Assembly (NCBI RefSeq): GCF_001278035.1
Contig: NZ_CP009452.1
Span: 1 to 64,000, forward strand
Length of the DNA stretch: 64,000 nucleotides
DNA from: Sphingopyxis sp. 113P3
GTDB taxonomy: Bacteria; Pseudomonadota; Alphaproteobacteria; Sphingomonadales; Sphingomonadaceae
Direction: 5' to 3'
The notes under the pieces are model-generated. The model saw nothing but the letters and a program-made list of their open reading frames with translations, was not told the origin of the DNA and did no database searches. The translations under genes and the position numbers were made by a program. Position 1 is the stretch's first letter; each line of letters opens with the position of its first letter. Shown one piece after another: positions 1 to 64,000 of the stretch.

Positions 1-36
1 CAAAGACCTGCCGGGTGGCCCCGGCGGGTCTTTTTT
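1..36 (+). terminator. Rho-independent terminator of a gene upstream of the window
   Basis: The stem AGACCTGCCGGG pairs imperfectly with CCCCGGCGGGTCT and is followed directly by a T6 tract, the normal form of an intrinsic terminator read on the plus strand. It must end a transcript whose gene lies before position 1. In related genomes rpsT often precedes dnaA, but that gene is not visible here. Confidence 0.85.
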
Positions 37-408
37 ATTGTCCGGCGAAACGCATGTCTGTTGCAGCGCGGTAAGTAGCGGATTCATCGCGATTCGTTTG
101 GGCGCCAGAATAAATTCCCACATAAGTATTTGAAAATTCTGCAGTAATTACCCCATACTCGCTTTTCCAAGGGGTGCCGCGAGTCAAGAATTTTATTTCC
201 GATTTTTTACACCTCGCGGCCTTGATCCTCTCTCCTTCTCCTGCCTAGACAAGGGGGTCGTTGGCCTTCGCCGACGGCCGCCACATGAACATGATTCGGC
301 TCCTTCGGGCTTGTCCCGCTTGGGACGCTTGCGCTTGCCGCGAGCGGAGGATCAACGCGTGGGGCGGCTGGGCGCGGCGGCGACCGGGGACCGAAGGGGG
401 CGGCGCAA
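37..408 (+). promoter_or_regulatory. dnaA upstream region with four GANTC (CcrM-type) sites
   Basis: This 370-base stretch holds no convincing gene. Its middle (about 100-215) is clearly AT-richer than the surroundings. GANTC sites occur at 81-85, 91-95, 181-185 and 293-297. GANTC is the recognition site of the alphaproteobacterial cell-cycle methylase CcrM, and in Caulobacter methylation of the dnaA promoter affects dnaA transcription. I found no good DnaA-box match; the best candidate, near 205-213, has only about six of nine bases. Use as a promoter is inferred from position, use as an origin is not supported. Confidence 0.55.
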
Positions 409-1821
409 GTGACAGAAAGCGGGAGCAGACATGACGGCCATGCGGGAAACAGGGCGATGAGCGGCGATGCCGCAACGCTCTGGCCGCGGGTCGCCGAAGG
501 GCTGCGCCGCGACCTCGGCGTCCGCACGTTCGATCATTGGTTAAAGCCTGTGCGCTTTGCCGACTATTGTTCGCTCTCGGGGGTGGTGACCCTCGAAACC
601 CCGAGCCGCTTTTCGGCAAATTGGATCAATGAGCGATTCGGCGACCGGCTGGAACTTGCGTGGCGGCATCATCTGCCTGCGGTACGCTCGGTCCTCGTTC
701 GCGCCGGGGCTGCAAGCTCGGAGCGCAGTGTCGCGGCGATGACACCTGCGCCATCGCTGCCCGGCCTCCAGCCGCCCTCGGCGATGACACCCGCGGCCGC
801 CTCGCCCTTCGATGCCCGTCTGAGCTTCGACCGCTTCGTCGTCGCGCGCTCGAACATCCTGGCGGCCAATGCCGCGCGCCGGATGGCCATGGCCGAGGTG
901 CCGCAGTTCAATCCTCTCTATCTCTGCTCCGGAACCGGACAGGGCAAGACGCACCTTCTGCACGCAATTGCGCAAAGCTATGCCGCGATCGATCCCGCGG
1001 CGACGATCATTCTGATGTCGGCGGAGAAGTTCATGCTCGAGTTCGTCGGCGCGATGCGCGGCGGCGACATGATGGCATTCAAGACGCGGCTGCGCGCGGC
1101 CGATCTGCTGCTGCTCGACGATCTCCAGTTCGTGATCGGGAAAAATTCGACGCAGGAGGAATTGCTCCACACGATCGACGATCTGATGACCGCGGGCAAA
1201 CGCCTCGTCGTTACCGCAGACCGCCCGCCGGCGATGCTCGACGGAGTCGAGGCGCGGCTGCTCTCGCGGCTTTCGGGCGGGCTTGTCGCTGATATCGAGG
1301 CGCCCGAGGATGACCTACGCGAACGCATTATTCGCCAACGGCTCGCGGCGATGCCGATGGTCGAAGTGCCGGACGATGTCGTCGCCTATCTGGTCAAGCA
1401 TTTCACGCGCAACATCCGCGAGCTCGAGGGCGCGCTCAACAAGCTGCTCGCCTACGCCGCCCTTACCGGCGCGCGCGTCGACTTGACACTCGCCGAGGAC
1501 CGGCTCGCCGAAAATGTGCGCAGCGCGCGCCCGCGCATCACGATCGACGAGATCCAGCGCGCGGTTTGCGCCCATTATAGGCTCGACAAGGCCGAGATGG
1601 CCTCCAAGCGCCGCGTCCGTGCGGTCGCTCGGCCCCGACAGGTCGCCATGTATCTGGCGAAAGAACTGACGCCGCGTTCCTATCCCGAAATCGGCCGTCG
1701 TTTCGGCGGGCGCGACCATTCGACAGTGATCCACGCCGTGCGTACAGTTGAGGCGCTGCGCGTCACCGACAGTGAACTCGATGCTGAAATCGCGGCCATT
1801 CGGCGGAGCCTGAACAGCTGA
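409..1821 (+). CDS. dnaA: Chromosomal replication initiator protein DnaA
   Basis: Initiator ATPase that binds DnaA boxes and melts the origin; cytoplasmic, 470 aa. Residues about 20-100 form the helicase-loading domain I, followed by a variable linker. The AAA+ domain begins near 140, with P-loop SGTGQGKTHL near 174-183 and Walker B LLLLDD near 233-238. The C-terminal DNA-binding domain carries the DnaA signature (HSTVIHAVRTVEAL, about 437-450). The GTG start at 409 is preceded by AAGGGGG at 8 nt; an in-frame ATG at 457 is an alternative with a weaker ribosome site. The first P-loop glycine seen in most DnaA proteins is Ser here. The gene stands alone and ends at a bidirectional terminator. 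Confidence 0.97.
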   Translation: MTESGSRHDGHAGNRAMSGDAATLWPRVAEGLRRDLGVRTFDHWLKPVRFADYCSLSGVVTLETPSRFSANWINERFGDRLELAWRHHLPAVRSVLVRAGAASSERSVAAMTPAPSLPGLQPPSAMTPAAASPFDARLSFDRFVVARSNILAANAARRMAMAEVPQFNPLYLCSGTGQGKTHLLHAIAQSYAAIDPAATIILMSAEKFMLEFVGAMRGGDMMAFKTRLRAADLLLLDDLQFVIGKNSTQEELLHTIDDLMTAGKRLVVTADRPPAMLDGVEARLLSRLSGGLVADIEAPEDDLRERIIRQRLAAMPMVEVPDDVVAYLVKHFTRNIRELEGALNKLLAYAALTGARVDLTLAEDRLAENVRSARPRITIDEIQRAVCAHYRLDKAEMASKRRVRAVARPRQVAMYLAKELTPRSYPEIGRRFGGRDHSTVIHAVRTVEALRVTDSELDAEIAAIRRSLNS

Positions 1822-1884
1822 CCTTGAGGAGGGACGAGATTCCCGTCCCGGTCATGGGTTTGTCGATCCGGCATGCATGGCATG

Positions 1885-1919
1885 AAAAAGCCCGCCTTCG
1901 GTGTGGAAGGCGGGCTTTT
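1885..1919. terminator. Bidirectional terminator between dnaA and the DUF4136 gene
   Basis: A perfect stem (AAAAGCCCGCCTTC paired with GAAGGCGGGCTTTT, loop GGTGTG) flanked by A and T tracts sits between two convergent genes. It can terminate transcription from both sides. Confidence 0.9.
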
Positions 1920-1939
1920 CCAATCTGAAGCTGATCGGG

Positions 1940-2635
1940 TCAGCCCTTTTCGGGCGGCGCCACCGTGATGCGGACCTTCTCGCCCGAATTGCCGGGGAAG
2001 CCGGTGAACATCGCCTGGATCAGGTTGGGGACAATGTCGACGAGGTCGTTGTCGCGCGACTGTGCCTCTGCGCGGCCCTCGAAGAGGCGATAGCCGTCAG
2101 AAGCGCGGTCGATGCGCAGGTTGAGGTCGCTCGTATAAACGGTGTAGCTCGACACGTCGCTATTGCCCCAGCCGGGCCCGAATCCGCCCCACAGGAAGGG
2201 ATCGTAATAGCCGGCGACGTAGCGGCGGCCGTGACGCCCGCGTACGATGACCGGGCGATAGAAGCCGCGGCCGTACCAGCCGCCGTACCAAGGGTCGCGA
2301 AAGCCCGGCGTGGACACCACGCGCTCGCGGCCCTTGTCGATCCCATAATCCATATGGACGATGAGATCGGCTTTCTCGCCAGGCGCGGCAGGGCGATAAC
2401 CGTAGCGGGTCAGTTCGCCTGCGACGAGATTGGCATATTGGCCGAATTCGATCCCGCCGTCGAGTGCGGGGTTGCTCGCCTCGACGGTGAAGCTCTGGCC
2501 CTGCGGGGCGGGAAGCTGCGTCTGGAAGCGCGCGACGTCGGCCTTGAACGGTGTCGCGCAGCCGGCGAGCGCCAATGCGGCACCGGTTATGGCAGCGAGG
2601 CCAAGGCGCCTGAAGGTGATCTTGCTCATTGTCAT
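1940..2635 (-). CDS. DUF4136 domain lipoprotein
   Basis: 231-aa exported lipoprotein. A basic N-terminus and hydrophobic helix end in the lipobox LALAGC with Cys26 as the lipidated residue; the second Met (residue 3) could also be the start. The body matches the DUF4136 style: an N-terminal beta-rich half, a Gly/Tyr/Trp-rich stretch near residues 112-130 (GGWYGRGFYRP) and a C-terminal half with RASDGYRLFEGRAEA. The family's function is unknown; it is probably anchored in the outer membrane facing the periplasm. Transcribed alone, convergent with dnaA. Confidence 0.85.
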   Translation of the reverse strand: MTMSKITFRRLGLAAITGAALALAGCATPFKADVARFQTQLPAPQGQSFTVEASNPALDGGIEFGQYANLVAGELTRYGYRPAAPGEKADLIVHMDYGIDKGRERVVSTPGFRDPWYGGWYGRGFYRPVIVRGRHGRRYVAGYYDPFLWGGFGPGWGNSDVSSYTVYTSDLNLRIDRASDGYRLFEGRAEAQSRDNDLVDIVPNLIQAMFTGFPGNSGEKVRITVAPPEKG

Positions 2636-2759
2636 GCTCCGTGATTCGGTACGCGAACTTACCCGCGCTTTATACCATGACTAAGCCAGTGCGACTTAAC
2701 CTTGGTTGAACCCGGTTCGTCGCAGCTTTGTTCCCGGACAGTTCCGGCTAAGCGGTCGA

Positions 2760-3776
2760 TCAACGGCACAGGCCCAGTACATCATAGGTGGCATCGAGCG
2801 TCGGCTTTGCAAGAGCGCGTGCCTTCCCAGCGCCCTTGTCGAGAATGGCATCGAGCGCCTGATGGTCGTCCTTGAGCGCCACGAAGCGCGCATTGATCGG
2901 CGCTAGCTTCTCGACCAGGAGTTCGCCGAGCGCCGGCTTGAACGCGCCAAAGCCCTGACCGGCGAAATCAGCAAGCACCGCATCGACGCTCATATCGGCG
3001 AGCGTGGCATAGATGCCCACGAGGTTGCGCGCCTCGGCCCGTCCTTCGAGCCCCGCGGCTTCGGACGGGAGTACGTCGGGGTCGGTGCGCGCCTTCCTCA
3101 CCTTCTGCATCATCATATCGGCGTCGTCAGTCAGGTTGATCCGGCTCATGTCGGAGGGATCTGATTTCGACATTTTCGCCGATCCGTCGCGCAGGCTCAT
3201 GATTCGCGCTGCCCCCGGCGGAATGATCGCTTCGGGCAGCGTGAAGACCGGGGCTTCGGGGCTCGCATAGTCATTGTTGAACTTCTGCGCGATATCGCGC
3301 GCAAGCTCGAGATGCTGCTTCTGATCCTCGCCCACCGGGACGTGCGTCGCTTGATAGAGCAGTACGTCGGCCGCCTGCAGCACCGGATAGGTATAAAGTG
3401 CTGCCGAGGCACCCTCGCGGTTCTTGCCCGACTTATCCTTGAACTGCGTCATCCGATTGAGCCAACCCAAGCGCGCGGTGCCGTTCAGGAGCCATTGCAT
3501 TTCGGCGTGCGCGGGAACGCGTGCCTGGTTGAACAGGGTCGAGCGGTCGGGGTCGATCCCGCAGGCGACGAGCGCGGCGGTCATCGCGCGCGTGTTTGCG
3601 GTCAACTCGGCGGGCACGTGCGGCATCGAGATCGCGTGGAGGTCGGCGAGGAAAAAAAGACATTCACCGCCTTGTGCGGCGGCATCGTCCTGCATTCGCA
3701 CCCAGTTGCGGATCGCACCCAGATAATTGCCGAGGTGCAAGTTTCCAGTGGGCTGGATGCCCGAAACGATCCGCAT
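2760..3776 (-). CDS. trpS: Tryptophanyl-tRNA synthetase
   Basis: Class I aminoacyl-tRNA synthetase that charges tRNA-Trp; cytoplasmic, 338 aa, the usual length of the bacterial enzyme. The HIGH-type motif is in GIQPTGNLHLGNYLG (residues 6-20) and the KMSKS loop is GSAKMSKSDPSD near residue 200. It lies 3 bp downstream of murJ on the same strand, so the two are almost certainly cotranscribed, a common arrangement in alphaproteobacteria. Confidence 0.97.
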   Translation of the reverse strand: MRIVSGIQPTGNLHLGNYLGAIRNWVRMQDDAAAQGGECLFFLADLHAISMPHVPAELTANTRAMTAALVACGIDPDRSTLFNQARVPAHAEMQWLLNGTARLGWLNRMTQFKDKSGKNREGASAALYTYPVLQAADVLLYQATHVPVGEDQKQHLELARDIAQKFNNDYASPEAPVFTLPEAIIPPGAARIMSLRDGSAKMSKSDPSDMSRINLTDDADMMMQKVRKARTDPDVLPSEAAGLEGRAEARNLVGIYATLADMSVDAVLADFAGQGFGAFKPALGELLVEKLAPINARFVALKDDHQALDAILDKGAGKARALAKPTLDATYDVLGLCR

Positions 3777-3779
3777 GGT

Positions 3780-5390
3780 CTACTCCTGTGTCGGCGCCGC
3801 TCTTCCGCGAGCGCGCCGCCGCGTCAGCATGGCGAGGAGATCCTTGTCAAGCGCGCCGACTAGGAAAGCGGCGGCAAAGAAGGCCGCGCCTCCGGCAGCG
3901 ACGAGCGCGGCAAGCGACCAGGCGCGCTCGAACGCCGTGCCACCATAATGGTCCGCGAACATGGGCATCATCCACCAGAGGAGCGCTCCCATCACCGCCA
4001 CCGCAACAAGTTGGCGGACGATGCGCCCCGCGAGCCGCGCGGTGAAATGGAACCAGCCGCGCCGGTGGAGGATGGTGTAGAGGAGCAGACAGTTGATGCT
4101 CGCCGACGCTGCCGTTGCCCCGGCAAGCCCGACAATTCCGTAGCGCTCGACGACATAGAGGTTAATCGCGATGTTGATGATCAGCGACGCGAGGGCGGTC
4201 CAGACCGGCGTCCGCGTGTCCTCGCGCGCAAAGAAGCCGGGGTTCAATATTTTGACGATCACATAGGCCGGGAGGCCCGCGACGAGCGCGACAACGATAT
4301 TTGCCATGATCGCGCCGTCGGCGGCCGTGAATTTTCCGCCGACGAAGAAGGCGGAAGTGAAGGCGGGCGCGCAGATTGCCAGCGCCGTCGCCGCGGGCAA
4401 CGTCAGCAGGGTCGCCATCTCGAACGCGTTGCTTTGCAATCGCTGCGCCTCTGCGCCGTCGCCTGCATGGATATGCCGTGACAGCATAGGCAGGATTGCG
4501 GTGCCCAGTGCGATGCCGACGATGCCAAGCGGCATCTGGTTTAGCCGATCGGCGAGTTTGAGCAGCGTTAGCGACCCCTGCGGCAGCGAAGTGGCGAAGA
4601 AGGTATCGACGAACTGGCTGACCTGATAGATTCCGGCGCCGAAAGTTGCGGGCAGGATCAACATTCCGAGCTTGCGGACCTCGGGCGTAAGGCGCGGCAG
4701 CCGCCAATGAAGCCGGAGCCCGGCGCGGCGCACTGCCCAGAGCAGATAGGCAAGCTGCGCTACCCCGGCGAGACTGACCGACACTGCCAGGGCAATCGCC
4801 ACGATACGGTCGTCGGCACTGTCGCCGCGCAGCCACCACCCGGTGATGATACCGGAAATCAGAAGCACGTTCAGCAACACCGGGGCAAAGGCGCCCGGCG
4901 CGAAGCGCGAGCGCGCGTTGAGAAGCCCGGACAGCATCGCGACGAGGCTGATGAGCCCCAGATAGGGAAAGGTCACCCGGCTCAGGAACACTGCAAGTTC
5001 GAACTTGCCCGGCACATCCTGGAAGTCGCGCGCGAGCAGCCACACGATCCCTGGCATGATGACCATCATGACTGCTGAAAAGGCCAGCAATACCCACAGA
5101 AATACGGCGAGTACATCGTCCGCAAAGCGTGCCGCCGCGGCCTCGCCGCTTTCCTCGTCCTGCGCGCCGTGGAGCGCGCGGCTGTACATGGGGACAAAAG
5201 CGACCGAGAAGGCACCCTCGGCGAACAGGCGGCGAAAGGTGTTGGGAAGGGTGAAGGCGAGCTGGAAGGCGTCCGCCGCCAGTCCGGCACCGAGCACGCG
5301 CGCGAGCAGCATGTCGCGCACGAAGCCGAAGATCCGGCTGACCAGGGTCAGCCCGCCGATCGTCCCGACGCTCTTGACCAGGCTGCTCAT
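3780..5390 (-). CDS. murJ: Lipid II flippase MurJ (MviN)
   Basis: Polytopic inner-membrane protein that flips lipid II for peptidoglycan synthesis, here about 536 aa with around 14 hydrophobic segments. The conserved family start MSSLVKSVGTIGGLTLVSR, followed by IFGFVRDMLLARVLGAG, supports initiation at 5390; an in-frame ATG at 5432 would add 14 residues and has no better ribosome site. Conserved features include the NTFRRLFAEGAFSVAFVPMY loop near residue 50. First gene of a murJ-trpS unit. Confidence 0.95.
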   Translation of the reverse strand: MSSLVKSVGTIGGLTLVSRIFGFVRDMLLARVLGAGLAADAFQLAFTLPNTFRRLFAEGAFSVAFVPMYSRALHGAQDEESGEAAAARFADDVLAVFLWVLLAFSAVMMVIMPGIVWLLARDFQDVPGKFELAVFLSRVTFPYLGLISLVAMLSGLLNARSRFAPGAFAPVLLNVLLISGIITGWWLRGDSADDRIVAIALAVSVSLAGVAQLAYLLWAVRRAGLRLHWRLPRLTPEVRKLGMLILPATFGAGIYQVSQFVDTFFATSLPQGSLTLLKLADRLNQMPLGIVGIALGTAILPMLSRHIHAGDGAEAQRLQSNAFEMATLLTLPAATALAICAPAFTSAFFVGGKFTAADGAIMANIVVALVAGLPAYVIVKILNPGFFAREDTRTPVWTALASLIINIAINLYVVERYGIVGLAGATAASASINCLLLYTILHRRGWFHFTARLAGRIVRQLVAVAVMGALLWWMMPMFADHYGGTAFERAWSLAALVAAGGAAFFAAAFLVGALDKDLLAMLTRRRARGRAAPTQE

Positions 5391-5509
5391 GGCGCGGCGG
5401 GCAGGCGGCGCCACGGCGAACGGCCAGACCATTTCGTCATCGCACGCCCTTCGCTTTCGTCGCGGGCTCTCAGGTCAAATGGCGCAACGCCGGTCAGGGC
5501 GGCGCCGAG

Positions 5510-5550
5510 CCGCTCTGGATTGCCGCGGACCCGCGGCCTTCGCAATGACG
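5510..5550. repeat. Half-copy of a dispersed palindromic (REP-like) repeat
   Basis: The stretch GCTCTGGATTGC, then a small hairpin (GCCGCGG-AC-CCGCGGC), then CGCAATGAC resembles the right half of the larger inverted repeat at 31708-31790, with the same ends and a different middle. It sits in the 176-base gap between murJ and secB, which otherwise shows nothing recognisable. Confidence 0.5.
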
Positions 5551-5566
5551 ATGGGGGCAATGGGCC

Positions 5567-6085
5567 TCAGGCCTCGCCAACGGGCGCGGGAATTTCGCCC
5601 TGACCCTCGCCCTGCTGCGCCTGCAGCTGCTGCATGAACAGGCCGTGGAAGTCGATCGGCTCAAGGAGCAGCGGCGGGAAGCCGCCGTCGCGCACAGCGT
5701 CGGCGACCACGCGGCGCGCGAACGGGAACAGGATGCGCGGCGCTTCGGCAAGGAAGAAGGGTTGGAGCTGATCATCGGGCACGTTGCGAACGCCGAACAG
5801 GCCGGCATATTTGAGCTCGATGACGAAGAGGGCGCCTTCGTCCGCCTTCGAGGTCACGTCGATCTTGAGTACGACCTCAAAAAGATTCTCACCGACTCCT
5901 TCTGCGCTGATGTTGAACTGTACGTCCATCTGCGGCGCCGACTGCCACTGATAAGCCGCAGGTGCGTTCGGATTCTCGAACGAAAGATCCTTCACATATT
6001 GCGAGATCAGGCCGATAGCAGGGCTGTTGTCTTCCCCATTGCTGAGGGTTTCGGGCTTGAATTCGGGGGTGGTTTCGTCGGCCAT
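5567..6085 (-). CDS. secB: Protein-export chaperone SecB
   Basis: Cytoplasmic tetrameric chaperone that keeps presecretory proteins unfolded and delivers them to SecA; 172 aa with the usual length plus an acidic N-terminal tail. Characteristic segments are ISQYVKDLSFENPNAP (about 28-43), the strand ending in YAGLF, and FPFARRVVADAVRDGGFPPL (about 118-137). It is divergent from the Tim44-like gene, the arrangement seen in many alphaproteobacteria. Confidence 0.97.
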   Translation of the reverse strand: MADETTPEFKPETLSNGEDNSPAIGLISQYVKDLSFENPNAPAAYQWQSAPQMDVQFNISAEGVGENLFEVVLKIDVTSKADEGALFVIELKYAGLFGVRNVPDDQLQPFFLAEAPRILFPFARRVVADAVRDGGFPPLLLEPIDFHGLFMQQLQAQQGEGQGEIPAPVGEA

Positions 6086-6345
6086 GAATCGCTCTTTCGC
6101 TGGAAACGCAAGGTATGGGAGCCGCGCTGACGAGGCAGCGCGCGCGCATTGCGGGCGCGCTTAGCAGCCGCTTGCCGCCAGCACAATGGGGCTGCCCGCC
6201 CCGCGCGCGGCACGGATTGCCGCAACCCGCGCGTGCGCAGGGCGTTGACCTGTCACGGGGCCGGGGCCAAGGGATATTTGAAACATGACGGTGCATCGCC
6301 TATGTTGACACCGAAACCTATTCTCGCCGCATTGGACCTTTGCCC

Positions 6346-7014
6346 GTGACCGCTTTTTCGATTGTTCTGCTCGCCATGATCGCCGCCTTTCTCGGCATGC
6401 GGCTCTATTCGGTCCTCGGCAAGCGCACCGGGCACGAGCAGGAGCCGGTACTGCCGCGCCGCGACGAACGCGCCGCGCCTGCGCCGCTGCGTCTCGACGA
6501 TGCCGACGCCGTGCCCGTTTCGCAGGGTACGGCCGCCGATCCCTCGAAGCTTGTCTACGAACCCGCCGCCGAAGCCGGACTGCGTGCCCTGCTCGCAAGC
6601 GACCGCCATTTCGATGCCGGCCGCTTCGTCGAGGGGGCCGAGGCGGCCTACCGGATGATTCTGGAAGCCTATTGGACGGGCGATCGCGAGACGCTCCGCG
6701 ATCTGTGCGACGACGATAGTTATCAGGCTTTTGTCGACGCGATCGAGGCGCGGGAGGCGCGCGGTGAGCGGCTCGAAAACCGCCTCGTCGGTATTGATTC
6801 GGCGAAGATTACCGCAGTTTCTGTCCAGCGCGGCGAGGCCCGCATCACCGTGCGTTATCAGGCGGGGATCAGTGCCGTGACGCGCGATGCCGAAGGCCGG
6901 ATGATCGCAGGTTCGATGAGCGACGCGGCGCAGACCGACGATTTGTGGACCTTCCGCCGCACGATCGGCAGCCGCGATCCCAATTGGTTGCTCGACGAAG
7001 CCGAATCGGCCTGA
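6346..7014 (+). CDS. Tim44/TimA-family membrane-anchored protein
   Basis: About 222 aa. A single N-terminal hydrophobic helix (TAFSIVLLAMIAAFLGM) is followed by a charged linker and a C-terminal Tim44-like domain beginning near DPSKLVYEPAAEAGL. Bacterial relatives are membrane-anchored proteins of uncertain role in translocation or assembly. GTG at 6346 is taken as start; a TTG six bases earlier is possible, and the ribosome site is weak for both. The gene opens a tight run with mltA and smr. Confidence 0.85.
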   Translation: MTAFSIVLLAMIAAFLGMRLYSVLGKRTGHEQEPVLPRRDERAAPAPLRLDDADAVPVSQGTAADPSKLVYEPAAEAGLRALLASDRHFDAGRFVEGAEAAYRMILEAYWTGDRETLRDLCDDDSYQAFVDAIEAREARGERLENRLVGIDSAKITAVSVQRGEARITVRYQAGISAVTRDAEGRMIAGSMSDAAQTDDLWTFRRTIGSRDPNWLLDEAESA

Positions 7015-7019
7015 CGTCG

Positions 7020-8342
7020 GTGCCGGCCACCGCGAGGGGCGGTGCGCGGCGCACGCCCGTTTTCCAATTCGCCCTTTTTGCCGCGCTGCCCCTGCTCTCG
7101 GCCTGCGCGTCGGTGATCCCGGCCGCTCCGACATCGCCATCGTCCAGCGCACCAGTCCTCGCCGACGCCCCCCGCCCTTATACGGCGCGCCCCTCTACCG
7201 GGCAGGAGGCGGCAGCACAGCCCATCGCGGCAACGCCGAATCCGCCGCTTCCCGCACCATCGGCGCCGGAGAGCGCGGCCACGGCCGCCGAGGCGGGGGT
7301 CGTCCCTGGCCCTGAATTTAATGAACTCGGCATCAGGCCCGAGCAGGCGGCCGCCGCTCTCAAGGCCTTCCGCCTCAGCTGCCCGTCGGTGCAGCGCCGG
7401 GCCGATACGAGCGGCCTGACCCAGGCCGGCGAATGGGCCGAAAGCTGCGCTGCGGCGACAGGCTGGCCCGATCAGGACGCGGGCAATTTCTTCAGCCGTT
7501 ATTTCGGCACGGTGCAGGTGGGGGCGGGCGCCGCCTTCGTCACCGGCTATTTCGAGCCCGAGATAGCCGCCTCGCGGGCGAAGCAGCCGGGCTATGACGT
7601 TCCGATCTATCGCCGGCCGGCCGATCTGATCGACGTTGACCTTGGGCTCTTTTCGCAGGCGCTGCTGGGCAAGAAGATCCGGGGGCGCGTCGAAGGCAGC
7701 AGTTTCGTCCCCTATTACGACCGGGCGGAGATCGAGCGCGGCGCGCTCGAAGGACGCGGGCTCGAAATCGCATGGGCGGCGGACGCTGCGGAATTCTTCT
7801 TCCTCCAGGTGCAAGGCTCGGGGCGTCTGCGGCTTCCTGACGGCAGCATCATGCGCATCGGCTACGACAGCCAGAACGGCCGCGACTATGTCGGCATAGG
7901 CAAGCTGCTGCGTGACCGCGGCGAGCTTCAGCCCGGGCAGGCGTCGATGCAGGGCATCCTCGACTATCTGCGCGCCGACCCGGTGCGCGGCGCGGCAGTA
8001 ATGAACGAGAATCCAAGCTGGGTCTTCTTTCGCGAGCTCACCGGACCTGGTCCGCTCGGTGCACTCGGCGTGCCGGTGACAGGCCGTGTCAGCCTTGCCG
8101 CCGATCCCAAATTTGTACCGCTCGGCGCCCCCGTGTTCCTTTCGCTCGACCGCGCCGAACCCAATGGCTTATGGATCGCGCAAGACACCGGCGGGGCGAT
8201 CAAGGGCGCCAATCGCTTCGACAGCTTCTGGGGTGCGGGTGACGAAGCGCGCGCGCTTGCGGGCGGCATGTCGGCGCGCGGCTCAGCGCTCCTCCTGCTG
8301 CCCCGCGCCAGCGTCGCGCGGCTGGTGCCGCAAGGGTTCTGA
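7020..8342 (+). CDS. mltA: Membrane-bound lytic murein transglycosylase A (MltA), 3D domain
   Basis: Cleaves the MurNAc-GlcNAc bond of peptidoglycan with anhydro-product formation; outer-membrane lipoprotein, about 440 aa from the GTG at 7020 (start uncertain). The leader ends in the lipobox LLSAC. After a Pro/Ala-rich linker comes the MltA barrel with FVTGYFEPEIAASR and FFLQVQGSGRLRLPDG. The C-terminal 3D domain shows IAQDTGGAIKGANRFDSF, containing the catalytic Asp region. It begins 5 nt after the Tim44-like stop and ends 2 nt before smr. Confidence 0.93.
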   Translation: MPATARGGARRTPVFQFALFAALPLLSACASVIPAAPTSPSSSAPVLADAPRPYTARPSTGQEAAAQPIAATPNPPLPAPSAPESAATAAEAGVVPGPEFNELGIRPEQAAAALKAFRLSCPSVQRRADTSGLTQAGEWAESCAAATGWPDQDAGNFFSRYFGTVQVGAGAAFVTGYFEPEIAASRAKQPGYDVPIYRRPADLIDVDLGLFSQALLGKKIRGRVEGSSFVPYYDRAEIERGALEGRGLEIAWAADAAEFFFLQVQGSGRLRLPDGSIMRIGYDSQNGRDYVGIGKLLRDRGELQPGQASMQGILDYLRADPVRGAAVMNENPSWVFFRELTGPGPLGALGVPVTGRVSLAADPKFVPLGAPVFLSLDRAEPNGLWIAQDTGGAIKGANRFDSFWGAGDEARALAGGMSARGSALLLLPRASVARLVPQGF

Positions 8343-8344
8343 CG

Positions 8345-8917
8345 ATGCCGCGCCGGCTCGACCCCGACGAGGCTGCACTGTGGAAGAAGGTCGCGGCGAC
8401 GGTCCGACCGCTCGCAAAAGGACCGGCGAGGGTTCCGCCGATAGCACCGCCCTCCGTCCGTCCACCCAAGCCCGCATCGCGCGCCCCGGCCGCCCCTGGG
8501 GCACCGCGGAAACCGTCGTCCCTGCCACCGCCGCGGCGCAGCCATCAGGCGGCCACGCTCGACAGCCACTGGGAGCGGCGGCTCCGCAAGGGCCATGTCC
8601 GGCCCGACATGAGCATCGACCTTCATGGCCACACGCTCGCCTCGGCGCAGGAGCTGCTCAACGAGGCAATCGGTCGCGGGCTGATCCGCGGCGCGCGTGT
8701 GCTGCTCGTCGTCGCGGGTCGGCTGCGCCCGGGTGCCGACCGGCTGCCGCAGATGCACGGGGAACCGCGCCCCCGCGGTGCGATCCGTGCCTCGCTCGCC
8801 GACTGGCTTGCCGCTTCGCCGCACGCCGACCAGATCGTCGCGCTACGCCCCGCGCATATCAGCCACGGCGGCGCGGGGGCGGTCTATGTGATCCTGCGGC
8901 GCGAGCGTGGGGATTAG
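8345..8917 (+). CDS. Smr-domain protein (MutS2 C-terminal type endonuclease domain)
   Basis: 190 aa. A basic, proline-rich N-terminal half of low complexity precedes a C-terminal Smr domain with the conserved DLHGHTLASA (about 96-105) and HGGAGAVYVILRR near the end. Smr domains bind or nick nucleic acids; stand-alone versions have no firm role. It starts 2 nt after mltA and its TAG stop overlaps the stop of the convergent dapE in a shared TTAG. Confidence 0.9.
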   Translation: MPRRLDPDEAALWKKVAATVRPLAKGPARVPPIAPPSVRPPKPASRAPAAPGAPRKPSSLPPPRRSHQAATLDSHWERRLRKGHVRPDMSIDLHGHTLASAQELLNEAIGRGLIRGARVLLVVAGRLRPGADRLPQMHGEPRPRGAIRASLADWLAASPHADQIVALRPAHISHGGAGAVYVILRRERGD

Positions 8918-10047
8918 AGGAAGGCGCGCATCAACACACCGCGATAAATGGCGGTGAGCCTGTGTAGATCCTCGACCGCCACCGCCTCATCGAGCTTGTG
9001 CATCGTCGCGTTGGTCAGCCCGAACTCGACGACCGGGCAGAGCGCGTGAAGGAAGCGCGCGTCAGACGTGCCGCCCGTCGTTGACAATTCGGGCAGAAGG
9101 TCGGTTTCGGCATGGATTGCCTCGGCGATCAGCGACGATAGCTCGCCAGGCGGGGTCAGAAAGGCTTCACCCGAAATCTTGCCGACGACCTTTGCGCCGG
9201 GTTCTACATCGTGCGCGATACGCTCGATCATCTGAATCAACTCAGCGCCCCGATGTTGGTCGTTGAAGCGGATCGACAGCCGTGCCCGCGCCGAGCCAGG
9301 GATGACGTTGGTCGCGCCGTTGCCGACCTCGATGTCGGTGAACTCGATGTTTGACGGCTGGAACCATTGAGTTCCCTCATCGAGTGTTACCGTGTCGATC
9401 GCAGCGAGGATCCGCACGAGTTTGGGGATCGGATTGTCGGCGAGGTGCGGATAGGCCACATGCCCCTGCGTACCGGGCACATCGATCCAGATATTGACCG
9501 ACCCGCGCCGTCCGATCTTGACCGTGTCGCCGAGCCGCTGCGCCGAAGTCGGCTCCCCAACAAGGATCATGTCGGGGCGGACGCCGCGCGCGTCCATATG
9601 CTCTATCAGCGCGCGGGTCCCAAACACCGCGGGCCCTTCCTCGTCGCCGGTGATGATCAGGCTGATCGTGCCCGCCTCGGCCGGAGTCGCGGCGGCAGCC
9701 GCGACGAAGGCCGCAATGGCCCCTTTCATGTCGACGGCGCCGCGCCCGTAGAGTAGTTCGCCGCGCACCTCGGGGACGAAGGCATCGCCGCTCCACCCCA
9801 CCCCTGGAGGAACGACATCAAGATGTCCGGCGAAGCCGAAATGGACGGGTCCCTTGCCTCGCCTGACGGCTAGCAGATTTTCGACCGGGCCATCGGGCTC
9901 GATCCCGTCGATGAACCGCTCGACGGCGAAGCCGAATGAGGTCAGCGCACCCTCCAGCACGTCGAACGCCGCGCCGGTCGCGGGGGTGACGCTGGGGGCT
10001 GCGATCAGCGCTTTTGCAAGGTCAAGGGGGTCGATGCCATGGGTCAT
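8914..10047 (-). CDS. dapE: Succinyl-diaminopimelate desuccinylase
   Basis: Dinuclear zinc hydrolase that releases LL-diaminopimelate and succinate, a late step to lysine and meso-DAP for peptidoglycan. 377 aa, the family's normal length. Metal-site motifs are GFAGHLDVVPPG (about 69-80), GAVDMKGAIAAF (about 98-109) and ITGDEEGPA with the catalytic Glu pair near 133. The dimerisation lid follows in the middle third. Single gene on the minus strand. Confidence 0.96.
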   Translation of the reverse strand: MTHGIDPLDLAKALIAAPSVTPATGAAFDVLEGALTSFGFAVERFIDGIEPDGPVENLLAVRRGKGPVHFGFAGHLDVVPPGVGWSGDAFVPEVRGELLYGRGAVDMKGAIAAFVAAAAATPAEAGTISLIITGDEEGPAVFGTRALIEHMDARGVRPDMILVGEPTSAQRLGDTVKIGRRGSVNIWIDVPGTQGHVAYPHLADNPIPKLVRILAAIDTVTLDEGTQWFQPSNIEFTDIEVGNGATNVIPGSARARLSIRFNDQHRGAELIQMIERIAHDVEPGAKVVGKISGEAFLTPPGELSSLIAEAIHAETDLLPELSTTGGTSDARFLHALCPVVEFGLTNATMHKLDEAVAVEDLHRLTAIYRGVLMRAFL

Positions 10048-10141
10048 GCCATTTCCTTACCCGTTCGCGCCATGCCAAGTCGAGGCTTTGCATTGCGCCG
10101 CTTCTGTGCAAACAAAGCGAGAACAGAGAAAGGCGATTCAC

Positions 10142-10609
10142 ATGCCCAAGGTCGACCTCCACGCCATCCCGCAGACCAACGCCACCGGCTATCCCGCACC
10201 CTTCGACCAGGCGGTCGAGGGGCGCTGGTACCGCCGCCTCGCCCCCGTTACGGGTCTTTCGGATTTTTCCGCGAGCCATGTTGTCCTCAAGCCGGGGGCC
10301 TGGTCGTCGCAGCGTCACTGGCATAATGGCGAGGACGAAATGCTGGTCATGATCGCGGGTGAAGCGGTGTTGATCGAGGACGACGGTCGCACCCCGATGC
10401 GCCCAGGCGATATCGCGGTCTGGCCCAAAGGCACTACCAACGGTCATCACCTGATCAATGAATCGGATACCGACTGCGTGTTCGTCGCGCTCGGAGGGGG
10501 CAAGAAGTACGACACTGGCGGCGGCTACTCGGACATCGACATGCTCTTCACGCCCGAGGGTTATACGCGCAAGGATGGCACGCCCTATCCCGTAAAGCGG
10601 CTGCCCTAG
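10142..10609 (+). CDS. Cupin-domain protein
   Basis: 155 aa, a single-domain cupin. Metal-binding motif 1 is visible as RHWHNGEDEMLVMIAGEA and motif 2 as PGDIAVWPKGTTNGHHLIN, giving the His/Glu set expected for a metal cupin. The substrate cannot be told. The ATG at 10142 follows AAAGG at 8 nt, so the much longer frame upstream of it is not used. Its TAG stop shares the tetranucleotide CTAG with the stop of the convergent GST gene. Confidence 0.85.
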   Translation: MPKVDLHAIPQTNATGYPAPFDQAVEGRWYRRLAPVTGLSDFSASHVVLKPGAWSSQRHWHNGEDEMLVMIAGEAVLIEDDGRTPMRPGDIAVWPKGTTNGHHLINESDTDCVFVALGGGKKYDTGGGYSDIDMLFTPEGYTRKDGTPYPVKRLP

Positions 10610-11277
10610 CCCTCTACAGGTCCCTCGAATGCCTCGATCACCCAATCCTCGGCCTGTGCACCGCCGATCCATTCCTGCACGTGCGGGTGGCTGATCACCG
10701 CCTGGCAATAGGGCAGCGCGAAACGCGGCAGGGGGATCGAATAAGTGATGAAGCGGGTAACGACGGGCGCGAACATCATGTCGGCGGCAGACCATTCGCC
10801 GAACAGAAAATCCCCCTCGCCCCCGAAGCGCGCGCGCGCCTCGGCCCAGATCTGCATGATCCGCACGACGTCGGCCTGCACGTCGGGCGCAAGCTCGGCC
10901 GCGGGATAGATGCGCCGTATATTCATGCTGTGGCTGCGGCGGAGCGCTGCAAAACTCGAATGCATTTCAGCCGCCATCGACCGCGCCATTGCCCGCGCTG
11001 CCATATCCTCGGGCCAGTATCCACGCGCGCCTTGCGTTTTCTCGTTCAGATAATCGATAATGGCGAGGCTGTCCCAAACGACGATATCGTCGCCGTCCCA
11101 CAAAATCGGCACCTTGCCCCCCGAGGGCGCAAATTCGTCGCCTTCGCGGCGGTTCGACCAATCCTCGTCGTACAGCGGAACGGTGACCTCCTCGAACGCC
11201 AGCCCACTATGTTTTGCGGCGAGCCAGCCGCGCAGGCTCCAGCTCGAATAGGCCTTGTTGCCGAGGAACAGTTTCAT
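10606..11277 (-). CDS. Glutathione S-transferase family protein
   Basis: 223 aa, cytoplasmic GST fold. The thioredoxin-like N-domain begins MKLFLGNKAYSSWSLRGW, where SSWS supplies a catalytic-type serine as in zeta or maleylacetoacetate-isomerase-like GSTs. GGKVPILWDGD provides the cis-Pro and DSLAIIDYL the gamma-glutamyl contact. The all-helical C-domain fills the rest. The substrate is unknown. It stands alone, convergent with the cupin gene. Confidence 0.88.
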   Translation of the reverse strand: MKLFLGNKAYSSWSLRGWLAAKHSGLAFEEVTVPLYDEDWSNRREGDEFAPSGGKVPILWDGDDIVVWDSLAIIDYLNEKTQGARGYWPEDMAARAMARSMAAEMHSSFAALRRSHSMNIRRIYPAAELAPDVQADVVRIMQIWAEARARFGGEGDFLFGEWSAADMMFAPVVTRFITYSIPLPRFALPYCQAVISHPHVQEWIGGAQAEDWVIEAFEGPVEG

Positions 11278-11323
11278 GGGATCTCCCGATTTCTCACCCG
11301 CTTGCTGGAGGACAGGCGTTTCG

Positions 11324-11971
11324 TCAACTCTCCACCGCCTCGAGCACGGCGGTCCTGAGTTCGGCGATCCCCATGCCCTTTTCGCTGCTCGTTGCGATCA
11401 CTTCGGGATGTGCAGCGGGGTGTTTGCGCGCCTCGGCCTCGGTCGCAGCGTGAACCGCGGCGAGGTCGCTCGCCTTGACCTTGTCGGCCTTGGTGAGGAC
11501 GAGGCGATAGCTGACCGCGGCAACGTCGAGCATCTCGAATATTTCGCGGTCAACCTCCTTGATCCCGTGGCGGCTGTCGATGAGGACCAACGTGCGTTTC
11601 AGCACTTGCCGTCCACGCAGATAATCATTGACGAGGAAGCGCCATTTCCTGACGACATCCCTGGGCGCCTTGGCAAAGCCATAACCTGGCATGTCGACGA
11701 GCCGGAACACGAGCGGAGCGCCCACGTCGAAATAGTTGAGTTCCTGCGTCCGCCCCGGGGTCACCGAAGTTCGCGCGAGCCCGTTGCGGCTTGTCAGCGC
11801 GTTGAGCAGCGACGACTTGCCGACATTTGATCGCCCGGCGAAGGCGATTTCGGGCACCGAAGGTTCGGGCAGATGCTGGAGCGCAGGGGCCGATTTCAGA
11901 AAGGCGATCGGCCCCGCGAATAGTTTACGCGCCCGCTCGGGACGGTCGGTCGCCGCACTCTCATCCATCAT
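11324..11971 (-). CDS. engB: Ribosome-biogenesis GTP-binding protein EngB (YihA/YsxC)
   Basis: Small GTPase of 215 aa needed for large-subunit assembly and division in many bacteria. G1 is AGRSNVGKSS (about 47-56), G2 lies in TSVTPGRTQ, G3 is DMPGYG, and G4 is LTKADK near residue 160. It follows yidC by 18 bp on the same strand and closes the rpmH-rnpA-yidD-yidC-engB run. Confidence 0.96.
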   Translation of the reverse strand: MMDESAATDRPERARKLFAGPIAFLKSAPALQHLPEPSVPEIAFAGRSNVGKSSLLNALTSRNGLARTSVTPGRTQELNYFDVGAPLVFRLVDMPGYGFAKAPRDVVRKWRFLVNDYLRGRQVLKRTLVLIDSRHGIKEVDREIFEMLDVAAVSYRLVLTKADKVKASDLAAVHAATEAEARKHPAAHPEVIATSSEKGMGIAELRTAVLEAVES

Positions 11972-11989
11972 GGGTTCCCCGATGGCCGC

Positions 11990-13744
11990 TCACTTGGCCG
12001 GTGCCGCTCTCAGCGCAGGGAATTTGCGGTACATCCACTGCTGCTGCCCGATCGACAGGATGTTGTTGGTGATCCAGTAAAGCAGCAGCCCGGCCGCGAA
12101 GGGCGCCATGATGAACATGAACAGCCACGGCATGATCTTGAACACCTGCTGCTGTACCGGGTCGGTCGCCTGCGGGTTCAAGCGGAACTGCAGCCACATG
12201 GTAACGCCCAGGATCAGTGCGAGCACGCCGATTGACAGGATCGACGGCGGCGTAAAGGGGAGCAGCCCGAACAGGTTCAGGATGTGCAAGGGGTCGGGGG
12301 CCGACAGATCCTTGATCCACAGGATGAACGGCTGGTGCCGCATCTCGATCGTCAGCATCAGCACCTTGTAGAGCGCATAGAAGATCGGAATCTGGAGCAG
12401 GATCGGCAGGCAGCCCGCGAGCGGATTGATCTTCTCGTCCTTGTAGAGCTTCATCAGCTCTTGCTGCATCTTCGGCTTGTCGTCCTTGTAGCGTTCCTGC
12501 AGCGCCTTCATCTTCGGCTGGACGAGGCGCATCTGCGCCATCGATGAAAATTGCCGGTTGGCGATCGGGAACATCAGGACGCGGATGATCAGCGTAAGCA
12601 TCATGATTGCGACGCCGAAATTGCCGACCTGCTTGAACAGCCAGTCGAGCAGCTTGAAGATCGGCACCTCGAAAAACTCGAACCAGCCCCAGTCGATTGC
12701 GTTCGACAGGCGGGTGATGCCCTGGTCGTTCTCGTAGCTCTGAAGCGTCGAGACTTCCTTCGCGCCCGCGAAGATGCGGCTTGTGGTCGTCACCTGCCTG
12801 CCGGGGGCGATCTGGCGAAAGTCGCGCGCGAACAGGGTCTGATAATTGTTTGCGGCGGGCGAGCTCATCGCCGCCGTCACGCGCTCGCCCTTCGCGGGGA
12901 CGATCGCGGCCAACCAATATTTGTCCGTGAAGCCGAGCCAGCCAGCGGAATTGTAGCGCACGGTGCGGCTCGGTGCTTCCTCGAGATCGTCATAATCCGT
13001 GTCGAACACCGATTTGCCGTCGAGATAGCCGGTCGGCCCGACGTGGATCGTTATGCTGTCCTGCTCGTGCGGATCGGTCGGTTTGCCGAGCCGGTCGATC
13101 AGCGCATAGCTGCTCGCGCTGACAGCTGCCGGCCCCATGTTGGCGATGGTCTGTTTTGCCGTGATCAGATAATGTTCGTCGATACTGTATTCGATGCGAA
13201 AGGTCTGGCCGGTTCCGTTCGTCCAGCTCAGCGTCACCGGCGTTTCCGGGGTCAGCTTGGCGCCGTTCGCGGTCCACATTGTGGCGGCGCCCGGCACGGC
13301 AATGTCCTGTGCCGACCAGCCAATGCTGGCGAAATAGGCGGCCTGTGTCCCGCCAGGTGCGAATAGACGCACTGGCGGCGCGTCCTTGTCGATCGACTGG
13401 CGGTACTTGGTCAAGGTGATGTCGTCGATGCGCGCACCGACAAGGTTGATCGACCCGGAAAGTGCCGGCGTTTCTATCGGAATGCGGTTCCCCTCGGCGA
13501 GCACCGCCTCGACCGGGCGAATCGTCTGCGCGGCGGGCGCGGCGGCGGCGGGTACGGGCAGAGCGCTCGGTTGTCCCTGTGTCGAAGGCGTGACGGCTGG
13601 TGCCGCGCCGTCGCTTCCGGCGACGGTCGTGGTTACGTCGGGCTTGGCTGGCGTCGGGAAAAAGCGGTCGGCGACGAAATTCCACCCCAGCAGGATGGCT
13701 GCCGACAACAATATTGCCGCGATCAGGTTACGCTTGTCGTCCAC
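11990..13744 (-). CDS. yidC: Membrane protein insertase YidC
   Basis: Inserts and folds inner-membrane proteins, alone or with SecYEG; 584 aa, normal for the Gram-negative form. An N-terminal membrane anchor (IAAILLSAAILLGWNF) is followed by the large periplasmic domain (about 30-360), then the core with five hydrophobic segments and the conserved cytoplasmic coiled loop containing KMKALQERYKDDKPKMQQEL. The core includes GCLPILLQIPIFYALYKVL. Gene order and spacing indicate cotranscription with engB downstream and yidD upstream. Confidence 0.97.
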   Translation of the reverse strand: MDDKRNLIAAILLSAAILLGWNFVADRFFPTPAKPDVTTTVAGSDGAAPAVTPSTQGQPSALPVPAAAAPAAQTIRPVEAVLAEGNRIPIETPALSGSINLVGARIDDITLTKYRQSIDKDAPPVRLFAPGGTQAAYFASIGWSAQDIAVPGAATMWTANGAKLTPETPVTLSWTNGTGQTFRIEYSIDEHYLITAKQTIANMGPAAVSASSYALIDRLGKPTDPHEQDSITIHVGPTGYLDGKSVFDTDYDDLEEAPSRTVRYNSAGWLGFTDKYWLAAIVPAKGERVTAAMSSPAANNYQTLFARDFRQIAPGRQVTTTSRIFAGAKEVSTLQSYENDQGITRLSNAIDWGWFEFFEVPIFKLLDWLFKQVGNFGVAIMMLTLIIRVLMFPIANRQFSSMAQMRLVQPKMKALQERYKDDKPKMQQELMKLYKDEKINPLAGCLPILLQIPIFYALYKVLMLTIEMRHQPFILWIKDLSAPDPLHILNLFGLLPFTPPSILSIGVLALILGVTMWLQFRLNPQATDPVQQQVFKIMPWLFMFIMAPFAAGLLLYWITNNILSIGQQQWMYRKFPALRAAPAK

Positions 13745-13787
13745 GCTCTTCGGTCTCTCTTCGTCTCAAAATGTCGGGAATCGGCCG

Positions 13788-14003
13788 TTACGGAACCGGG
13801 TCATGGCCATGCCCGCCCCAAGGGTGGCAGCGCAATAGCCGCTTTGTCGCCAACCAGCCACCCTTGATCGCACCGTGGCGCTGCAGGGCGATAATCGCAT
13901 ATTCGCTGCACGAGGGCGCATATCGACACGTCGGTGGCAGGAGGCGCGACGGACCGAGTTGCCAAGCGCGCGCGATCAGGACGAACAGGCGGGCGATCAT
14001 CAT
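13788..14003 (-). CDS. yidD: Membrane protein insertion efficiency factor YidD
   Basis: 71-aa cationic amphipathic protein of the YidD family, with the conserved core [15 protein letters not shown] and [17 protein letters not shown] carrying three cysteines. It assists YidC-dependent insertion. Of the possible starts, ATG at 14003 has an AGGA a few bases upstream and gives the family's usual length; a longer frame begins at 14048. It lies between rnpA and yidC as in most bacteria. Confidence 0.95.
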
Positions 14004-14097
14004 TAAATCCTGGAAAACTGCCGAAAACCAAACCGGCTGCCCGCGCACCCCCCGCCATCACCGTCAGCCTCGATCGGAGCAGGTGCGCGGGGGCCGC

Positions 14098-14442
14098 TCA
14101 TTTCGCCAACTTCTTTGCAGCCCGCTTCAGAGCCGAGGCGAGATGCTCGCCCAATTCAGCAAAGACGATATCGTTGCCGCCAGGGCGGCCGATCAACACA
14201 TGATCGGCACCCGAAATTCCCGATTCGGGCAGCGCGGCGCGCGCGAGGGCGCGCAGCCGGCGCTTCATCCGGTTGCGGGTGACGGCATTGCCGACCTTCT
14301 TGCTGACGGTATAGCCGATGCCGATATCCGCATCCTCGTCGCCGCGCGGGCGGACGAGCAGGACAAAGCCGGGCATGGGAAAGCGAAGGCCGCGATTTGC
14401 GGCCAGAAATTCGCTGCGTTTGGTAAGGGTTCGCACCAGCAT
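14098..14442 (-). CDS. rnpA: Ribonuclease P protein component
   Basis: Basic 114-aa subunit that helps RNase P RNA process tRNA 5' ends. It begins MLVRTLTKRSEFLAANRG and contains the signature region IGYTVSKKVGNAVTRNRMKR (about 53-72). A much longer open frame extends upstream through rpmH but has no family character; the ATG at 14442 lies 23 bp after the rpmH stop. Confidence 0.96.
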   Translation of the reverse strand: MLVRTLTKRSEFLAANRGLRFPMPGFVLLVRPRGDEDADIGIGYTVSKKVGNAVTRNRMKRRLRALARAALPESGISGADHVLIGRPGGNDIVFAELGEHLASALKRAAKKLAK

Positions 14443-14465
14443 CGCTGGCGCCGAAGCGTCGGCGC

Positions 14466-14600
14466 TTAGGCCGACAGCTTCTTGCGGCCGCGCGCGCGGC
14501 GGGCGGCAAGGACCTTGCGGCCACCGACGGTGGCCTTGCGGGCGCGGAAGCCGTGACGGCGCTTGCGCACGAGGCGGCTTGGTTGATAGGTGCGCTTCAT
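14466..14600 (-). CDS. rpmH: 50S ribosomal protein L34
   Basis: 44-aa, very basic large-subunit protein. It reads [18 protein letters not shown], then [20 protein letters not shown], ending RKKLSA, a textbook L34. GGGGA lies 8 nt upstream of the ATG. First gene of the rnpA/yidD/yidC/engB unit. A promoter and a terminator hairpin precede it within about 105 bases. Confidence 0.98.
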
Positions 14601-14636
14601 CGCGAAATCCCCAAAATCTCTTCAATCGTTGCAACG

Positions 14637-14663
14637 AAAAAGGGCCGCCAATCGCAGGCGGCC
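14637..14663 (-). terminator. Intrinsic terminator/attenuator hairpin ahead of rpmH
   Basis: On the minus strand GGCCGCC, loop TGCGATT, GGCGGCC is followed by CTTTTT. It would end transcription from the upstream PGPGW-like gene. Because a promoter at 14677-14705 lies just upstream of it, it would also sit in the rpmH leader. Confidence 0.75.
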
Positions 14664-14676
14664 GCCAATGGGGGCG

Positions 14677-14705
14677 CGGATAAGCGAGAGTCGGCGCAAA
14701 GTCAA
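14677..14705 (-). promoter_or_regulatory. Predicted sigma-70 promoter for rpmH-rnpA-yidD-yidC-engB
   Basis: On the minus strand TTGACT (14705-14700) and TATCCG (14682-14677) are separated by 17 bases. The -35 overlaps the stop codon of the preceding gene. A start near 14670 would give a leader of about 70 nt containing the terminator-like hairpin. Confidence 0.6.
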
Positions 14706-15013
14706 TCGCCATTGGACGCCTTTTCCAGCGCCTCGCGCGCGCGGCGCCGTGCCGCGCTCGCCCGCCGCATGACGCGGTCGGTCCATGCGGCATAGCGCGG
14801 ATGGCGCCGCTTGAAGCGCACATAGACGCGCTTGGCCCAGGGGCTGTTCTGCAGGCTGAGCATCAACCCGGCGGGAAAGAGGATGATGAAGCCGGGGCCC
14901 GGCAGCGGGCCGAGGATCGGCGCTGCAACCATCAGCAGAAGGCCGAGGAGAAACAGTCCGGAGCGCACCTGCGCGTTTGACCGCAATCGCTGATAAAGGC
15001 TCGGCTTTCCCAT
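14702..15013 (-). CDS. Small PGPGW-type transmembrane protein
   Basis: About 103 aa from ATG 15013 (MGKPSLYQRLRSNAQVR); an in-frame ATG at 15067 would add 18 residues. One or two hydrophobic segments surround the loop PLPGPGFIILFPAGLML, resembling the PGPGW family of putative membrane proteins, whose function is unknown. The C-terminus is strongly basic and probably cytoplasmic. Confidence 0.75.
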   Translation of the reverse strand: MGKPSLYQRLRSNAQVRSGLFLLGLLLMVAAPILGPLPGPGFIILFPAGLMLSLQNSPWAKRVYVRFKRRHPRYAAWTDRVMRRASAARRRAREALEKASNGD

Positions 15014-15124
15014 GCGCTGCGATGTGGGAAGGCGCAGGGCGTGTTGCAAGGCTAAGGCAGTGTGCATTTTCCGACCATCCTGTCCTCGCCGCGGCTTCCG
15101 GGGTGAGGGAGGATCTGCGCGGGA

Positions 15125-15898
15125 TCAATCCAGCGCCACGAAGCGCGCCATGTCGCCGGGGCTCAGATAGCGGACGTCGTCGAAGGAGGTGCTGTTGGTT
15201 AGCGCGTAGAAGGCGCGCGCCTTCGCCTCGTCCATTCCCATCTCGCGATAGTAGGTGACATATTCGGCGTGGACAGGGTCGCTCGCAGGGTAATCCTTCG
15301 CCTGCCGTCCATCTTCGTCCACCCAGCTATGCACCCCGAATTCCGCATTGGCCGCGGCGCGGCGGCGGACACCCGCGAGCCACAACTCGACCGCGCCCGA
15401 CCGCACCGAACCTCCGGCAGGCACTACCGTCTCCAGCCTCGCGCGGCGGATCGCGCGGGCGAGAGCAAGGTTCGCCTCCTCGTCGAGGCTCCCGGGACAA
15501 TCGATCATTTCGATCTGCTTGAGCCCCGGAAAGGCGGAAAGCATCGCGGCGAACTGACGCGGCGTCGCCTCGGTCACATCGCCGGCCATCTGCGCGGTTT
15601 GGTCGTCGACCACCGTGAAGGGCCCGAAACGCGCTTTTGCAGGGCCGGGCGTCGAGACCGCGGGCGCATGGCGCCGCGGAGCGCCTTCATCTGGCTCGGC
15701 GGCGAGCGCGCCGTCGTCGAGCAGCGAATAGGCATGGTCGATGCCTTCCTCGTCGTCGGGCCCGACCTCCTCCTCATAGGACCAGGTCACGGTCGTCGTG
15801 ACCGTGACAAATGGCCGCGCCTGCGCCGGGGCGAAGGCGAGCATTGCTGCAAAGGCCGCGACGATGAGCGTGCGAGTGAGAGCAGCCGGCGTAACCAT
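15125..15898 (-). CDS. Exported ClpP/crotonase-fold-like protein (COG3904 style)
   Basis: About 257 aa. The start MVTPAALTRTLIVAAFAAML at 15898 gives a signal peptide ending AQARP. The conserved C-terminal half contains IDCPGSLDEEANLALARAI, VPAGGSVRSGAVELWLAG, FGVHSW and DPVHAEYVTYYREMG. These resemble periplasmic ClpP-superfamily proteins that lack an obvious full protease triad, although here a Ser and His are present in SVRSGAVE and GVHSW. Assignment is from memory of the family, and function is unknown. Next to the detoxification run but separated from it by 86 bp. Confidence 0.6.
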   Translation of the reverse strand: MVTPAALTRTLIVAAFAAMLAFAPAQARPFVTVTTTVTWSYEEEVGPDDEEGIDHAYSLLDDGALAAEPDEGAPRRHAPAVSTPGPAKARFGPFTVVDDQTAQMAGDVTEATPRQFAAMLSAFPGLKQIEMIDCPGSLDEEANLALARAIRRARLETVVPAGGSVRSGAVELWLAGVRRRAAANAEFGVHSWVDEDGRQAKDYPASDPVHAEYVTYYREMGMDEAKARAFYALTNSTSFDDVRYLSPGDMARFVALD

Positions 15899-15984
15899 GC
15901 CGCCACCTTCGCGCGCGCGGCTAGCAAAGGGCAAACAGGCGCGGTCAGCGCCGCATTAACTGCATTGCGGGACAGGGCGGATGA

Positions 15985-16638
15985 TCAGTCGCGGTCGGGC
16001 GCCCCGAACGGGAAATAGGCGCGGTAGGGCCGGGCATCGTCGACGCAGCGCTTCACGGACGGATATGCGAGAAGCCTCGCCCGATAGCCGCGCAGATTTT
16101 CGTAATGCTCGGGAATCCTGTACAGCCAGTCGGCATAGAAAAGCGACGGCGCGGCCGCGCAATCGGCGAGAGTAAAGCCATAGGGTGTTGCCCATCCGCC
16201 GCCGGCAAGTTCCCTGTCGAGCCAGCCATAGACATTCTCCAGCGCCGTTTCGCACTCGGTTCGGATCGCGGGAACATGCGCTTCGGGCCCGCGTAGCGCG
16301 TCGGCAACCACCGCCTGCATCTTGTTCATCACATGAAGGTCGAAGATGCGGTCGAGGAAGCGCACTCTCAGTGCAGCCTCGAACCCCTCCGGGATCATCC
16401 GCGGTTCGGGAACGAGGTGTTCGAGATATTCGATGATGATCGACGATTCGAACACCGGGACCCCGTCATGCACGATCAGCGGGAATTGGCCCACCGGCCA
16501 ATGTGCCTTAAGCTCGGGCATATGCGCCGGAAACTCAGGGTCAACCGATCGGTAATCGAAGGGGATGTCCTTCTCGTAGAGCGCGATCAGGGCCTTCCAG
16601 GTGTAGGAGGAAAAGGGGTGGCCATAGAAGATCAGCAT
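15985..16638 (-). CDS. Glutathione S-transferase family protein
   Basis: 217 aa. The N-domain begins MLIFYGHPFSSYTWKALIAL with a serine in the catalytic turn; GQFPLIVHDGVPVFESSIII carries the cis-Pro and the Glu-Ser that hold glutathione. The helical C-domain contains FTLADCAAAPSLFYADW. The start at 16638 overlaps the preceding gene's stop by 7 bp, so it is translationally coupled. Probably the last gene of the TetR-headed run. The substrate is unknown. Confidence 0.88.
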   Translation of the reverse strand: MLIFYGHPFSSYTWKALIALYEKDIPFDYRSVDPEFPAHMPELKAHWPVGQFPLIVHDGVPVFESSIIIEYLEHLVPEPRMIPEGFEAALRVRFLDRIFDLHVMNKMQAVVADALRGPEAHVPAIRTECETALENVYGWLDRELAGGGWATPYGFTLADCAAAPSLFYADWLYRIPEHYENLRGYRARLLAYPSVKRCVDDARPYRAYFPFGAPDRD

Positions 16639-17096
16639 CGAGGAGTTTCCTTGTTGCGTGCAAGCCAGGCGATCGGCCAGCCGACGAGCAGGACGTGGGG
16701 AAGGAGGAGCAAGGCGGCGTTTGCGAGATCTTCTGGCGGAAATGGCGATCCGAAGCGGAGCGGCAGCACGATAGCGTTCATCACCAGGTAGAGAAGCAGC
16801 CCATAGAGCGTGCCCCCAATCCACCAGGACAAGTCGGCGAGCGCGGGCCAGCGGTGGACAGCGGAGAACCACGCCGCGACCATCGCCGCCATAATCGCGA
16901 AATGGACACCGAGTCCGGCAACCGCGCCGACCGGGCCCCAGCCGCTCGCGCTCTGAAACGGACCGCTCGCGACGCCGCGCAGCATCCCCCCGACACTGCC
17001 CCCGGCCATCAGCGTCAGCCCCGCCGCATAGGCGATGTCGAGCGTTCCCGCGATCAGCCAAGCGCGAACGGCCGCGCCTCGCTGCACTCGGGTCAC
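16632..17096 (-). CDS. Four-helix integral membrane protein, unknown function
   Basis: 154 aa with about four hydrophobic segments (near 12-32, 57-77, 90-110 and 128-146), the shape of small inner-membrane proteins such as YagU-like or DUF-type proteins. No catalytic motif is recognised. It overlaps the upstream VOC gene by 4 bp and the downstream GST by 7 bp, so it belongs to the same transcript. Confidence 0.7.
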   Translation of the reverse strand: MTRVQRGAAVRAWLIAGTLDIAYAAGLTLMAGGSVGGMLRGVASGPFQSASGWGPVGAVAGLGVHFAIMAAMVAAWFSAVHRWPALADLSWWIGGTLYGLLLYLVMNAIVLPLRFGSPFPPEDLANAALLLLPHVLLVGWPIAWLARNKETPRC

Positions 17097-17578
17097 GCGG
17101 CGGTCACCGCGGCTTCGATGGTGGCGATGTCGATCTTCTTCATCTTCAACATCGCCTCGAACGCGCGCTTTGCCACGGCCTTGTCACTGCCCATCGTCGC
17201 ATCGGTCAGCGCGCGCGGAGTGATCTGCCACGATACGCCCCATTTGTCCTTGCACCATCCGCAGGCGCTTTCCTCACCGCCGTTCCCGACAATTGCATCC
17301 CACAGCCGGTCGGTTTCCTCCTGCGTGTCGGTGTGGACCTGGAAGGAGAAGGATTCATTATGCTTGAAGATGGGTGGACCGTTGATCCCGATGCACGGCG
17401 TGCCGAGCAGCGTGAAGTCGACCGCCAGCACCTCGCCCTCCTTGTTGCCGGGTGTGTCCACCGGCGCGAGGTGCACCGCGTCCAGGCTGCTGTTGCTGAA
17501 GGTCGCGGCATAAAAGGCGGCCGCTTCTTCGGCATCGCCTTCGTACCACAGGCACAGCGTCATGGGGTTGCGGCTCAT
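17093..17578 (-). CDS. VOC-family protein, PhnB-like (glyoxalase fold)
   Basis: 161 aa. PhnB/3-demethylubiquinone-methyltransferase-like VOC protein: LCLWYEGDAEEAAAFYAATF at the N-terminus, AVDFTLLGTPCIGINGPP in the middle, and KDKWGVSWQITPRAL near residue 115, the family's WGV-SWQ motif. VOC proteins bind a metal and small reactive molecules, but the substrate is unknown. ATG is preceded by AAAGGAG. Overlaps its neighbours by 4 bp on both sides. Confidence 0.88.
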   Translation of the reverse strand: MSRNPMTLCLWYEGDAEEAAAFYAATFSNSSLDAVHLAPVDTPGNKEGEVLAVDFTLLGTPCIGINGPPIFKHNESFSFQVHTDTQEETDRLWDAIVGNGGEESACGWCKDKWGVSWQITPRALTDATMGSDKAVAKRAFEAMLKMKKIDIATIEAAVTAA

Positions 17579-18000
17579 TGTGCTTCTCCTTTCAAAGGCG
17601 TGCCGATCGACCAGAGGTGTCCGAATGGGTCTCGGACCTGCGCATAGCGATCGCCCCAGAACATATCCTCGGGGGCCATGACCGACGTGGCGCCGGCTTC
17701 GATCGCGCGACCATACCAGCGATCGGTGTCATCGACCTGCAGGTGCAGCACCGTGCCCGCAGGCTCCGGCGCGGGGCCGCCCGAATATTCGGGAAAATCG
17801 TCATGCATCATCAGCGACGCGCCGTTGATATGGACATGCGCGTGCATCAGTCGCTCGCCATCGTCGGCGGGCACGCGGGTTACCTCGGTGGCGCCGAACG
17901 CCCTGGCGTAAAAGTCGATCGCGTCCGCGGCCCGCCTGTCGCGGATGGTGAGATGCGGTGTCAGGCCGCCGGTCGGCGCCTGGTTTGCGGGGGTTGTCAT
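17575..18000 (-). CDS. VOC-family protein, PhnB-like (glyoxalase fold)
   Basis: 141 aa, a second PhnB-like VOC protein: HLTIRDRRAADAIDFYARAF, then MHAHVHINGASLMMHDDFPE and the C-terminal DPFGHLWSIGTP typical of the group. The leader AGGAGAGAGACACG before the ATG is nearly the same as those of several other genes in this run. A short hairpin (18023-18042) lies in the 54-bp gap upstream. Confidence 0.88.
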   Translation of the reverse strand: MTTPANQAPTGGLTPHLTIRDRRAADAIDFYARAFGATEVTRVPADDGERLMHAHVHINGASLMMHDDFPEYSGGPAPEPAGTVLHLQVDDTDRWYGRAIEAGATSVMAPEDMFWGDRYAQVRDPFGHLWSIGTPLKGEAQ

Positions 18001-18022
18001 CGTGTCTCTCTCCTCTTGCGAT

Positions 18023-18042
18023 CCCTCCTCTTCAAGGGAGGG
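18023..18042. repeat. Intergenic G/C-arm hairpin (short family)
   Basis: CCCTCC pairs with GGGAGG around TCTTCAA, continuing into GG. It lies between two cotranscribed genes without a T tract, so RNA processing or stabilisation is more likely than termination. Similar hairpins occur at 20472-20489 and 51369-51390. Confidence 0.5.
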
Positions 18043-18054
18043 GGTAAATGGGGT

Positions 18055-18852
18055 TCAGTGCCGTGGTCCGACCAGACCGAAAGCGGCGCCCTGCGGGTCG
18101 AGCCCGTTCATCGCGAACTCGCCGCCAGGAATTTCCGCAGCTTCGCTGGTAATTGTGCCGCCATTCGCCGTGATGGCTGCAGCGGCGCGGTCGATGTCGT
18201 CGACGCCGATATAATAGGACCACGTCGCCGCGGGCGCACCGGGCACAAGTCCCATGACGGCGCCAATCGCGACCTCGCCTACCTGGACGAAACGATATGG
18301 GCCCATCTCGCCCATGTCGAATGCACCCTCCTGCCCCCAGCCGAAATGCTTTCGATAGAATGCAATTGCGGCGTCGGGGTCGCTGGTCATGAGCTCGTTC
18401 CAGCGCACGTGCTGCGCCTCGGTCGGCGAAAAGGCGTCGCTGTCCACATCCTCCATTCCGGCGGGCGGGATCGGGTTCATGACATAAAAGGGCGCGCCCT
18501 GCGGGTCGGACAGCATCGCTATGCGCCCCACAGGCAGATCGGTCGGGGGCATGTGCACCGCGCCGCCGTCAGCGGTGATCGCCGCAATCGTGGCGTCGAC
18601 ATCGGGGGTATAGAGATAGCCCATCCACGCGGGCCGCGCGCCGCCTGCGAGCATGTCGGCGTTCAAACCCAGCACTCCGCCGGCATTGCCGCCGTCGCTG
18701 CGTCCGATCATGCGATAGTCCACGCCACTCGCTGCGGTGCCCGCGTTCGGCGCGATCGTCCAGCCGACGACCGCGCCGTAAAAGCGCGCTGCGGCGTCGG
18801 GATCGCTTGTCATCAACTCGTACCAGAGAAAGCTGCCCTTGGGATTGGTCAT
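18055..18852 (-). CDS. Two-domain VOC-family protein
   Basis: 265 aa built from two glyoxalase-fold repeats. Repeat one has FLWYELMTSDPDAAARFYGA (about 8-27) and LSDPQGAPFYVMNP; repeat two has RWNELMTSDPDAAIAFYRKH and GLDPQGAAFGLVG at the end. The arrangement matches the two-domain VOC proteins often found in stress loci. Start at 18852 is preceded by GCGAGAGACG, a variant of the repeated leader of this run; a longer frame to 18939 is not needed. Confidence 0.88.
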   Translation of the reverse strand: MTNPKGSFLWYELMTSDPDAAARFYGAVVGWTIAPNAGTAASGVDYRMIGRSDGGNAGGVLGLNADMLAGGARPAWMGYLYTPDVDATIAAITADGGAVHMPPTDLPVGRIAMLSDPQGAPFYVMNPIPPAGMEDVDSDAFSPTEAQHVRWNELMTSDPDAAIAFYRKHFGWGQEGAFDMGEMGPYRFVQVGEVAIGAVMGLVPGAPAATWSYYIGVDDIDRAAAAITANGGTITSEAAEIPGGEFAMNGLDPQGAAFGLVGPRH

Positions 18853-18875
18853 CGTCTCTCGCCTTGGAATCAGGT

Positions 18876-19598
18876 TCAATAGGTCAGGCTGGGGAAGAAA
18901 TTGCCCCGCCCCTCGGGCGTCATGTCGAGCAGACCCCACAGCGGATCCACAAGGTCACCCGCGCGGTGGTGCTGGCCGGGGTCCTCGGGAGCGTAGGCCA
19001 TTTCACTCGCCCAATGATGGCGAATGATGTCGCCGTCCTTGCAGAAGATGTTGAATATCGTCTCGTCCCAATCCTCGCCCTCGCCCATGCCGCGCTCGGC
19101 GCGTTTCGCGGGACTCAGCCGCCGCGTGTCGCCAAAATAGGCGGCCGAATAACGGCCCTCGCCATCGGACAGGAAGTGAAGGTGCCGCCAGCGCCGCTCC
19201 CTGGCCCAGGCTTCGAGCCGCGCGATCGGCGACTTGGCGACGATATAGAGCGGCACGCGCTGTCCCACATGCCGCGCGCTGCCGTCGATCGCGTCGAGCA
19301 GATGAGTGCAGCCAGGGCACGGCATGTCCCGCTCGGGCCCGAACATGAAGCTGTAGAGGATGATCGTTGGCTCCCCGCCGAACAGCTGGGAGAGCCGGAT
19401 CGCTTCGGGGCGCTGGTGTGCGCCGATCTGCTCGAAGGCATAATCCTCTGGCAGCGCACCACCGGGCGGGAGCGCCCGCCGCTGCGTCGCGACGGCTTCG
19501 ATCTGCCGCCGCAGCGCAATCTCGGCATCGAGCAGCGCGGCGCGCGCTTCTCGATATTCGCTGCTCTCATTGGGGAAGGCCAGATGCTCCATCGTCAT
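18876..19598 (-). CDS. DUF899-family thioredoxin-like protein
   Basis: 240 aa from MTMEHLAFPNESSEYREAR at 19598. The central part shows a thioredoxin-like pattern around SFMFGPERDMPCPGCTHLL, with a CPGC motif, and LHFLSDGEGRYSAAYFG. The C-terminus contains DETIFNIFCKDGDIIRHHW. DUF899 proteins have no established biochemical role, but their fold and cysteines suggest thiol chemistry. It lies 23 bp upstream of the two-domain VOC gene. Confidence 0.85.
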   Translation of the reverse strand: MTMEHLAFPNESSEYREARAALLDAEIALRRQIEAVATQRRALPPGGALPEDYAFEQIGAHQRPEAIRLSQLFGGEPTIILYSFMFGPERDMPCPGCTHLLDAIDGSARHVGQRVPLYIVAKSPIARLEAWARERRWRHLHFLSDGEGRYSAAYFGDTRRLSPAKRAERGMGEGEDWDETIFNIFCKDGDIIRHHWASEMAYAPEDPGQHHRAGDLVDPLWGLLDMTPEGRGNFFPSLTY

Positions 19599-19725
19599 GC
19601 TCCTAACATCCTCGCCGCGGCGAAGCAGCGGGGAGAGCGAACGGCGGGCGGGGGAGCGCCTTGCGCTTGCTCCTGCCACCAGGGCCGCGGTTGACCTCGC
19701 TTTGCAACGGCGAGGACCGAGACCG

Positions 19726-20445
19726 TCACGCGTCCAGGATCGGCGCGAAACCCCCATAGATCATGCGCTTGCCGTCGAAGGTCTGATCGTTCGGGTCGTG
19801 CTGCATCCGTTCGTCCGCCATCACCTTTTCCCAGCCGGCGACGCGCGCTTCCCTGCTCGGCCATTCGATCCAGCTGAATACGGGCGTCTCGCCGTTCTCG
19901 AGGTGTACCGCGCGCTTGAAATCGGTGACCTTGCCGTCATGGACATCGTCACCCCAGCATTCGAGCACGCGCGTTGCGCCATGATCGAGAAAGACGATCG
20001 CCGCCTTGTCTGCCATCGCACGATAGGCGTCCTTGTTGGCGTCGGGTACAGCGACGAGAAAGCCGTCGGTATAGCCCATCGATCCCCCCAAACCTTCATC
20101 GACGATCGAGTCGAAACCCGAAACAATCATCCGTTGGCCGTCGAAGGGCATGGATTGCCCCATGCCCTGCATCCGGGGATCGCTCATCATCTTGGCATTC
20201 GCCGCGTCGCGCGTCGCGCGGTCGGGATATTCGAACCAGCTGAAGACGATCTCCTCGCCCTCCTTCGCCTGCACCGCGCTGCGAAAATCGTTGAGCTTGC
20301 CTGCGGGAATATCATCGCCCCATGTTTCGACATGGCGGCGCACGCCGAACTCCTTGAACAGCGCCACCGCGCCGGCGGCGTGCTGGCGATAGTCCTCCTT
20401 GCTGGCACTGGGCACGGCAAGGACAAATCCTTCCACATAGGTCAT
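19726..20445 (-). CDS. Tandem DUF1428 protein (two fused copies)
   Basis: 239 aa, two DUF1428 domains in one chain. Copy one (about 1-117) has YVEGFVLAVPSASKEDYRQH and VFSWFEYPDRATRDAA; copy two (about 119-239) has YTDGFLVAVPDANKDAYRAM and VFSWIEWPSREARVAG, both ending FDGQRM or FDGKRM. DUF1428 belongs to the dimeric alpha+beta barrel superfamily, and function is unknown. A fusion gives both halves of the usual dimer in one polypeptide. The ATG at 20445 has the leader AAAGGAGAGAGACG. Confidence 0.87.
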   Translation of the reverse strand: MTYVEGFVLAVPSASKEDYRQHAAGAVALFKEFGVRRHVETWGDDIPAGKLNDFRSAVQAKEGEEIVFSWFEYPDRATRDAANAKMMSDPRMQGMGQSMPFDGQRMIVSGFDSIVDEGLGGSMGYTDGFLVAVPDANKDAYRAMADKAAIVFLDHGATRVLECWGDDVHDGKVTDFKRAVHLENGETPVFSWIEWPSREARVAGWEKVMADERMQHDPNDQTFDGKRMIYGGFAPILDA

Positions 20446-20471
20446 CGTCTCTCTCCTTTGTTCGTTACGCT

Positions 20472-20489
20472 CCTCCTTCTGCAAGGAGG
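20472..20489. repeat. Intergenic hairpin (short family)
   Basis: CCTCCTT and AAGGAGG form a perfect 7-bp stem with a CTGC loop in the 50-bp gap between the GST and DUF1428 genes. There is no T tract. The minus-strand RNA carries AAGGAGG in the stem, which could also interact with ribosomes. Confidence 0.5.
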
Positions 20490-20495
20490 CCTCTT

Positions 20496-21170
20496 CTATT
20501 CCCCCACTGGTCCCGCTTCCTCTCGGAACGCTGCGAGCTGCGCCTTCAGCGCACGGTCGAAGGCCGGACGGTCGAGGCAGCGCGCCAGATAGGCCTCGAG
20601 CGCCCGATGTTCGGCGATCGCGCCGCTTGCGATTCCCTCGCGCAGCACCGTCGCCATCGCAATGTCGGCGACGCTGAAATCTCCGGCCAGATAGGGCCGA
20701 TCGCCCAGCGCCTCGGCCAGCTTGCCGAAGCGCTGCTGGATGAACTCCATCAACGCCGGCCGGCGGAGCTTCGCCCATTCCTCTTCCGCGGCGAACAGGT
20801 CGACGTTCGACAGTTCGAACATCAAGGGCTCGACGCTGTTATAGGCCGCGAAGAGCCAGCTGATGACGGTTGCACGGCCCTGCGGGTCGCGCGGAAGCAA
20901 CGCTTCGTCCTTTTCGGCAAGGTGGAGGAGGATCGCGCCGCTTTCGAACAGGCGCACTTCGCCGTCGCGCAGGACGGGAACCTGGCCCCAAGGCTGGTCG
21001 CGATAATGTTCGGGTGGGCGGTTGACGGCGCTGATCAGATGCTCGGCATAGTCGATCCCCATTTCCTCGCACGCCCAGCGAGGACGCAGGTCGCGAACGA
21101 AGCCGCGCGCGAAGTCGGGAACCCAGTCAAAAGCGGTGATCTGGATGGGGGCGTTCGGGTTTACGGGCAT
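20496..21170 (-). CDS. Glutathione S-transferase family protein
   Basis: 224 aa. An N-domain with RDLRPRWACEEMGIDY, then QVPVLRDGEVRLFESGAIL, containing the cis-Pro and Glu-Ser of the glutathione site. The C-domain shows AGDFSVADIAMATVLR with the conserved N-cap Asp. The catalytic residue is not clear because the usual Ser/Tyr turn reads FDWVPD. It lies between the hydrolase and DUF1428 genes in the same direction. Confidence 0.87.
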   Translation of the reverse strand: MPVNPNAPIQITAFDWVPDFARGFVRDLRPRWACEEMGIDYAEHLISAVNRPPEHYRDQPWGQVPVLRDGEVRLFESGAILLHLAEKDEALLPRDPQGRATVISWLFAAYNSVEPLMFELSNVDLFAAEEEWAKLRRPALMEFIQQRFGKLAEALGDRPYLAGDFSVADIAMATVLREGIASGAIAEHRALEAYLARCLDRPAFDRALKAQLAAFREEAGPVGE

Positions 21171-21212
21171 GGATCCTCTCCCTGGACCGTGGGCTTGGCG
21201 GGCTCTCGTTGC

Positions 21213-22181
21213 TCAGAAAAAAACGGCGGGCAGCGGGGGCGTGGTGTCGTCGAGAAATGGGGTGACCATCGCGGCGATTGTCGCCGCCTCGGCCATCAGG
21301 CCGATGTGCGAGGTGCCGGGCAGAATCGCGAGCCGTGCCTTGGGCGCCTCGGTCATGAAGCCTTCGACCACGGGCTTCTTGTCGCCGCCTCCGCGCAGCT
21401 TGAACAGCTTGATGGCATGGTCGAAGGTCACGCCGTCGGCATCGCCCAGGATGATCATCGTCTTGCCGGGAATCGCGCGGATCTGCTCGTCGCTGAACCC
21501 GAAGGGTGTCGAATCGAGCTCCTTGATTGCCGCGACAAGCTTCGGAAAGGCCTTGGGGGCCGGGGACATGTCGCGATAGGCCTTCTCCATCGGAGATCCC
21601 GCGAGCTCCTCGGGCGTCATTTTGGCAATGGCGGAGAGGACTTCGGGATGCCAGCCGTCGAGGCTCGCCGTACCCGACAGGATCACTTGCTTGCCGATGC
21701 GGTCGGGATGGCGGACCGCGAGCGCGACCGCGGTGCTGCCGCCCATCGAATATCCGAGCACGTCCGCGCGCGCGATCCCCAGTTCGGCAAGCAGTGCCGC
21801 GGCGTCGTCGGCCATCGTCTCATAGCTTATCGGGCCGCCCACGTCGCCGGTGCGGCCGTGGCCGCGCGCGTCGAGGGTGATGACCGGGCGCGTCTCGGCG
21901 AAGCGATCAACCAGCGGCTTCATCGCCTCGCCCGACATGAAAGCCCCGTGAAGGATGAGGAGCGGCGCTGTACCGGAGGCGAGATCCCCATGTACCGCAT
22001 AATGGAGCCTGACCCCGTTGACCTCGGCAGTGCCCGGCTTCACCGGGACAGCCGTGGCCGCCAGCGCGCTCCCCTGGGCGGGCTGCGCATGGGCGGGCGC
22101 GGCGGTGGTTGCGAGCAGCAGCGCGGGAACAAGCGCTACGGTGCGGCACATCGCCGCAAGGGGGGAGGCACGAAAAGGCAT
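21213..22181 (-). CDS. Exported alpha/beta hydrolase
   Basis: 322 aa with a signal peptide (VALVPALLLATTAAPAHAQ). Hydrolase hallmarks are LLILHGAFMSGEAM (oxyanion region), the nucleophile elbow GYSMGGSTA near 146 and the late His in LPGTSHIGLM. The Asp is probably in ILGDADGVTF. Hydrolysed substrate unknown; a periplasmic esterase or lactonase role fits. Leader AAAAGGAGAGACTC resembles the other leaders of this run. Confidence 0.87.
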   Translation of the reverse strand: MPFRASPLAAMCRTVALVPALLLATTAAPAHAQPAQGSALAATAVPVKPGTAEVNGVRLHYAVHGDLASGTAPLLILHGAFMSGEAMKPLVDRFAETRPVITLDARGHGRTGDVGGPISYETMADDAAALLAELGIARADVLGYSMGGSTAVALAVRHPDRIGKQVILSGTASLDGWHPEVLSAIAKMTPEELAGSPMEKAYRDMSPAPKAFPKLVAAIKELDSTPFGFSDEQIRAIPGKTMIILGDADGVTFDHAIKLFKLRGGGDKKPVVEGFMTEAPKARLAILPGTSHIGLMAEAATIAAMVTPFLDDTTPPLPAVFF

Positions 22182-22233
22182 GAGTCTCTCCTTTTATCTT
22201 TGACGAAGTCGCGCGCGACGGCCCTTGGCCATG

Positions 22234-22650
22234 TCAGTCTGCGGCCGTCTGCACCGGGATCAGCCGGCGCAGCGCAGGGCTCCGCAGCCACAACCCGCCC
22301 CACAATAAGATTCCGAGGTAGGCGCCGAACAGCGTGTGGCTCGCCAGCGGGCTGTCGATCCGCAAGTGGGTGGCGATCGCGCCGCCCAGATAGCCGGTGA
22401 TCAGGATCGCGCCGATCATCGCCGTGCGCGGCCAGATATGAAGAAGCGTTGGGATCAGAAGCAGCAACCCCAGCGTCCGCATTGTCGCGACGTCAAGCCG
22501 CCATCCGAGGCCCGGGGGGCTGTAATCGATGGCGACTTGCGGCGCGATCAGCTTGGTTCCGCAATCCAGAAGAAGAAAGGCGACAACGAGCCCGCTGAGG
22601 ATGCGTCCGGCAATCAGCGCTCGGCGGGAGGGGAGGCTGTTCAAGGTCAT
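22234..22650 (-). CDS. DoxX-like small membrane protein
   Basis: 138 aa with four hydrophobic segments (about 14-32, 52-70, 76-95 and 103-121). The first contains GRILSGLVVAFLLLDCGTKL, typical of DoxX-like proteins encoded with VOC, hydrolase and regulator genes. Function is unknown; relatives have been linked to thiol stress. Start 22650 is preceded by AGGAGCGAGACG. Confidence 0.8.
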   Translation of the reverse strand: MTLNSLPSRRALIAGRILSGLVVAFLLLDCGTKLIAPQVAIDYSPPGLGWRLDVATMRTLGLLLLIPTLLHIWPRTAMIGAILITGYLGGAIATHLRIDSPLASHTLFGAYLGILLWGGLWLRSPALRRLIPVQTAAD

Positions 22651-22672
22651 CGTCTCGCTCCTGCTTTCGCGA

Positions 22673-23113
22673 TCAGGCGGAGACTTCAGCCGGTGCACCA
22701 TCGCCGTTTGCGACGGCGGGATCCATCCAGAAGGGCCCCCAGACGTGGCCATCGGGGTCCAAAAGGTCGCGGCCATACATGAAGCCGTGATCCTGCACCG
22801 GATTGATGTCGGCGGTGCCACCGTTCGCCGCCGCGGCTTCGATCATCGCGTCGACCGCCTCGCGGCTGTCCATCGCCAGCGCCAGCGACACCTCACTTGA
22901 CGTCGTGGGCGGGATCGGTCGATCGGTGAAGCTCTTCCACTTGTCATGGCTGAGGATCATGAGGAAGATGCTCTCCGACCAGACCATCGCGGCAGCGGTG
23001 TCGTCGGAGAAGCGCGGCTCGATGGTAAAGCCGAGGGCCGTATAGAAGGCCTTCGACCGTTCAAGCTCGGCGACGGGCAGGTTGACGAAAATCATCTTGG
23101 GGGCAGCGGTCAT
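22673..23113 (-). CDS. VOC-family protein (glyoxalase fold)
   Basis: 146 aa, single-domain VOC protein: MIFVNLPVAELERSKAFYTA, then ESIFLMILSHDKWKSF and the C-terminal DPDGHVWGPFWMDP, which supplies the usual metal-site Glu/His positions only in part. Start at 23113 follows AGAGGA at 7 nt; a longer frame would reach back to 23146, into the tetR stop. First structural gene after the regulator. Confidence 0.88.
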   Translation of the reverse strand: MTAAPKMIFVNLPVAELERSKAFYTALGFTIEPRFSDDTAAAMVWSESIFLMILSHDKWKSFTDRPIPPTTSSEVSLALAMDSREAVDAMIEAAAANGGTADINPVQDHGFMYGRDLLDPDGHVWGPFWMDPAVANGDGAPAEVSA

Positions 23114-23142
23114 CGAAAAATCCTCTCTCATTCCATTTTTTC

Positions 23143-23862
23143 TCACCCTCTGCCGAACAGCATGAGGATGTAACGCTTCAGGTGGGTGACGCTATCGCGG
23201 GCAATGGCGGGGTCGTTCGTGGTCTTCGCCATGATGAAGGCGCCCTGGAGCACCGCCTGGACGTGGCGCGCGAGGCTCATCGCGCCGACTCCGTGGGAAA
23301 TGCCGTGGCGCGCGATCGCTGCCTCGATGTCGGGAGCCAGTGCTTCGCAATAGGCGGCAATGCTCGCTTCGCACGCAGCGCGGATCGCATCATTGGTTGC
23401 ATAGGCTTCCTGCACCATCGTCCCGACAAAGCAGGTGAAATCCTCGACCGGCCCGTCGAGCATGGCGAGGCGGAAATCGATATGGCCAAGCAACCGGTCG
23501 AGCGGATCGTCGAGCTTTGTGTGCGGGGGCAATTCGAACATCGGCCGCGCGCGCTCGGTCCAGCCTTCGGCCGCAGCGATCGCCAGTGCGTCTTTCGACG
23601 CGAAATGGTGGAAGAAAGCACCTTTGGTGACGCCGGCCACCGCGCAGATCTCGTCGACCGTCGTGGCGGCATAGCCCTTGCGCCGCACCATCTGGTGCGC
23701 TGCGGCGATCAGCTTGTCGCGTGCGGTCCCTCGCGCGGCCCGTCCGCGAGAGGGGGCGCCGCCGCCCGCCGAGGGGACTATGCGGGCGGCGGCAGCCGCA
23801 CCGCGTACGGCGCGGCGCGGGGGCTGGCGGGATGGAATCGGAGGGCTCTCGTTTGTCGTCAT
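23143..23862 (-). CDS. TetR-family transcriptional regulator
   Basis: 239 aa. A Pro/Arg/Ala-rich tail of about 47 residues precedes the TetR DNA-binding domain (TARDKLIAAAHQMVRRKGYA, then TTVDEICAVAGVTKGAFFHH, then FASKDAL), followed by a helical ligand-binding domain. No start codon was found between the ATG at 23862 and the helix-turn-helix, so that ATG is well supported. A promoter and palindromic operator sit immediately upstream, which points to autoregulation. Likely repressor of the downstream VOC/GST/DUF run. Confidence 0.92.
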   Translation of the reverse strand: MTTNESPPIPSRQPPRRAVRGAAAAARIVPSAGGGAPSRGRAARGTARDKLIAAAHQMVRRKGYAATTVDEICAVAGVTKGAFFHHFASKDALAIAAAEGWTERARPMFELPPHTKLDDPLDRLLGHIDFRLAMLDGPVEDFTCFVGTMVQEAYATNDAIRAACEASIAAYCEALAPDIEAAIARHGISHGVGAMSLARHVQAVLQGAFIMAKTTNDPAIARDSVTHLKRYILMLFGRG

Positions 23863-23869
23863 GCGAGTC

Positions 23870-23898
23870 AACATACCGACTAGTTGGTATGGTGTCAA
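23870..23898 (-). promoter_or_regulatory. tetR promoter with 18-bp operator palindrome in the spacer
   Basis: On the minus strand TTGACA (23898-23893), 17 bases, TATGTT (23875-23870), then seven bases to the tetR ATG. The spacer and -10 contain ATACC-N-ACTAGT-N-GGTAT (23873-23890), an 18-bp palindrome broken only at one symmetric pair. A bound dimer would block RNA polymerase. The transcript start is expected at or next to the ATG, so the mRNA should be almost leaderless. Confidence 0.8.
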
Positions 23899-24302
23899 CG
23901 CCCGCGCGTTGTCCTGGGGGCGCCGCTTGAAAATTCGAGATAGGGAAAGGACGTGCGCCTTGAATTCAGACGCCGGCCTGATGGTGAAAATGGATCGACT
24001 GTGATCGCGCAGACGGCTGGAATCAGACCTCGGCCGCCGGATTTGGCCGTAACGTTCGATGTCGCGGCGGATCGATGCCTTTTAGGCTATGACAGGATCA
24101 ATCGCACACGCGCTTCTGCCCGCTTGCAAAGCCCGGCCCGAATTGCCCCACCAATCGGTGTTCGGGGGTTCGGGGGTTCGGAGTGCGGTTCGCGGGTCTA
24201 CGTCGTTCCAGACCTCGGCGGGGTCCGGGCACTGGTCGGGCAAGGGCCCCCCACACAAATGTACGCAATATTTCTCGCGGGGGGACGTGCCAAAGGCGCG
24301 CT
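23899..24302. other. 404-base gap without a recognisable gene
   Basis: Several open frames cross this stretch but none has family character, a good ribosome site or a fitting neighbour. A short direct repeat (TTCGGGGG twice, near 24160-24178) is visible. It separates the tetR promoter from the bactofilin stop. Confidence 0.6.
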
Positions 24303-24794
24303 TCAGATTCCGCTCACGGCCGGTTTGTTCTCGACCACCTCAAGCGGCGGCGGGGCCTTCACCGCAGCGGGCGCGGCGCCGTGGCGGCGGTGCGAGAGCT
24401 TGCCGTCGACCTTGCCGCCATTCTCGATCGTGATCGTTTCATAGACCACGTCGCCCGTGATCCGCGCGCTCGCGTGGATGACCAGGGTCTTGGCCTCGAT
24501 CGACCCGTCGAGCAGTCCCGCAATCTTGGCGGTCTCGGCGATGATTGCGCCCTTGATCTCGCTCGCCTCGCCCTGGACGAGATTTGCACATTTGAGATCG
24601 CCCTCGATTTTGCCGTCGACGTGAAGGTCGACACTTGCGGCTACGTTGCCGGTGATGACCACGTCCGATCCGATGATCGAGAAGGTCGTGTGACGGGCTC
24701 CGGTCGCCATCTTAGCGGGCTGCGGCGGTGCCGGCACGGGCGCGGGCGAGGGCACCGACGCGCTGTCGGGCATCGGCTTTGACTTCGAGAACAT
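24303..24794 (-). CDS. Bactofilin (polymer-forming cytoskeletal protein)
   Basis: 163 aa. A Pro/Ser-rich N-terminal tail (1-30) precedes the bactofilin beta-helix (about 35-135), recognisable from repeated G-x-hydrophobic turns such as IIGSDVVITGNVAASVDLHV and VDGKIEGDLKCANLVQGE. A Pro-rich tail follows. Bactofilins polymerise at the inner membrane and localise cell-wall enzymes. ATG 24794 follows GGAGG at 9 nt and overlaps the M23 peptidase gene by 83 bp in another frame. Confidence 0.92.
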   Translation of the reverse strand: MFSKSKPMPDSASVPSPAPVPAPPQPAKMATGARHTTFSIIGSDVVITGNVAASVDLHVDGKIEGDLKCANLVQGEASEIKGAIIAETAKIAGLLDGSIEAKTLVIHASARITGDVVYETITIENGGKVDGKLSHRRHGAAPAAVKAPPPLEVVENKPAVSGI

Positions 24795-25929
24795 CGGCTT
24801 TGGCCTCCAGGAAGCGACGCGGATTGACCGCGACGCCGTTCAAACGAACTTCGAAATGCAGGTGGCTGCCGGTTGAGCGGCCGGTCGAACCCATTCGGGC
24901 GATCTGCTGCCCCGCGCCGACGCGCGCACCAACGGCGGCGTCGAAACCGGACAGGTGCGCGTAGCGGGTCATAATGCCCTGCCCGTGATCGACTTCGACG
25001 ACATTGCCATAACCCGAGCGGCGACCGACGAACGCGACCTTGCCTGGCGCTGCAGCGAGAATCGGCGTGCCGAGCGGACCGGGGAAATCGAGGCCCGCGT
25101 GCATGGCGCTCGCGCCGGTGAACGGGTCGTGACGATAGCCATAACTCGAAGAAAGCATCAGCACGTGCGCGGGTTGGCCCGAGGGAATGGCGACGAGGGT
25201 ACGTTCGAGCACCTCCATTCGGAACAGCGCACCCTCGAGCGCGGCAAAGCTCTTGCCGAGCGCGCCCGCGCGGCCGATGCGCCCGCGCCACGGGATGAAG
25301 GGACCGCCCTGTCCTGTGCTCGCCTTCTTCACGAGCGATTGGGGGTCGAGGCCGAGCTTGGCGACGGCGTCGCCCGCCTTGCTTGCGCGCGCATTGACCG
25401 CAGCGAGCAGGCGCGCCGAAAAGGCTTCCTGCCGCGCCTCGATCTGGGCCAGCACCTGCGCCTCGGGCGGCAGGCGCGGGTCGAGCGCGCTGGTTTTCAG
25501 CATATGGTCATCCTTGCCGGGCGCACCAGCCTTATCGGTCTTCGCGTCAGCAGGAAGTGGCTCGGCGCCAAAATAGGTCTCTTGCCAATCCTCAAGCTGT
25601 GCCTGGCGCTCGTCGAGGTCGGCCGCGATTTCGGCGACCCGATTGCGATATTGGGCAATGCGCGCTTCGCTCGCAGCGGCGGCCGCTTCCTTGCGCGCGA
25701 CCTCCGCGCGCTCGCCCGCGGTGAGAATCTGGTTGATGAAAACGGTCAGCGTCGCGCCAGCCCACACGAGGAGGACGGCTCCAGCGATCAGCGCGACGCG
25801 CTTCTGCCAGACCGCGCTCACGCGCAAAAAGCGGACGTGTCCGTGGGTTCGAACGAAAATTTCGTGGTCCTGAAACAGCGCATTAAACCGCTGGCGCCAA
25901 TGGCGCAGGCCCGTCGATAGCGAAGACAA
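24712..25929 (-). CDS. M23 (LytM) peptidoglycan endopeptidase, membrane-anchored
   Basis: About 405 aa. An N-terminal cytoplasmic stretch with DHEIFVRTHGHVRFLRVS is followed by a transmembrane helix (VALIAGAVLLVWAGATLTVF), a coiled-coil region and the C-terminal M23 domain. Zinc-site motifs are HAGLDFPGPLGTPI (HxxxD) and GSHLHFEVRLNG (HxH). Start is uncertain: TTG 25929 is chosen, and another TTG at 26031 lies beyond a G/C hairpin. Paired with bactofilin, as in other alphaproteobacteria where the two act together on wall shape. Confidence 0.88.
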   Translation of the reverse strand: MSSLSTGLRHWRQRFNALFQDHEIFVRTHGHVRFLRVSAVWQKRVALIAGAVLLVWAGATLTVFINQILTAGERAEVARKEAAAAASEARIAQYRNRVAEIAADLDERQAQLEDWQETYFGAEPLPADAKTDKAGAPGKDDHMLKTSALDPRLPPEAQVLAQIEARQEAFSARLLAAVNARASKAGDAVAKLGLDPQSLVKKASTGQGGPFIPWRGRIGRAGALGKSFAALEGALFRMEVLERTLVAIPSGQPAHVLMLSSSYGYRHDPFTGASAMHAGLDFPGPLGTPILAAAPGKVAFVGRRSGYGNVVEVDHGQGIMTRYAHLSGFDAAVGARVGAGQQIARMGSTGRSTGSHLHFEVRLNGVAVNPRRFLEAKADVLEVKADARQRVGALARARAGTAAAR

Positions 25930-26198
25930 GTAACGACCCCGTCTTTTATTCTGGTGGAGCCCTCCGCCCCGGCATGGAGGGCCCTTTAACAGCGGTGTCA
26001 GTCCAGCGCGAATCTTTGGCCACCGACTCAAGCCGAATCGAAAGGGGGACGCGATGAATCGTGAAACACTGCCAGAATGGCGGTTTTTCTACCGAAAATG
26101 ACTCGGGAGAATCGCGGCTCTAGTCAGGAACAAGGGCGATCAAAGTTATCGTTGACGGCTTGCTTACCATTTGCAGCTAGGCGGAGAGGGTGACGCAA

Positions 26199-27590
26199 AT
26201 GCCCCCCCTTTCCGAAGCGATCGCGGCGGCGGACACCGGCGCGCCGAACAGCAAGCTGCGGCCGCGTTCCGCGGTGAGTGCGGGCGTCGGCCTCGTTGGG
26301 CTGATCGGCCTGTTCTCCTATCTGCTGATCGCGCGACATGCCCCCGAAATTGCGGCCTTCCTCGGGGTCGACTGGGCCGGGCGGGGGAGGATGGATGGCC
26401 CGGTTTCGGCCGTCGCGAGCGTCCTCGCCTGCGGTCTTCCGATGGTCCTCTGGTCGCTGTTCGTCGACAAGGTGCATCGCAATCCGTCGACCGGGATCGA
26501 CTGGTCGCGGCGCCGGCCGTGGCGCGAGACGCTCGATATCAGCCTGACCAAGCTCGCCGGGCTCTGGACCACCTGGGGCCTGATCGCGCTCGGCTACGCA
26601 ACGATGCGCTTCTATTGGTCGGGGCAATATGAGTTTTCGATGGGGCTCCTCGCACGGGTCGCCCCCTGGCTCCTGCTGGTATCGGTTCCCTATATGCTGT
26701 GGCTCGACCGCCGCCTCGTCGAACCGCGGGATGGTTGCTACGCCTTCGGCCGCTGGCTGGTCGCACCCGGCGCGCGCGTCGAGGGCCGCGCGATCGGCCA
26801 TCATTTCCGCGCCTGGGCGGTAAAGGGCTTTTTCACCGCCTTCATGCTGTCGATCGTCCCTGGCAATTTCGCCTCACTCGTTTCGGTCGAGATGAGCGAG
26901 GTGCTGGCCAATCCCTATATGACGGGGCTGTGGGCGATCAATCTTCTCTACCTCGTAGACGTCCACATCGCGACCGTCGGCTACATCCTGACGCTTAGGC
27001 CTCTCGATGCGCATATCCGCACGGCCAACCCCTACGGCATGGCGTGGGTTGCCGCGCTCATCTGCTATCCGCCCTTCATCCTGATGAACGGCGGGCCGCT
27101 CGATTATCAGGTCGGCGGCGCCGACTGGGGTTATTGGCTCGCGGGTCATGATACGCTGATGGCGGTGTGGGGCGCCGCGCTCATTGTTCTGATCGGCATC
27201 TACGCCTGGGCCACAATGGCGTTCGGAATCCGCTTTTCGAACCTCACCCACCGCGGCGTGATCACCCACGGCCCCTATGCGCTGACGCGCCACCCCGCCT
27301 ATATTTCGAAGAACCTGAGCTGGTGGGTCGGATCGCTCCCATTTCTCGTCACAAGCGGCAGCTGGGTCGAGGGCGCACGCAATACCGCGCTGCTCGCGCT
27401 GGTCAGCGGCGTTTACTACTGGCGCGCCAAAACCGAGGAGAAGCACCTGCTCGCTGATCCCGCCTATCAGGTCTATTGGAACTGGGCGCAGGCCAACGCA
27501 CTGATACCGCGGCTTTTTGCAAAACTGACCGGGCGGAACGCACCGCTGATCCGGCTCGAGCCCGATCCGCGCGTGGGGCCGGTCGCCTGA
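26199..27590 (+). CDS. Isoprenylcysteine carboxyl-methyltransferase-like (ICMT/PEMT) membrane protein
   Basis: About 463 aa, polytopic, with some ten hydrophobic segments. The C-terminal part holds the ICMT/PEMT signature: GVITHGPYALTRHPAYISKN, later KTEEKHLLADPAYQVYWNWA with the SAM-site Glu. The N-terminal 250 residues are an extra multi-pass region, longer than the usual ICMT of about 200-300 aa. The methyl acceptor is unknown. ATG 26199 is chosen because GGAGAGG lies at about 9 nt; GTG 26190 would overlap that site. Confidence 0.8.
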   Translation: MPPLSEAIAAADTGAPNSKLRPRSAVSAGVGLVGLIGLFSYLLIARHAPEIAAFLGVDWAGRGRMDGPVSAVASVLACGLPMVLWSLFVDKVHRNPSTGIDWSRRRPWRETLDISLTKLAGLWTTWGLIALGYATMRFYWSGQYEFSMGLLARVAPWLLLVSVPYMLWLDRRLVEPRDGCYAFGRWLVAPGARVEGRAIGHHFRAWAVKGFFTAFMLSIVPGNFASLVSVEMSEVLANPYMTGLWAINLLYLVDVHIATVGYILTLRPLDAHIRTANPYGMAWVAALICYPPFILMNGGPLDYQVGGADWGYWLAGHDTLMAVWGAALIVLIGIYAWATMAFGIRFSNLTHRGVITHGPYALTRHPAYISKNLSWWVGSLPFLVTSGSWVEGARNTALLALVSGVYYWRAKTEEKHLLADPAYQVYWNWAQANALIPRLFAKLTGRNAPLIRLEPDPRVGPVA

Positions 27591-27740
27591 CACAAGGCCG
27601 CCCGAATAGAGAATTCAGCTCCCCGAAAAGCCGGACTTGGTGGTCTTGCGCGACCCGATTTGCGCCGTTACGGGACTCCTCGTCTTCGAAACTAGCGGGC
27701 TGTCGCCCGCCAAGTCGAAGGCCAAAGGAGAAAAACGTCG

Positions 27741-28223
27741 ATGAAATCCCCTCTTGCGGCGTCGTTTGGCGCCTTGTTGTTGCTCGCTGGTTGTTCGGGC
27801 CAGGCCCAGACCGACACCCAAGCCCCCGAATCCAAGACCGCGGTTGACGAAACGAAACTGCCCGAAACTGGCGGCGGCGAACCGATCGAACTGAGCGCGA
27901 TCGAAAAGGGCGAACTCCTCCGCCTCGACGGCGACCATGAATGCAGCTTCACCATCAAAGGCCAGTCGGGTCCGGCGCTCGTTGCCCGCGCCAGCACTGG
28001 CGACGATGAACTCGCCTCGGGCGCGTACAAGATCGGCGGCAAGGTCCTTCGCGTGGCGGGCTCGGGCGGCTTCAAGGCGCTCGAAAAGGGCATGGAGCTG
28101 TCGGGCCCAGGCATGAAGCTCGCGGTCAAGCCGGGCGAAGGTGGTCAGCCAGCGACGCTTCTCGCTCAGCGCACCTATGGCGGCGAACGCAGCTTCGAAG
28201 GCGCGTGGGCCTGTAAAGCCTGA
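27741..28223 (+). CDS. Predicted lipoprotein, unknown function
   Basis: 160 aa. Signal sequence MKSPLAASFGALLLLAGCSG with lipobox LLAGC and Cys18. The mature part is acidic and Gly-rich, with two cysteines (HECSF, WACKA) that may form a disulfide. AAAGGAG precedes the ATG by about 10 nt; a small hairpin (GCGGGC-TGTC-GCCCGC, 27695-27710) lies just upstream. Family not recognised. Convergent with the MaoC gene. Confidence 0.75.
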   Translation: MKSPLAASFGALLLLAGCSGQAQTDTQAPESKTAVDETKLPETGGGEPIELSAIEKGELLRLDGDHECSFTIKGQSGPALVARASTGDDELASGAYKIGGKVLRVAGSGGFKALEKGMELSGPGMKLAVKPGEGGQPATLLAQRTYGGERSFEGAWACKA

Positions 28224-28233
28224 CCTTTAACGC

Positions 28234-28689
28234 CTAGGAGGCGGCAGGCTCGCGAACCCGGATAAGTCCGGTCGAGCGCATGGTCATCACCGGCTCGTCG
28301 TGCTGGTTGAAGACGGTGAGTTTCGACTGGAACAGTCCCATCTCGGGCCGGCTCTGCGACCGCCGCTTGCTCAGGACCTCGGTTTCGCAGCGAAGAGTGT
28401 CGCCGGGATAGACGGGTTTCAGCCAGCGAAGCTCGTCGATCCCGGGCGAGCCGAGGCCCGCCTGCTCGCGAAGCTGCATGTGGTCGACCAGCATCCGCAT
28501 CGTCATGGAAGCGGTATGCCATCCGCTCGTCGACAGCCGCCCGAAATGCGTTGCGGCGGCCGCCGCATCGTCGAGGTGGAAAGGTTGGGGGTCGAACTGA
28601 CGCGCAAAGTCGATCACCTCCTCGCGCGTGACCTGTTTGCTTCCGAAGCGCTCGATCGCGCCGACCTCGATATCTTCATAATAGAGCAT
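28234..28689 (-). CDS. MaoC-like (R)-hydratase family protein
   Basis: 151 aa, single hotdog fold. LYYEDIEVGAIERFGSKQVT opens the domain; FARQFDPQPFHLDDAAAAA is the MaoC motif with the catalytic-type Asp and His, and SGWHTASMTMRMLVD follows. Relatives hydrate enoyl-CoA or act on dienoyl esters, but the substrate is not known. Start 28689 gives the family start; a frame reaching 28725 exists. It follows the phosphodiesterase gene by 41 bp. Confidence 0.88.
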   Translation of the reverse strand: MLYYEDIEVGAIERFGSKQVTREEVIDFARQFDPQPFHLDDAAAAATHFGRLSTSGWHTASMTMRMLVDHMQLREQAGLGSPGIDELRWLKPVYPGDTLRCETEVLSKRRSQSRPEMGLFQSKLTVFNQHDEPVMTMRSTGLIRVREPAAS

Positions 28690-28730
28690 GGCGGTCCTAT
28701 GGGGCTCCCGGGCCGCTGAAGGCAAGCGCG

Positions 28731-29942
28731 CTAGCGCTCGATCCGCCTTGCGAGGGCGCCGGTTGCGTCGCTGGGCAGCGGTGCAATACCGATCAACTTC
28801 ATCAGGAGCGGATAGACCTCGATATTGTCGAGGGTGCCCACATCGCCCTTCAGACCCGTGTTGGCGGCAACAAAGAGCGCGAGCATCTCGGGGTCCTGAT
28901 TGTCATAGCCATGGGCGCCGCCCGCGATGGGCCATTCGGGCTCGCCCGCAATGATCGACCAGCCGGGCTCGGCGATGCAGATGATCGCCGCGACACGGGG
29001 GTTGCGACCGTAGTGGAGCCGCGCGGGGAGGTTTTCGCGGCGGCGGCACTCCATATGATCATGCGGCTTCAGCAGCGCCGCAAACACACGCTCGTCGGTC
29101 GCCGCTGCGGGCTCGATCGCGGCATAAGGACCGGTTTCGACCGCGATGATGCTCGGCAGGTCGATGAGATCGGCAAGCTGGATTACTCGCGAGGCGTCGA
29201 CCGCACGCATTCCGTGATCGGCGACGACCAGCAGGCGCGCAGGCTGCCCCATTGCATCGAGCCCCCGCGTCAGCTCGCCGATCCGCGCGTCGACATCGGC
29301 GATCGCGGTATTGACCTCGTCGCTGTCAGGACCGAAACGATGTCCGGCGGTGTCGACAATGTCGAAATAGAGCGTGACAAAGGCGGGACGGACCGCCGCG
29401 GGTCGCCGCATCCAGTCGAGTATGGTGTTCACGCGCTGAACGTCCCGCACATTCTGATCGAAGCGAAACCAGTCGAGCGGCCGGGCGCCATGGATGTCGA
29501 CCTCGCTACCGGGCCAGAACATCGTTGCGCTGCGAACGCCTGCCTTTTCGGCCGTGACCCACGCTGGCTCGGCCTCGTCCCACCAGAAGCGGTCGAGCGA
29601 CTGCTTTGCATCGCCAAGGCTGAATATCTGGTCTGGCCGGCGCGGGTCTATCATCCGGTTGCCGACGATGCCATTGGTGTCGGGCCGCTTGCCGGTGACA
29701 ATCGCATAATGGTTGGGAAAGGTCTTGGTCGGAAAGGACGGGCGCAGCCTGCCGTGGGCGCCCTCCGCTGCAAGCCGCGACAGGTTCGGCGTGAGGCCGC
29801 GGTGCAGATAATCGGCGCGGAACCCGTCGATCGAGATGAGAATGGTCACGGGCGGCCGCTCGCCACCTTCCTCGGCCGGAAGCGGCTCGGCGGCAAGGAT
29901 GAGGAGGGCGAGAATCAGCGAGGCGATTCGGGAGATGATCAT
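28731..29942 (-). CDS. Ectonucleotide pyrophosphatase/phosphodiesterase (NPP)-family protein
   Basis: 403 aa, exported by an N-terminal signal peptide (ISRIASLILALLILAAEPLP). Alkaline-phosphatase superfamily. Metal and nucleophile motifs are ISIDGFRADYL (first Asp), SFPTKTFPNHYAIVTG (catalytic Thr), DIVDTAGHRFGPDS and VVADHGM, with a late His in GAHGYDNQ. It should hydrolyse phosphodiester or pyrophosphate bonds in the periplasm. First gene before MaoC on the minus strand and divergent from the M28 peptidase. Confidence 0.9.
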   Translation of the reverse strand: MIISRIASLILALLILAAEPLPAEEGGERPPVTILISIDGFRADYLHRGLTPNLSRLAAEGAHGRLRPSFPTKTFPNHYAIVTGKRPDTNGIVGNRMIDPRRPDQIFSLGDAKQSLDRFWWDEAEPAWVTAEKAGVRSATMFWPGSEVDIHGARPLDWFRFDQNVRDVQRVNTILDWMRRPAAVRPAFVTLYFDIVDTAGHRFGPDSDEVNTAIADVDARIGELTRGLDAMGQPARLLVVADHGMRAVDASRVIQLADLIDLPSIIAVETGPYAAIEPAAATDERVFAALLKPHDHMECRRRENLPARLHYGRNPRVAAIICIAEPGWSIIAGEPEWPIAGGAHGYDNQDPEMLALFVAANTGLKGDVGTLDNIEVYPLLMKLIGIAPLPSDATGALARRIER

Positions 29943-30077
29943 GGCGCCAGAATGAGCCGATGACAGGACGGCGACAAGTCGTGTGTCGCCGCAGGCGGGG
30001 CGTCGGTCGGAAATTTCCTTGCTATTTCAGACGCTGGATGGTGCAGCTGGTTTCAAATGCAACAAGGGGAAACCGAA

Positions 30078-31685
30078 ATGAAAAAGACTGTGGTCGCCAT
30101 GATGATGGCGGGGGCGGCGCTCGTCGCGGTACCGGCCGGTGCCCAAAAAAGTGACGACGCCATCGGCATCATCGATCAGGGTATGAACCATAGCCAGGTG
30201 ATGCTCATCGCGCAGGAAATGACCGACGGGCTTGGTCCGCGCCTCACCAACTCGCCGGGCATGCGCCGCGCCGAGCAATGGGCAATCGACAAGTTCAAAG
30301 GCTGGGGTCTTTCAAACGTCCGGCGCGACGGCTTCGAATTCGGCCGCGGGTGGGAGATCGTCTCAGTGAGCGCTCGCATGACAAGCCCGCGCCCGCTTGC
30401 ACTCACCGCCATTCCCGTCGCCTGGACGCCGCCGACCAATGGAGCACTCTCGGCGCCGATCATCGTCGCGCCGATGTCCAAGGAAGAAAATTTCGCCGAA
30501 TGGCGCGGCAAGCTTGCGGGTAAGATCGTGCTGATTTCGCTCCCCGGTGAGGGCAGCGAGCCCGACAAGCCGGCGTTCCGGCGCCTCGGCAACGATGATC
30601 TCGAAAAGCTCGAGGCGTTTCGCCAGCCCAAATACGACCCCGAGGCGCTGAACCGCCGCCTCGAGCGCGTTACCTTTCCCGAGAAACTCGACGCCTTCCT
30701 GAAGTCCGAAGGGGCGCTCGCCTGGGTGCGCCAGTCCTATCGTGACGGCATGCTGGTGCACGGCGAAGGCTATAATTACCGCGCGGGCCATACGCTGAGC
30801 CTGCCGGGGATCGAGCTCGCCGCGGAGGATTATCGCCGCCTTGCGCGCCTCGCCAAGTCGGGTCCGGCGCCTTTGCTCGAAATCGACAGCAATGTTCGCT
30901 TCGACGACAGTGACACCAAGGCTTATAACATCATCGCCGATATCCCTGGCACCGACCCCAAGGCGGGCTATGTGATGGCGGGCGCACATTTCGATAGCTG
31001 GGCTGCCGCGGACGGGGCGACCGACAATGCCGCGGGTAGCGCGGTGGTGATGGAGGCGGCGCGGATCATCAAGGCGCTCGGCATCCGGCCAAGGCGCACG
31101 ATCCGGTTCGTGCTGTGGAGCGGCGAGGAGCAGGGGCTGCTTGGCAGCCTCGCTTATGTCGACAAATATCTCGCCTCGCGCCCTGGGCCTGCGGAGGGCG
31201 AGGACGGCAACCTTCTCTATTATGGATGGCCGAACCGCTATCCGATCACCCCGAGGGCCGGTTATGACGACCTCAAGGCCTATTTCAACATGGACAATGG
31301 TTCGGGCAAGCTGCGCGGCATCTATGCCGAAGGCAATGTCGCGGCGGTGCCGCTGCTCAAGGAGTGGCTCGCGCCATATGCGAGCCTTGGCGCGGGGCGC
31401 GTCGTCGCCGCCAACACCAGCGGCACCGACCATGTCTTCATGCAGTCGGTCGGCATCCCGGCCTTTCAGTTTATCCAGGACCCGCTCGACTATGGATCGC
31501 GCACCCACCACAGCAATGCTGACACCTACGACCATCTGAAGGCCGAAGATTTGCGCCAGGCGTCGGTGGTAATGGCGGGCATGCTCCTTGCCTCAGCGAA
31601 CAGCGACAAGACGCTGCCGCGCTTCCCTGTGCCGAGCCAGCCCACGCCCTATGATCCATTCAAATACAAGGATCCGAACGAGTAA
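30078..31685 (+). CDS. Exported M28-family metallopeptidase
   Basis: 535 aa with a signal peptide (KKTVVAMMMAGAALVAVPAGA). A PA-type inserted domain occupies the middle. The M28 catalytic core begins with GAHFDSW, giving the first zinc His and Asp, then TDNAAGSAVVMEAARI and LWSGEEQGLLGS with the catalytic Glu; a later TDHVFMQSVGIPAF carries the last His. It probably trims peptides in the periplasm. ATG 30078 has AAGGGGA at 7 nt, better than the ATG at 30057. Confidence 0.9.
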   Translation: MKKTVVAMMMAGAALVAVPAGAQKSDDAIGIIDQGMNHSQVMLIAQEMTDGLGPRLTNSPGMRRAEQWAIDKFKGWGLSNVRRDGFEFGRGWEIVSVSARMTSPRPLALTAIPVAWTPPTNGALSAPIIVAPMSKEENFAEWRGKLAGKIVLISLPGEGSEPDKPAFRRLGNDDLEKLEAFRQPKYDPEALNRRLERVTFPEKLDAFLKSEGALAWVRQSYRDGMLVHGEGYNYRAGHTLSLPGIELAAEDYRRLARLAKSGPAPLLEIDSNVRFDDSDTKAYNIIADIPGTDPKAGYVMAGAHFDSWAAADGATDNAAGSAVVMEAARIIKALGIRPRRTIRFVLWSGEEQGLLGSLAYVDKYLASRPGPAEGEDGNLLYYGWPNRYPITPRAGYDDLKAYFNMDNGSGKLRGIYAEGNVAAVPLLKEWLAPYASLGAGRVVAANTSGTDHVFMQSVGIPAFQFIQDPLDYGSRTHHSNADTYDHLKAEDLRQASVVMAGMLLASANSDKTLPRFPVPSQPTPYDPFKYKDPNE

Positions 31686-31707
31686 GGTGCCCATGCCCCG
31701 GTCCAAT

Positions 31708-31790
31708 GGTCATTGCGATCGCGGAGAAGCATTGCAGAGAGGCGACAACCTCTCCGGATTGCTTCGCAGGGGCGCTTGCCCGCAATGACC
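31708..31790. repeat. 83-bp imperfect palindromic repeat (REP-like)
   Basis: The outer arms GGTCATTGCG and CGCAATGACC are perfect complements. Inner arms AGCATTGCAGAGAGG and CCTCTCCGGATTGCTT pair imperfectly, giving a long hairpin in the gap after the M28 gene. Half of a similar element is found at 5510-5550, so the sequence is dispersed. It may also end or protect transcripts. Confidence 0.7.
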
Positions 31791-31910
31791 GGCCCAAGAG
31801 AGGTGAGCCATCAGTCCGCACCGCGTCGGCCTTCTCCCCTGCGGAGCGAAGCCGAGACACGAAGGCGATGGCGACTCCGAGCTATGGCGTGATCGCTGAG
31901 ATCTGGATAT

Positions 31911-33482
31911 CTACGCCGACATCTTGATGCCGGCGACGCCATTTTCGATCACTCCCGTCGCGCGCTTCGAGAGGGCGTTCACGGGAGTCGACACCTTGTC
32001 GACGACCATGAAGTGCGTCTGCCACGCCTCGCGCCCCACCTCGCAGACCATGTAGCCGCGCTGGTCGTTGGCGAATTTGAGTTCGGGGTTGCGCGCCAGC
32101 CACTCGTCCGTGCCGGGCCGCTTGTCGCTCCCGTCGCCGCCGCTCGAGATCGAAGTGCCGACGAACTCGCCCGCGACGACCTTGTCCTTCAGGATCAGGT
32201 CGCCGCAGAAATTCTGATGCTCGTCGCCGGTCAGCACGACAGCATTATTGACGCCGCCAAGGCGCGCCAGCATTCGCTCGCGCGGCGCCTCATAGCCCGC
32301 CCAGCTGTCGAGATTCAGGATCTTCTGTGTCTCGTCCGGAAAGCGCCGCCGGTCGAGTGACATCATGGTGACCTGCTGCGCGATCGCGTTCCACGTGGCG
32401 CCTCCTTCGCCGAGATTTCTGGCGAGCCACGCCTCCTGCGCCTTTCCGAGCACCTGCGCGTTCTTGTCGAAAACCCCCGGACAGGCGGGCTTGAAACCGT
32501 CCCCGCACGGCTGATCGTCCCGATACTGCCGTGTATCGAGCAGCTGCATCGACATGAGATTGCCGTAACGCAGCTCTCGGTTGAGCGCCACCATCCCGCC
32601 GCGCGGCAGCAGCGCGCGGCGCACCGGCATATGCTCGTACCATGCCTGCATTGCTGCCTGCTTCTTCAGCATGAAGACCTCGGGCGGCGGAGCGTCGGGA
32701 TCTTCCGCATCAAGGCCCAGTTTCCAATTGTCGCGGTCCGACACCCAGTCGTTGCGGATCTCGTGGTCGTCGAAGCTCGACAGAAAGACGTGGCTGCAGC
32801 GCGCTGCCTGCAGGTCGATATCGCTGAGCTGCTGGCTGTACGCGGTGCGAAAGTCGGAAAGGTCGATCAAGTTGCGGAACGCATTCTTGCGCACCGGCCG
32901 GCTCGGCAGTCCATCGGGGAACAGATAGTCCTGGCTATACTCATAGATGAAGTCACCATAATGGTAGACGAAACCAAGATCTTCGCGGGCCAGGTGGCGG
33001 TATGCGCCAAAGAAGCCCGATTCAAAATGCTGGCAGCCGCAAACGCCGAACTTGAGCGCGTCGACACTGGCGCCGACCGCAGGGAGCGTGCGAGCGCGGC
33101 CGCGCAGGCTGCGCTCTCCGGCGGCGGTGAAACGGTAATAATAGGGGCGGTCAGGCTTCAGGCCTGCGACCTCGACGTGGACGCTGTGTCCAAGCTCGGG
33201 ATGCGCAAGCTCGGTGCCGTGCGCGACGAGGTTACGGAAACCGCCGTCGCTCGCGACCTCCCATTGAACCGGCACCGGCGCGAGCGGCATCCCGCCGTGG
33301 GGGGCCATGGGCTCGGGGGCTAGGCGCGTCCAGATGACAAATCCGTCGCTCGATGGGTCGCCTGCTGCCACGCCGAGGCTGAAGGGGAAATCGCGAAACA
33401 GGCCGCCCTCGGCGCGCAGGATTGCGGGTGCTGACAGGCCAGTGAGGGTGGCTGTGGCGAGGAAGTGACGGCGGCTGACCAT
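31911..33482 (-). CDS. phoD: PhoD-type alkaline phosphatase
   Basis: 523 aa from ATG 33482, preceded by GGAG at 5 nt. The N-terminus MVSRRHFLATATLTGLSAPA is a twin-arginine-type signal (SRRHFLA). Phosphodiesterase/phosphatase core: FGVCGCQHFESGFF, VYHYGDFIYEY and SSFDDHEIRNDW are the metal-binding motifs of the PhoD family, with a later GDEHQN. Enzyme of phosphate scavenging in the periplasm; the symbol is by family. No clear PHO box was identified. Longer frames upstream lack family character. Confidence 0.9.
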   Translation of the reverse strand: MVSRRHFLATATLTGLSAPAILRAEGGLFRDFPFSLGVAAGDPSSDGFVIWTRLAPEPMAPHGGMPLAPVPVQWEVASDGGFRNLVAHGTELAHPELGHSVHVEVAGLKPDRPYYYRFTAAGERSLRGRARTLPAVGASVDALKFGVCGCQHFESGFFGAYRHLAREDLGFVYHYGDFIYEYSQDYLFPDGLPSRPVRKNAFRNLIDLSDFRTAYSQQLSDIDLQAARCSHVFLSSFDDHEIRNDWVSDRDNWKLGLDAEDPDAPPPEVFMLKKQAAMQAWYEHMPVRRALLPRGGMVALNRELRYGNLMSMQLLDTRQYRDDQPCGDGFKPACPGVFDKNAQVLGKAQEAWLARNLGEGGATWNAIAQQVTMMSLDRRRFPDETQKILNLDSWAGYEAPRERMLARLGGVNNAVVLTGDEHQNFCGDLILKDKVVAGEFVGTSISSGGDGSDKRPGTDEWLARNPELKFANDQRGYMVCEVGREAWQTHFMVVDKVSTPVNALSKRATGVIENGVAGIKMSA

Positions 33483-33784
33483 GGGGGCTCCTGCAGGCTC
33501 GCGCCGAGACCCGACTCGGCGCCCTGCGGCATAGCCGAGCGTGCGCAAGATGCCCATTGCCTCCAGCCCCCCTTTTTGCCGCTTGCCACCGGGGCACGCG
33601 TCCCCCCCTGGTGGTCGCGCCACAAGGGGGCATTTGGTCGCTCCCAACGAATCGGCTCGGTCCAGGAAAGATACGCCCTTCAGGCCGTCGCCCGCAGCTC
33701 GAACTCCGTTTCGCTACGCTCCACTTCGTGCGAGCTGCGGCGTACGTTCCAAGACCGTCCGCGAACGGTACAGGGGGACAATCG
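33483..33784. other. Divergent promoter region with a 10-bp dyad
   Basis: No gene is recognised between phoD and the DUF2167 gene. A perfect dyad, CCGCAGCTCG (33692-33701) and CGAGCTGCGG (33731-33740), encloses 29 bases just upstream of the DUF2167 start. Whether it is an operator or an RNA hairpin cannot be told. Confidence 0.5.
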
Positions 33785-34795
33785 ATGAAGCAGCCGTTCA
33801 ACAGGAACCGCGCGCTCGCCGTGGCGGCGGCGCTTGCGGTCGCTGCCGTGCCCGCCACCATGCTTCAAGGAGCGGCGTTCGCGGCGAGTGCTCTGGCGCA
33901 GGAAAACGCGGCCGCGCAGCAACAGGCAGCCGCCGAAAGGCTGCTCGCGTCGCTGAAGCGCCGTACGGGCACGATCCCGATCGATGTTGCGAAGGCCGAC
34001 CTCGTTCTGGGCGACCGTTATTATTTCGTCGGCCGGCAAGAGGCGCGCTCGATCCTCGTCGACATCTGGCGCAATCCGCCCGAAGCCGCCGACAATGTGC
34101 TCGGTATGGTCTTTCCCAAGGGCAAGAGCTTCGTCGATGACACCTGGTCGGCGGTAATCACCTTCGAACGCTCGGGCTATGTTTCCGACGAGGATGCCAA
34201 GACGATCGACTATGACGCGCTGCTCGCCGACATGAGAAAGAGCGATGAGGAGCAGGCCGACACCGTGCGCGCGCAGGGATATCCTGCGGGTATCGTTCAG
34301 CGCTGGGCACAGGCGCCAACCTATGATGCCGCGAAGCACTCCCTCGTCTGGGCGCGTGATATCAAGTTCGACGGCACGGCTGAGGATACGCTCAACTATG
34401 ACATTCGCCTGCTTGGCCGTTCCGGGGTGCTCAGCATGAACATCATTGCCGGCATGAGTCAGCTCGGCGAGGTGCGCGAGGCTGCGAAGATCTTTGCGCA
34501 GGTCGGCAATTTCCGGGCGGGTGCGCGCTACGCCGACTTCGATCCGTCGGTGGACAAGAGGGCCGAATATGGTCTCGCCGGGCTCGTCGCTGCGGGCGCG
34601 GGGGCGGCGGTGGCAAAAAAGGTTGGTCTGCTCGCCCTCCTCGCCAAGTTCGGCAAGCTGATTTTCCTTGCGATCATCGGGGCCTTTGTCGCGCTTCGCA
34701 GCCGTATCGGACGCATCTTCAGGCGCCAGCCGGCTCTCGAGGCATCGGAATGGGACGTCCCGGCCGCGGCTGCGGAGGACGATCCCCAGGCGTAG
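33785..34795 (+). CDS. DUF2167-family membrane protein
   Basis: 336 aa. Signal peptide with two adjacent hydrophobic runs (residues 10-38), then the DUF2167 domain (about 60-285) with KADLVLGDRYYFVGRQEA, WSAVITFERSGYVSDEDA and VWARDIKFDG, and a C-terminal membrane helix (LLALLAKFGKLIFLAIIGAF). Family function is unknown; it looks like an inner-membrane protein with a large periplasmic domain. ATG follows AGGGGGA at 6 nt. Confidence 0.87.
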   Translation: MKQPFNRNRALAVAAALAVAAVPATMLQGAAFAASALAQENAAAQQQAAAERLLASLKRRTGTIPIDVAKADLVLGDRYYFVGRQEARSILVDIWRNPPEAADNVLGMVFPKGKSFVDDTWSAVITFERSGYVSDEDAKTIDYDALLADMRKSDEEQADTVRAQGYPAGIVQRWAQAPTYDAAKHSLVWARDIKFDGTAEDTLNYDIRLLGRSGVLSMNIIAGMSQLGEVREAAKIFAQVGNFRAGARYADFDPSVDKRAEYGLAGLVAAGAGAAVAKKVGLLALLAKFGKLIFLAIIGAFVALRSRIGRIFRRQPALEASEWDVPAAAAEDDPQA

Positions 34796-34847
34796 ACAAT
34801 TCTACCCCGGAACTTCAGCCGGAGACATCGATCGCAAGAGCGTGAGC

Positions 34848-36185
34848 CTATAGCCCGAGCGACAGCCGTGCGAACAGCGTCGCGCCGACTGGCGTCTTGC
34901 CATAGGCGGCATCGAGCGCATCGGGTTTGGCGAAGGCAGCGACGCTCCCGCCCAGCGCAAGGTTGAGCAGGCCGGTGAGCGACATGCGATAGGCATAGCC
35001 TGCCTGGAATTTGGTCACGCGGAACGCAAGGTCGTGCAGCGGGTCGCCATGGTCGGGAAACAGTTCGTCGCTGCGCATATTCTCGATCCGCGCGAACAGA
35101 CTGTGATGGCTGTCGATGTCCCAATTCGCTTCGGCAAGCCAAGCCGTCAGCGTGTCGCCGGGGTCGCGGTTCTTGGCGCTGAACGCCGCCATCGCCGACA
35201 GCCCCTTGGCGTTTGCGAACTGGACGCTTGCAGTGGTGCGATGCTCATTCGCGCCCGCATGCTGGGCCTCAGGCTCCTTCAGCCGCGCGTGGCTGACCTG
35301 GACTGCCCATTCGGGGGACGGCGTCCAGGTTCCGCGAAAGGCCCAGCTGTCGAAGCGCGGGCTTTCGATACCCCAGCGTTCTTCATCGGGTTCGCGCCCG
35401 GTGAACAGCGATGCCTCGAGTTGAGCGTGCGGCGTCTGATAGCCGAGCGTCGCGACGCCGTAGGTGATGTGGGTCGAATCGAACCAGTGGTGGGTGATCG
35501 GCGCCTCGGGATTGTAGCGCGCGCTGGTGCGATGCATGAAGGCGCTGGGGCCGATCGCCGGCTCGCCCACCGGGCCGCCATAAAGGAACAGCCGGCCCCT
35601 CTCCCCGACCATGACGTCGACACGCGCGGCAAGCTCCATGAACAGATCGTGCGGGTGCTGGCGATCGACGAGCGGCACGCCGCCAGCGGTTTCGCCTGTC
35701 GCGAAGAGGTTGGGATAGCCGCGGTTCGCCATTAGCGGCTCAAGGCTCATCATCGACTTGAGCTGGAGGCGGCCCCAGCCGGTCTCCCTTTCGGCCGAAA
35801 GCATCAGCATCGACTGGACATAAGTCTTGTCACCGCCGCGCGGCCCGGACTGATCGCTATAGACGCCCCAGACAAAGCCATGCGCCATCAGCATCCAGTC
35901 ATCTCGGGGGGTGAGGTGGAGGCCGCTGTGTCCGCTCTCGTTGCCAGGTAACCGCGACGTGCCGGATCCTTCGGCCGGCAGCACTGGCCTGCTCCGATCC
36001 ATCACTCCGTGCCCCATCGGCGCATGGTCCATCGCGCCCGCGTGCTCGGGCGCATCGGGCTTGGAAGCGGCCGCAGGCCCTGCATGGCCCGCGTGCGCGC
36101 CGTGATCCTGCGCGGCCGCGGCGAGTGGAACCAGGCTAAAGGCCGCGGCGCCCGCGAGCAGCGATCTCTTCCACGTCATCATCAT
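34848..36185 (-). CDS. Outer-membrane beta-barrel protein with His/Met-rich N-terminus
   Basis: 445 aa. Signal peptide (WKRSLLAGAAAFSLVPLAAA) then a His/Met/Ala-rich stretch (about 25-60: DHGAHAGHAG, EHAGAMDHAPMGHGVMDRS) typical of metal-handling proteins. The rest is beta-strand-rich with alternating hydrophobic residues and a C-terminal aromatic/Leu end (LFARLSLGL), as in outer-membrane barrels. ATG triplet at 36185/36182/36179 after AAGGGA; which is used is unclear. 32 bp downstream of the glutaredoxin-MauE gene. Confidence 0.72.
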   Translation of the reverse strand: MMMTWKRSLLAGAAAFSLVPLAAAAQDHGAHAGHAGPAAASKPDAPEHAGAMDHAPMGHGVMDRSRPVLPAEGSGTSRLPGNESGHSGLHLTPRDDWMLMAHGFVWGVYSDQSGPRGGDKTYVQSMLMLSAERETGWGRLQLKSMMSLEPLMANRGYPNLFATGETAGGVPLVDRQHPHDLFMELAARVDVMVGERGRLFLYGGPVGEPAIGPSAFMHRTSARYNPEAPITHHWFDSTHITYGVATLGYQTPHAQLEASLFTGREPDEERWGIESPRFDSWAFRGTWTPSPEWAVQVSHARLKEPEAQHAGANEHRTTASVQFANAKGLSAMAAFSAKNRDPGDTLTAWLAEANWDIDSHHSLFARIENMRSDELFPDHGDPLHDLAFRVTKFQAGYAYRMSLTGLLNLALGGSVAAFAKPDALDAAYGKTPVGATLFARLSLGL

Positions 36186-36217
36186 CTCGTCCCTTAACAG
36201 CGCAGAAGGCGCGGCCG

Positions 36218-36952
36218 TCAAAGCCATATCCGCATCATCCACGCAGCCATGGCGATCATCATCAGATTCTCGGTCAGCGAGACGAAGCCGAGGGGTACCT
36301 TGCTGCTGCCACCGACGCAGGCGCACTTGATCACGCGTTTGTCGATATAGACCGCCTTCACGACCGACACGGCCCCGATGGTGCCAATGACCCATGCGAT
36401 GGGGATCGACAGCAGCGGCAGCGCATGTGCGGTCATCAACACGCCCGCGAGCCCCTCAGCAAAGGGGTAAATGCGCGCATAGGGGACCCAGCGACGCGCG
36501 AGCAGATCATAGTTCAGGAACATGGTCGCGAACGTGTCGACGTCCTGCAATTTCAGCAGCGCGAGGACGACCATGCTGAAGGAGATGAACCATTCCGCCG
36601 CGCGGATGGTAAAGGCCTGGCCCTCGACCGCAAAGCTGGCGGCGAGCGCCATCAGTGCGGTCATCGCGAACAGCGCGATGACCGGTTTGTAGCTCGTCGC
36701 GTCGGGGTCGGCGACCTTGAGTCCAAAATGGCGGCGCAGATCGTCGTAGCCGCCGATTCGCACACCGTCGATGAAGGTCTGCGGTGTCGTCTTGACGCCT
36801 TGCTCGGCCTTGAACGCGTCGGTCTCCTCGCGCGTCGTCAGCCAGCGGTCGTCGACCGTAAAGCCGCGGCTTTTGAGGAGGTGCTTCGCCTTCAGACCAT
36901 AAGGACAGATATGGTCGGGCATCACCATGCGATAGAGGATTGCCTGTTTCAT
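36218..36952 (-). CDS. Glutaredoxin-MauE/DoxX fusion membrane protein
   Basis: 244 aa. Residues 1-75 are a glutaredoxin domain: ILYRMVMPDHICPYGLKAKH holds the CPYG active site (a monothiol-like variant with a single Cys), and TTPQTFIDGVRIGGYDDL supplies the TxP cis-Pro and glutathione contact. From about 85 on come four hydrophobic segments of the MauE/DoxX type, plus a cysteine pair in IKCACVGG. Probably an inner-membrane thiol-redox device. Its first strand needs the ATG at 36952, which leaves almost no leader behind the promoter. Confidence 0.85.
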   Translation of the reverse strand: MKQAILYRMVMPDHICPYGLKAKHLLKSRGFTVDDRWLTTREETDAFKAEQGVKTTPQTFIDGVRIGGYDDLRRHFGLKVADPDATSYKPVIALFAMTALMALAASFAVEGQAFTIRAAEWFISFSMVVLALLKLQDVDTFATMFLNYDLLARRWVPYARIYPFAEGLAGVLMTAHALPLLSIPIAWVIGTIGAVSVVKAVYIDKRVIKCACVGGSSKVPLGFVSLTENLMMIAMAAWMMRIWL

Positions 36953-36958
36953 GCGGTC

Positions 36959-36990
36959 CTTATAGCGTCCGTACCATGGTACGGAGTCAA
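36959..36990 (-). promoter_or_regulatory. MerR-type promoter and operator of the glutaredoxin-MauE gene
   Basis: On the minus strand TTGACT (36990-36985) and TATAAG (36964-36959) are separated by 20 bases, longer than the usual 17, as MerR activators require. The spacer holds the perfect 18-bp palindrome TCCGTACCATGGTACGGA (36968-36985). From memory it differs little from the Tn501 mer operator. The transcript start is expected within a few bases of the ATG at 36952. Confidence 0.85.
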
Positions 36991-36993
36991 GCC

Positions 36994-37395
36994 ATGTCCT
37001 TCACCATCGGAAAACTTGCCGCCGCAGGCGGGGTAGGGGTCGAGACGATCCGCTATTACCAGCGGCGCGGCCTCATCGGCACACCGGCGCGAAGCAGTGG
37101 CGAAGGCTGGAGCGGAGGCGTCCGCCGCTATGACGAGAACGATCTCAGGCGTCTGAAGTTCATTCGGGCTGCGCAGGCGGCCGGCTTCACCCTCGGCGAA
37201 ATTTCCGAACTGCTCGCGCTGGAGGAAAGCGACGATCGCGTCCGCGTCCGCACGCTTGCCCGCCAGCGAATCGCGGTGCTCGACAAGAAGATCGATGAGA
37301 TGTCCAAAGCCCGCGACGCGCTCGCAAGGCTCGCCGATCAATGCGCAGTGAGCGACACGGGACCCTGCCCAATATTGGCCGCGTTCGAGAGGTAA
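36994..37395 (+). CDS. MerR-family metal-type regulator lacking Cys82
   Basis: 133 aa. MSFTIGKLAAAGGVGVETIR and YYQRRGLIG form the winged-helix start, followed by the dimerisation helix. C117 and C125 (QCAVSDTGPCPI) match the C-terminal metal loop of MerR/CueR proteins, with CueR-like spacing. The position equal to Cys82 of mercury MerR is Arg. It probably activates the divergent promoter. Thiophilic metal or organic ligand cannot be settled from the sequence. Confidence 0.9.
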   Translation: MSFTIGKLAAAGGVGVETIRYYQRRGLIGTPARSSGEGWSGGVRRYDENDLRRLKFIRAAQAAGFTLGEISELLALEESDDRVRVRTLARQRIAVLDKKIDEMSKARDALARLADQCAVSDTGPCPILAAFER

Positions 37396-37454
37396 GGCGA
37401 CGGCGCTGCGTGCAGCCAGAGCCTTGCTCCCTATGGCAACATGGGCGCGCGGCG

Positions 37455-38552
37455 CTAGCTGTGCAGGAAGTGCATCACGTCGCCGTCCTGCACCACATAT
37501 GCCTTGCCCTCGGCGCGCAGCTTGCCGGCCTCGCGCGCCTTTGCTTCGCCGCCGAGCGTTACATAGTCGTCGAAGGCGATCGTCTCGGCGCGGATGAAGC
37601 CCTTCTGGAAATCACTATGGATCTCCCCTGCCGCCTCGGGTGCGGTCGCGCCCTTGTGGACGGTCCACGCACGCGCTTCCTTGGGGCCGACGGTGAAGAA
37701 GGTCAGAAGGTGGAGCAATTCATAGCCAGCCCGGATCACGCGCGCGAGCCCGGTTTCGTGGAGGCCCATTTCTTCAAGGAAGAGCATCCGTTCGTCGGGG
37801 TCCATCCCGACGAGCTCGCTCTCGATCGCCGCGGAAACGATTACCGCCTGCGCGCCTTCGGACTTGGCCCGCGCGAAGACGGCTTCGCTGTGGGCATTGC
37901 CCGTGGCAGCACTCGCTTCCTCGACGTTGCAAACATAAAGGACGGGCTTGGTGGTGAGGAGCTGCGCCTGCTTCAGAATCCGCTCTTCTTCGACATCCCT
38001 GGGCTCGGTGAGTCGCGCGGGCTTGCCGGCGCGAAGCAGGTCGAGCGCCTGACCGAGCACCGATGCCGCCGCCTTGGCTTCCTTGTCGCCACCCGTTGCC
38101 TTCTTCTGAAAGGCGGGAACGCGCTTTTCGAGGCTCTCGAGGTCCGCGAGCAGAAGTTCGGTCTCGACCGTCTCGGCGTCGGCTACCGGGTCGACCTTGT
38201 TCTCGACATGCTGGATGTCGTCATCTTCGAAACAGCGCAGCACGTGTACGATCGCATCAACCTCGCGGATATTGCCGAGGAACTGGTTGCCGAGCCCCTC
38301 GCCCTTCGACGCGCCGCGCACCAGCCCTGCGATATCGACAAAGGCGAGCTGGGTGGGGATGATCTTTTGGCTGCCTGCGATGGCGGCGAGCTTCTCGAGC
38401 CGGTCGTCAGGCACTGCGACATTGCCGATATTGGGCTCGATGGTGCAGAAGGGATAATTGGCCGCCTGTGCCGCCTGCGTCTCTGTCAGCGCGTTAAACA
38501 GGGTGGACTTGCCCACGTTGGGCAGCCCGACGATCCCGCATTTGAAACCCAT
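37455..38552 (-). CDS. ychF: Ribosome-binding ATPase/GTPase YchF
   Basis: 365 aa, Obg-HflX-like family. N-terminal G domain: IVGLPNVGKSTLFNAL (P-loop), NYPFCTIEPNIG (switch), FVDIAGLVRGASKGEGLGNQ (G3), then a coiled-coil insert and the C-terminal TGS domain ending in DGDVMHFLHS. The usual NKxD is altered in this family, which prefers ATP. Universally conserved translation-associated protein. Single gene, convergent with merR. Confidence 0.97.
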   Translation of the reverse strand: MGFKCGIVGLPNVGKSTLFNALTETQAAQAANYPFCTIEPNIGNVAVPDDRLEKLAAIAGSQKIIPTQLAFVDIAGLVRGASKGEGLGNQFLGNIREVDAIVHVLRCFEDDDIQHVENKVDPVADAETVETELLLADLESLEKRVPAFQKKATGGDKEAKAAASVLGQALDLLRAGKPARLTEPRDVEEERILKQAQLLTTKPVLYVCNVEEASAATGNAHSEAVFARAKSEGAQAVIVSAAIESELVGMDPDERMLFLEEMGLHETGLARVIRAGYELLHLLTFFTVGPKEARAWTVHKGATAPEAAGEIHSDFQKGFIRAETIAFDDYVTLGGEAKAREAGKLRAEGKAYVVQDGDVMHFLHS

Positions 38553-38717
38553 GAAATCATCCGATCGATCTGGAAACAGGCCAGCCCCTTAGCGAGGGGG
38601 ACCCGTCATTTCCAGATGCGATGAAAATTCGCTCGCCGCCTCCTGCGGCGCGCGTGTCGCCGCGTCGATGCCCGCCGCGTTGCGGTGGGTTCATCCTTGA
38701 CGGACTAGGGCGTTGCG

Positions 38718-39377
38718 ATGGTCTCGCTCGCCAACTTCGATCGGTTGCGGCCGATCGCCGGCCTCCTGCTGCTGCTCGCGCTCACCGGCGCGTCGCGGTT
38801 TGAAGCAGCAGTGCTCGACGAACTCAACGCGATGCGCGCCGACCCGGGCGAATATGGCGAGCGCCTCCTCGACTATCGTGACCGGTTCGACGGATTGATC
38901 GTCTATGGCGAGAACGGCGAACCGGACGTCCAGACCCGCGAAGGGGTGGGTCCGGTCGACGAGGCGATCACGGCTCTCCGCCGCGTCGGTCCGCTGCCGG
39001 AGCTGTGCGAAGGGCGGCTGCTCGCGCTGGCGGCGGGTGACCATGTCGCTGCCCAATCGCGCTCGGGGGAGGTCGGGCATTATTCGCGCGGTCGCAATCC
39101 GCCCGCGCGGCTCGTGGCACGCGGCGGAGGTCGCTATGTCAGCGAAGTCATCACCTACGGCCACAGCGACCCTGAATCCGTGATACGCCAGCTGCTCGTC
39201 GACGATGGCGTTCCGGGGCGAGGCCACCGTTTTGAACTTCTGTCGGCGCGCTACCGCTATGCAGGCGTTGCTTGCGGCCCGCATCCCCAATGGCGGGCCA
39301 TGTGCGTTATCGAGCTTTCCGAAACGCCTGACGGCAGTGCCCCGCCGCCGCCCCGACGCGACAACGCGGGGTCCTAG
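38718..39377 (+). CDS. CAP/SCP-domain protein
   Basis: 219 aa. A hydrophobic N-terminus (PIAGLLLLLALTGASRF) acts as a signal or anchor. CAP domain: LDELNAMRADPGEYGERLLD at the start, GDHVAAQSRSGEVGHYSRG giving the conserved His, then SEVITYGHSDPESVIRQLLV and GPHPQWRAMCVIELSE. CAP proteins are exported and their bacterial roles are poorly known. It ends 20 bp before the convergent GNAT gene, with a weak CCCCG-TCAA-CGGGG hairpin between them. Confidence 0.87.
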   Translation: MVSLANFDRLRPIAGLLLLLALTGASRFEAAVLDELNAMRADPGEYGERLLDYRDRFDGLIVYGENGEPDVQTREGVGPVDEAITALRRVGPLPELCEGRLLALAAGDHVAAQSRSGEVGHYSRGRNPPARLVARGGGRYVSEVITYGHSDPESVIRQLLVDDGVPGRGHRFELLSARYRYAGVACGPHPQWRAMCVIELSETPDGSAPPPPRRDNAGS

Positions 39378-39396
39378 CCCCCGTCAACGGGGACGG

Positions 39397-39807
39397 CTAA
39401 TCGAGCCACCGGGCAAAGACTTTGACCGGCTGCAATTCCCACCCGAGCCCCTCGTAGAAACCGGCTGCGGGATTGGCGTCGCGCACCATCAGCTCGACCT
39501 TGGGGCATCCGCATTCACGCAGCCAGTCGCGCGCGGCCCCGAGCAGCTGCTGCGCGATGCCGGCGCCGCGGCGATCGGGCCGCACACCCAGATAATAGAG
39601 CCAGCCGCGATGGCCGTCGAAGCCCGCCATCACTGTGCCCATGATCGCCCCTTCCTCTTCGGCGAGCAGGATGGTGGCGGCCTCATGGCCCAGTGCCCGA
39701 GCGAAATCGGCGCGCGCGTCGTTCCAGGGACGTGTCAGTTCACATGCTTCCCAGAGGGCGACGGCTGCGCCGGCATCGCCCGCCGACGCGGGGCGTACCA
39801 GGATCAT
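39397..39807 (-). CDS. GNAT-family N-acetyltransferase
   Basis: 136 aa. Acetyl-CoA binding motif YYLGVRPDRRGAGIAQQLLG (about 71-90) with the R/Q-x-x-G-x-A pattern, and the C-terminal EGLGWELQPV. The substrate is unknown; it resembles small YpeA-type acetyltransferases. Overlaps the upstream pth gene by 4 bp and is therefore coupled to it. Confidence 0.9.
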   Translation of the reverse strand: MILVRPASAGDAGAAVALWEACELTRPWNDARADFARALGHEAATILLAEEEGAIMGTVMAGFDGHRGWLYYLGVRPDRRGAGIAQQLLGAARDWLRECGCPKVELMVRDANPAAGFYEGLGWELQPVKVFARWLD

Positions 39808-40373
39808 GACTGCAGCCTCAACGCGAGATCATTCTGGAACCGCACATCATCGCCTTCGGCGAGCCACGGCGCCTCTGCGGCGATGGCGCCGAGCAGGTCG
39901 GTCAGCGGTTCGACCTCGCTCTTGTGGTAGTTGCCGAGTACATGGCCGGTCACCCGGTCCTTGTGCCCCGGGTGGCCGATGCCGATCCGCACGCGGCGGA
40001 AATCATCGCCGATATGCGCGATCATGCTGCGGATGCCGTTATGCCCCGCCGCGCCGCCGCCGCGCTTCACCTTGACCTTCATCGGGGCGAGGTCGAGCTC
40101 GTCATAGAATGCGGTGACGTCTTGCGGTGTCAGCTTGTAGAAATCCATCGCGGCGCGCACGCTGCGACCGCTTTCGTTCATGAAGGTCGCGGGTTTGAGG
40201 ATCAGCACCCGATCGCGGCCGATGCGGCCGTCCTGCAGCCAGCCCTGGAATTTCTTCGCAGGCGCGCCAAAGCCGTGCATGTCGGCGATAACGTCGACCG
40301 CCATGAAGCCCACATTGTGGCGGTGCATCGCATATTGGGGCCCGGGATTGCCCAGGCCGACCCAGAGCTGCAT
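39804..40373 (-). CDS. pth: Peptidyl-tRNA hydrolase
   Basis: Cleaves peptidyl-tRNA released from stalled ribosomes; 189 aa, standard length. N-terminus LWVGLGNPGPQYAMHRHNVG with the catalytic His in HNVG, then KPATFMNESGRSVRA and DELDLAPMKVKVKRGGGAAG, followed by GHNGIRSM; all are family signatures. Cotranscribed with rplY upstream; a hairpin lies between them. Confidence 0.97.
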   Translation of the reverse strand: MQLWVGLGNPGPQYAMHRHNVGFMAVDVIADMHGFGAPAKKFQGWLQDGRIGRDRVLILKPATFMNESGRSVRAAMDFYKLTPQDVTAFYDELDLAPMKVKVKRGGGAAGHNGIRSMIAHIGDDFRRVRIGIGHPGHKDRVTGHVLGNYHKSEVEPLTDLLGAIAAEAPWLAEGDDVRFQNDLALRLQS

Positions 40374-40399
40374 GATATTGCCTTTCCCGGGGTCCGGAA

Positions 40400-40429
40400 A
40401 AGCCCCTTCCCTTGAGAGGGAAGGGGCTT
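40400..40429 (-). terminator. Hairpin between rplY and pth (partial terminator)
   Basis: AAGCCCCTTCCCT and AGGGAAGGGGCTT form a 13-bp stem with loop TGAG. On the minus strand it is followed by only a short T run, so it could lower read-through into pth or protect the rplY mRNA rather than stop transcription fully. Confidence 0.6.
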
Positions 40430-40441
40430 CGTCCGATTGGA

Positions 40442-41080
40442 TCAGGCTTCGTCGCCGCCTTCGGCTTCGTCTTCACCTGCATCCTTCGTCGTGTCGCCAT
40501 CGCTCGACTTGAGCGCCGACGGGGCGACGATGGTGGCGATGGTGAAATCGCGATCGGTGATCGCGCTTTCGGCGCCCTGGGGCAGCGTCACGTTACTGAT
40601 ATGGATCGAATCGCCGACGTCGAAGCCGGTAACGTCGATCACGATCTCGTCGGGAATCCTGTCCGCTTCGCAGACGAGTTCGAGTTCATGACGAACGATG
40701 TTCAAAACGCCGCCGCGCTTCAGGCCCGGCGAGGCGTCTTCGTTCTGGAAGATGACCGGAACCGCAACCTGAACCTTGGCATCCTTGGCAATGCGCAGGA
40801 AGTCAGCGTGGATCGGGCGATCCTTGACCGGGTGGAAAGCGACGTCCTTGGGCAGCGTGCGAATCGTCTTGCCGCCGACCTCGATCATCACGACCGAGTT
40901 CATGAAGTGACCCGTCATCAGCTGCTTCATCAGCAGCTTTTCCTCGATGTGGATCATCAGGGGTTCTTCTTTGCCGCCATAGACAACGGCGGGGACCCGG
41001 CCCTCACGACGCAGTTCGCGCGAGGCTCCCTTGCCTCCGCGTTCACGCGTCTCGGCCGACAGCACCAGCTGGTCGCTCAT
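40442..41080 (-). CDS. rplY: 50S ribosomal protein L25/general stress protein Ctc
   Basis: 212 aa, the long Ctc-type L25. The N-terminal 5S-rRNA-binding half starts [20 protein letters not shown] and includes [15 protein letters not shown]; the C-terminal half and an acidic tail ([14 protein letters not shown]) follow. ATG 41080 is taken because GGAG then lies 7 nt away; ATG 41083 is one codon earlier. Leads into pth and GNAT. Confidence 0.96.
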
Positions 41081-41209
41081 CATTTTTCTCCGAAACAGAT
41101 TGCACAGTCCGCCACGCCTCCAGGGATGACCATGGCGGAAGCGCGGGCGCATAGCGGGCGCCGCGCGAAATTGCAAGGGCGGGCCCGATGACGCGCGCCG
41201 GCGGGGGCC

Positions 41210-42583
41210 TTAGAAACTGAGTTCGCCGTAGATGTTCGACAGGTCCTGCGCCCAGGCTCCCTCGTAGCGATCGAGCAGGTCGTGCGCGGGGGATTTGCCG
41301 CTCTTGGCGATGCGTCGGAGCGGTTCGAGAAAGCCCACTTCATTTTCGCCCATCGAGTTGACTTCGCCGCGTGCGGCGAGGCCCGCCGCGGCGATGTCGA
41401 GAACCTCGTGCGCAAGGTCGCCGATTGTACCGCCGCCGGGGGCGGGGGCGCAAAGGCCGTCCCTCGGCACCGCATCGCGCAGCGCCTGCTGGTCCTCGAT
41501 GCTCCAGCCCTTCACGAGGTCCCAGGCGGCGTCGAGCGCGCCCTGGTCGTAGAGCAGTCCGACCCACAGCGCCGGAAGCGCACAGATGCGGTTCCACGGC
41601 CCGCCGTCGGCGCCGCGCATTTCGAGGAAGCTCTTGAGCCGCACCTCGGGAAAGGCGGTCGAAAGATGATCGTTCCAGTCGCTGAGCAGCGGCAGTTCGC
41701 CGGGGAGCGCAGGCAGTTCGCCCTTCAGGAAATCGCGGAAGCTCTGCCCCGCCGCATCGATATACCGGCCGTCGCGGAAGACGAAATACATCGGAACGTC
41801 GAGCATATAGTCGACATAGCGGTCATAGCCGAAGCCGTCCTCGAACACGAAGGGCAGCATGCCGGTGCGTGCGGGGTCGGTGTCGGTCCAGATGTGGCTG
41901 CGGTACGACATATAGCCGTTTGGCCGGCCGTCAGTGAACGGCGAGGCGGCAAACAGCGCGGTCGCAAGGGGCTGGAGCGCGAGCGAGACGCGGAATTTTT
42001 GCGCCATGTCGGCCTCGCTCGCATAATCGAGATTGGTCTGGATCGTGCAGGTGCGCAGCATCATGTCGAGCCCCATCGTGCCAACACGCGGCATGTGCTC
42101 GAGCATGATCTTGTAGCGGCCCTTGGGCATGCGCGGCAGGTCGTCCCGACCCTTGTCCGGCCACATGCCAAGACCCAGAAAGCCGAGACCGAGTTCGGCG
42201 CCGACTTCCTTGACCTGCTTGAGATGACGGCCGGTCTCGGCGCACGTCTGGTGAAGATTTTCGAGCGGGGCGCCCGACAACTCCAATTGCCCGGCAGGTT
42301 CGAGGCTGATCGCGCCGTCGCTGCCCGAAAGCGCGATCACATTGCCGCCCTCGCAAACGGGTTCCCAGCCGTAGCGCGTGAGCGCCATCAAAAGGTCGCG
42401 TATGCCCCCGGGCTCGTCGTAAGACGGGGCGCTGTGGTCGCTGGTGCGATAGACGAATTTCTCGTGCTCGGTGCCGATGCGCCACATCTCGCGAGGCTTT
42501 TCGCCCTTCGCCATGGGGGCCGCGAGCTGGTCGCGGCTTTCGATGATGGGATCGTTTCGATCTGAAACCTGCCGCGTGCTCAT
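41210..42583 (-). CDS. gshA: Glutamate-cysteine ligase (alphaproteobacterial/plant type)
   Basis: ATP-dependent first step of glutathione synthesis; 457 aa. WRIGTEHEKFVY (about 38-49) and LEPAGQLELSGAPLENLH are substrate and metal sites of the plant/alphaproteobacterial class. GLGMWPDKG and MLRTCTIQTNLDYASEADM follow. ATG 42583 is chosen; a longer frame runs to 42739 without family character. The window's GST and glutaredoxin proteins depend on its product. It lies 49 bp after rsmE. Confidence 0.96.
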   Translation of the reverse strand: MSTRQVSDRNDPIIESRDQLAAPMAKGEKPREMWRIGTEHEKFVYRTSDHSAPSYDEPGGIRDLLMALTRYGWEPVCEGGNVIALSGSDGAISLEPAGQLELSGAPLENLHQTCAETGRHLKQVKEVGAELGLGFLGLGMWPDKGRDDLPRMPKGRYKIMLEHMPRVGTMGLDMMLRTCTIQTNLDYASEADMAQKFRVSLALQPLATALFAASPFTDGRPNGYMSYRSHIWTDTDPARTGMLPFVFEDGFGYDRYVDYMLDVPMYFVFRDGRYIDAAGQSFRDFLKGELPALPGELPLLSDWNDHLSTAFPEVRLKSFLEMRGADGGPWNRICALPALWVGLLYDQGALDAAWDLVKGWSIEDQQALRDAVPRDGLCAPAPGGGTIGDLAHEVLDIAAAGLAARGEVNSMGENEVGFLEPLRRIAKSGKSPAHDLLDRYEGAWAQDLSNIYGELSF

Positions 42584-42632
42584 GCGCGAGCATTTAGGGT
42601 GCGTCGAGCGATCTGACCAGTGGGTGATTGCA

Positions 42633-43391
42633 TCAGCCAGACCTACCCTCCGCATCCCAGTCGCCATGGGTCGCCATCCAGATGCCGGTTGCGGCGATGG
42701 CAGCGGTTTCTGCGCGCAGAATGCGGGGACCGAGCGCAATACGGCGCACCGCGCGAAGCGCTAGCAGCGCTTCGCGCTCCTGGTCGGTAAAGCCGCCTTC
42801 GGGGCCGGTGAGGATCGCGGCGGGGGCGGGGGCATTGGCGCCGGCCAGTGGGATCCCGCCCGCTTCGTCGGCGAAGAGTAGCGCACGCTCTTCAGGCCAG
42901 TCCATCAGCAGCTGCGGCAGCTTCACCGGGTCGGCGAGCTCAGGGAGAGCAGTGCGTCCGCATTGCTCGCAAGCCTCGATGATCTGCGCCTCGATTCGCT
43001 CGCGCCTGACCCGCTCGACGATGGTGCGCTCGGTGATGACCGGCTGCAGGCGCGCGATGCCGAGTTCGGTTGCCTTTTCGATGATCCAGTCGAGGCGTGC
43101 CTTTTTGACAGGCGCGAAACAGAGCCAGAGATCGGGCACGCGTTCAATCGGCCGCGTCTGACACTCGATCCGAACGGTCAGCGTGCGCTTTTGCGTCGCG
43201 GCGATACTGCCAAGCCATTCGCCGCTGCGATTGTCGAAAAGGAGCAAGGGGTCCCCCGTCTTCGCCCGCATGACATGCAGCAGATAATGTGCCGCGGACC
43301 CATCGATAATCGGCGCGCGTTCGAGACCGAGCGGCTCGTCGACGAACAGGCGGGGCGTGCTGGCCGGCGGCCAGGCAGGTGTGGCGGGCAT
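42633..43391 (-). CDS. rsmE: 16S rRNA (uracil1498-N3)-methyltransferase
   Basis: 252 aa, SPOUT-class methyltransferase. N-terminal PUA-like part (PRLFVDEPLGLE and AAHYLLHVMRAKTGD); C-terminal knot with LIIEKATELGIA-type sequence (DWIIEKATELGIARLQPVIT), ERIEAQIIEACEQCGR, LTGPEGGFTDQE and LGPRILRAETAAIAA, all diagnostic. Modifies U1498 of 16S rRNA. Precedes gshA on the same strand. Confidence 0.97.
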   Translation of the reverse strand: MPATPAWPPASTPRLFVDEPLGLERAPIIDGSAAHYLLHVMRAKTGDPLLLFDNRSGEWLGSIAATQKRTLTVRIECQTRPIERVPDLWLCFAPVKKARLDWIIEKATELGIARLQPVITERTIVERVRRERIEAQIIEACEQCGRTALPELADPVKLPQLLMDWPEERALLFADEAGGIPLAGANAPAPAAILTGPEGGFTDQEREALLALRAVRRIALGPRILRAETAAIAATGIWMATHGDWDAEGRSG

Positions 43392-43599
43392 GGCGCGCGG
43401 AATAGCCGATGCGCGCTCTTTTGCCCAGCCGGTGCGGGCATGGCGATTTTCTGTCTCGCCGCGAGGCAGATTCGGGAGGGACGCGGCCCTTTGAGCCCGG
43501 TCCGGATTAGCCTTTTGGTAAGCAGTTCGGGCTTAGGTGCACGATACCAGCCACGCATCTGAGTGGGCCGCGTGCCTGGCCTTGGGGGGTGTAGAGACC

Positions 43600-45576
43600 A
43601 TGCGAGGGACCATCATCCGTCGTTTCCATCAGGGCGCGAGCAAGCTGCTTCGCGACCAGCGCGGCAACACCATGTTCCTGACCGCTGCTGCAGTTGTGCC
43701 GCTGATCGGCCTCGTCGGTTCCGGCGTGGACATCGGCCGCGCCTATATGGCCGAACTGCGGCTCCAGCAGGCCTGTGACGCTGGCGTGCTCGCCGGGCGA
43801 CGCGCGATGGCGGGCAGCACCTACACTTCGGCCGCGGAAGCGGAAGCGAACAAGATGTTCGCCTATAATTTCCCGAACGACATGTATGGCAGCAGCAATG
43901 TTACCTTCACCTCGAGGGCGCAGGGCACGTCCGACGTCACCGGCACGGCGACCGCCAGACTGCCCACCGCCTTGATGCAGATTTTCAACTTCACCGAGTT
44001 CAATCTATCGGTAAGCTGCACGGCGAAGCTGGAAATTTCCAACACTGACGTGATGATGGTGCTCGATGTTACGGGGTCGATGACGACGGTCAATTCGGGT
44101 GATTCGGTGTCGCGCATGGACGCGCTCAAAGAAGCGACGATGGATTTTTTCGACACGCTGACGACTGCTGATCTCGGGGACGGCCGCCTGAGGTTCGGCG
44201 TGATTCCCTACAGCTCAAGCGCGAACGTCGGACAGATCCTGTACGACAAGAACCCGGCATGGCTATCGGATACGACGCGTCTGCCCTCGCGCGAGGCGGA
44301 GCCGCCGACCTGGATCAACCCGGTAACGAACAACTATGGCTCGGCCTATAACACCGCGGCCTATGCCGTCGAGAATTGGGCGAACACCGGCACGACAATT
44401 TCCGGCAAGAACAGCACGACCTGTCCGCGAACGACGAAGGCCAATTCGAGCGCGACGACCTACGGCACGGCGTCGAAAGTCGAGACGGGACAAACCGTCG
44501 GCGACGACAAGCGCGTCACGAACCAGAATTCCAACCAGGCGTATCGTTACTATGAGTATAAATATGTCTGGGCGTCGAACAGATGCAACGAACAGCGGCG
44601 GACAATGGAATATATCCGCACGCAGCCCCAGACGGTGACCGAGTATCGCAAGCAAAACTATATCTACAAGGATTATGATTTTGATGTAACGCTGGCGAAG
44701 GCAGGTAATGTCCTCTCGACCACGACTGGTGATTTCGGTAATACCTATACTGCAACGTGGGGCGGCTGCGTCATCGAGCGCCAGACCACCGCGTTCGGAA
44801 CGACGACAACGGCGCCCTCTTCGGCCTATGACATGGATGTCGATAGCGCACCGACGAGCGACGATGCCACCAAGTGGAAGCTGCTGATTCCCGAAATCGC
44901 ATTTCCGCGGGCCAGCGGGCCCGGCAACACGCCATCCTCGACGGGCTCAAGCGGCGTCACGGTCAATTACAAGAATGTGACCAAGGACAGCGCCGGCTCC
45001 AATGGCAGCTGGCAACGCTATTCCAAATATTGGAGCAACGGTTGGGGCGTATGCCCGGTACCGGCGATGAAGCTGACCACGATGACCAAGGACGACCGGT
45101 CGACGTTCAACAGCTATGTCACATCATTGCAGGCGGTCGGAGGCACCTATCACGATTCGGGGCTGGTATGGGGCATCCGCCTCCTGTCGCCCGATGGGAT
45201 GTTTGCGGACGAGAATGGCGCGGCACCGAACGGACGGCCGATCGGCCGCCATATCGTGTTCATGACCGACGGCGACATGTCGGCGAACATGGGCAATCTG
45301 GGTTTCCAGGGCTATGAGTGGACGATGAAGCGCGTCGGCGGGACGAGCGACAGCGACCTGACTGCACGCCACAACAATCGCTTCTTGCAGCTGTGCGAAA
45401 AGGCGAAGGCCAAGAATATCACTGTCTGGGTGGTCAGCTTCGGGACCGCGCTGAACTCGCAGATGACGACCTGCGCGACACCGGGCAAGGCGTATCAGGC
45501 AAACAATGCCGCGCAACTCAGCGAAAATTTTCAGGCGATCGCCCGCCAGATCTCGAAACTGCGGTTGTCGCAATGA
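43600..45576 (+). CDS. TadG-like pilus-assembly protein with von Willebrand A domain
   Basis: 658 aa. A basic N-terminus then the TadE/G membrane helix (RGNTMFLTAAAVVPLIGLVG), a region with MAELRLQQACDAGVLAGRRA, and a vWA domain whose MIDAS begins VLDVTGSMTT (near 152) and continues to HIVFMTDGDMSA. Between these lies about 300 residues rich in Thr/Ser/Asn/Tyr. An exported pseudopilin-like protein. ATG 43600; TGA overlaps the next gene as ATGA. No tad ATPase genes are seen nearby. Confidence 0.85.
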   Translation: MRGTIIRRFHQGASKLLRDQRGNTMFLTAAAVVPLIGLVGSGVDIGRAYMAELRLQQACDAGVLAGRRAMAGSTYTSAAEAEANKMFAYNFPNDMYGSSNVTFTSRAQGTSDVTGTATARLPTALMQIFNFTEFNLSVSCTAKLEISNTDVMMVLDVTGSMTTVNSGDSVSRMDALKEATMDFFDTLTTADLGDGRLRFGVIPYSSSANVGQILYDKNPAWLSDTTRLPSREAEPPTWINPVTNNYGSAYNTAAYAVENWANTGTTISGKNSTTCPRTTKANSSATTYGTASKVETGQTVGDDKRVTNQNSNQAYRYYEYKYVWASNRCNEQRRTMEYIRTQPQTVTEYRKQNYIYKDYDFDVTLAKAGNVLSTTTGDFGNTYTATWGGCVIERQTTAFGTTTTAPSSAYDMDVDSAPTSDDATKWKLLIPEIAFPRASGPGNTPSSTGSSGVTVNYKNVTKDSAGSNGSWQRYSKYWSNGWGVCPVPAMKLTTMTKDDRSTFNSYVTSLQAVGGTYHDSGLVWGIRLLSPDGMFADENGAAPNGRPIGRHIVFMTDGDMSANMGNLGFQGYEWTMKRVGGTSDSDLTARHNNRFLQLCEKAKAKNITVWVVSFGTALNSQMTTCATPGKAYQANNAAQLSENFQAIARQISKLRLSQ

Positions 45577-46172
45577 TGATGCGGCGCGATACCCTCCTCC
45601 GTCGGCTGCGGAAGCAGCAAAGGGGCGCGGCCGCCGTCGAGTTTGCGCTCGCCGCGCCGGTCTTCCTCCTCCTGCTCATGGGGATCTTCGACTATTCGTG
45701 GCAGATGTACGCCAGGCAGGTGCTGCAGGGCGCGGTGAGCCACGCCGGGCGCGATGCGACACTGGAGACCAATGCGGCGAGCCAGACGGATCTCGACGCT
45801 GCCGTCCGCAAAAAGGTTACCGACGTGTTCCACGACGCGACGCTAACATTCGATCGCAAGGCCTATGAGAGCTACGACGACATTGGCGACCCCGAAGCCT
45901 TCACCGACAAGAATGGCAACGGCAGCTACGACAGCGGCGAATGTTTCGAGGATGTCAATGGGAACGGAAACTGGGACGCTGACCGCGGCGCGGCAGGCAA
46001 TGGCGGTGCCGAGGATGTCGTTCTCTACACCGCGTCCATGAAGGTCACGCGCATCCTGCCAGTGTGGCGGATGCTGGGGCAGTCGCAGGAAACGACGCTG
46101 ACAGCGACCACCGTGCTGCGCAACCAGCCGTATAACACCGCGACCTCCACGACTCAGGTGATATGCAAATGA
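45573..46172 (+). CDS. TadE-like protein with calcium-binding-like DxNGNG loops
   Basis: 199 aa. Basic start, then the TadE segment QRGAAAVEFALAAPVFLLLL with the conserved Glu, and GIFDYSWQMYARQVLQGAV. Near residues 112-140 it carries DKNGNGSYDSGE and DVNGNGNWDADRG, two loops of EF-hand/dockerin type. ATG 45573 overlaps tadG by 4 bp; two further in-frame ATGs follow. The stop overlaps the next start as ATGA, so all three genes are coupled. Confidence 0.85.
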   Translation: MMMRRDTLLRRLRKQQRGAAAVEFALAAPVFLLLLMGIFDYSWQMYARQVLQGAVSHAGRDATLETNAASQTDLDAAVRKKVTDVFHDATLTFDRKAYESYDDIGDPEAFTDKNGNGSYDSGECFEDVNGNGNWDADRGAAGNGGAEDVVLYTASMKVTRILPVWRMLGQSQETTLTATTVLRNQPYNTATSTTQVICK

Positions 46173-46828
46173 CGAGGCTCCTTCACCGTGTCCGGGCAAC
46201 CGCGACTCGTCTCGCGCGCGAGACGGGCGGCGCCGTCTTCGTCGAAATGGCGTTCACTGTTCCCTTTCTCGTGCTCATCGGTTTCGCGGGGCTCGAGATT
46301 GCCAATCTGACGCTCGTGAACACACGGATCAGTCAGATCGGGCTGAGCGCCGCCGATAACGCCTCGCGCATCGCCTTCGGCAGCAACCTGTCGCTGCCGC
46401 GCGTACGCGAACTCGACATCAACGAGGTGTTTACCGGGGTTGAGGAACAGGCGCGCCAACTGAATTTTCGCAGCAACGGCCGCATCATCCTCTCCAGCCT
46501 TGAACGCAACAGCGACGGCGGGCAGTGGATCCACTGGCAGCGCTGCTACGGCAATCTCAACGTCTCCTCAAGTTATGGCGCTGAGGGTACGGGCAAGACC
46601 GGAACGGACTTTCCTGGCATGGGGCCGAGCGGCCGCGAGGTTACCGCAGCGGCGGGGACGGCCGTGATGTTCGTTGAGGTCGTCTACGAATATCAGCCGC
46701 TGCTCTACGGAAAATGGCTGGGTCCGAAGACGATCCGCTCGACTGCGGCGTTCAACATTCGCGAAGGGCGCGACTTGAGCCAAATTTACAACCCCTCGCC
46801 GGCGGCGACCAAGTCGAGCTGTTCCTGA
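46169..46828 (+). CDS. TadE-like minor pseudopilin
   Basis: 219 aa. TadE pattern: TGGAVFVEMAFTVPFLVLIG with the conserved Glu and hydrophobic helix, then GLEIANLTLVNTRISQIGLS. The exported part has cysteines (QRCYGN, terminal SSCS) and FVEVVYEYQPLLYG, found in many TadE/G proteins. ATG 46169 is favoured because it forms an ATGA overlap with the preceding gene; ATG 46163 is two codons earlier. Confidence 0.83.
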   Translation: MTRLLHRVRATATRLARETGGAVFVEMAFTVPFLVLIGFAGLEIANLTLVNTRISQIGLSAADNASRIAFGSNLSLPRVRELDINEVFTGVEEQARQLNFRSNGRIILSSLERNSDGGQWIHWQRCYGNLNVSSSYGAEGTGKTGTDFPGMGPSGREVTAAAGTAVMFVEVVYEYQPLLYGKWLGPKTIRSTAAFNIREGRDLSQIYNPSPAATKSSCS

Positions 46829-46892
46829 CGCCCGCCGTCTGGCGCCAATCAGGCATTTAACACGAGCGCGTCGGCTGCTATCGCCCGCCACG

Positions 46893-47801
46893 ATGACCGC
46901 GGCGCATCCTCCCGACAGCCAGCACCTGGGCTTTCTCGTCCTGCTCCCCGCCGCGATGCGCCCCTATGCCTTGCTTGCGCGGTTCGACAGGCCGATCGGC
47001 TGGTGGCTCCTCTATTGGCCTTGCGCCTGGGGACTCGCGCTCGGCGGCGGCGCGCGGAGCCATTGGCCGCTGTTCTTCTGGATGCTGCTCGGCGCGATCG
47101 TCATGCGCGGTGCTGGCTGCGTCTATAACGACATCGTCGACCGCGACCTCGACGCAAAGGTCGCGCGAACGGCCTCGCGCCCGGTCGCGAGCGGCGCGGT
47201 GTCGGTCCGAAATGCCCTCTTGTGGACGCTCTTGCTGTCGCTTGTCGGACTGGTTGTACTGCTGCAACTGCCCCGGCCCGCGCAGATTGTTGCAATCATG
47301 AGCCTTGCGCTGGTCGCCGCCTACCCTTTCATGAAGCGGATCACCTGGTGGCCCCAGGCGTGGCTGGGCCTCGTGTTCAGCTGGGGTGCGCTGGTCGGCT
47401 GGATTGCGGTCGGCGGGGGCGATGGTCTCGCGCTTCCCTTGCTCTACGCGGGATCAATCGCGTGGGTGATCGGCTATGATACCATCTACGCACTGCAGGA
47501 TATCGAAGATGACGCGCTCGTCGGCGTGAAGTCGAGCGCACGCGCGATGGGAACGCAGGTACGCTCCGGGGTCGCGCTTTGCTACGCGACTGCACTGCTC
47601 TTGTGGGCAGGGGCGCTGTGGAGTGTGCGTCCCGACCCGCTTGTATTCGTCGCGCTGGTGCCCGCTGCGCTGCACCTGACGGGGCAGGTTGCGACGCTCG
47701 AGCCCGCCAGCGGCGCCGACGCACTTGCAAAGTTCCGCAGTAACCGCTTCGCAGGGCTGCTCATATTCGCGGCGATGCTGGTGGTGGGAAGCGCAGGCTA
47801 G
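46893..47801 (+). CDS. ubiA: 4-Hydroxybenzoate polyprenyltransferase
   Basis: 302 aa membrane enzyme of ubiquinone synthesis that prenylates 4-hydroxybenzoate. Two Asp-rich motifs are NDIVDRDLDAKVART (about 76-90) and YALQDIEDDALVGVKSSAR (about 199-217), on a background of eight or nine hydrophobic helices. RPIGWWLLYWPCAWG near 33 is a UbiA hallmark. Convergent with smc, stops one base apart. Confidence 0.95.
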   Translation: MTAAHPPDSQHLGFLVLLPAAMRPYALLARFDRPIGWWLLYWPCAWGLALGGGARSHWPLFFWMLLGAIVMRGAGCVYNDIVDRDLDAKVARTASRPVASGAVSVRNALLWTLLLSLVGLVVLLQLPRPAQIVAIMSLALVAAYPFMKRITWWPQAWLGLVFSWGALVGWIAVGGGDGLALPLLYAGSIAWVIGYDTIYALQDIEDDALVGVKSSARAMGTQVRSGVALCYATALLLWAGALWSVRPDPLVFVALVPAALHLTGQVATLEPASGADALAKFRSNRFAGLLIFAAMLVVGSAG

Positions 47802-47802
47802 C

Positions 47803-50800
47803 CTATTCGGCCGCAAGCAATTCCTCAGCGCCGCCGAGGTCGACCGAGACAAGGCGGCTGACGCCCCGTTCGATCATCGTAACCCCGAACAAGCGGTGCA
47901 TTCGCGCCATCGTCACCGCATTGTGGGTGACGATCAGATAGCGGGTGTTGGTCTCGCGGCTCATTCGGTCGAGGAGGTCGCAGAAACGCTCGATATTCGC
48001 ATCGTCGAGTGGCGCATCCACCTCGTCGAGGACACAGATCGGCGCGGGGTTGGTAAGGAAAAGGCCGAAGATCAGTGCCACCGCGGTCAGCGCCTGTTCG
48101 CCGCCTGAAAGCAGGGTGAGCGTGCCGAGACGCTTGCCTGGCGGCTGGGCCATGATTTCGAGCCCGGCCTCGAGCGGATCGTCCGAATCGACGAGTTCGA
48201 GGTGCGCCTGTCCTCCATTGAACAATGTGGTGAAGAGGCGCTGGAAATGGGCGTTCACTGCCTCGAATGCGGCGAGCAGGCGGACGCGGCCTTCGCGGTT
48301 CAGATTGCCGATCGAACCGCGGAGGCGATTCACGGCCTGCTGCAGTTCCTCGATTTCGGCGGCATTCTTCTCGCGTTCAGTATCGAGTTCGGCAAGCTCA
48401 TCGGCGGCGACCAGATTGACCGGACCCAGCCGCTCGCGGTCGGCGATCAGCCGGTCGTGCTGAGCCGATTCGGTCCCCGGATCCCCGACGCCGTCGCTTT
48501 CAAAACCCGCCTTTTGGGGCAAGAGCGGCGGGGGACATTCGAAGCGCTCGCCCGACAGTCGGCCCATTTCGACGCGGCGGAGTTCGGCGTTCTCGGACCG
48601 CGCGACCGCCCCGGCGCGGGTCTCGCGCGCCGCGGCGACGCGCTCGCGAATGGTGGTGAGCGCGGCCTCGGCCTCGCGCAGTGCCGCTTCGGCCTCGCGC
48701 TCGCGCAACTCGGCTTCGGCGACCTTTTCGCGCAACGCCGACTGCTGCGCCTCTGCGGCACAGCGGTCCGCGGCAAGCTTGTCGGGAAGGTTGGCAAGCT
48801 TTTCGGCCTCGGCCGCAAGCGCGCCTGCACGCTTGTCCATGTCGGCGACGCGGCGCGCGGCCTCGCCTGCGCGGGCCTTCCAGCTCTTGATCTCGGCGCT
48901 CACGACTGCCTGACGTTCGCTGAGCGCTGCGAGCGCGCGGTCGTGATCGGCAAGCGCTCCCTGCGCCGCGTTGGCGTCGCTTCGTGCCCGTTCGGCATCG
49001 GCCTCGGCGCCGTCAAGCGCTGCCCGAGCGATCGTCTCGTCGGGGAGCGCGGCGAGCGCCGCCTCATGCGCTGCGAGCTGCTCTTCCGCCTCCTTGGCGG
49101 CCGCCGCGATTTCGGCGAGACGACCAGCGAACAATGCGGCGGCATCGCGGTGGCGGTCGAGCGCCGCCTGTGCCTGATCTGCCGCGCGCAGCGCGCCGCG
49201 CCGCGTCTCGTCAGCGTCGGCGAGCGCCTTGCGCGCCGCGGCTGCCGCCTCGGTGCGTGCTGCGAGCGTCGCGGCGGCCTTCTCGCGCCGGGTACGCAGT
49301 TCCTCGACGCCAAGTTCGACCTCCGGCCGCTGCGCGGCGAGGGCATCGAGGCGGTTCTGCCGCTGCAACCTTTCGCTCGCGGTCGCGCCGTCGCCGCGGG
49401 TCACGAAGCCGTCCCAGCGGCGCATCACGCCGCCGAGGGTCACGAGCCGCTGGCCGACGGCGAGCGGCTGACCCGTGTCGCCTTCGGCGACCGCCACCTG
49501 GGAAAGACGGCGCGCGAGCGCCAGCGGTGCATCGACGAACTCGGCGAGCGCGCGAGTCCCGGTTGCAAGGGGCGGATCATTCTTGCTGGGCTCGGCACCG
49601 CGCCAGCTGCGCGCCGCATCGGCGTCGGTCCCGGCGTCGAGGTCGTCGCCCAGCGCGGCGGCGAGCGCGGCTTCGTAGCCCGGCTTTACCTTGATCCGGT
49701 CGAGGATGCGGTCGGCGTCGCTGCGCGCGGCGGCGAGCGCGCGCTGCAGCGTAGCGGCCTCGCCTTCGAGCGCGGCGAGCGCGGCGCGTGCCTCGGCAAG
49801 ACCAGCGTCGACCGCTGCGAGGTCGGTGGTGGCAGCTTCCCGGTCCGCCTCGGCCTCGGCGAGCGCGGTTTCGGCCTCTGCGATCGCGGACTCGGCGCGG
49901 GCCGCCGCGCGAGCGCTCTCCTCGACGTTGGCGGCGAGTGCAGCGCTATCCCCGAGGGCCGCGACGTCCGCCTCGACGCGCGCGCTTTCGCTCGCAATCC
50001 GCCGCACTGCCGCTTCGGCGTTGTCGCGGGCGCCCAGCGCGACGCGCCGGTCAGCGGCCTCGCTCGCGGCCTTGGCGCGCGCCTGCGCGAGGGCGACCTC
50101 GGCATCGCGCAGCCGCGCCTGCGCCGCCTGATGCGCCTCGACAAGCGCGGTCCTGTCGGCATCGTGCACGGCAATACGCTGCGCGAGCTCCTTGCTCTCG
50201 GCATCAAATGTGGTCAGTGCATGATGCGCGTCTCGTGCAAGTTCGCCCTCCCGCGCGCGATCATCGGCGAGCCGCGCCTGCTGCGCGGCCAGATCGTCGA
50301 TCCTCTGGCGCGCCGCGCGTTCCTCGCCGGCCAGGCGAACCTGCGTCGCGGTGGCCTCGGCGAGGGCATCGCGCTGAGCCTGCGCGTCGGCGCGGGCAGA
50401 TCCTACCCGTGTCGCGACCTCGGTCTGCGCGCGCGAAAGCGTTTCCAGCTCTTCCTGCGCCACCCTCACCGCCGCTTCGGCGGCGTCGGCGTCCCGTCGC
50501 GCCTGATCGGCGGCGGCGGCGGCGTCGCGCCAACGCGCGTAGATCAGCCGTGCTTCGGCGATGCGGATCTCGTCGCTCAGCTTGCGATAGCGTTCAGCAG
50601 CGCGAGCCTGGCGACGGAGCGCGTTTGCGCGCACCTCCATGTCTGCGACGATCTCCGACAGGCGCGACAAGTTGGTTTCGGTGGCGCGCAGCTTCTGCTC
50701 GGCGTCCTTGCGGCGCACGTGGAGACCGGCGATACCAGCAGCCTCTTCCAGCATCGCGCGGCGCTCGGTCGGCTTGGCGGCGATAACGTTGGCAATCTTG

Positions 50801-51246
50801 CCCTGACTGACGAGCGCAGGGCTGTGCGCGCCGGTCGCTGCGTCGGCAAAGATAAGCGCGACATCCTTGGCCCGCACGTCGCGGCCATTGGCGCGATAGG
50901 CGCTACCCGCGCCGCGTTCGATCCGGCGAATGATCTCGAGCTCGCGCCCCTCGCTCGCGTCGGAGAGACCGGCGACAAGCGCGCCTTCGGTATCGCAATG
51001 GATCGCAACCTCGGCAAAGTCGCGCGCCGGGCGCGACGAGGTGCCGGCGAAGATCACATCTTCCATGCCGCCGCCGCGCATCGACTTGGGGCTCGATTCG
51101 CCCATCACCCAGCGGATCGCTTCCAGAAGGTTCGACTTGCCGCAGCCATTGGGGCCAACGACGCCTGTCAGCCCGGGCTCGATGCGCAATTCGGTGGGTT
51201 CGACGAAGCTCTTGAACCCCGTCAGGCGCAGCCGCTTTATCTGCAC
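47803..51246 (-). CDS. smc: Chromosome segregation protein SMC
   Basis: 1147 aa, cytoplasmic ATPase of the condensin complex. Walker A GPNGCGKSNLLEAIRWVMGE lies at 32-51; the C-terminal head carries the ABC signature LLSGGEQALTAVALIF and Walker B ICVLDEVDAPLDD (about 1078-1090). Between are two long Ala/Glu/Arg coiled coils flanking a hinge around 505-640 that includes DLDAGTDADAARSW. Ala-rich composition gives long spurious frames on the other strand. Last gene of the DUF721-DsbA-DsbA-smc run. Confidence 0.97.
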   Translation of the reverse strand: MQIKRLRLTGFKSFVEPTELRIEPGLTGVVGPNGCGKSNLLEAIRWVMGESSPKSMRGGGMEDVIFAGTSSRPARDFAEVAIHCDTEGALVAGLSDASEGRELEIIRRIERGAGSAYRANGRDVRAKDVALIFADAATGAHSPALVSQGKIANVIAAKPTERRAMLEEAAGIAGLHVRRKDAEQKLRATETNLSRLSEIVADMEVRANALRRQARAAERYRKLSDEIRIAEARLIYARWRDAAAAADQARRDADAAEAAVRVAQEELETLSRAQTEVATRVGSARADAQAQRDALAEATATQVRLAGEERAARQRIDDLAAQQARLADDRAREGELARDAHHALTTFDAESKELAQRIAVHDADRTALVEAHQAAQARLRDAEVALAQARAKAASEAADRRVALGARDNAEAAVRRIASESARVEADVAALGDSAALAANVEESARAAARAESAIAEAETALAEAEADREAATTDLAAVDAGLAEARAALAALEGEAATLQRALAAARSDADRILDRIKVKPGYEAALAAALGDDLDAGTDADAARSWRGAEPSKNDPPLATGTRALAEFVDAPLALARRLSQVAVAEGDTGQPLAVGQRLVTLGGVMRRWDGFVTRGDGATASERLQRQNRLDALAAQRPEVELGVEELRTRREKAAATLAARTEAAAAARKALADADETRRGALRAADQAQAALDRHRDAAALFAGRLAEIAAAAKEAEEQLAAHEAALAALPDETIARAALDGAEADAERARSDANAAQGALADHDRALAALSERQAVVSAEIKSWKARAGEAARRVADMDKRAGALAAEAEKLANLPDKLAADRCAAEAQQSALREKVAEAELREREAEAALREAEAALTTIRERVAAARETRAGAVARSENAELRRVEMGRLSGERFECPPPLLPQKAGFESDGVGDPGTESAQHDRLIADRERLGPVNLVAADELAELDTEREKNAAEIEELQQAVNRLRGSIGNLNREGRVRLLAAFEAVNAHFQRLFTTLFNGGQAHLELVDSDDPLEAGLEIMAQPPGKRLGTLTLLSGGEQALTAVALIFGLFLTNPAPICVLDEVDAPLDDANIERFCDLLDRMSRETNTRYLIVTHNAVTMARMHRLFGVTMIERGVSRLVSVDLGGAEELLAAE

Positions 51247-51368
51247 GAAGAGCTCCCGTGCAGATCACCGAATCGCAGGCTGTGCAACGATCGCGTCACA
51301 TATCCCCCTAAAGCGCCGTCATGCCGTGCAGGCGGGGGAGTCGCAAGGGGCTTGAGGTGGGAAAGCCC

Positions 51369-51390
51369 CTCCCCCTCTGGGGAGGGGGAG
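51369..51390. repeat. Intergenic hairpin between the DsbA lipoprotein gene and smc
   Basis: CTCCCCCTC and GAGGGGGAG form a perfect 9-bp stem with loop TGGG. On the minus strand it is followed by GGGGCTTTCC, as also seen near 40400, so it belongs to the same kind of intergenic element. Weak terminator or processing hairpin. Confidence 0.55.
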
Positions 51391-51396
51391 AGCGGC

Positions 51397-52149
51397 TCAG
51401 CGCGCACCCATGATGCGCAGGCGGTCGCGCAGCAGGGGCCAGGAGGTGATGCCCTCGGCGACCTGGCCGTTGATCACGAAGGTTGGCGTACCCTGAAGGT
51501 TGTACTGCTGCTGCGCGGCGCTCGTGCCGTCCTCCAGCTTCTTGATGCCGTCGAGGTTGGCAAGGCAGGCGTTCACCTGTTCACCGGTCATGCCGCGCGA
51601 CTGGAAGAACTCGTCGAGCTTCACGGCCTTGGCGATCTGCTGGAAACGCACCGCAGGCGCCGATTTCATCGCCGCCTCGAAGCCTTGCGGATTAGCCTGT
51701 GCGGCTTCAAAAATCTGCGCCTGCGAGGCGAAGGTACTTTGAGTCAAAGGAAAATAGCGTTCGGGCGGCGCGCAATGGGTGATTGCGGCAGCGGTGAGGT
51801 CGACGCCGTCGCGTACGAAGTTGCGCAGTTCAAGGCTGACGCGGCCCGTGTCGATGAAATCGCGCTTCAGTTCGTCATGGCTCTCCGCCGCGAAATCGGC
51901 GCAGTGCGGGCAGGTCAGCGACGCGAATTCGATGATTTTGATCGGCGCATCGGGGTTGCCCATCACATGCCCGCCCTCCGGGCTGACGGCCACGACGTCA
52001 GACCAGCTCTTGCCTTCAGGAGCAGAGACCTTTGCGATCACCTCCTGTTCCTTGACCGGGTCGGTCTTGCTGTCGCCGCAAGCGGCGAGCGCGAAGGCGC
52101 CGAGCGAGGCGAGGAGCGCAATGCGCAGCGTGGGCAAGGTCTTGGGCAC
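51397..52149 (-). CDS. DsbA-family thiol oxidoreductase lipoprotein
   Basis: About 250 aa from GTG 52149 (GGAG 6 nt upstream). Lipobox FALAACGDS makes it a periplasmic lipoprotein. The thioredoxin fold has active site EFASLTCPHCADFAAES (CPHC), EFRNFV-type RNFVRDGVDL and a cis-Pro region GTPTFVING. It probably oxidises or isomerises disulfides in exported proteins. It lies 31 bp after another DsbA-like gene and precedes smc, a frequent alphaproteobacterial order. Confidence 0.88.
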   Translation of the reverse strand: MPKTLPTLRIALLASLGAFALAACGDSKTDPVKEQEVIAKVSAPEGKSWSDVVAVSPEGGHVMGNPDAPIKIIEFASLTCPHCADFAAESHDELKRDFIDTGRVSLELRNFVRDGVDLTAAAITHCAPPERYFPLTQSTFASQAQIFEAAQANPQGFEAAMKSAPAVRFQQIAKAVKLDEFFQSRGMTGEQVNACLANLDGIKKLEDGTSAAQQQYNLQGTPTFVINGQVAEGITSWPLLRDRLRIMGAR

Positions 52150-52180
52150 GGTCTTCTCCGTCTGATTGTATTGGGGTGTC

Positions 52181-52906
52181 TTACTTCTGCTTGAGCGCGG
52201 CGTCGAGGATCGGTTTGAGATCGGCCCAGTGGCCGACTTCGACCCTGCGGCCGTTGACGAAAAAGGTCGGCGTACCTTCAACTTTGTCGGCGTTCGCCCC
52301 GATGGCGGTCATCCCCATCAGCTCGGCTTCGGCGACGCCGCTCGCGAGGCAGCTATTGAGCTGCGCGGGCGTATAGCCGCGCGCGCGCATCAGCACGTCG
52401 AGCCCGGTGTCGGCCGCCATCCGCCGCGTCCGCTCGCCCAGCGTGCCTTGATACCAGGGCGCCTGCTGCGCCTGCGTCATTTTCGCTGCCTTGCCCAGCC
52501 ATGCAGCCTGCGCCGCGAGGATCGCCTGGTGATCGGCGGCGAACGCCTTGGGTCCGCCGCAGCGGGCGAGCATTGCCGCGGTCATGTCGAGCGGGTCGCG
52601 AATGAAGTTGCGGTATTCGAACAGAACAAGCCCCGTGTCGATATATTGTGCCTTGAGAGGAACCCCCGCTTCCTTTGCAAATTCGGCGCAATGCGAGCAG
52701 GTGTAGCTGAAATATTCGACCAGCTTCACCTTCGCCTGCGGATTGCCGACGCTATAGGAGCCGATCCCGCTTTCGGTGACCGTTGCCGACCAGCGCGGGC
52801 CCGTGGGTTTGGCAGGCGCGGCACCGACAAGCAGCGCTAGCGCGGCGGCCGAGAGCGCCGCGACGGCGGCGCGGCGGGGCAGCGATGCGATGGAAATGGC
52901 GAACAT
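52181..52906 (-). CDS. DsbA-family thiol oxidoreductase
   Basis: 241 aa from ATG 52906. Signal peptide (RRAAVAALSAAALALLVGAA) then a thioredoxin fold with active site EYFSYTCSHCAEFAKEAG (CSHC), RNFIRDPLDMTAAM and VEGTPTFFVNG with the cis-Pro. Periplasmic. The active-site dipeptide differs from the CPHC of the neighbouring protein, so redox potential is likely different. Ends 31 bp before that gene. Confidence 0.88.
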   Translation of the reverse strand: MFAISIASLPRRAAVAALSAAALALLVGAAPAKPTGPRWSATVTESGIGSYSVGNPQAKVKLVEYFSYTCSHCAEFAKEAGVPLKAQYIDTGLVLFEYRNFIRDPLDMTAAMLARCGGPKAFAADHQAILAAQAAWLGKAAKMTQAQQAPWYQGTLGERTRRMAADTGLDVLMRARGYTPAQLNSCLASGVAEAELMGMTAIGANADKVEGTPTFFVNGRRVEVGHWADLKPILDAALKQK

Positions 52907-52925
52907 GGTCGAGCCGGTCTTTCTG

Positions 52926-53495
52926 TCAACTGATCCGCGGCAGCTTCGGCGGCGCGGCGAGCCCCGCGGCCATGCGTTCGAGCACGGTTCGAAGCTCGGG
53001 ATCGCCGATGTCGCGAAGGCTGTCCCCAAGTTCGGCGGGTACGGGCTTCAGCATTGCGGGCGGCTGAACGGGCACCCGCGGCACTATCTGGCCATGCGTC
53101 ATGCGCACATGCGCGATGGCGGCATAACCGAAGAAGCGATTGACGGCGGAGATGATGTCGGGCGCGACATGCTGGAGCATCGGCGCATGCGCACCGCTGA
53201 TCGTCAGATGGAGGGTGCCGCCCGCCTTTTGCCCGGCAGGAAAGCGAATCATCGCAGGCTGGGTAACGTCGGCCAGCTTTGCGCCGACGATCTCGCGCCA
53301 GCGGCTGACCACCGACGACTGGATAAATCCGAATTTGCGAAACGCTGTGCGTCCAATTTCGGGGACGAGGTCGGAAATCGCGCGAGCCTCGCCGCCGCGC
53401 GGTCGCTCATAGGGGCGCGCGGTCGCCTTCGCCTTCGCGCTCCTTTTCGCCTTCGCCGCCTTGGCGGGGGGGTCTTCGCTGCCAGCATTCGCCAT
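52926..53495 (-). CDS. DUF721-family protein
   Basis: 189 aa. A basic Ala/Lys-rich N-terminus (AKAAKAKRSAKAKATARP) precedes the DUF721 domain (about 50-140), with SVVSRWREIVGAKLADVTQP and a nucleic-acid-binding-like LHLTISGAHAPMLQH. DUF721 proteins have been connected with replication restart or DNA ends, unproven here. ATG 53495 starts the protein and a longer frame adds only low-complexity residues. Divergent from mutY. Confidence 0.85.
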   Translation of the reverse strand: MANAGSEDPPAKAAKAKRSAKAKATARPYERPRGGEARAISDLVPEIGRTAFRKFGFIQSSVVSRWREIVGAKLADVTQPAMIRFPAGQKAGGTLHLTISGAHAPMLQHVAPDIISAVNRFFGYAAIAHVRMTHGQIVPRVPVQPPAMLKPVPAELGDSLRDIGDPELRTVLERMAAGLAAPPKLPRIS

Positions 53496-53856
53496 GGGCG
53501 CCAGCATGCCACAGCCGGGGGGTGAGCGTCCAGATGAGGCGGCAAGAATGAAAGGTCCAGAAGAAGCGAATAGGGTTGCCTCCGGTGCTGGGCCCTCCCC
53601 CTGAAAAATCGCTTTCCTCGATTGGAACCCCGTGCCAGCCTCGCGGCATGACTCCCCCGCTCCCCCCGGTTTCGCATGCACCTCTTCTTCAGCCCTCGTC
53701 CCCGCATTTGGCGAGGGATATCATTGCACCGGCCGTGCAGGACCAGCTTGGCACCCGGGCGCGCACGAGAGGCGACGGCGATCATGCACACCCGGGCAGA
53801 GCCGTTCCGCACGCGTGCTCGGTGGGTCTGCTCATTGAAGGACGGAGCGGCGGGCG
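53496..53856. other. 361-base divergent gap between DUF721 and mutY genes
   Basis: Only low-quality open frames cross it. GGAG at about 9 nt precedes the mutY ATG. No operator-like dyad or terminator was recognised. Confidence 0.5.
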
Positions 53857-54897
53857 ATGACCAATGGCGCCGCATCCGCGGCGCGCGACTTCGCGCCGCG
53901 CCTGCTCGCCTGGTATGATCGCGCGGCAAGGCGCCTGCCGTGGCGCGTGCCACCGGGTAGCAGCGCGATGCCCGATCCCTACCGCGTCTGGATGGCGGAA
54001 ATCATGCTCCAGCAGACGACGGTCGCCGCGGTCGCGGGTTACTTCGAGCGCTTTACCGCTCGCTGGCCCACCGTGGCCGACTTGGCAGCCGCCGACGATG
54101 CTGACGTCATGGCGGCGTGGGCGGGGCTCGGCTATTATGCCCGCGCGCGCAATCTGCTTGCCTGCGCGCGTGCAGTTGTGGCTGAGCATCGCGGGCGGTT
54201 TCCCCAGACCGAGGCCGGCCTTCGCGCGCTGCCCGGGGTCGGCGATTATACCGCGGCGGCGGTTGCAGCGATTGCCTTCGGCCGTCCGGCGGTGGTGGTC
54301 GATGCCAATATCGAGCGCGTGATCGCGCGCCACAGCCTCATCGAAACGCCGCTCCCCGCTGCAAAGCGCGAGATCAAGTCCGCGCTTGCGCCGCTGGTTC
54401 CGAACGATCGCCCAGGCGACTTCGCCCAGGGCCTGATGGACCTTGGTGCGACCATCTGCACGCCGCGAAGCCCTGCCTGCTCGCTCTGCCCGGTGATGGA
54501 CGATTGCCGCGCGCGTGGCTGCGCCGACCTCGAGCGGCTGCCGGTAAAGCCGCCGAAAAAGGCGAAGCCGCAGCGTTACGGCGTTGCGCTTTGGATCGAG
54601 CGCGACGAGCGCATCTGGCTCGTTCGGCGCCCGGCAAAGGGCATGCTAGGCGGAATGCGCGCGCTCCCGGGCGGAGAATGGTGCGCGACCCCGCCTCGCG
54701 AGTCGGGCATTGCGCGGGTCGACCATAGCTTTACCCATTTCGAGTTGCGCCTCACCCTGGTGCGCGGCGAACGGCCAGGCGAAGCCACCGATGCCGCAGC
54801 GGAAGGCGAATGGTGGCCGCTCTCGGCGCTTGACGCGGCGGGCTTGCCCACGCTCTATCGCAAGCTGATCGACAGGCTGCGGGAGATGGACGAATGA
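53857..54897 (+). CDS. mutY: Adenine DNA glycosylase MutY
   Basis: 346 aa; removes A opposite 8-oxoG. Catalytic Glu in WMAEIMLQQTTVAAV (about 45-59), helix-hairpin-helix ALPGVGDYTAAAV followed by the catalytic Asp in VVDANIERVIAR, and the 4Fe-4S ligands CTPRSPACSLCPVMDDC (Cx6Cx2Cx5C, about 206-222). The C-terminal 8-oxoG-recognition NUDIX-like domain has LVRRPAKGMLGGMRALPGGEW. First gene of a mutY-hydrolase-nudC run with overlapping ends. Confidence 0.97.
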   Translation: MTNGAASAARDFAPRLLAWYDRAARRLPWRVPPGSSAMPDPYRVWMAEIMLQQTTVAAVAGYFERFTARWPTVADLAAADDADVMAAWAGLGYYARARNLLACARAVVAEHRGRFPQTEAGLRALPGVGDYTAAAVAAIAFGRPAVVVDANIERVIARHSLIETPLPAAKREIKSALAPLVPNDRPGDFAQGLMDLGATICTPRSPACSLCPVMDDCRARGCADLERLPVKPPKKAKPQRYGVALWIERDERIWLVRRPAKGMLGGMRALPGGEWCATPPRESGIARVDHSFTHFELRLTLVRGERPGEATDAAAEGEWWPLSALDAAGLPTLYRKLIDRLREMDE

Positions 54898-56180
54898 ACA
54901 TGATGGTGACGCGCCGCGCGCTGCTCGGCGGAATGGCCCTGGGCGGCGCCGCCGCGCTCCTGCCCGGTACGGCGTGGGGCTTTCGGGCCGACGGGGCGAG
55001 TCTCTACCCCGCGACCAATGCCTTCATCAAAGGCTTTGTCGACCGCCGCGAACTTGCGAGCACACTCGCCTGCATCGGCAAGGGGCAAGAGGAGGCGCTG
55101 AGTTTCGGCTACGGCACGCAGGCGATGGATTCGGCCAGGCCGGTAGGCCCCGACACGCTGTGGCGGCTCTATTCGATGACCAAACCCGTTACCGCGATCG
55201 CGGCGATGCTGCTGATCGAGGACGGCAAGATGGGACTCGACCAGCCGATCGCCGACTTCCTCCCCGCCTTCAAGGCAATGAAGGTGCAGAATGTGCCCGA
55301 CGGCTCAATCACCGAGGTGCATCCGGCGAAGACGCAGATCACCGTTCGCCACCTTCTTACCCACACCGCCGGGCTCGGCTACAACATCATCCAGAAGGGG
55401 CCGATCAAGGCCGCCTATGACGCCGCGGGCATCGTGGGCGGCCAGGTGAGCCGCCTGCCGATCCCCGGCCTCGCGCCCGTCACCGCGGCGCCCAGCCTTG
55501 CCGTCTTTGCCGACCGGCTTGCCGAGCTTCCCTTGGTCTACGAACCCGGCACGCGCTGGAGCTATTCGGTCAGCCTTGACCTTACAGGGCGGCTGATCGA
55601 GGTCGTGTCGGGCCAGCCTTTCGACGCCTTCCTCAAGACACGCATCTTCGATCCGCTCGACATGAAGAGCACCTGGTTCCAGGTGCCAGCGAGCGAGGTG
55701 CACCGGCTGACAACCAACTATGCGCCGGTCGGGGGCGTGCTGATCCCTATGGATCCCGCGACGAGCTCGATCTACCTCGACAAGCCGCCCTATCCATTCG
55801 GCGGCGGTGGGCTGGTGTCGAGCGCGCGCGACTATGACCGCTTCCTTGCGATGCTGCTTGGCGAAGGCGAGACAGGCGGGGTGCGGATCATGAAGACGGA
55901 GACCGCGCGGCTGGCGATGTCGAACCTCATCGATGACGCGGTCGACCGCAAGGGCACCTTCATCGAGGGCGAAGGTTTCGGCGCCGGCGGGCGCGTGTCG
56001 CTGCCGACCTCGGCTACCGGCGAGGGGCTTTACGGCTGGGCGGGCGCGGCGGGCACCGTTGGATTCGTCGACCGCGTGCGCGGTTACCGTGTTGGCGGCT
56101 ACACCCAATATATGCCCTCCGACGCCCTCCCCTTCCAGTCCGGCTTTGCCAAGGCCTTCTACGAGGATGCACTGCGCTGA
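54894..56180 (+). CDS. Serine beta-lactamase-like (class C/S12) hydrolase
   Basis: 428 aa exported by a Tat-type signal (TRRALLGGMALGGAAALLPG). Active-site motifs are SMTK (SxxK, near 94-97) in LYSMTKPVTAIAAML, YSV in WSYSVSLDLTGR (YxN replaced by YSV) and a late GYTQYMP/GWAG region replacing KTG. It may be an esterase or a peptidase rather than a beta-lactamase. ATG overlaps the mutY stop as ATGA. Confidence 0.87.
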   Translation: MNMMVTRRALLGGMALGGAAALLPGTAWGFRADGASLYPATNAFIKGFVDRRELASTLACIGKGQEEALSFGYGTQAMDSARPVGPDTLWRLYSMTKPVTAIAAMLLIEDGKMGLDQPIADFLPAFKAMKVQNVPDGSITEVHPAKTQITVRHLLTHTAGLGYNIIQKGPIKAAYDAAGIVGGQVSRLPIPGLAPVTAAPSLAVFADRLAELPLVYEPGTRWSYSVSLDLTGRLIEVVSGQPFDAFLKTRIFDPLDMKSTWFQVPASEVHRLTTNYAPVGGVLIPMDPATSSIYLDKPPYPFGGGGLVSSARDYDRFLAMLLGEGETGGVRIMKTETARLAMSNLIDDAVDRKGTFIEGEGFGAGGRVSLPTSATGEGLYGWAGAAGTVGFVDRVRGYRVGGYTQYMPSDALPFQSGFAKAFYEDALR

Positions 56181-57049
56181 TGGCCATGCCGCTCGGATTC
56201 ACAGGGGCAAGGCTCGATCGCGCCGACCAGGTGCGCGTCGATGCGGAACGCTTTGCAGCCGCGATGGCGGATCCGCGCGCCTTGTGCCTCGCACTTGACG
56301 GTATTGATCCGATTCCCGGCGAGCGCGGAGGCCTTCGATGGGAGCCCTTCGATCCTGCCGATGATCGGGCGGTGATCCTGCTCGGCCTCGACGAGGCCGG
56401 GGTCCCGCATTTCGTGCGCGAGCCCGGGCCCGGGCAGCGCATCGATGCGCGCTCGCGCACCGTGATGCGGCTGCTGCCACTCCTTTCGCCCGAGGAAGCG
56501 GCGCTCTATGGCGGCGCGCGTAGCCTCGTAGACTGGCACGCGCGGCACCGCTTCTGCGCGGTTTGCGGCACGCCGACCTCCTTGTTCCGGGGCGGTTGGG
56601 GGCGGCAATGCAGTGCCTGCGGGGCCGAACATTTTCCCCGCGTCGACCCGGTTGTGATCATGCTCGCCGAGTTTGAAGAGCGCGTGCTCGTCGGCCGCCA
56701 GCCGGGCTTCCAACCCGGTTTCTTCTCCGCGCTCGCCGGTTTCGTGGAGCCGGGAGAATCGCTCGAAGAAGCGGTTGCCCGCGAATTGTTCGAAGAAGCG
56801 GGGATCCGCGTGACCGACGTCTCTTACGTCGCAAGTCAGCCCTGGCCCTTCCCTTCCTCGCTGATGATCGGTTGCCGGGCCCGGGCGCTCGGACCCGCGT
56901 TGACGCTCGACACGACCGAGATCGAGGCTGCGATGTGGGTAGACCGCGCCGAGGTTCGCGCGGCGCTCGCGGGCGACATGGGTGCCCCCTTCATGGCCCC
57001 GCCGCCGCTCGCCATTGCGCGGCATTTGCTGGAGGAATGGGCGGGGTAG
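56180..57049 (+). CDS. nudC: NAD+/NADH pyrophosphatase (RNA decapping) NudC
   Basis: 289 aa. Zinc ribbon CAVCGTPTS and CSACGAEHFPRVDP (four Cys, about 130-155), Nudix box GFVEPGESLEEAVARELFEEAG (seen at about 190-210) and the NADH-specific SQPWPFPSS motif near 220. Hydrolyses NAD(H) and removes NAD caps from RNA. Its ATG shares one base with the hydrolase stop (TGATG). Confidence 0.95.
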   Translation: MAMPLGFTGARLDRADQVRVDAERFAAAMADPRALCLALDGIDPIPGERGGLRWEPFDPADDRAVILLGLDEAGVPHFVREPGPGQRIDARSRTVMRLLPLLSPEEAALYGGARSLVDWHARHRFCAVCGTPTSLFRGGWGRQCSACGAEHFPRVDPVVIMLAEFEERVLVGRQPGFQPGFFSALAGFVEPGESLEEAVARELFEEAGIRVTDVSYVASQPWPFPSSLMIGCRARALGPALTLDTTEIEAAMWVDRAEVRAALAGDMGAPFMAPPPLAIARHLLEEWAG

Positions 57050-57181
57050 AGCAGGTCACTTCAAGCCCGGCACAATGGTGCGCGCAGAGCGTCTCGAAGC
57101 CCTGTCCATCATCCGTTCCCGCCGGGAAAAAGGCGCCATTCGCCAAGCTCAGGGCGAACAGGCCTCAAAAGCGGCGCGCGC

Positions 57182-57607
57182 CTAAAGCCGCCGCCCGGTA
57201 ATCCGGCTGATTTCCTTTGCCACCATCGACTCGACCATGGCCGGCAAATGGGTGTCGAGCCATTGTTTGAGCATCGGGCGTAGCGCCTCCAGCACCACTT
57301 CTTCCACGGTGCGGCCACCCGGGGCGGTCGCGGCGGGCGCGGTCGCGGCGGGAGCGGGCGCAGTAATTGCGGCGCTCAGGGCGCTGAGCGACTGGCGTGC
57401 GGCGTCGGCGCTTTCGGAAGAAACGAGTTCCTCGTCAGCCACCGGGGTGGCGGCCGCGGCCTCATCGGCTTCTTCCTCGGCGAGATCGAGGATGTCGTCG
57501 GCGGGGCTGGGCGCGCGCGCGGATCCGGGCGCCTCGTCCCGCGCTATCACGCGCCGGATCGACGACAAAATATCCTCCATCGACGGTTCTCGCGACAGGT
57601 CGCCCAT
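57182..57607 (-). CDS. DUF2497 protein, PopZ-like polar organiser
   Basis: 141 aa, very acidic and Ala/Pro-rich. N-terminal conserved helix SREPSMEDILSSIRRVIARD (about 4-23), disordered middle with repeated Glu/Ala, and a C-terminal oligomerisation block LRPMLKQWLDTHLPAMVESM, then VAKEISRITG. Both blocks match PopZ, which assembles a pole-located matrix holding the replication origin in Caulobacter. Homology is by recall; function here is inferred. Start ATG 57607; in many relatives valS follows, not here. Confidence 0.85.
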   Translation of the reverse strand: MGDLSREPSMEDILSSIRRVIARDEAPGSARAPSPADDILDLAEEEADEAAAATPVADEELVSSESADAARQSLSALSAAITAPAPAATAPAATAPGGRTVEEVVLEALRPMLKQWLDTHLPAMVESMVAKEISRITGRRL

Positions 57608-57681
57608 ATATGTCCCTTCCGGCGCGCCCCTCACGGGCGGTTAACCATCTCTTACCGGGCGGGGAGGAACCTTGCCAAGCC

Positions 57682-59190
57682 CTATTGTTGGAGCGCGGGG
57701 TCAACCGGGCCGATCAGGGGATTGGTGCCCTCGGGCACGCTGGCGTCAGCCGCGGCGACGCTGCGCGTGTCGGTTGCCTGCTGCTGCGGCGCAGGATCGT
57801 CAGCCCAGTCCCAGATCTGACCCTTCACGCGCGCATAATTGGCGGCAGGGTCATAGAGCGGGCCGCCCTCGATGCCGAGGTCGCGTGCCTCGGCCTTGCC
57901 CATCGCCGCGAGAACAGAGAAGGCGGCAACATAGCTATTGCGCTTCGCCGAGACGAGCTGGACCTGTGTGTTGAGATATTCCTGCTCGGCATTGAGGATG
58001 TCGAGAATCGAGCGCGTGCCGACGCTGTTTTCTGCGCGCACGCCTTCAAGCGACAGCGCATTGGCGCTCACCGCCTGCTGCGTGGCTGCAATCACTCGCT
58101 CGTTCGCCTGCCACGCGGCATAGGCGCCGCGGGTCTGGGCAATGACGTCGCGTTCGGTCGCAACATAGGTCTCGATCGCCTGGCTCGAGCGCGACTGCGC
58201 TTGGCGGACCTGTGCCGAGGGACGCCCGCCCTGGAAGACCGGGATGGTCAGTGAGACGCCCGCCGCCGCACTCGACGTTTCCTGCGACACGCCGACCCCG
58301 GGAACCCCGCTCGACAGCGAGCCGAGGAAATTGTTGTAGCCTCCGCCGAGCGTCGCTGACAATTTGGGCGCCCGGGTGGCCTTCGCGGTGCCGATGTCGG
58401 CGCGCGATGCATTGACCAGCTGATTTGCCGCCTCGATGTCAGGGTTGTTGGCGAGCGCGATTGCGACCGCATCCTCCGCGGTCGCCGGCAGGTTCGGGAG
58501 CGGCGGAGGCGGCTGAAGGTCGACCGGTGCCTCGCCGACGAGCCGTATATAGGCCTCGCGGCTGGCGATGAGATTCGCCTCGGCGGTACGCAAATCGCTT
58601 TCTGCAAGCGCAAGCCGTGCTTCCGACTGAGCAACGTCGGTGCGCGTCAGGTCACCGATTTCGAACCGGTCGCTTGTCGCCTGCAAATTGGTCCGCAGGA
58701 CGGAGACATTGTTCTGGTTGAGCTGGACGATCGCCATATCGCGCAGCACGTCCATATAAGCGCCGACGACCTGCGCGAAGACGCTCGCCTCGGTCGCGCG
58801 CAGATCAGCCTGGCCCGCCTCGACGCGATATTTGGCTGCCCTCACCGCATTGCGGACCGCGCCGCCCTGATAGATGGGGACCGACAGCTGGGCGCCCGCA
58901 CTGATCGAGCGGGCGGGCGAGGAGAAACTGTTGCCCGGGATAACGATATTCTCGGTATAGTCGGTGCTCGTGCCGATGCTCGGGAGACCGAAGCTCTTCT
59001 CGATGGGCACATTTTCGTCGTTCGCCCGCTGCCCCGCACGGGCCGCGGTCAGCGTTGGGTTATTCTCATATGCCTTTGCGAGCGCCCCCTGCAGCGTTTC
59101 GGCCTGGGCCGCGGACGCCATCATCAGAGCGCTGACCGCCAGGCCGGCGAGCCAGCGGCTGCGGGGCAATCTGTGGTCTGGATCGTACAT
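57682..59190 (-). CDS. tolC: TolC-family outer-membrane efflux protein
   Basis: 502 aa. Signal peptide (LAGLAVSALMMASAAQAE) and two homologous halves of the TolC coiled-coil/beta fold: ENNPTLTAARAGQRANDENV and LANNPDIEAANQLVNASRAD each open a half, and NTQVQLVSAKRNSYVAAFSV ends the second. Forms the trimeric outer-membrane channel for type I secretion and efflux. Start ATG 59190 gives the family start. Located 37 bp after the pcm-like gene. Confidence 0.93.
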   Translation of the reverse strand: MYDPDHRLPRSRWLAGLAVSALMMASAAQAETLQGALAKAYENNPTLTAARAGQRANDENVPIEKSFGLPSIGTSTDYTENIVIPGNSFSSPARSISAGAQLSVPIYQGGAVRNAVRAAKYRVEAGQADLRATEASVFAQVVGAYMDVLRDMAIVQLNQNNVSVLRTNLQATSDRFEIGDLTRTDVAQSEARLALAESDLRTAEANLIASREAYIRLVGEAPVDLQPPPPLPNLPATAEDAVAIALANNPDIEAANQLVNASRADIGTAKATRAPKLSATLGGGYNNFLGSLSSGVPGVGVSQETSSAAAGVSLTIPVFQGGRPSAQVRQAQSRSSQAIETYVATERDVIAQTRGAYAAWQANERVIAATQQAVSANALSLEGVRAENSVGTRSILDILNAEQEYLNTQVQLVSAKRNSYVAAFSVLAAMGKAEARDLGIEGGPLYDPAANYARVKGQIWDWADDPAPQQQATDTRSVAAADASVPEGTNPLIGPVDPALQQ

Positions 59191-59227
59191 GATCGTTTCA
59201 GCCTGATGAGAAGGGAGAGAAAGGTTT

Positions 59228-59899
59228 TTAGAACTGGAACCCGGCAGGCGCCTCGAAGCCGGGCAAGGGCGCGACGTCCATGTCGGCAAACGGGCGCAGC
59301 GCGACGATGCCGCCCGCCTTCACGCCTTGAACCAGGCGGACAACCGCGCCTTCGCGCCGGGCAGCGACCAGCTTGCCGCCTTCGGCAAGTTGGTCGGCGA
59401 TCGCATCGGGAAGAACCTCGATTGCGCCGTCGATGATGATGCGGTCGAACGGGGCGCCATCGGGAGCTCCCCCCGAAAGCGGACCTTCGATCCAGCGAAT
59501 AGCATCCGAAGCCGTCGCTTGGCGTCCCGCTGCGATCAGCGCGGCATCCTCTTCGAGCGCGTGAACTTCAGCGCCGAGGCGGGCGAGCAGGGCCGCGCTA
59601 TAGCCTGTCGCGGCGCCGATGAGCAGAACGCGGGCGCCGGGGCGGATCGCTGCCTCGACGAGCATCCGGCCGGTGACGAGCGGAGCATTCAGGTAGCGCC
59701 CGCCGCCAAGGTCGATCGCGCGGTCGATATAGGCAACGCTCGCGAGCGCGGCGGGCACATGCGCCTCGCGCGGCTCGGCGGCCATCGCAGCCACGACGGC
59801 GGGGTCGATGACGTCGTTGGTCCGAAGTTGGCTGTCGATCATGGCCGAGCGCATCTCGGCCGCGCTGATATCGCTCAATTGGGTTGCCATGCCTGCCAT
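59228..59899 (-). CDS. Protein-L-isoaspartate O-methyltransferase-like protein
   Basis: 223 aa. N-terminal MRSAMIDSQLRTNDVIDP, the SAM-site glycine loop VLLIGAATGYSAALLARLGA (about 93-112) and FDRIIIDGAIEVLPDAIADQ; the C-terminal part is shortened relative to classical Pcm. In alphaproteobacteria this protein usually precedes tolC, but its own substrate has not been shown. ATG 59899 with AGGA at 5 nt is preferred; ATG 59890 is possible. Confidence 0.85.
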   Translation of the reverse strand: MAGMATQLSDISAAEMRSAMIDSQLRTNDVIDPAVVAAMAAEPREAHVPAALASVAYIDRAIDLGGGRYLNAPLVTGRMLVEAAIRPGARVLLIGAATGYSAALLARLGAEVHALEEDAALIAAGRQATASDAIRWIEGPLSGGAPDGAPFDRIIIDGAIEVLPDAIADQLAEGGKLVAARREGAVVRLVQGVKAGGIVALRPFADMDVAPLPGFEAPAGFQF

Positions 59900-59947
59900 C
59901 CGATTCCTGGAGTTTCAACCTCGCGGCGCAGCTCTAGCCGAAGCCGC

Positions 59948-59971
59948 GCTGTATTGCAATAGTAATACAGC
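59948..59971. promoter_or_regulatory. Operator-like dyad upstream of pcm-like/tolC/DUF2497
   Basis: GCTGTATT and AATACAGC are perfect arms of 8 bp around GCAATAGT, about 50 bases upstream of the pcm-like start. The AT-rich dyad in a GC-rich genome suggests a repressor or activator site, regulator unknown. Confidence 0.5.
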
Positions 59972-60060
59972 CCTGCTGCCCGCGTTGCCGCCGCGCATAG
60001 CGGCGCAGAGGAACGCCGCCAACCCCGGATCGCGATAATCGCGGCGGGTCAGGCGAATCC

Positions 60061-60089
60061 TTGACAAGGCGGCGAAAGCCCCCCACTAG
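60061..60089 (+). promoter_or_regulatory. Possible promoter of tRNA-Cys
   Basis: TTGACA (60061-60066) is a perfect -35; at 17 bases follows CACTAG, a weak -10. Transcription would start about 50 bases before the tRNA. Confidence 0.45.
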
Positions 60090-60145
60090 CGCAACCCGTC
60101 CAACACCCGGCCGTCCGCTCGTGCGGCAACGGCAGTTCGGCGCGA

Positions 60146-60219
60146 GGCCCGATGGCGGAGTGGTGACGCAGCGGACTGCAAATCCGTATACGCCGGTTCG
60201 ATTCCGGCTCGGGCCTCCA
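60146..60219 (+). tRNA. tRNA-Cys (anticodon GCA)
   Basis: 74 nt. Acceptor GGCCCGA pairs with TCGGGCC; the anticodon loop in GGACTGCAAATCC carries GCA at 60178-60180; the T arm is CGCCGGTTCGATTCCGGC (partly variable loop), and the 3' end is TCCA, so CCA is encoded. A 50-base leader separates it from a possible promoter. Confidence 0.97.
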
Positions 60220-60295
60220 ACGAATGACGATTTTCCCTGATCGACGCAGGCCAACACAGGCGCCTCGCCGGGCCGCCTCGGGCCTGCCCTTCGGG

Positions 60296-60511
60296 TTAGC
60301 GGTTACGGATACGATTGACCACCATGCGATCATGAAGGCGTGCGATGATTCCACTGCCGGTTCGGGTGAAGGCCATTGGTATGACGGCGTGGACGAGGCA
60401 GGCGAGCGCACCAAGGAACATTGCGGCGGAAAAGCCAAGAGCGTGACGAAAATGCTCGCCATAGCTTTCGCCAACCGAGGCGGGATGCGCAATAAACAGG
60501 TGCTTTATCAC
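60296..60511 (-). CDS. DUF6356-family small membrane protein
   Basis: 71 aa. Starts with GTG preceded by AAGGAG at 7 nt, an excellent ribosome site. Contains HPASVGESYGEHFRHALGFS, then the hydrophobic AAMFLGALACLVHAVIPMAF and FTRTGS, features of DUF6356 proteins of sphingomonads. Function is unknown. Divergent from the Lrp regulator. Confidence 0.8.
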   Translation of the reverse strand: MIKHLFIAHPASVGESYGEHFRHALGFSAAMFLGALACLVHAVIPMAFTRTGSGIIARLHDRMVVNRIRNR

Positions 60512-60630
60512 CTCATTTCTCCTTCGCCGGGACTTTTAGCGCCGTGGCGGGAGAATGTTCTTCCAAATATTCCACCTTTCGTGTAAAACTCCGCAAATTA
60601 TTTCACAAATTTTGGACGAGGTGGCAAAGT

Positions 60631-61083
60631 TTGCTCGACTTGATCGACCGAAAGATATTGCGCGCGTTGCAGGCTGACGCATCGCGTTCGCTTGGCGACA
60701 TCGCCAGCGAAGTGGGCCTGTCTTCCAGTCCCTGCTGGAAGCGCATCAAGCGGCTCGAAGCTGAGGGATATATCGTCGAACGCGTCACCATCCTCGATCG
60801 AGAACGGCTGGATCTGGGGGTGACCGTATTCGCCGCGGTCAAGACCAACCAGCATCATGAAACATGGCTAGCTGATTTCGCCAGAACGGTTGCAGCGATC
60901 CCCGAAGTGGTCGAATTCTATCGAATGAGCGGGGACGTCGATTATCTGCTCAAGATCGTGTGCAAGGATATTGCCGACTATGACCGCATCTATCGAGCGC
61001 TGATCAAAAGCACCGCGATCTATGATGTCAGCTCTTCCTTTGCGATGGAGCAGATCAAGTGCACGACGCAATTGCCGATATGA
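60631..61083 (+). CDS. Lrp/AsnC-family transcriptional regulator
   Basis: 150 aa from a TTG start. Winged helix: LLDLIDRKILRALQADASRS, DIASEVGLSSSPCWKRIKRL, then the RAM/ligand domain with VTVFAAVKTNQHHETW and FYRMSGDVDYLLKIV. Amino-acid-responsive regulator; target is unknown because the next gene is convergent. The TTG at 60631 has a weak GAGG; frames further upstream have no family character. Confidence 0.88.
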   Translation: MLDLIDRKILRALQADASRSLGDIASEVGLSSSPCWKRIKRLEAEGYIVERVTILDRERLDLGVTVFAAVKTNQHHETWLADFARTVAAIPEVVEFYRMSGDVDYLLKIVCKDIADYDRIYRALIKSTAIYDVSSSFAMEQIKCTTQLPI

Positions 61084-61196
61084 GGGGCGGGCGATTGTTC
61101 CAGGACCCTGACAAGCCGTAAAGCGGCATTCGGTTCGTCTCCCGGCGCCGGTTTGCAGCAACTGGGTCGCCGCTGAGCACAAGCTGTCCGCAGGCC

Positions 61197-62216
61197 CTAG
61201 CGCGCGACGTCGCTTGGTCCGCCGGCTGCGCTGGCGACGGCTGCGGGTGAGAAGGGTGCGAAATCCCCCCGCAGGCCATGCTTGAGCGACGCGAGTGCCA
61301 GGCCCCGCGCTGCAGCATCTTCGATACTGGCGCCTTTGAACAGACCGTCCAGCACTCCGGCGGCAAAGGCGTCGCCCGTGCCAATCCGGTCGACGATCGG
61401 CGCGACCACGCGCGCCTCGGTCTGACAACTGGCATCGCGGCAGTCGATGCGGGCGGCAAGTTCGTGCCGATCGGACCCCACGATGTGGCGCGCGGTCGAG
61501 GCGATATGCTCGAGGTTCGGGAAGGCGCTGAGCAATGTGAGCGCCGCCTCGCGCCGCCGTTCGCCGCCTTCGCCCGAAAAATCGCGGCCTAGAAGAAGGG
61601 CGGCGTCGCGGTGATTGCCGAACAGCAGGCTCGCTTCGCTGATGATGGCGCGCAGGGTCGCGGCCGGATCGGCCTCCCAGCGCTCCCAGAGACGGCCGCG
61701 CCAATTCCCGTCGAACGAAAGGCCGAGCCCGGCAGCGCGCGCCGTTCGCGCGGCGGCGAGCGCAGCGTCGGCGCTCTGCCGGCCGAGCGCGGGGGTGACG
61801 CCCGAGAGGTGAAGCCAGCTCGCATCGGCGAGAAGCGCGTCCCAGTTCCATTCATCGGCTTCGGCGGTGGCGAAGGCCGAGTCGTCTCGGTCGTAGACGA
61901 CCTCGCTCGTGCGTGCAGGCCCGCCCGGCAGATGATAATAGAGGCCGACGCGCCCCGGCCGGCGCAGAATGGCGCTGGTGTCGACTCCGTGGCGACGCAG
62001 CTCGGCGATTGCGGCATCGCCGATCGGACCTTCAGGAAGCGCGCTGACCATCCGCACCCGGTGGCCGAGCGCAGCGAGCGCGACCGCAACATTTGCCTCG
62101 GCGCCGCCGACGTGGACGTCGAAACGCGGCGACTGGAGCGGCTGCTCGCCGACGGGAACGGCTAGTCGAAGAACGATCTCGCCGAAACAGACGATGGTCT
62201 TGGCAGGTTCGATCAT
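61197..62216 (-). CDS. kdgK: 2-Keto-3-deoxygluconate kinase (PfkB-family sugar kinase)
   Basis: 339 aa. PfkB fold: IVCFGEIVLRLAVPVGE (start), FDVHVGGAEANVAVALAALG with the GG-xN signature, LSFDGNWRGRLW, and the active-site Asp in DRIGTGDAFAAGVLDGL. Phosphorylates 2-keto-3-deoxygluconate before aldol cleavage to pyruvate and glyceraldehyde-3-phosphate. ATG 62216 overlaps the upstream stop by 4 bp (coupled). The specific substrate is by similarity only. Confidence 0.88.
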   Translation of the reverse strand: MIEPAKTIVCFGEIVLRLAVPVGEQPLQSPRFDVHVGGAEANVAVALAALGHRVRMVSALPEGPIGDAAIAELRRHGVDTSAILRRPGRVGLYYHLPGGPARTSEVVYDRDDSAFATAEADEWNWDALLADASWLHLSGVTPALGRQSADAALAAARTARAAGLGLSFDGNWRGRLWERWEADPAATLRAIISEASLLFGNHRDAALLLGRDFSGEGGERRREAALTLLSAFPNLEHIASTARHIVGSDRHELAARIDCRDASCQTEARVVAPIVDRIGTGDAFAAGVLDGLFKGASIEDAAARGLALASLKHGLRGDFAPFSPAAVASAAGGPSDVAR

Positions 62217-62995
62217 GACGCAAATCCGGGGTCGGGGCGGGCGGTGCAGGCGATACGCACCGTTTCGCCGAAATGCGCAGCTGCGGTCTGGCCGGGCGCT
62301 ATCGGATGCACGCCGGTGACGGCGCCTGCCGAAATCCATTGCCCCGCTTCCAATGCAATCACGCCGTCCATATGGAGGTCGACGAGAAAGCGCAGCGAGC
62401 CGAGCGGGCCATCGAGAATGTCGCAGGGGCGGCCCGAGCCAACGCGCGATCCCTCGATCTCGGTGATGACCTTGATCCGCTCGAAGCTCTCGGCTTCAAG
62501 GCGCGGGCCGAGAAGGAGACCATTGTTGATGCCGATATCGGCAATGATCGCGTAGGGCGCGTGATCGTGAACGTCGGGGGCGGGCGAACTTGCAACCTCG
62601 AAGCCCGCACGGATTTCGCCTACGAAGTTCAATGCGTCCTGATCGCTTGCGACGCGGCGGGTGGGGACAGCGGACAGGCGGAGCATGACTTCGGCCTCGA
62701 TCGCCCCCACGCCGCCGGCAAAGACGCGGGCGGCGCCGGGCACTTCGCCATCAAGTTCCGCCACCCGGAGCACCGGCCCGGCGAGACGCTCGGCTCCCAG
62801 CGTCTCGATCAGCGCTTGCGGAATGCGACCGACTTTCCATCCGAGCACCGGTACGCCGAGCGCAGCGCAAATGTCCCGCTGGACTCTATAAGCGTCCGCG
62901 AGGGTCGCAGGGACGGGCGCGGGAAAGGCCGCCAGTGCCCGGCCCGAGCGGCGTGCATGAAGCAGCGCGGCAGCTGCGCCCGTTCCGGCGCTCAT
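62213..62995 (-). CDS. 2-Keto-4-pentenoate hydratase/FAH-family protein
   Basis: 260 aa, MhpD-like fold. PVLGWKVGRIPQALIETLG near 48-66 and GGVGAIEAEVMLRLS with the metal Glu pair (about 94-108) match the group, as do the late VDLHMDGVIALEAGQWISAG and GETVRIACTARP. It hydrates or decarboxylates 2-keto acids; in this setting it is probably a sugar-acid catabolic enzyme, though the exact substrate is unknown. Lies between fadR-type and kdgK genes. Confidence 0.85.
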   Translation of the reverse strand: MSAGTGAAAALLHARRSGRALAAFPAPVPATLADAYRVQRDICAALGVPVLGWKVGRIPQALIETLGAERLAGPVLRVAELDGEVPGAARVFAGGVGAIEAEVMLRLSAVPTRRVASDQDALNFVGEIRAGFEVASSPAPDVHDHAPYAIIADIGINNGLLLGPRLEAESFERIKVITEIEGSRVGSGRPCDILDGPLGSLRFLVDLHMDGVIALEAGQWISAGAVTGVHPIAPGQTAAAHFGETVRIACTARPDPGFAS

Positions 62996-63014
62996 GGGAG
63001 AGAAGCGCGGCGCA

Positions 63015-63761
63015 TCAGGCGAGCTTGGCGCTCAGGAGATAACGTTCGCGACTTTCGGCGGCACGCTGGCGCAGTTCGACCATGGCGCGTTCCTCGGTCT
63101 CGTCGAGCATCGATTCGAGCAGGCGATTGAAATGGCGCCGCATCGCAAGCCGCGCTCCGCCGGCGTCGCGCTTCCTGAGCGCCTCGACCACCCCGGCATG
63201 TTCGGCCTGGCGCGCCGCACCGTCCTTGCGGCAGATCATCGAATGGCTGGTGCGCACCTCGGGCAGTTCAAGGCGCATTCGCCACAGGCTTTCGATGACA
63301 TGAATGATCGCCTTGTTGTTCGACGCAGCGGCGATCGTCATGTGAAACTCGCGATCGATCACGCTGATCTCGTCCTCGCTCGCGTCTTCGTTCGCCATCG
63401 CCTCGAGCAGGCCTTCCAGTTTCGCGAGCGTTTCAGCCGAGATGGTCGGAGCGGCGAGCGCCGCCGCCTCGGCCTCGAACAGCGAGCGTGCTTCGGTGAG
63501 CTCGAAGGCACTCACCTGAGGCAAGATGCCGCCATCGCCAGGCAGCTTTGCCTGGACATAGGCGCCGGCGCCGGTGCGGATATGGATCCACCCGGTTGCC
63601 TGCAGTGCGATCTCCGCCTCGCGGATCGTCACGCGGCTCACCTCGAAGCGTTCGGAAAGTTCACGCTCCCCGGGCAGCCGCGTTCCCGGCGGATAGACTC
63701 CATCGAGAATCAGCCGGCGAATCGCATCGGCAACATCTTCAAAAAGGCGGCGTTCGGCCAT
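63015..63761 (-). CDS. FadR/GntR-family (FCD) transcriptional regulator
   Basis: 248 aa. GntR winged helix: FEDVADAIRRLILDGVYPPG, PGERELSERFEVSRVTIREA, then the helical FCD ligand domain with FHMTIAAASNNKAIIHVI containing metal-site His. Probable repressor of the kdgK locus responding to a sugar acid. A 16-bp dyad lies just upstream. It is 19 bp before the hydratase gene. Confidence 0.9.
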   Translation of the reverse strand: MAERRLFEDVADAIRRLILDGVYPPGTRLPGERELSERFEVSRVTIREAEIALQATGWIHIRTGAGAYVQAKLPGDGGILPQVSAFELTEARSLFEAEAAALAAPTISAETLAKLEGLLEAMANEDASEDEISVIDREFHMTIAAASNNKAIIHVIESLWRMRLELPEVRTSHSMICRKDGAARQAEHAGVVEALRKRDAGGARLAMRRHFNRLLESMLDETEERAMVELRQRAAESRERYLLSAKLA

Positions 63762-63797
63762 GACTTAATCGTCTCCCCACATAGGCGTCAGCCCCTG

Positions 63798-63813
63798 CAT
63801 ACAATCAGGTATG
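63798..63813. promoter_or_regulatory. Operator-like dyad upstream of the FadR-family gene
   Basis: CATAC-AATCAG-GTATG, 5-bp perfect arms around six bases, 37 bases upstream of the start. The pattern resembles short GntR/FadR-type operators, so autoregulation is plausible. Confidence 0.5.
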
Positions 63814-63852
63814 ACAATTTTGAAGCCATGACCGAACGTCCTTATCTCCCCG

Positions 63853-64000
63853 TCAGATCCGCGCGCGAATACCGATGAAATATTTAGAGCCGTAATAATG
63901 ATATTGGCGGCTGCTGCCGTAGACCGGCATGTACGTTGTCTTGGGCTCGTTGAAGATATTGAGCGCCTCGAACCGCAGCGACACCCCCTTCATCAGGGCC
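63853..64000 (-). CDS. TonB-dependent receptor, C-terminal end (continues past the window)
   Basis: The last 49 codons of a minus-strand frame, cut by the window edge. Its end reads SLRFEALNIFNEPKTTYMPV, with a terminal YYGSKYFIGIRARI: the final beta-strands of a TonB-dependent receptor barrel with the usual alternating aromatic end. Such receptors import oligosaccharides or siderophores; near kdgK and FadR a sugar role is plausible. Confidence 0.8.
   Translation of the reverse strand, partial: ALMKGVSLRFEALNIFNEPKTTYMPVYGSSRQYHYYGSKYFIGIRARI

Follow-up and report, generated by a model that had tools for sequence, protein, structure and literature searches.

A TetR-headed gene run in Sphingopyxis as a candidate detoxification operon of constant order and variable content

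In Sphingopyxis sp. 113P3, a run of twelve genes headed by tetR raises two questions: does a single repressor govern all of them, and what kind of chemical would open their promoter? The first-pass annotation of the 64,000-nucleotide stretch of DNA analysed here (the window) had proposed one unit for electrophile defence. Two of the protein families involved, DUF899 and DUF1428, are almost unstudied in the open-licence literature. Both are now linked to a single repressor that has a single exact operator, a tie that makes their function and the trigger of the operon directly testable by asking what opens the promoter. Sphingomonads are pollutant degraders. If the switch is NemR-like, they would gain a dedicated reactive-chemical response, of a type for which no sphingomonad example was found among the open-licence literature matches listed, sources that are available in part.

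Layout and products of the gene run

All twelve ORFs were found on the minus strand between 15985 and 23862, in the order described earlier, and Pfam agrees with the families that had been assigned by eye, including two DUF1428 stretches in one ORF. The run starts with the gene for a TetR-family repressor (NemR/AcuR-like; 23143..23862; TetR_N and TetR_C_13; cysteines 73, 144, 164 and 172, and K213), followed by vocA for a VOC protein (22673..23113; Glyoxalase) and by genes for a DoxX_2 membrane protein (22234..22650; DoxX_2), an alpha/beta hydrolase with a signal-peptide-like N-terminus as judged by eye (21213..22181; Abhydrolase_6) and a first GST (20496..21170; GST_N). Further along lie a fused tandem DUF1428 gene (19726..20445) and genes for a DUF899 protein (18876..19598) and a two-domain VOC protein (18055..18852; two-domain Glyoxalase). 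The run ends with vocB for a YjdN/PhnB-like VOC protein (17575..18000; Glyoxalase), the gene for a PhnB-type VOC protein (17093..17578; 3-dmu-9_3-mt, PF06983), that for the membrane protein, which has four hydrophobic segments and no significant Pfam family (16632..17096), and a second, Pfam-assigned GST gene (15985..16638). A weak match of the membrane gene to DUF1440 (E 0.05) was not used, and three clusters of opposite-strand ORFs (2, 5 and 7) were regarded as spurious. The gshA gene that had been noted in the same stretch is indeed present (GCS2, 41210-42739).

In transcription order, the gaps measure 29, 22, 52, 42, 50, 127, 23, 54, -4, -4 and -7 bp. True overlaps thus number three (vocB/PhnB, PhnB/membrane and membrane/GST). 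The further overlap of tetR with vocA requires a GTG start at 23146; we set this start aside in favour of the ATG at 23113, which is preceded by a purine-rich, ribosome-site-like stretch and leaves a 29-bp gap. Note that the genes 3' of the run (15934 to about 11990) are also on the minus strand, so shared strand alone is weak evidence for a unit.

The two halves of the DUF1428 ORF are 47% identical to each other, the first half matches YbaA (2okq), and the fold is one that we take to be distantly ABM-like. Modelling gives the DUF899 protein, which has a CPGC motif, a peroxiredoxin/thioredoxin-like fold; C94 and C97 are invariant. For the hydrolase, NCBIfam yields a weak similarity to PcaD-type lactonases. 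The best solved-structure relative of the two-domain VOC protein is Rv0577 (3oxh), which has been proposed as an aldehyde-detoxification protein (PMC9006002; this and the other papers cited below are drawn on in excerpt). Substrates cannot be read from the family assignments, because VOC, GST, AHSA1 and DoxX are broad families.

A single putative operator in the tetR promoter

A promoter scan placed a -35 hexamer TTGACA at 23893..23898 and a -10-like hexamer TATGTT at 23870..23875, both on the minus strand; the -35 hexamer is present at this place in 66 of 72 genus loci. The end of the -10-like hexamer lies 7 nt ahead of the tetR ATG, from which we predict a tetR mRNA that is probably leaderless. 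A Shine-Dalgarno-like motif is absent from tetR in 71/71 genus loci with the exact site and present on nine of the eleven downstream genes of the window. The promoter holds the palindrome TACCRACYRGTYGGTA; this putative operator (TACCAACTAGTCGGTA, pattern TACCRAC-YR-GTYGGTA; 23874..23889) lies in the -35/-10 spacer and shares two bases with the -10-like hexamer. Within the genus, TTGACAaCA-site-TG is conserved and the sequence upstream of TTGACA is not. This AcuR-like layout is seen as a sequence pattern; the transcript start and autoregulation are predictions from it.

The 4.66-Mb genome itself contains no exact copy of the operator other than the one in the tetR promoter. Across 80 genus genomes, the exact operator occurs as a single copy in 71 and is missing from nine (reversed-pattern control: 0 in all 80), and the seven genomes without a repressor match fall among these nine. 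It lies within 170 nt of the tetR match in 71/73 genus loci and in 26/30 loci outside the genus. None of the 105 loci carries a second exact site, which rules out additional exact operators inside the operon. A wider regulon was likewise rejected: two more genomic sites with two mismatches fall below the reversed-pattern control of 11, and a narrower operator pattern yielded one further site in the own genome against two in the control. Intergenic hairpins were discarded as terminators (six terminator-like sites against 5.6 expected).

Distribution and gene order

In the 80 genus genomes, for each of which the best 35 or fewer repressor candidates were scored, the repressor was unmatched in seven. 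Four of these may hide the locus, because operon genes are truncated by a contig end in G041 and G050 (L107 and L106) and assembly completeness is 81% for G065 and 87% for G066. In the 73 genus loci, 596 adjacent gene pairs revealed one change of order and no change of strand, although content varies. Near-constant members are tetR, VOC, GST, DUF1428, two-domain VOC, PhnB and the second GST; the PhnB-type gene, for instance, was matched in 64/64 loci in a second tally that excludes nine short, hand-listed loci of the 73. Genes for DoxX, hydrolase, DUF899, vocB and the membrane protein are accessory and missing in many relatives. Lineages differ in which accessory genes they carry at set places in the run, and the core and the switch persist (a yidC tree covers 54 of the 73 loci); the locus would offer a clean case, across the genus, of an operon whose content shifts while order and control stay. 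Unlike the shared strand, two kinds of conservation exceed chance: the gene order in the genus, and dN/dS values of 0.06-0.34 per gene against three close relatives, one of which lacks the hydrolase. The locus sits mostly at one chromosomal place in the genus. In L103 the core genes stand behind this operator at a different location, and L104 does likewise with a 14/16 site.

These data revise one element of the first-pass annotation, which had counted DUF899 in the defining set and had suggested looking for DUF899, DUF1428 and two-domain VOC beside this TetR. Across the genus genomes, the latter two are near-constant companions of the repressor; DUF899 is matched in 30/73 tetR loci and, being absent from the loci of many relatives, is not a hallmark.

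Outside the genus, core genes follow the same operator in other genera too and the operator mostly persists, with fewer genes in looser order: 12 of 96 pairs changed order and one match lay on the minus strand, partly owing to distant weak matches. In a family-wide survey that scored seven candidates per genome, a repressor with E <= 1e-35 was missing from 359/397 genomes.

Could the run instead be a slowly shuffled neighbourhood of same-strand detoxification genes, each regulated independently? The 127-bp and 50-54-bp gaps could hold promoters, the flanking downstream genes share the strand, a second promoter-like site sits within the two-domain VOC gene, and order loosens outside the genus. 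However, promoter-like sites occur overall at chance level (2 observed against 1.0 expected) and it is the tetR site that is conserved in the genus. Moreover, three overlaps, a unique operator, order kept in 595/596 genus pairs and the reappearance of core genes behind the same operator elsewhere (L103, L104, other genera) make such a patchwork highly improbable. Overlaps, genus order and the single operator support co-transcription. The proposal of one unit under a single TetR, as made earlier, is strongly supported on sequence grounds by the promoter-embedded operator, genus order and the co-occurrence of site and repressor.

The repressor, its possible triggers and known systems

The repressor, with its TetR_N domain, aligns to NemR over the full length, and Foldseek places chains of NemR (4yze) at ranks 2-5, at about 20% identity. 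C144 and K213 occupy the alignment positions of NemR C106 and K175. Both are kept in 73/73 genus repressors, in 28/28 aligned other homologues and, by motif, at locus L115; these counts leave out the L117 repressor, which stops after 51 residues. NemR Cys106 is conserved in NemR homologues and required for the response to reactive chlorine; Cys21 and Cys116, the cysteines of the electrophile disulfides, are reported to be essential for that to electrophiles (PMC5297802). The alignment counterpart of Cys116 is Y154, non-cysteine in 73/73 genus repressors; that of Cys21 lies near V59 by alignment range and is valine in all 73. One repressor from outside the genus carries a cysteine at 153. Lacking counterparts of Cys21 and Cys116, the repressor may have a spectrum that leans to oxidants, or its ligand may be non-covalent. 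Nor is the Cys/Lys pair diagnostic, since L140, a distant paralogue that this genome also encodes, has both residues at the corresponding positions, as judged by eye. We dropped the sulfenamide switch as a firm claim because of this paralogue and because, in a NemR-based sensor, the cysteine sufficed and the lysine was dispensable (PMC8748444). Among the NCBIfam matches listed there is no NemR model; the best ones, ScbR and AcuR, are far under cut-off (AcuR, NF051457: 51.6 bits against 247). Sixth in the Foldseek ranking is a Rhodobacter sphaeroides TetR (3bru). We regard the repressor as NemR-like in sequence and fold, and infer that it would leave DNA through a thiol switch.

Our preferred reading, with a probability of roughly 0.6, is a dedicated detoxification operon under negative autoregulation, with a NemR/AltR-type thiol switch that answers electrophiles or reactive chlorine. 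A repressor dimer on the palindrome would block RNA polymerase until Cys144, which corresponds to NemR Cys106, is modified by an electrophile or oxidant (reactive chlorine, a quinone, an alpha-oxoaldehyde or similar), whereupon the protein would release the DNA. The leaderless mRNA would yield little repressor, and most downstream genes, having ribosome sites, would be well translated. GSTs and VOC proteins could then remove the reactive compound via glutathione conjugation or carbonyl/thiol chemistry, the thioredoxin-fold DUF899 protein may reduce disulfides or peroxides and repair thiols, and DUF1428 may contribute some further step. The electrophile-defence role put forward at the outset remains plausible, given how closely the repressor resembles NemR in both sequence and fold, with the Cys106 position retained. 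A bolder extension, which we offer tentatively, takes the locus as a chemical-defence operon open to expansion. Its thiol-switch repressor, with one target in the genome, would control a series of constant order to which lineages add small detoxification enzymes (fused tandem DUF1428, peroxiredoxin-like DUF899, DUF4287, DUF6958) and from which they lose them; this would amount to a new glutathione-linked sphingomonad pathway and to a shared function for several orphan families.

The chemistry could also be narrower. HOCl, chloramines or disulfide stress might be sensed via C144 and the genes might serve to repair thiols instead of removing carbonyls, a reading that suits the retained Cys106 and Lys175 positions next to the missing Cys116 and, by alignment range, Cys21, as well as the invariant C94 and C97 of the peroxiredoxin/thioredoxin-like DUF899 model and the thiosulfinate sensing of the NemR-related AltR (PMC13178969). 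Yet DUF899 is an accessory gene and the core is dominated by VOC proteins; we take a pure oxidant response to be less probable than the preferred reading. More doubtful still is an AcuR/ScbR-like switch that binds a metabolite non-covalently, with the operon serving a catabolic or signal route for one compound, for instance a lactone or an enone that the hydrolase and the GSTs would open. The weak resemblances of the repressor to the ScbR and AcuR models and of the hydrolase to PcaD-type lactonases, the R. sphaeroides TetR at Foldseek rank 6 and the AcuR operon, whose layout the predicted one here would match (PMC3017554), fit this idea. A linear pathway is nevertheless improbable because hydrolase, vocB, DoxX, DUF899 and membrane genes are missing in many relatives, and the core consists of GST/VOC-type genes with overlapping chemistry, which is not pathway-like.

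The thiol-switch operon that we favour can be set beside several known systems. The E. coli operon nemRA-gloA likewise opens with the gene of its TetR repressor and has a VOC-type gene (gloA) downstream, and to its repressor ours aligns over the full length, with the Cys106 and Lys175 positions retained. It differs in that the NemA flavoenzyme (old-yellow-enzyme family) is absent among the twelve genes by Pfam, that Cys116 and, by alignment range, Cys21 are missing at about 20% identity, and that the present gene set is far longer and variable. The acuR-acuI-dddL operon of Rhodobacter sphaeroides is leaderless and autoregulated, with an operator over the promoter and downstream ribosome sites (PMC3017554), a layout matched here by prediction from sequence; its operator, TAATAGAC-N6-GTCTATTA, and its inducer, acrylate, differ, and the acuI and dddL families are absent among the twelve genes by Pfam. 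In Pseudomonas aeruginosa, arqI-gloA2 is an aldehyde-induced operon for a glyoxalase and a small ABM-fold partner (PMC12274486). The pairing would recur here if DUF1428 has a fold of that kind, whereas arqI-gloA2 is described as two genes and glyoxal-specific. The combination had been called undescribed: in the available parts of the open-licence literature matches listed, no description of this gene set was found, but the alt clusters of Pantoea and Pseudomonas are, by the account accessible to us, a precedent for a NemR-like thiol-switch repressor in control of a long cluster of many genes (PMC13178969). There, the NemR-related AltR governs itself and about ten stress genes via an inverted repeat over its own promoter and senses thiosulfinates through one essential cysteine, Cys100. 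The likeness would lie in a NemR-related repressor, autoregulated here by prediction, a multi-gene cluster and a cysteine; the AltR box reads CAATCTAC-N6-GTAGATTG against TACCRAC-N2-GTYGGTA here, and the alt IR2 repeat, TTACCAAC-N6-GTTGGTAA, has a half-site in common with the Sphingopyxis operator at a different spacing.

Gene content and order of the probable tetR operon

ORF and Pfam reading of the window bore out the run described in the first-pass annotation: twelve ORFs lie in the claimed order (tetR, vocA, doxX, abh, gst1, duf1428, duf899, voc2, vocB, phnB, mem, gst2), on the minus strand throughout (15985-23862), the names given there match the Pfam assignments, and gshA, said to reside elsewhere in the window, is located at 41210-42739. 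The overlaps of 4-7 bp exist at three junctions (-4, -4 and -7 bp), while the remaining junctions are gaps of 22-127 bp. A common strand alone is weak proof of a unit because the downstream genes share it too; in 58 of 73 loci the fetched sequence includes dn1, pgpgw and yidC, all on that strand. The duf1428 gene (19726-20445) consists of two fused copies with 47% identity between the halves. Short hairpins of the CCTCCC..GGAGGG type occupy two intra-operon gaps (18023-18043 and 20472-20489); on the operon strand they lack a run of T, and they could represent dispersed repeats or sites of RNA processing.

At E <= 1e-40, the repressor was found in 73 of 80 genus genomes, with one copy each, and its best named protein matches are mostly from Sphingopyxis, several being source-labelled 'repressor of nem operon'. 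We compared 74 genus loci with the window genes by tblastn. Of these, 72 were fetched by their tetR; L106 and L107, in which tetR is cut off, were fetched by their DUF899 gene instead. The window together with the 72 tetR loci supplied 596 adjacent gene pairs; order differed in a single one and strand in none. The complete twelve-gene set is present in 11 of 73 loci, which display 36 different presence patterns. Nine short loci were left out of the per-gene tally, which thus covers 64 loci and counts the best tblastn match with no identity floor. Near-constant genes are tetR (64), vocA (63), gst1 (61), duf1428 (63), voc2 (60), phnB (64) and gst2 (61), and variable ones are doxX (39), abh (33), duf899 (29), vocB (39) and mem (42). 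At an identity of at least 60%, counts fall to 23 for vocA, 14 for mem and 56 for gst2; the tallies for vocA and mem therefore include diverged copies. The co-occurrence beside this TetR envisaged earlier holds in the 64 genus loci for duf1428 (63) and voc2 (60), but not for duf899, with only 29.

Gene gain and loss counted on a 54-locus yidC tree gave 10 changes for doxX, 12 for abh, 14 for duf899, 13 for vocB and 9 for mem, and 2 for vocA, 2 for gst1, 1 for duf1428, 3 for voc2, 0 for phnB and 3 for gst2, few changes being forced for genes present in nearly every tip. The counts for duf899 and vocB fall within the shuffled-label range (minima 13 and 12), so their presence follows the yidC tree poorly. 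Against three close relatives, dN/dS lies between 0.06 and 0.34 for each of the twelve genes. For gst1 (20496-21170), dS to the fetched locus L034 is 0.07, compared with higher values of 0.15-0.46 for its operon neighbours, which may be a mark of gene exchange. Extra genes in the relatives' gaps, where ORFs were called by a heuristic, encode AHSA1, GFA, RibD_C, GST, VOC, carbonic anhydrase, DUF6958, DUF4287 and SnoaL proteins. Loci L039 and L083 have bactofilin and M23 genes downstream of dn1 and facing the other way, an arrangement resembling an inversion of operon plus dn1 against these two genes. In L103 and L104, dn1, pgpgw, yidC, bactofilin and M23 are all missing from the fetched stretch.

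Predicted operator and promoter of tetR

The predicted operator, TACCAACTAGTCGGTA (23874-23889), is a near-perfect palindrome between the -35 and -10 elements of the tetR promoter, extends two bases into the -10-like hexamer and is the sole exact match in its own 4.66-Mb genome. Its degenerate form, TACCRACYRGTYGGTA, occurs exactly once in 71 of 80 genus genomes and is absent from nine, and a reversed-pattern control gave zero sites in all 80. All seven genomes without a repressor match also lack the site. In two of these (G041 and G050) the operon is cut by a contig end (loci L107 and L106, respectively) and two more are incomplete, so that absence is secure for G012, G074 and G079 only. A repressor without an exact operator was encountered in two genomes, G073, whose locus L063 starts inside the site, and G075, whose locus L104 matches it at 14 of 16 positions. 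No second operator site was present in any of 105 loci.

When 72 genus promoters were aligned on the operator, TTGACAaCA-site-TG proved to be kept at 60-100% per base, with nearly no conservation upstream and moderate conservation downstream of the site into the first codons. The first ATG follows the site by 11 nt in 62 of the 72 loci, and the window tetR ATG lies 7 nt past the -10-like hexamer. A Shine-Dalgarno-like motif is missing at tetR in 71 of 71 genes with an exact operator; such a motif is found at 9 of 11 downstream window genes. On account of the short ATG distance and the missing motif, a leaderless tetR transcript is predicted. This predicted start resembles that of acuR of Rhodobacter sphaeroides, for which a leaderless transcript has been mapped (PMC3017554).

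Repressor loci outside the genus

At E <= 1e-35, the repressor was detected in 38 of 397 family genomes, 29 of them outside the genus, and not in the remaining 359 (seven candidates scored per genome). Thirty loci were fetched from the 29 non-genus genomes; in 26 of these loci, an exact operator lies no more than 170 nt from the repressor match. Operon families are fewer than in the genus (phnB 22, duf1428 17, voc2 17, gst2 9, vocA 8, gst1 8 and vocB 8 of 30), and two loci contain none of the eleven downstream genes. Gene order is looser: of 96 pairs, 12 are changed, and one match is on the minus strand, partly an effect of weak distant matches. In locus L117 (genome G119), an exact operator is followed by a repressor gene whose reading frame from the ATG is 51 residues long; DUF1428 and PhnB matches lie downstream.

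Outside the genus, all 19 DUF1428 reads are single-domain; within it, 70 of 71 are long (fused). Two loci from other genera (L111 and L116) contain two separate single-domain copies side by side, possibly the step before fusion. The sequences suggest duplication, then fusion, as the origin of the two-domain ORF.

The repressor as putative sensor and the associated enzymes

The repressor aligns with NemR (4yze) over its length. With its AlphaFold model (mean pLDDT 75), Foldseek ranked a Chloroflexus TetR protein ahead, NemR chains second to fifth and R. sphaeroides 3bru sixth. C144 aligns with the sole cysteine of the 4yze chain in that stretch, and 4YZE is a NemR form retaining Cys106 alone (PMC8748444). 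K213 corresponds to NemR Lys175 and Y154 to residue 116, counted along the printed chain with an offset of two. All 73 genus repressors and all 28 others that were aligned have C144 and K213; both are present by motif in the L115 repressor, and that of L117 was left out of the residue counts. NemR Cys21 and Cys116 have been reported as necessary for electrophiles (PMC5297802); their counterparts are not kept in the genus repressors, that of the window included. In two of three PDB alignments, a cysteine at the C144 place is accompanied by Gln or Arg at the K213 place, and a NemR-based sensor functions without the lysine (PMC8748444). Judging from these alignments, C144 is a likely thiol switch. 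As a caution, the nearest paralogue in the same genome (L140:1461-2084, i.e., C1:1505460-1506083), although distant (28% identity), also has Cys and Lys at the corresponding places of the proposed switch as judged by eye. A GST gene is close to this paralogue, encoded on the opposite strand.

Among the enzymes, voc2 has Rv0577 as its nearest solved structure (3oxh, E 8e-31), for which a role in aldehyde detoxification has been suggested (PMC9006002). DUF1428 matches E. coli YbaA (2okq), there named hypothetical. For DUF899, a sequence search of the PDB gave no relative at E <= 1; its model (pLDDT 85) matches peroxiredoxin and TlpA-like thioredoxin structures at TM-scores near 0.4 over the query. 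All 30 aligned DUF899 sequences have C94 and C97, and a CxxC motif occurs in 32 of 33 match-derived reads (32 loci, L107 contributing two pieces). These features of voc2, DUF1428 and DUF899 are consistent with glutathione- and thiol-linked chemistry.

We consider it highly probable that the twelve genes form one unit under one repressor, and sensing of reactive chemicals by a thiol switch appears reasonably probable; the whole proposed mechanism is given a probability of 0.62. Since the rival explanations overlap, their confidences do not sum to one. In the alt cluster, inverted repeat 2, TTACCAAC-N6-GTTGGTAA (PMC13178969), shares its half-site with the operator described here and differs in spacing. 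The proposed working mode resembles that of the NemR and AltR systems (PMC13178969), while the operator and the gene set differ from theirs.
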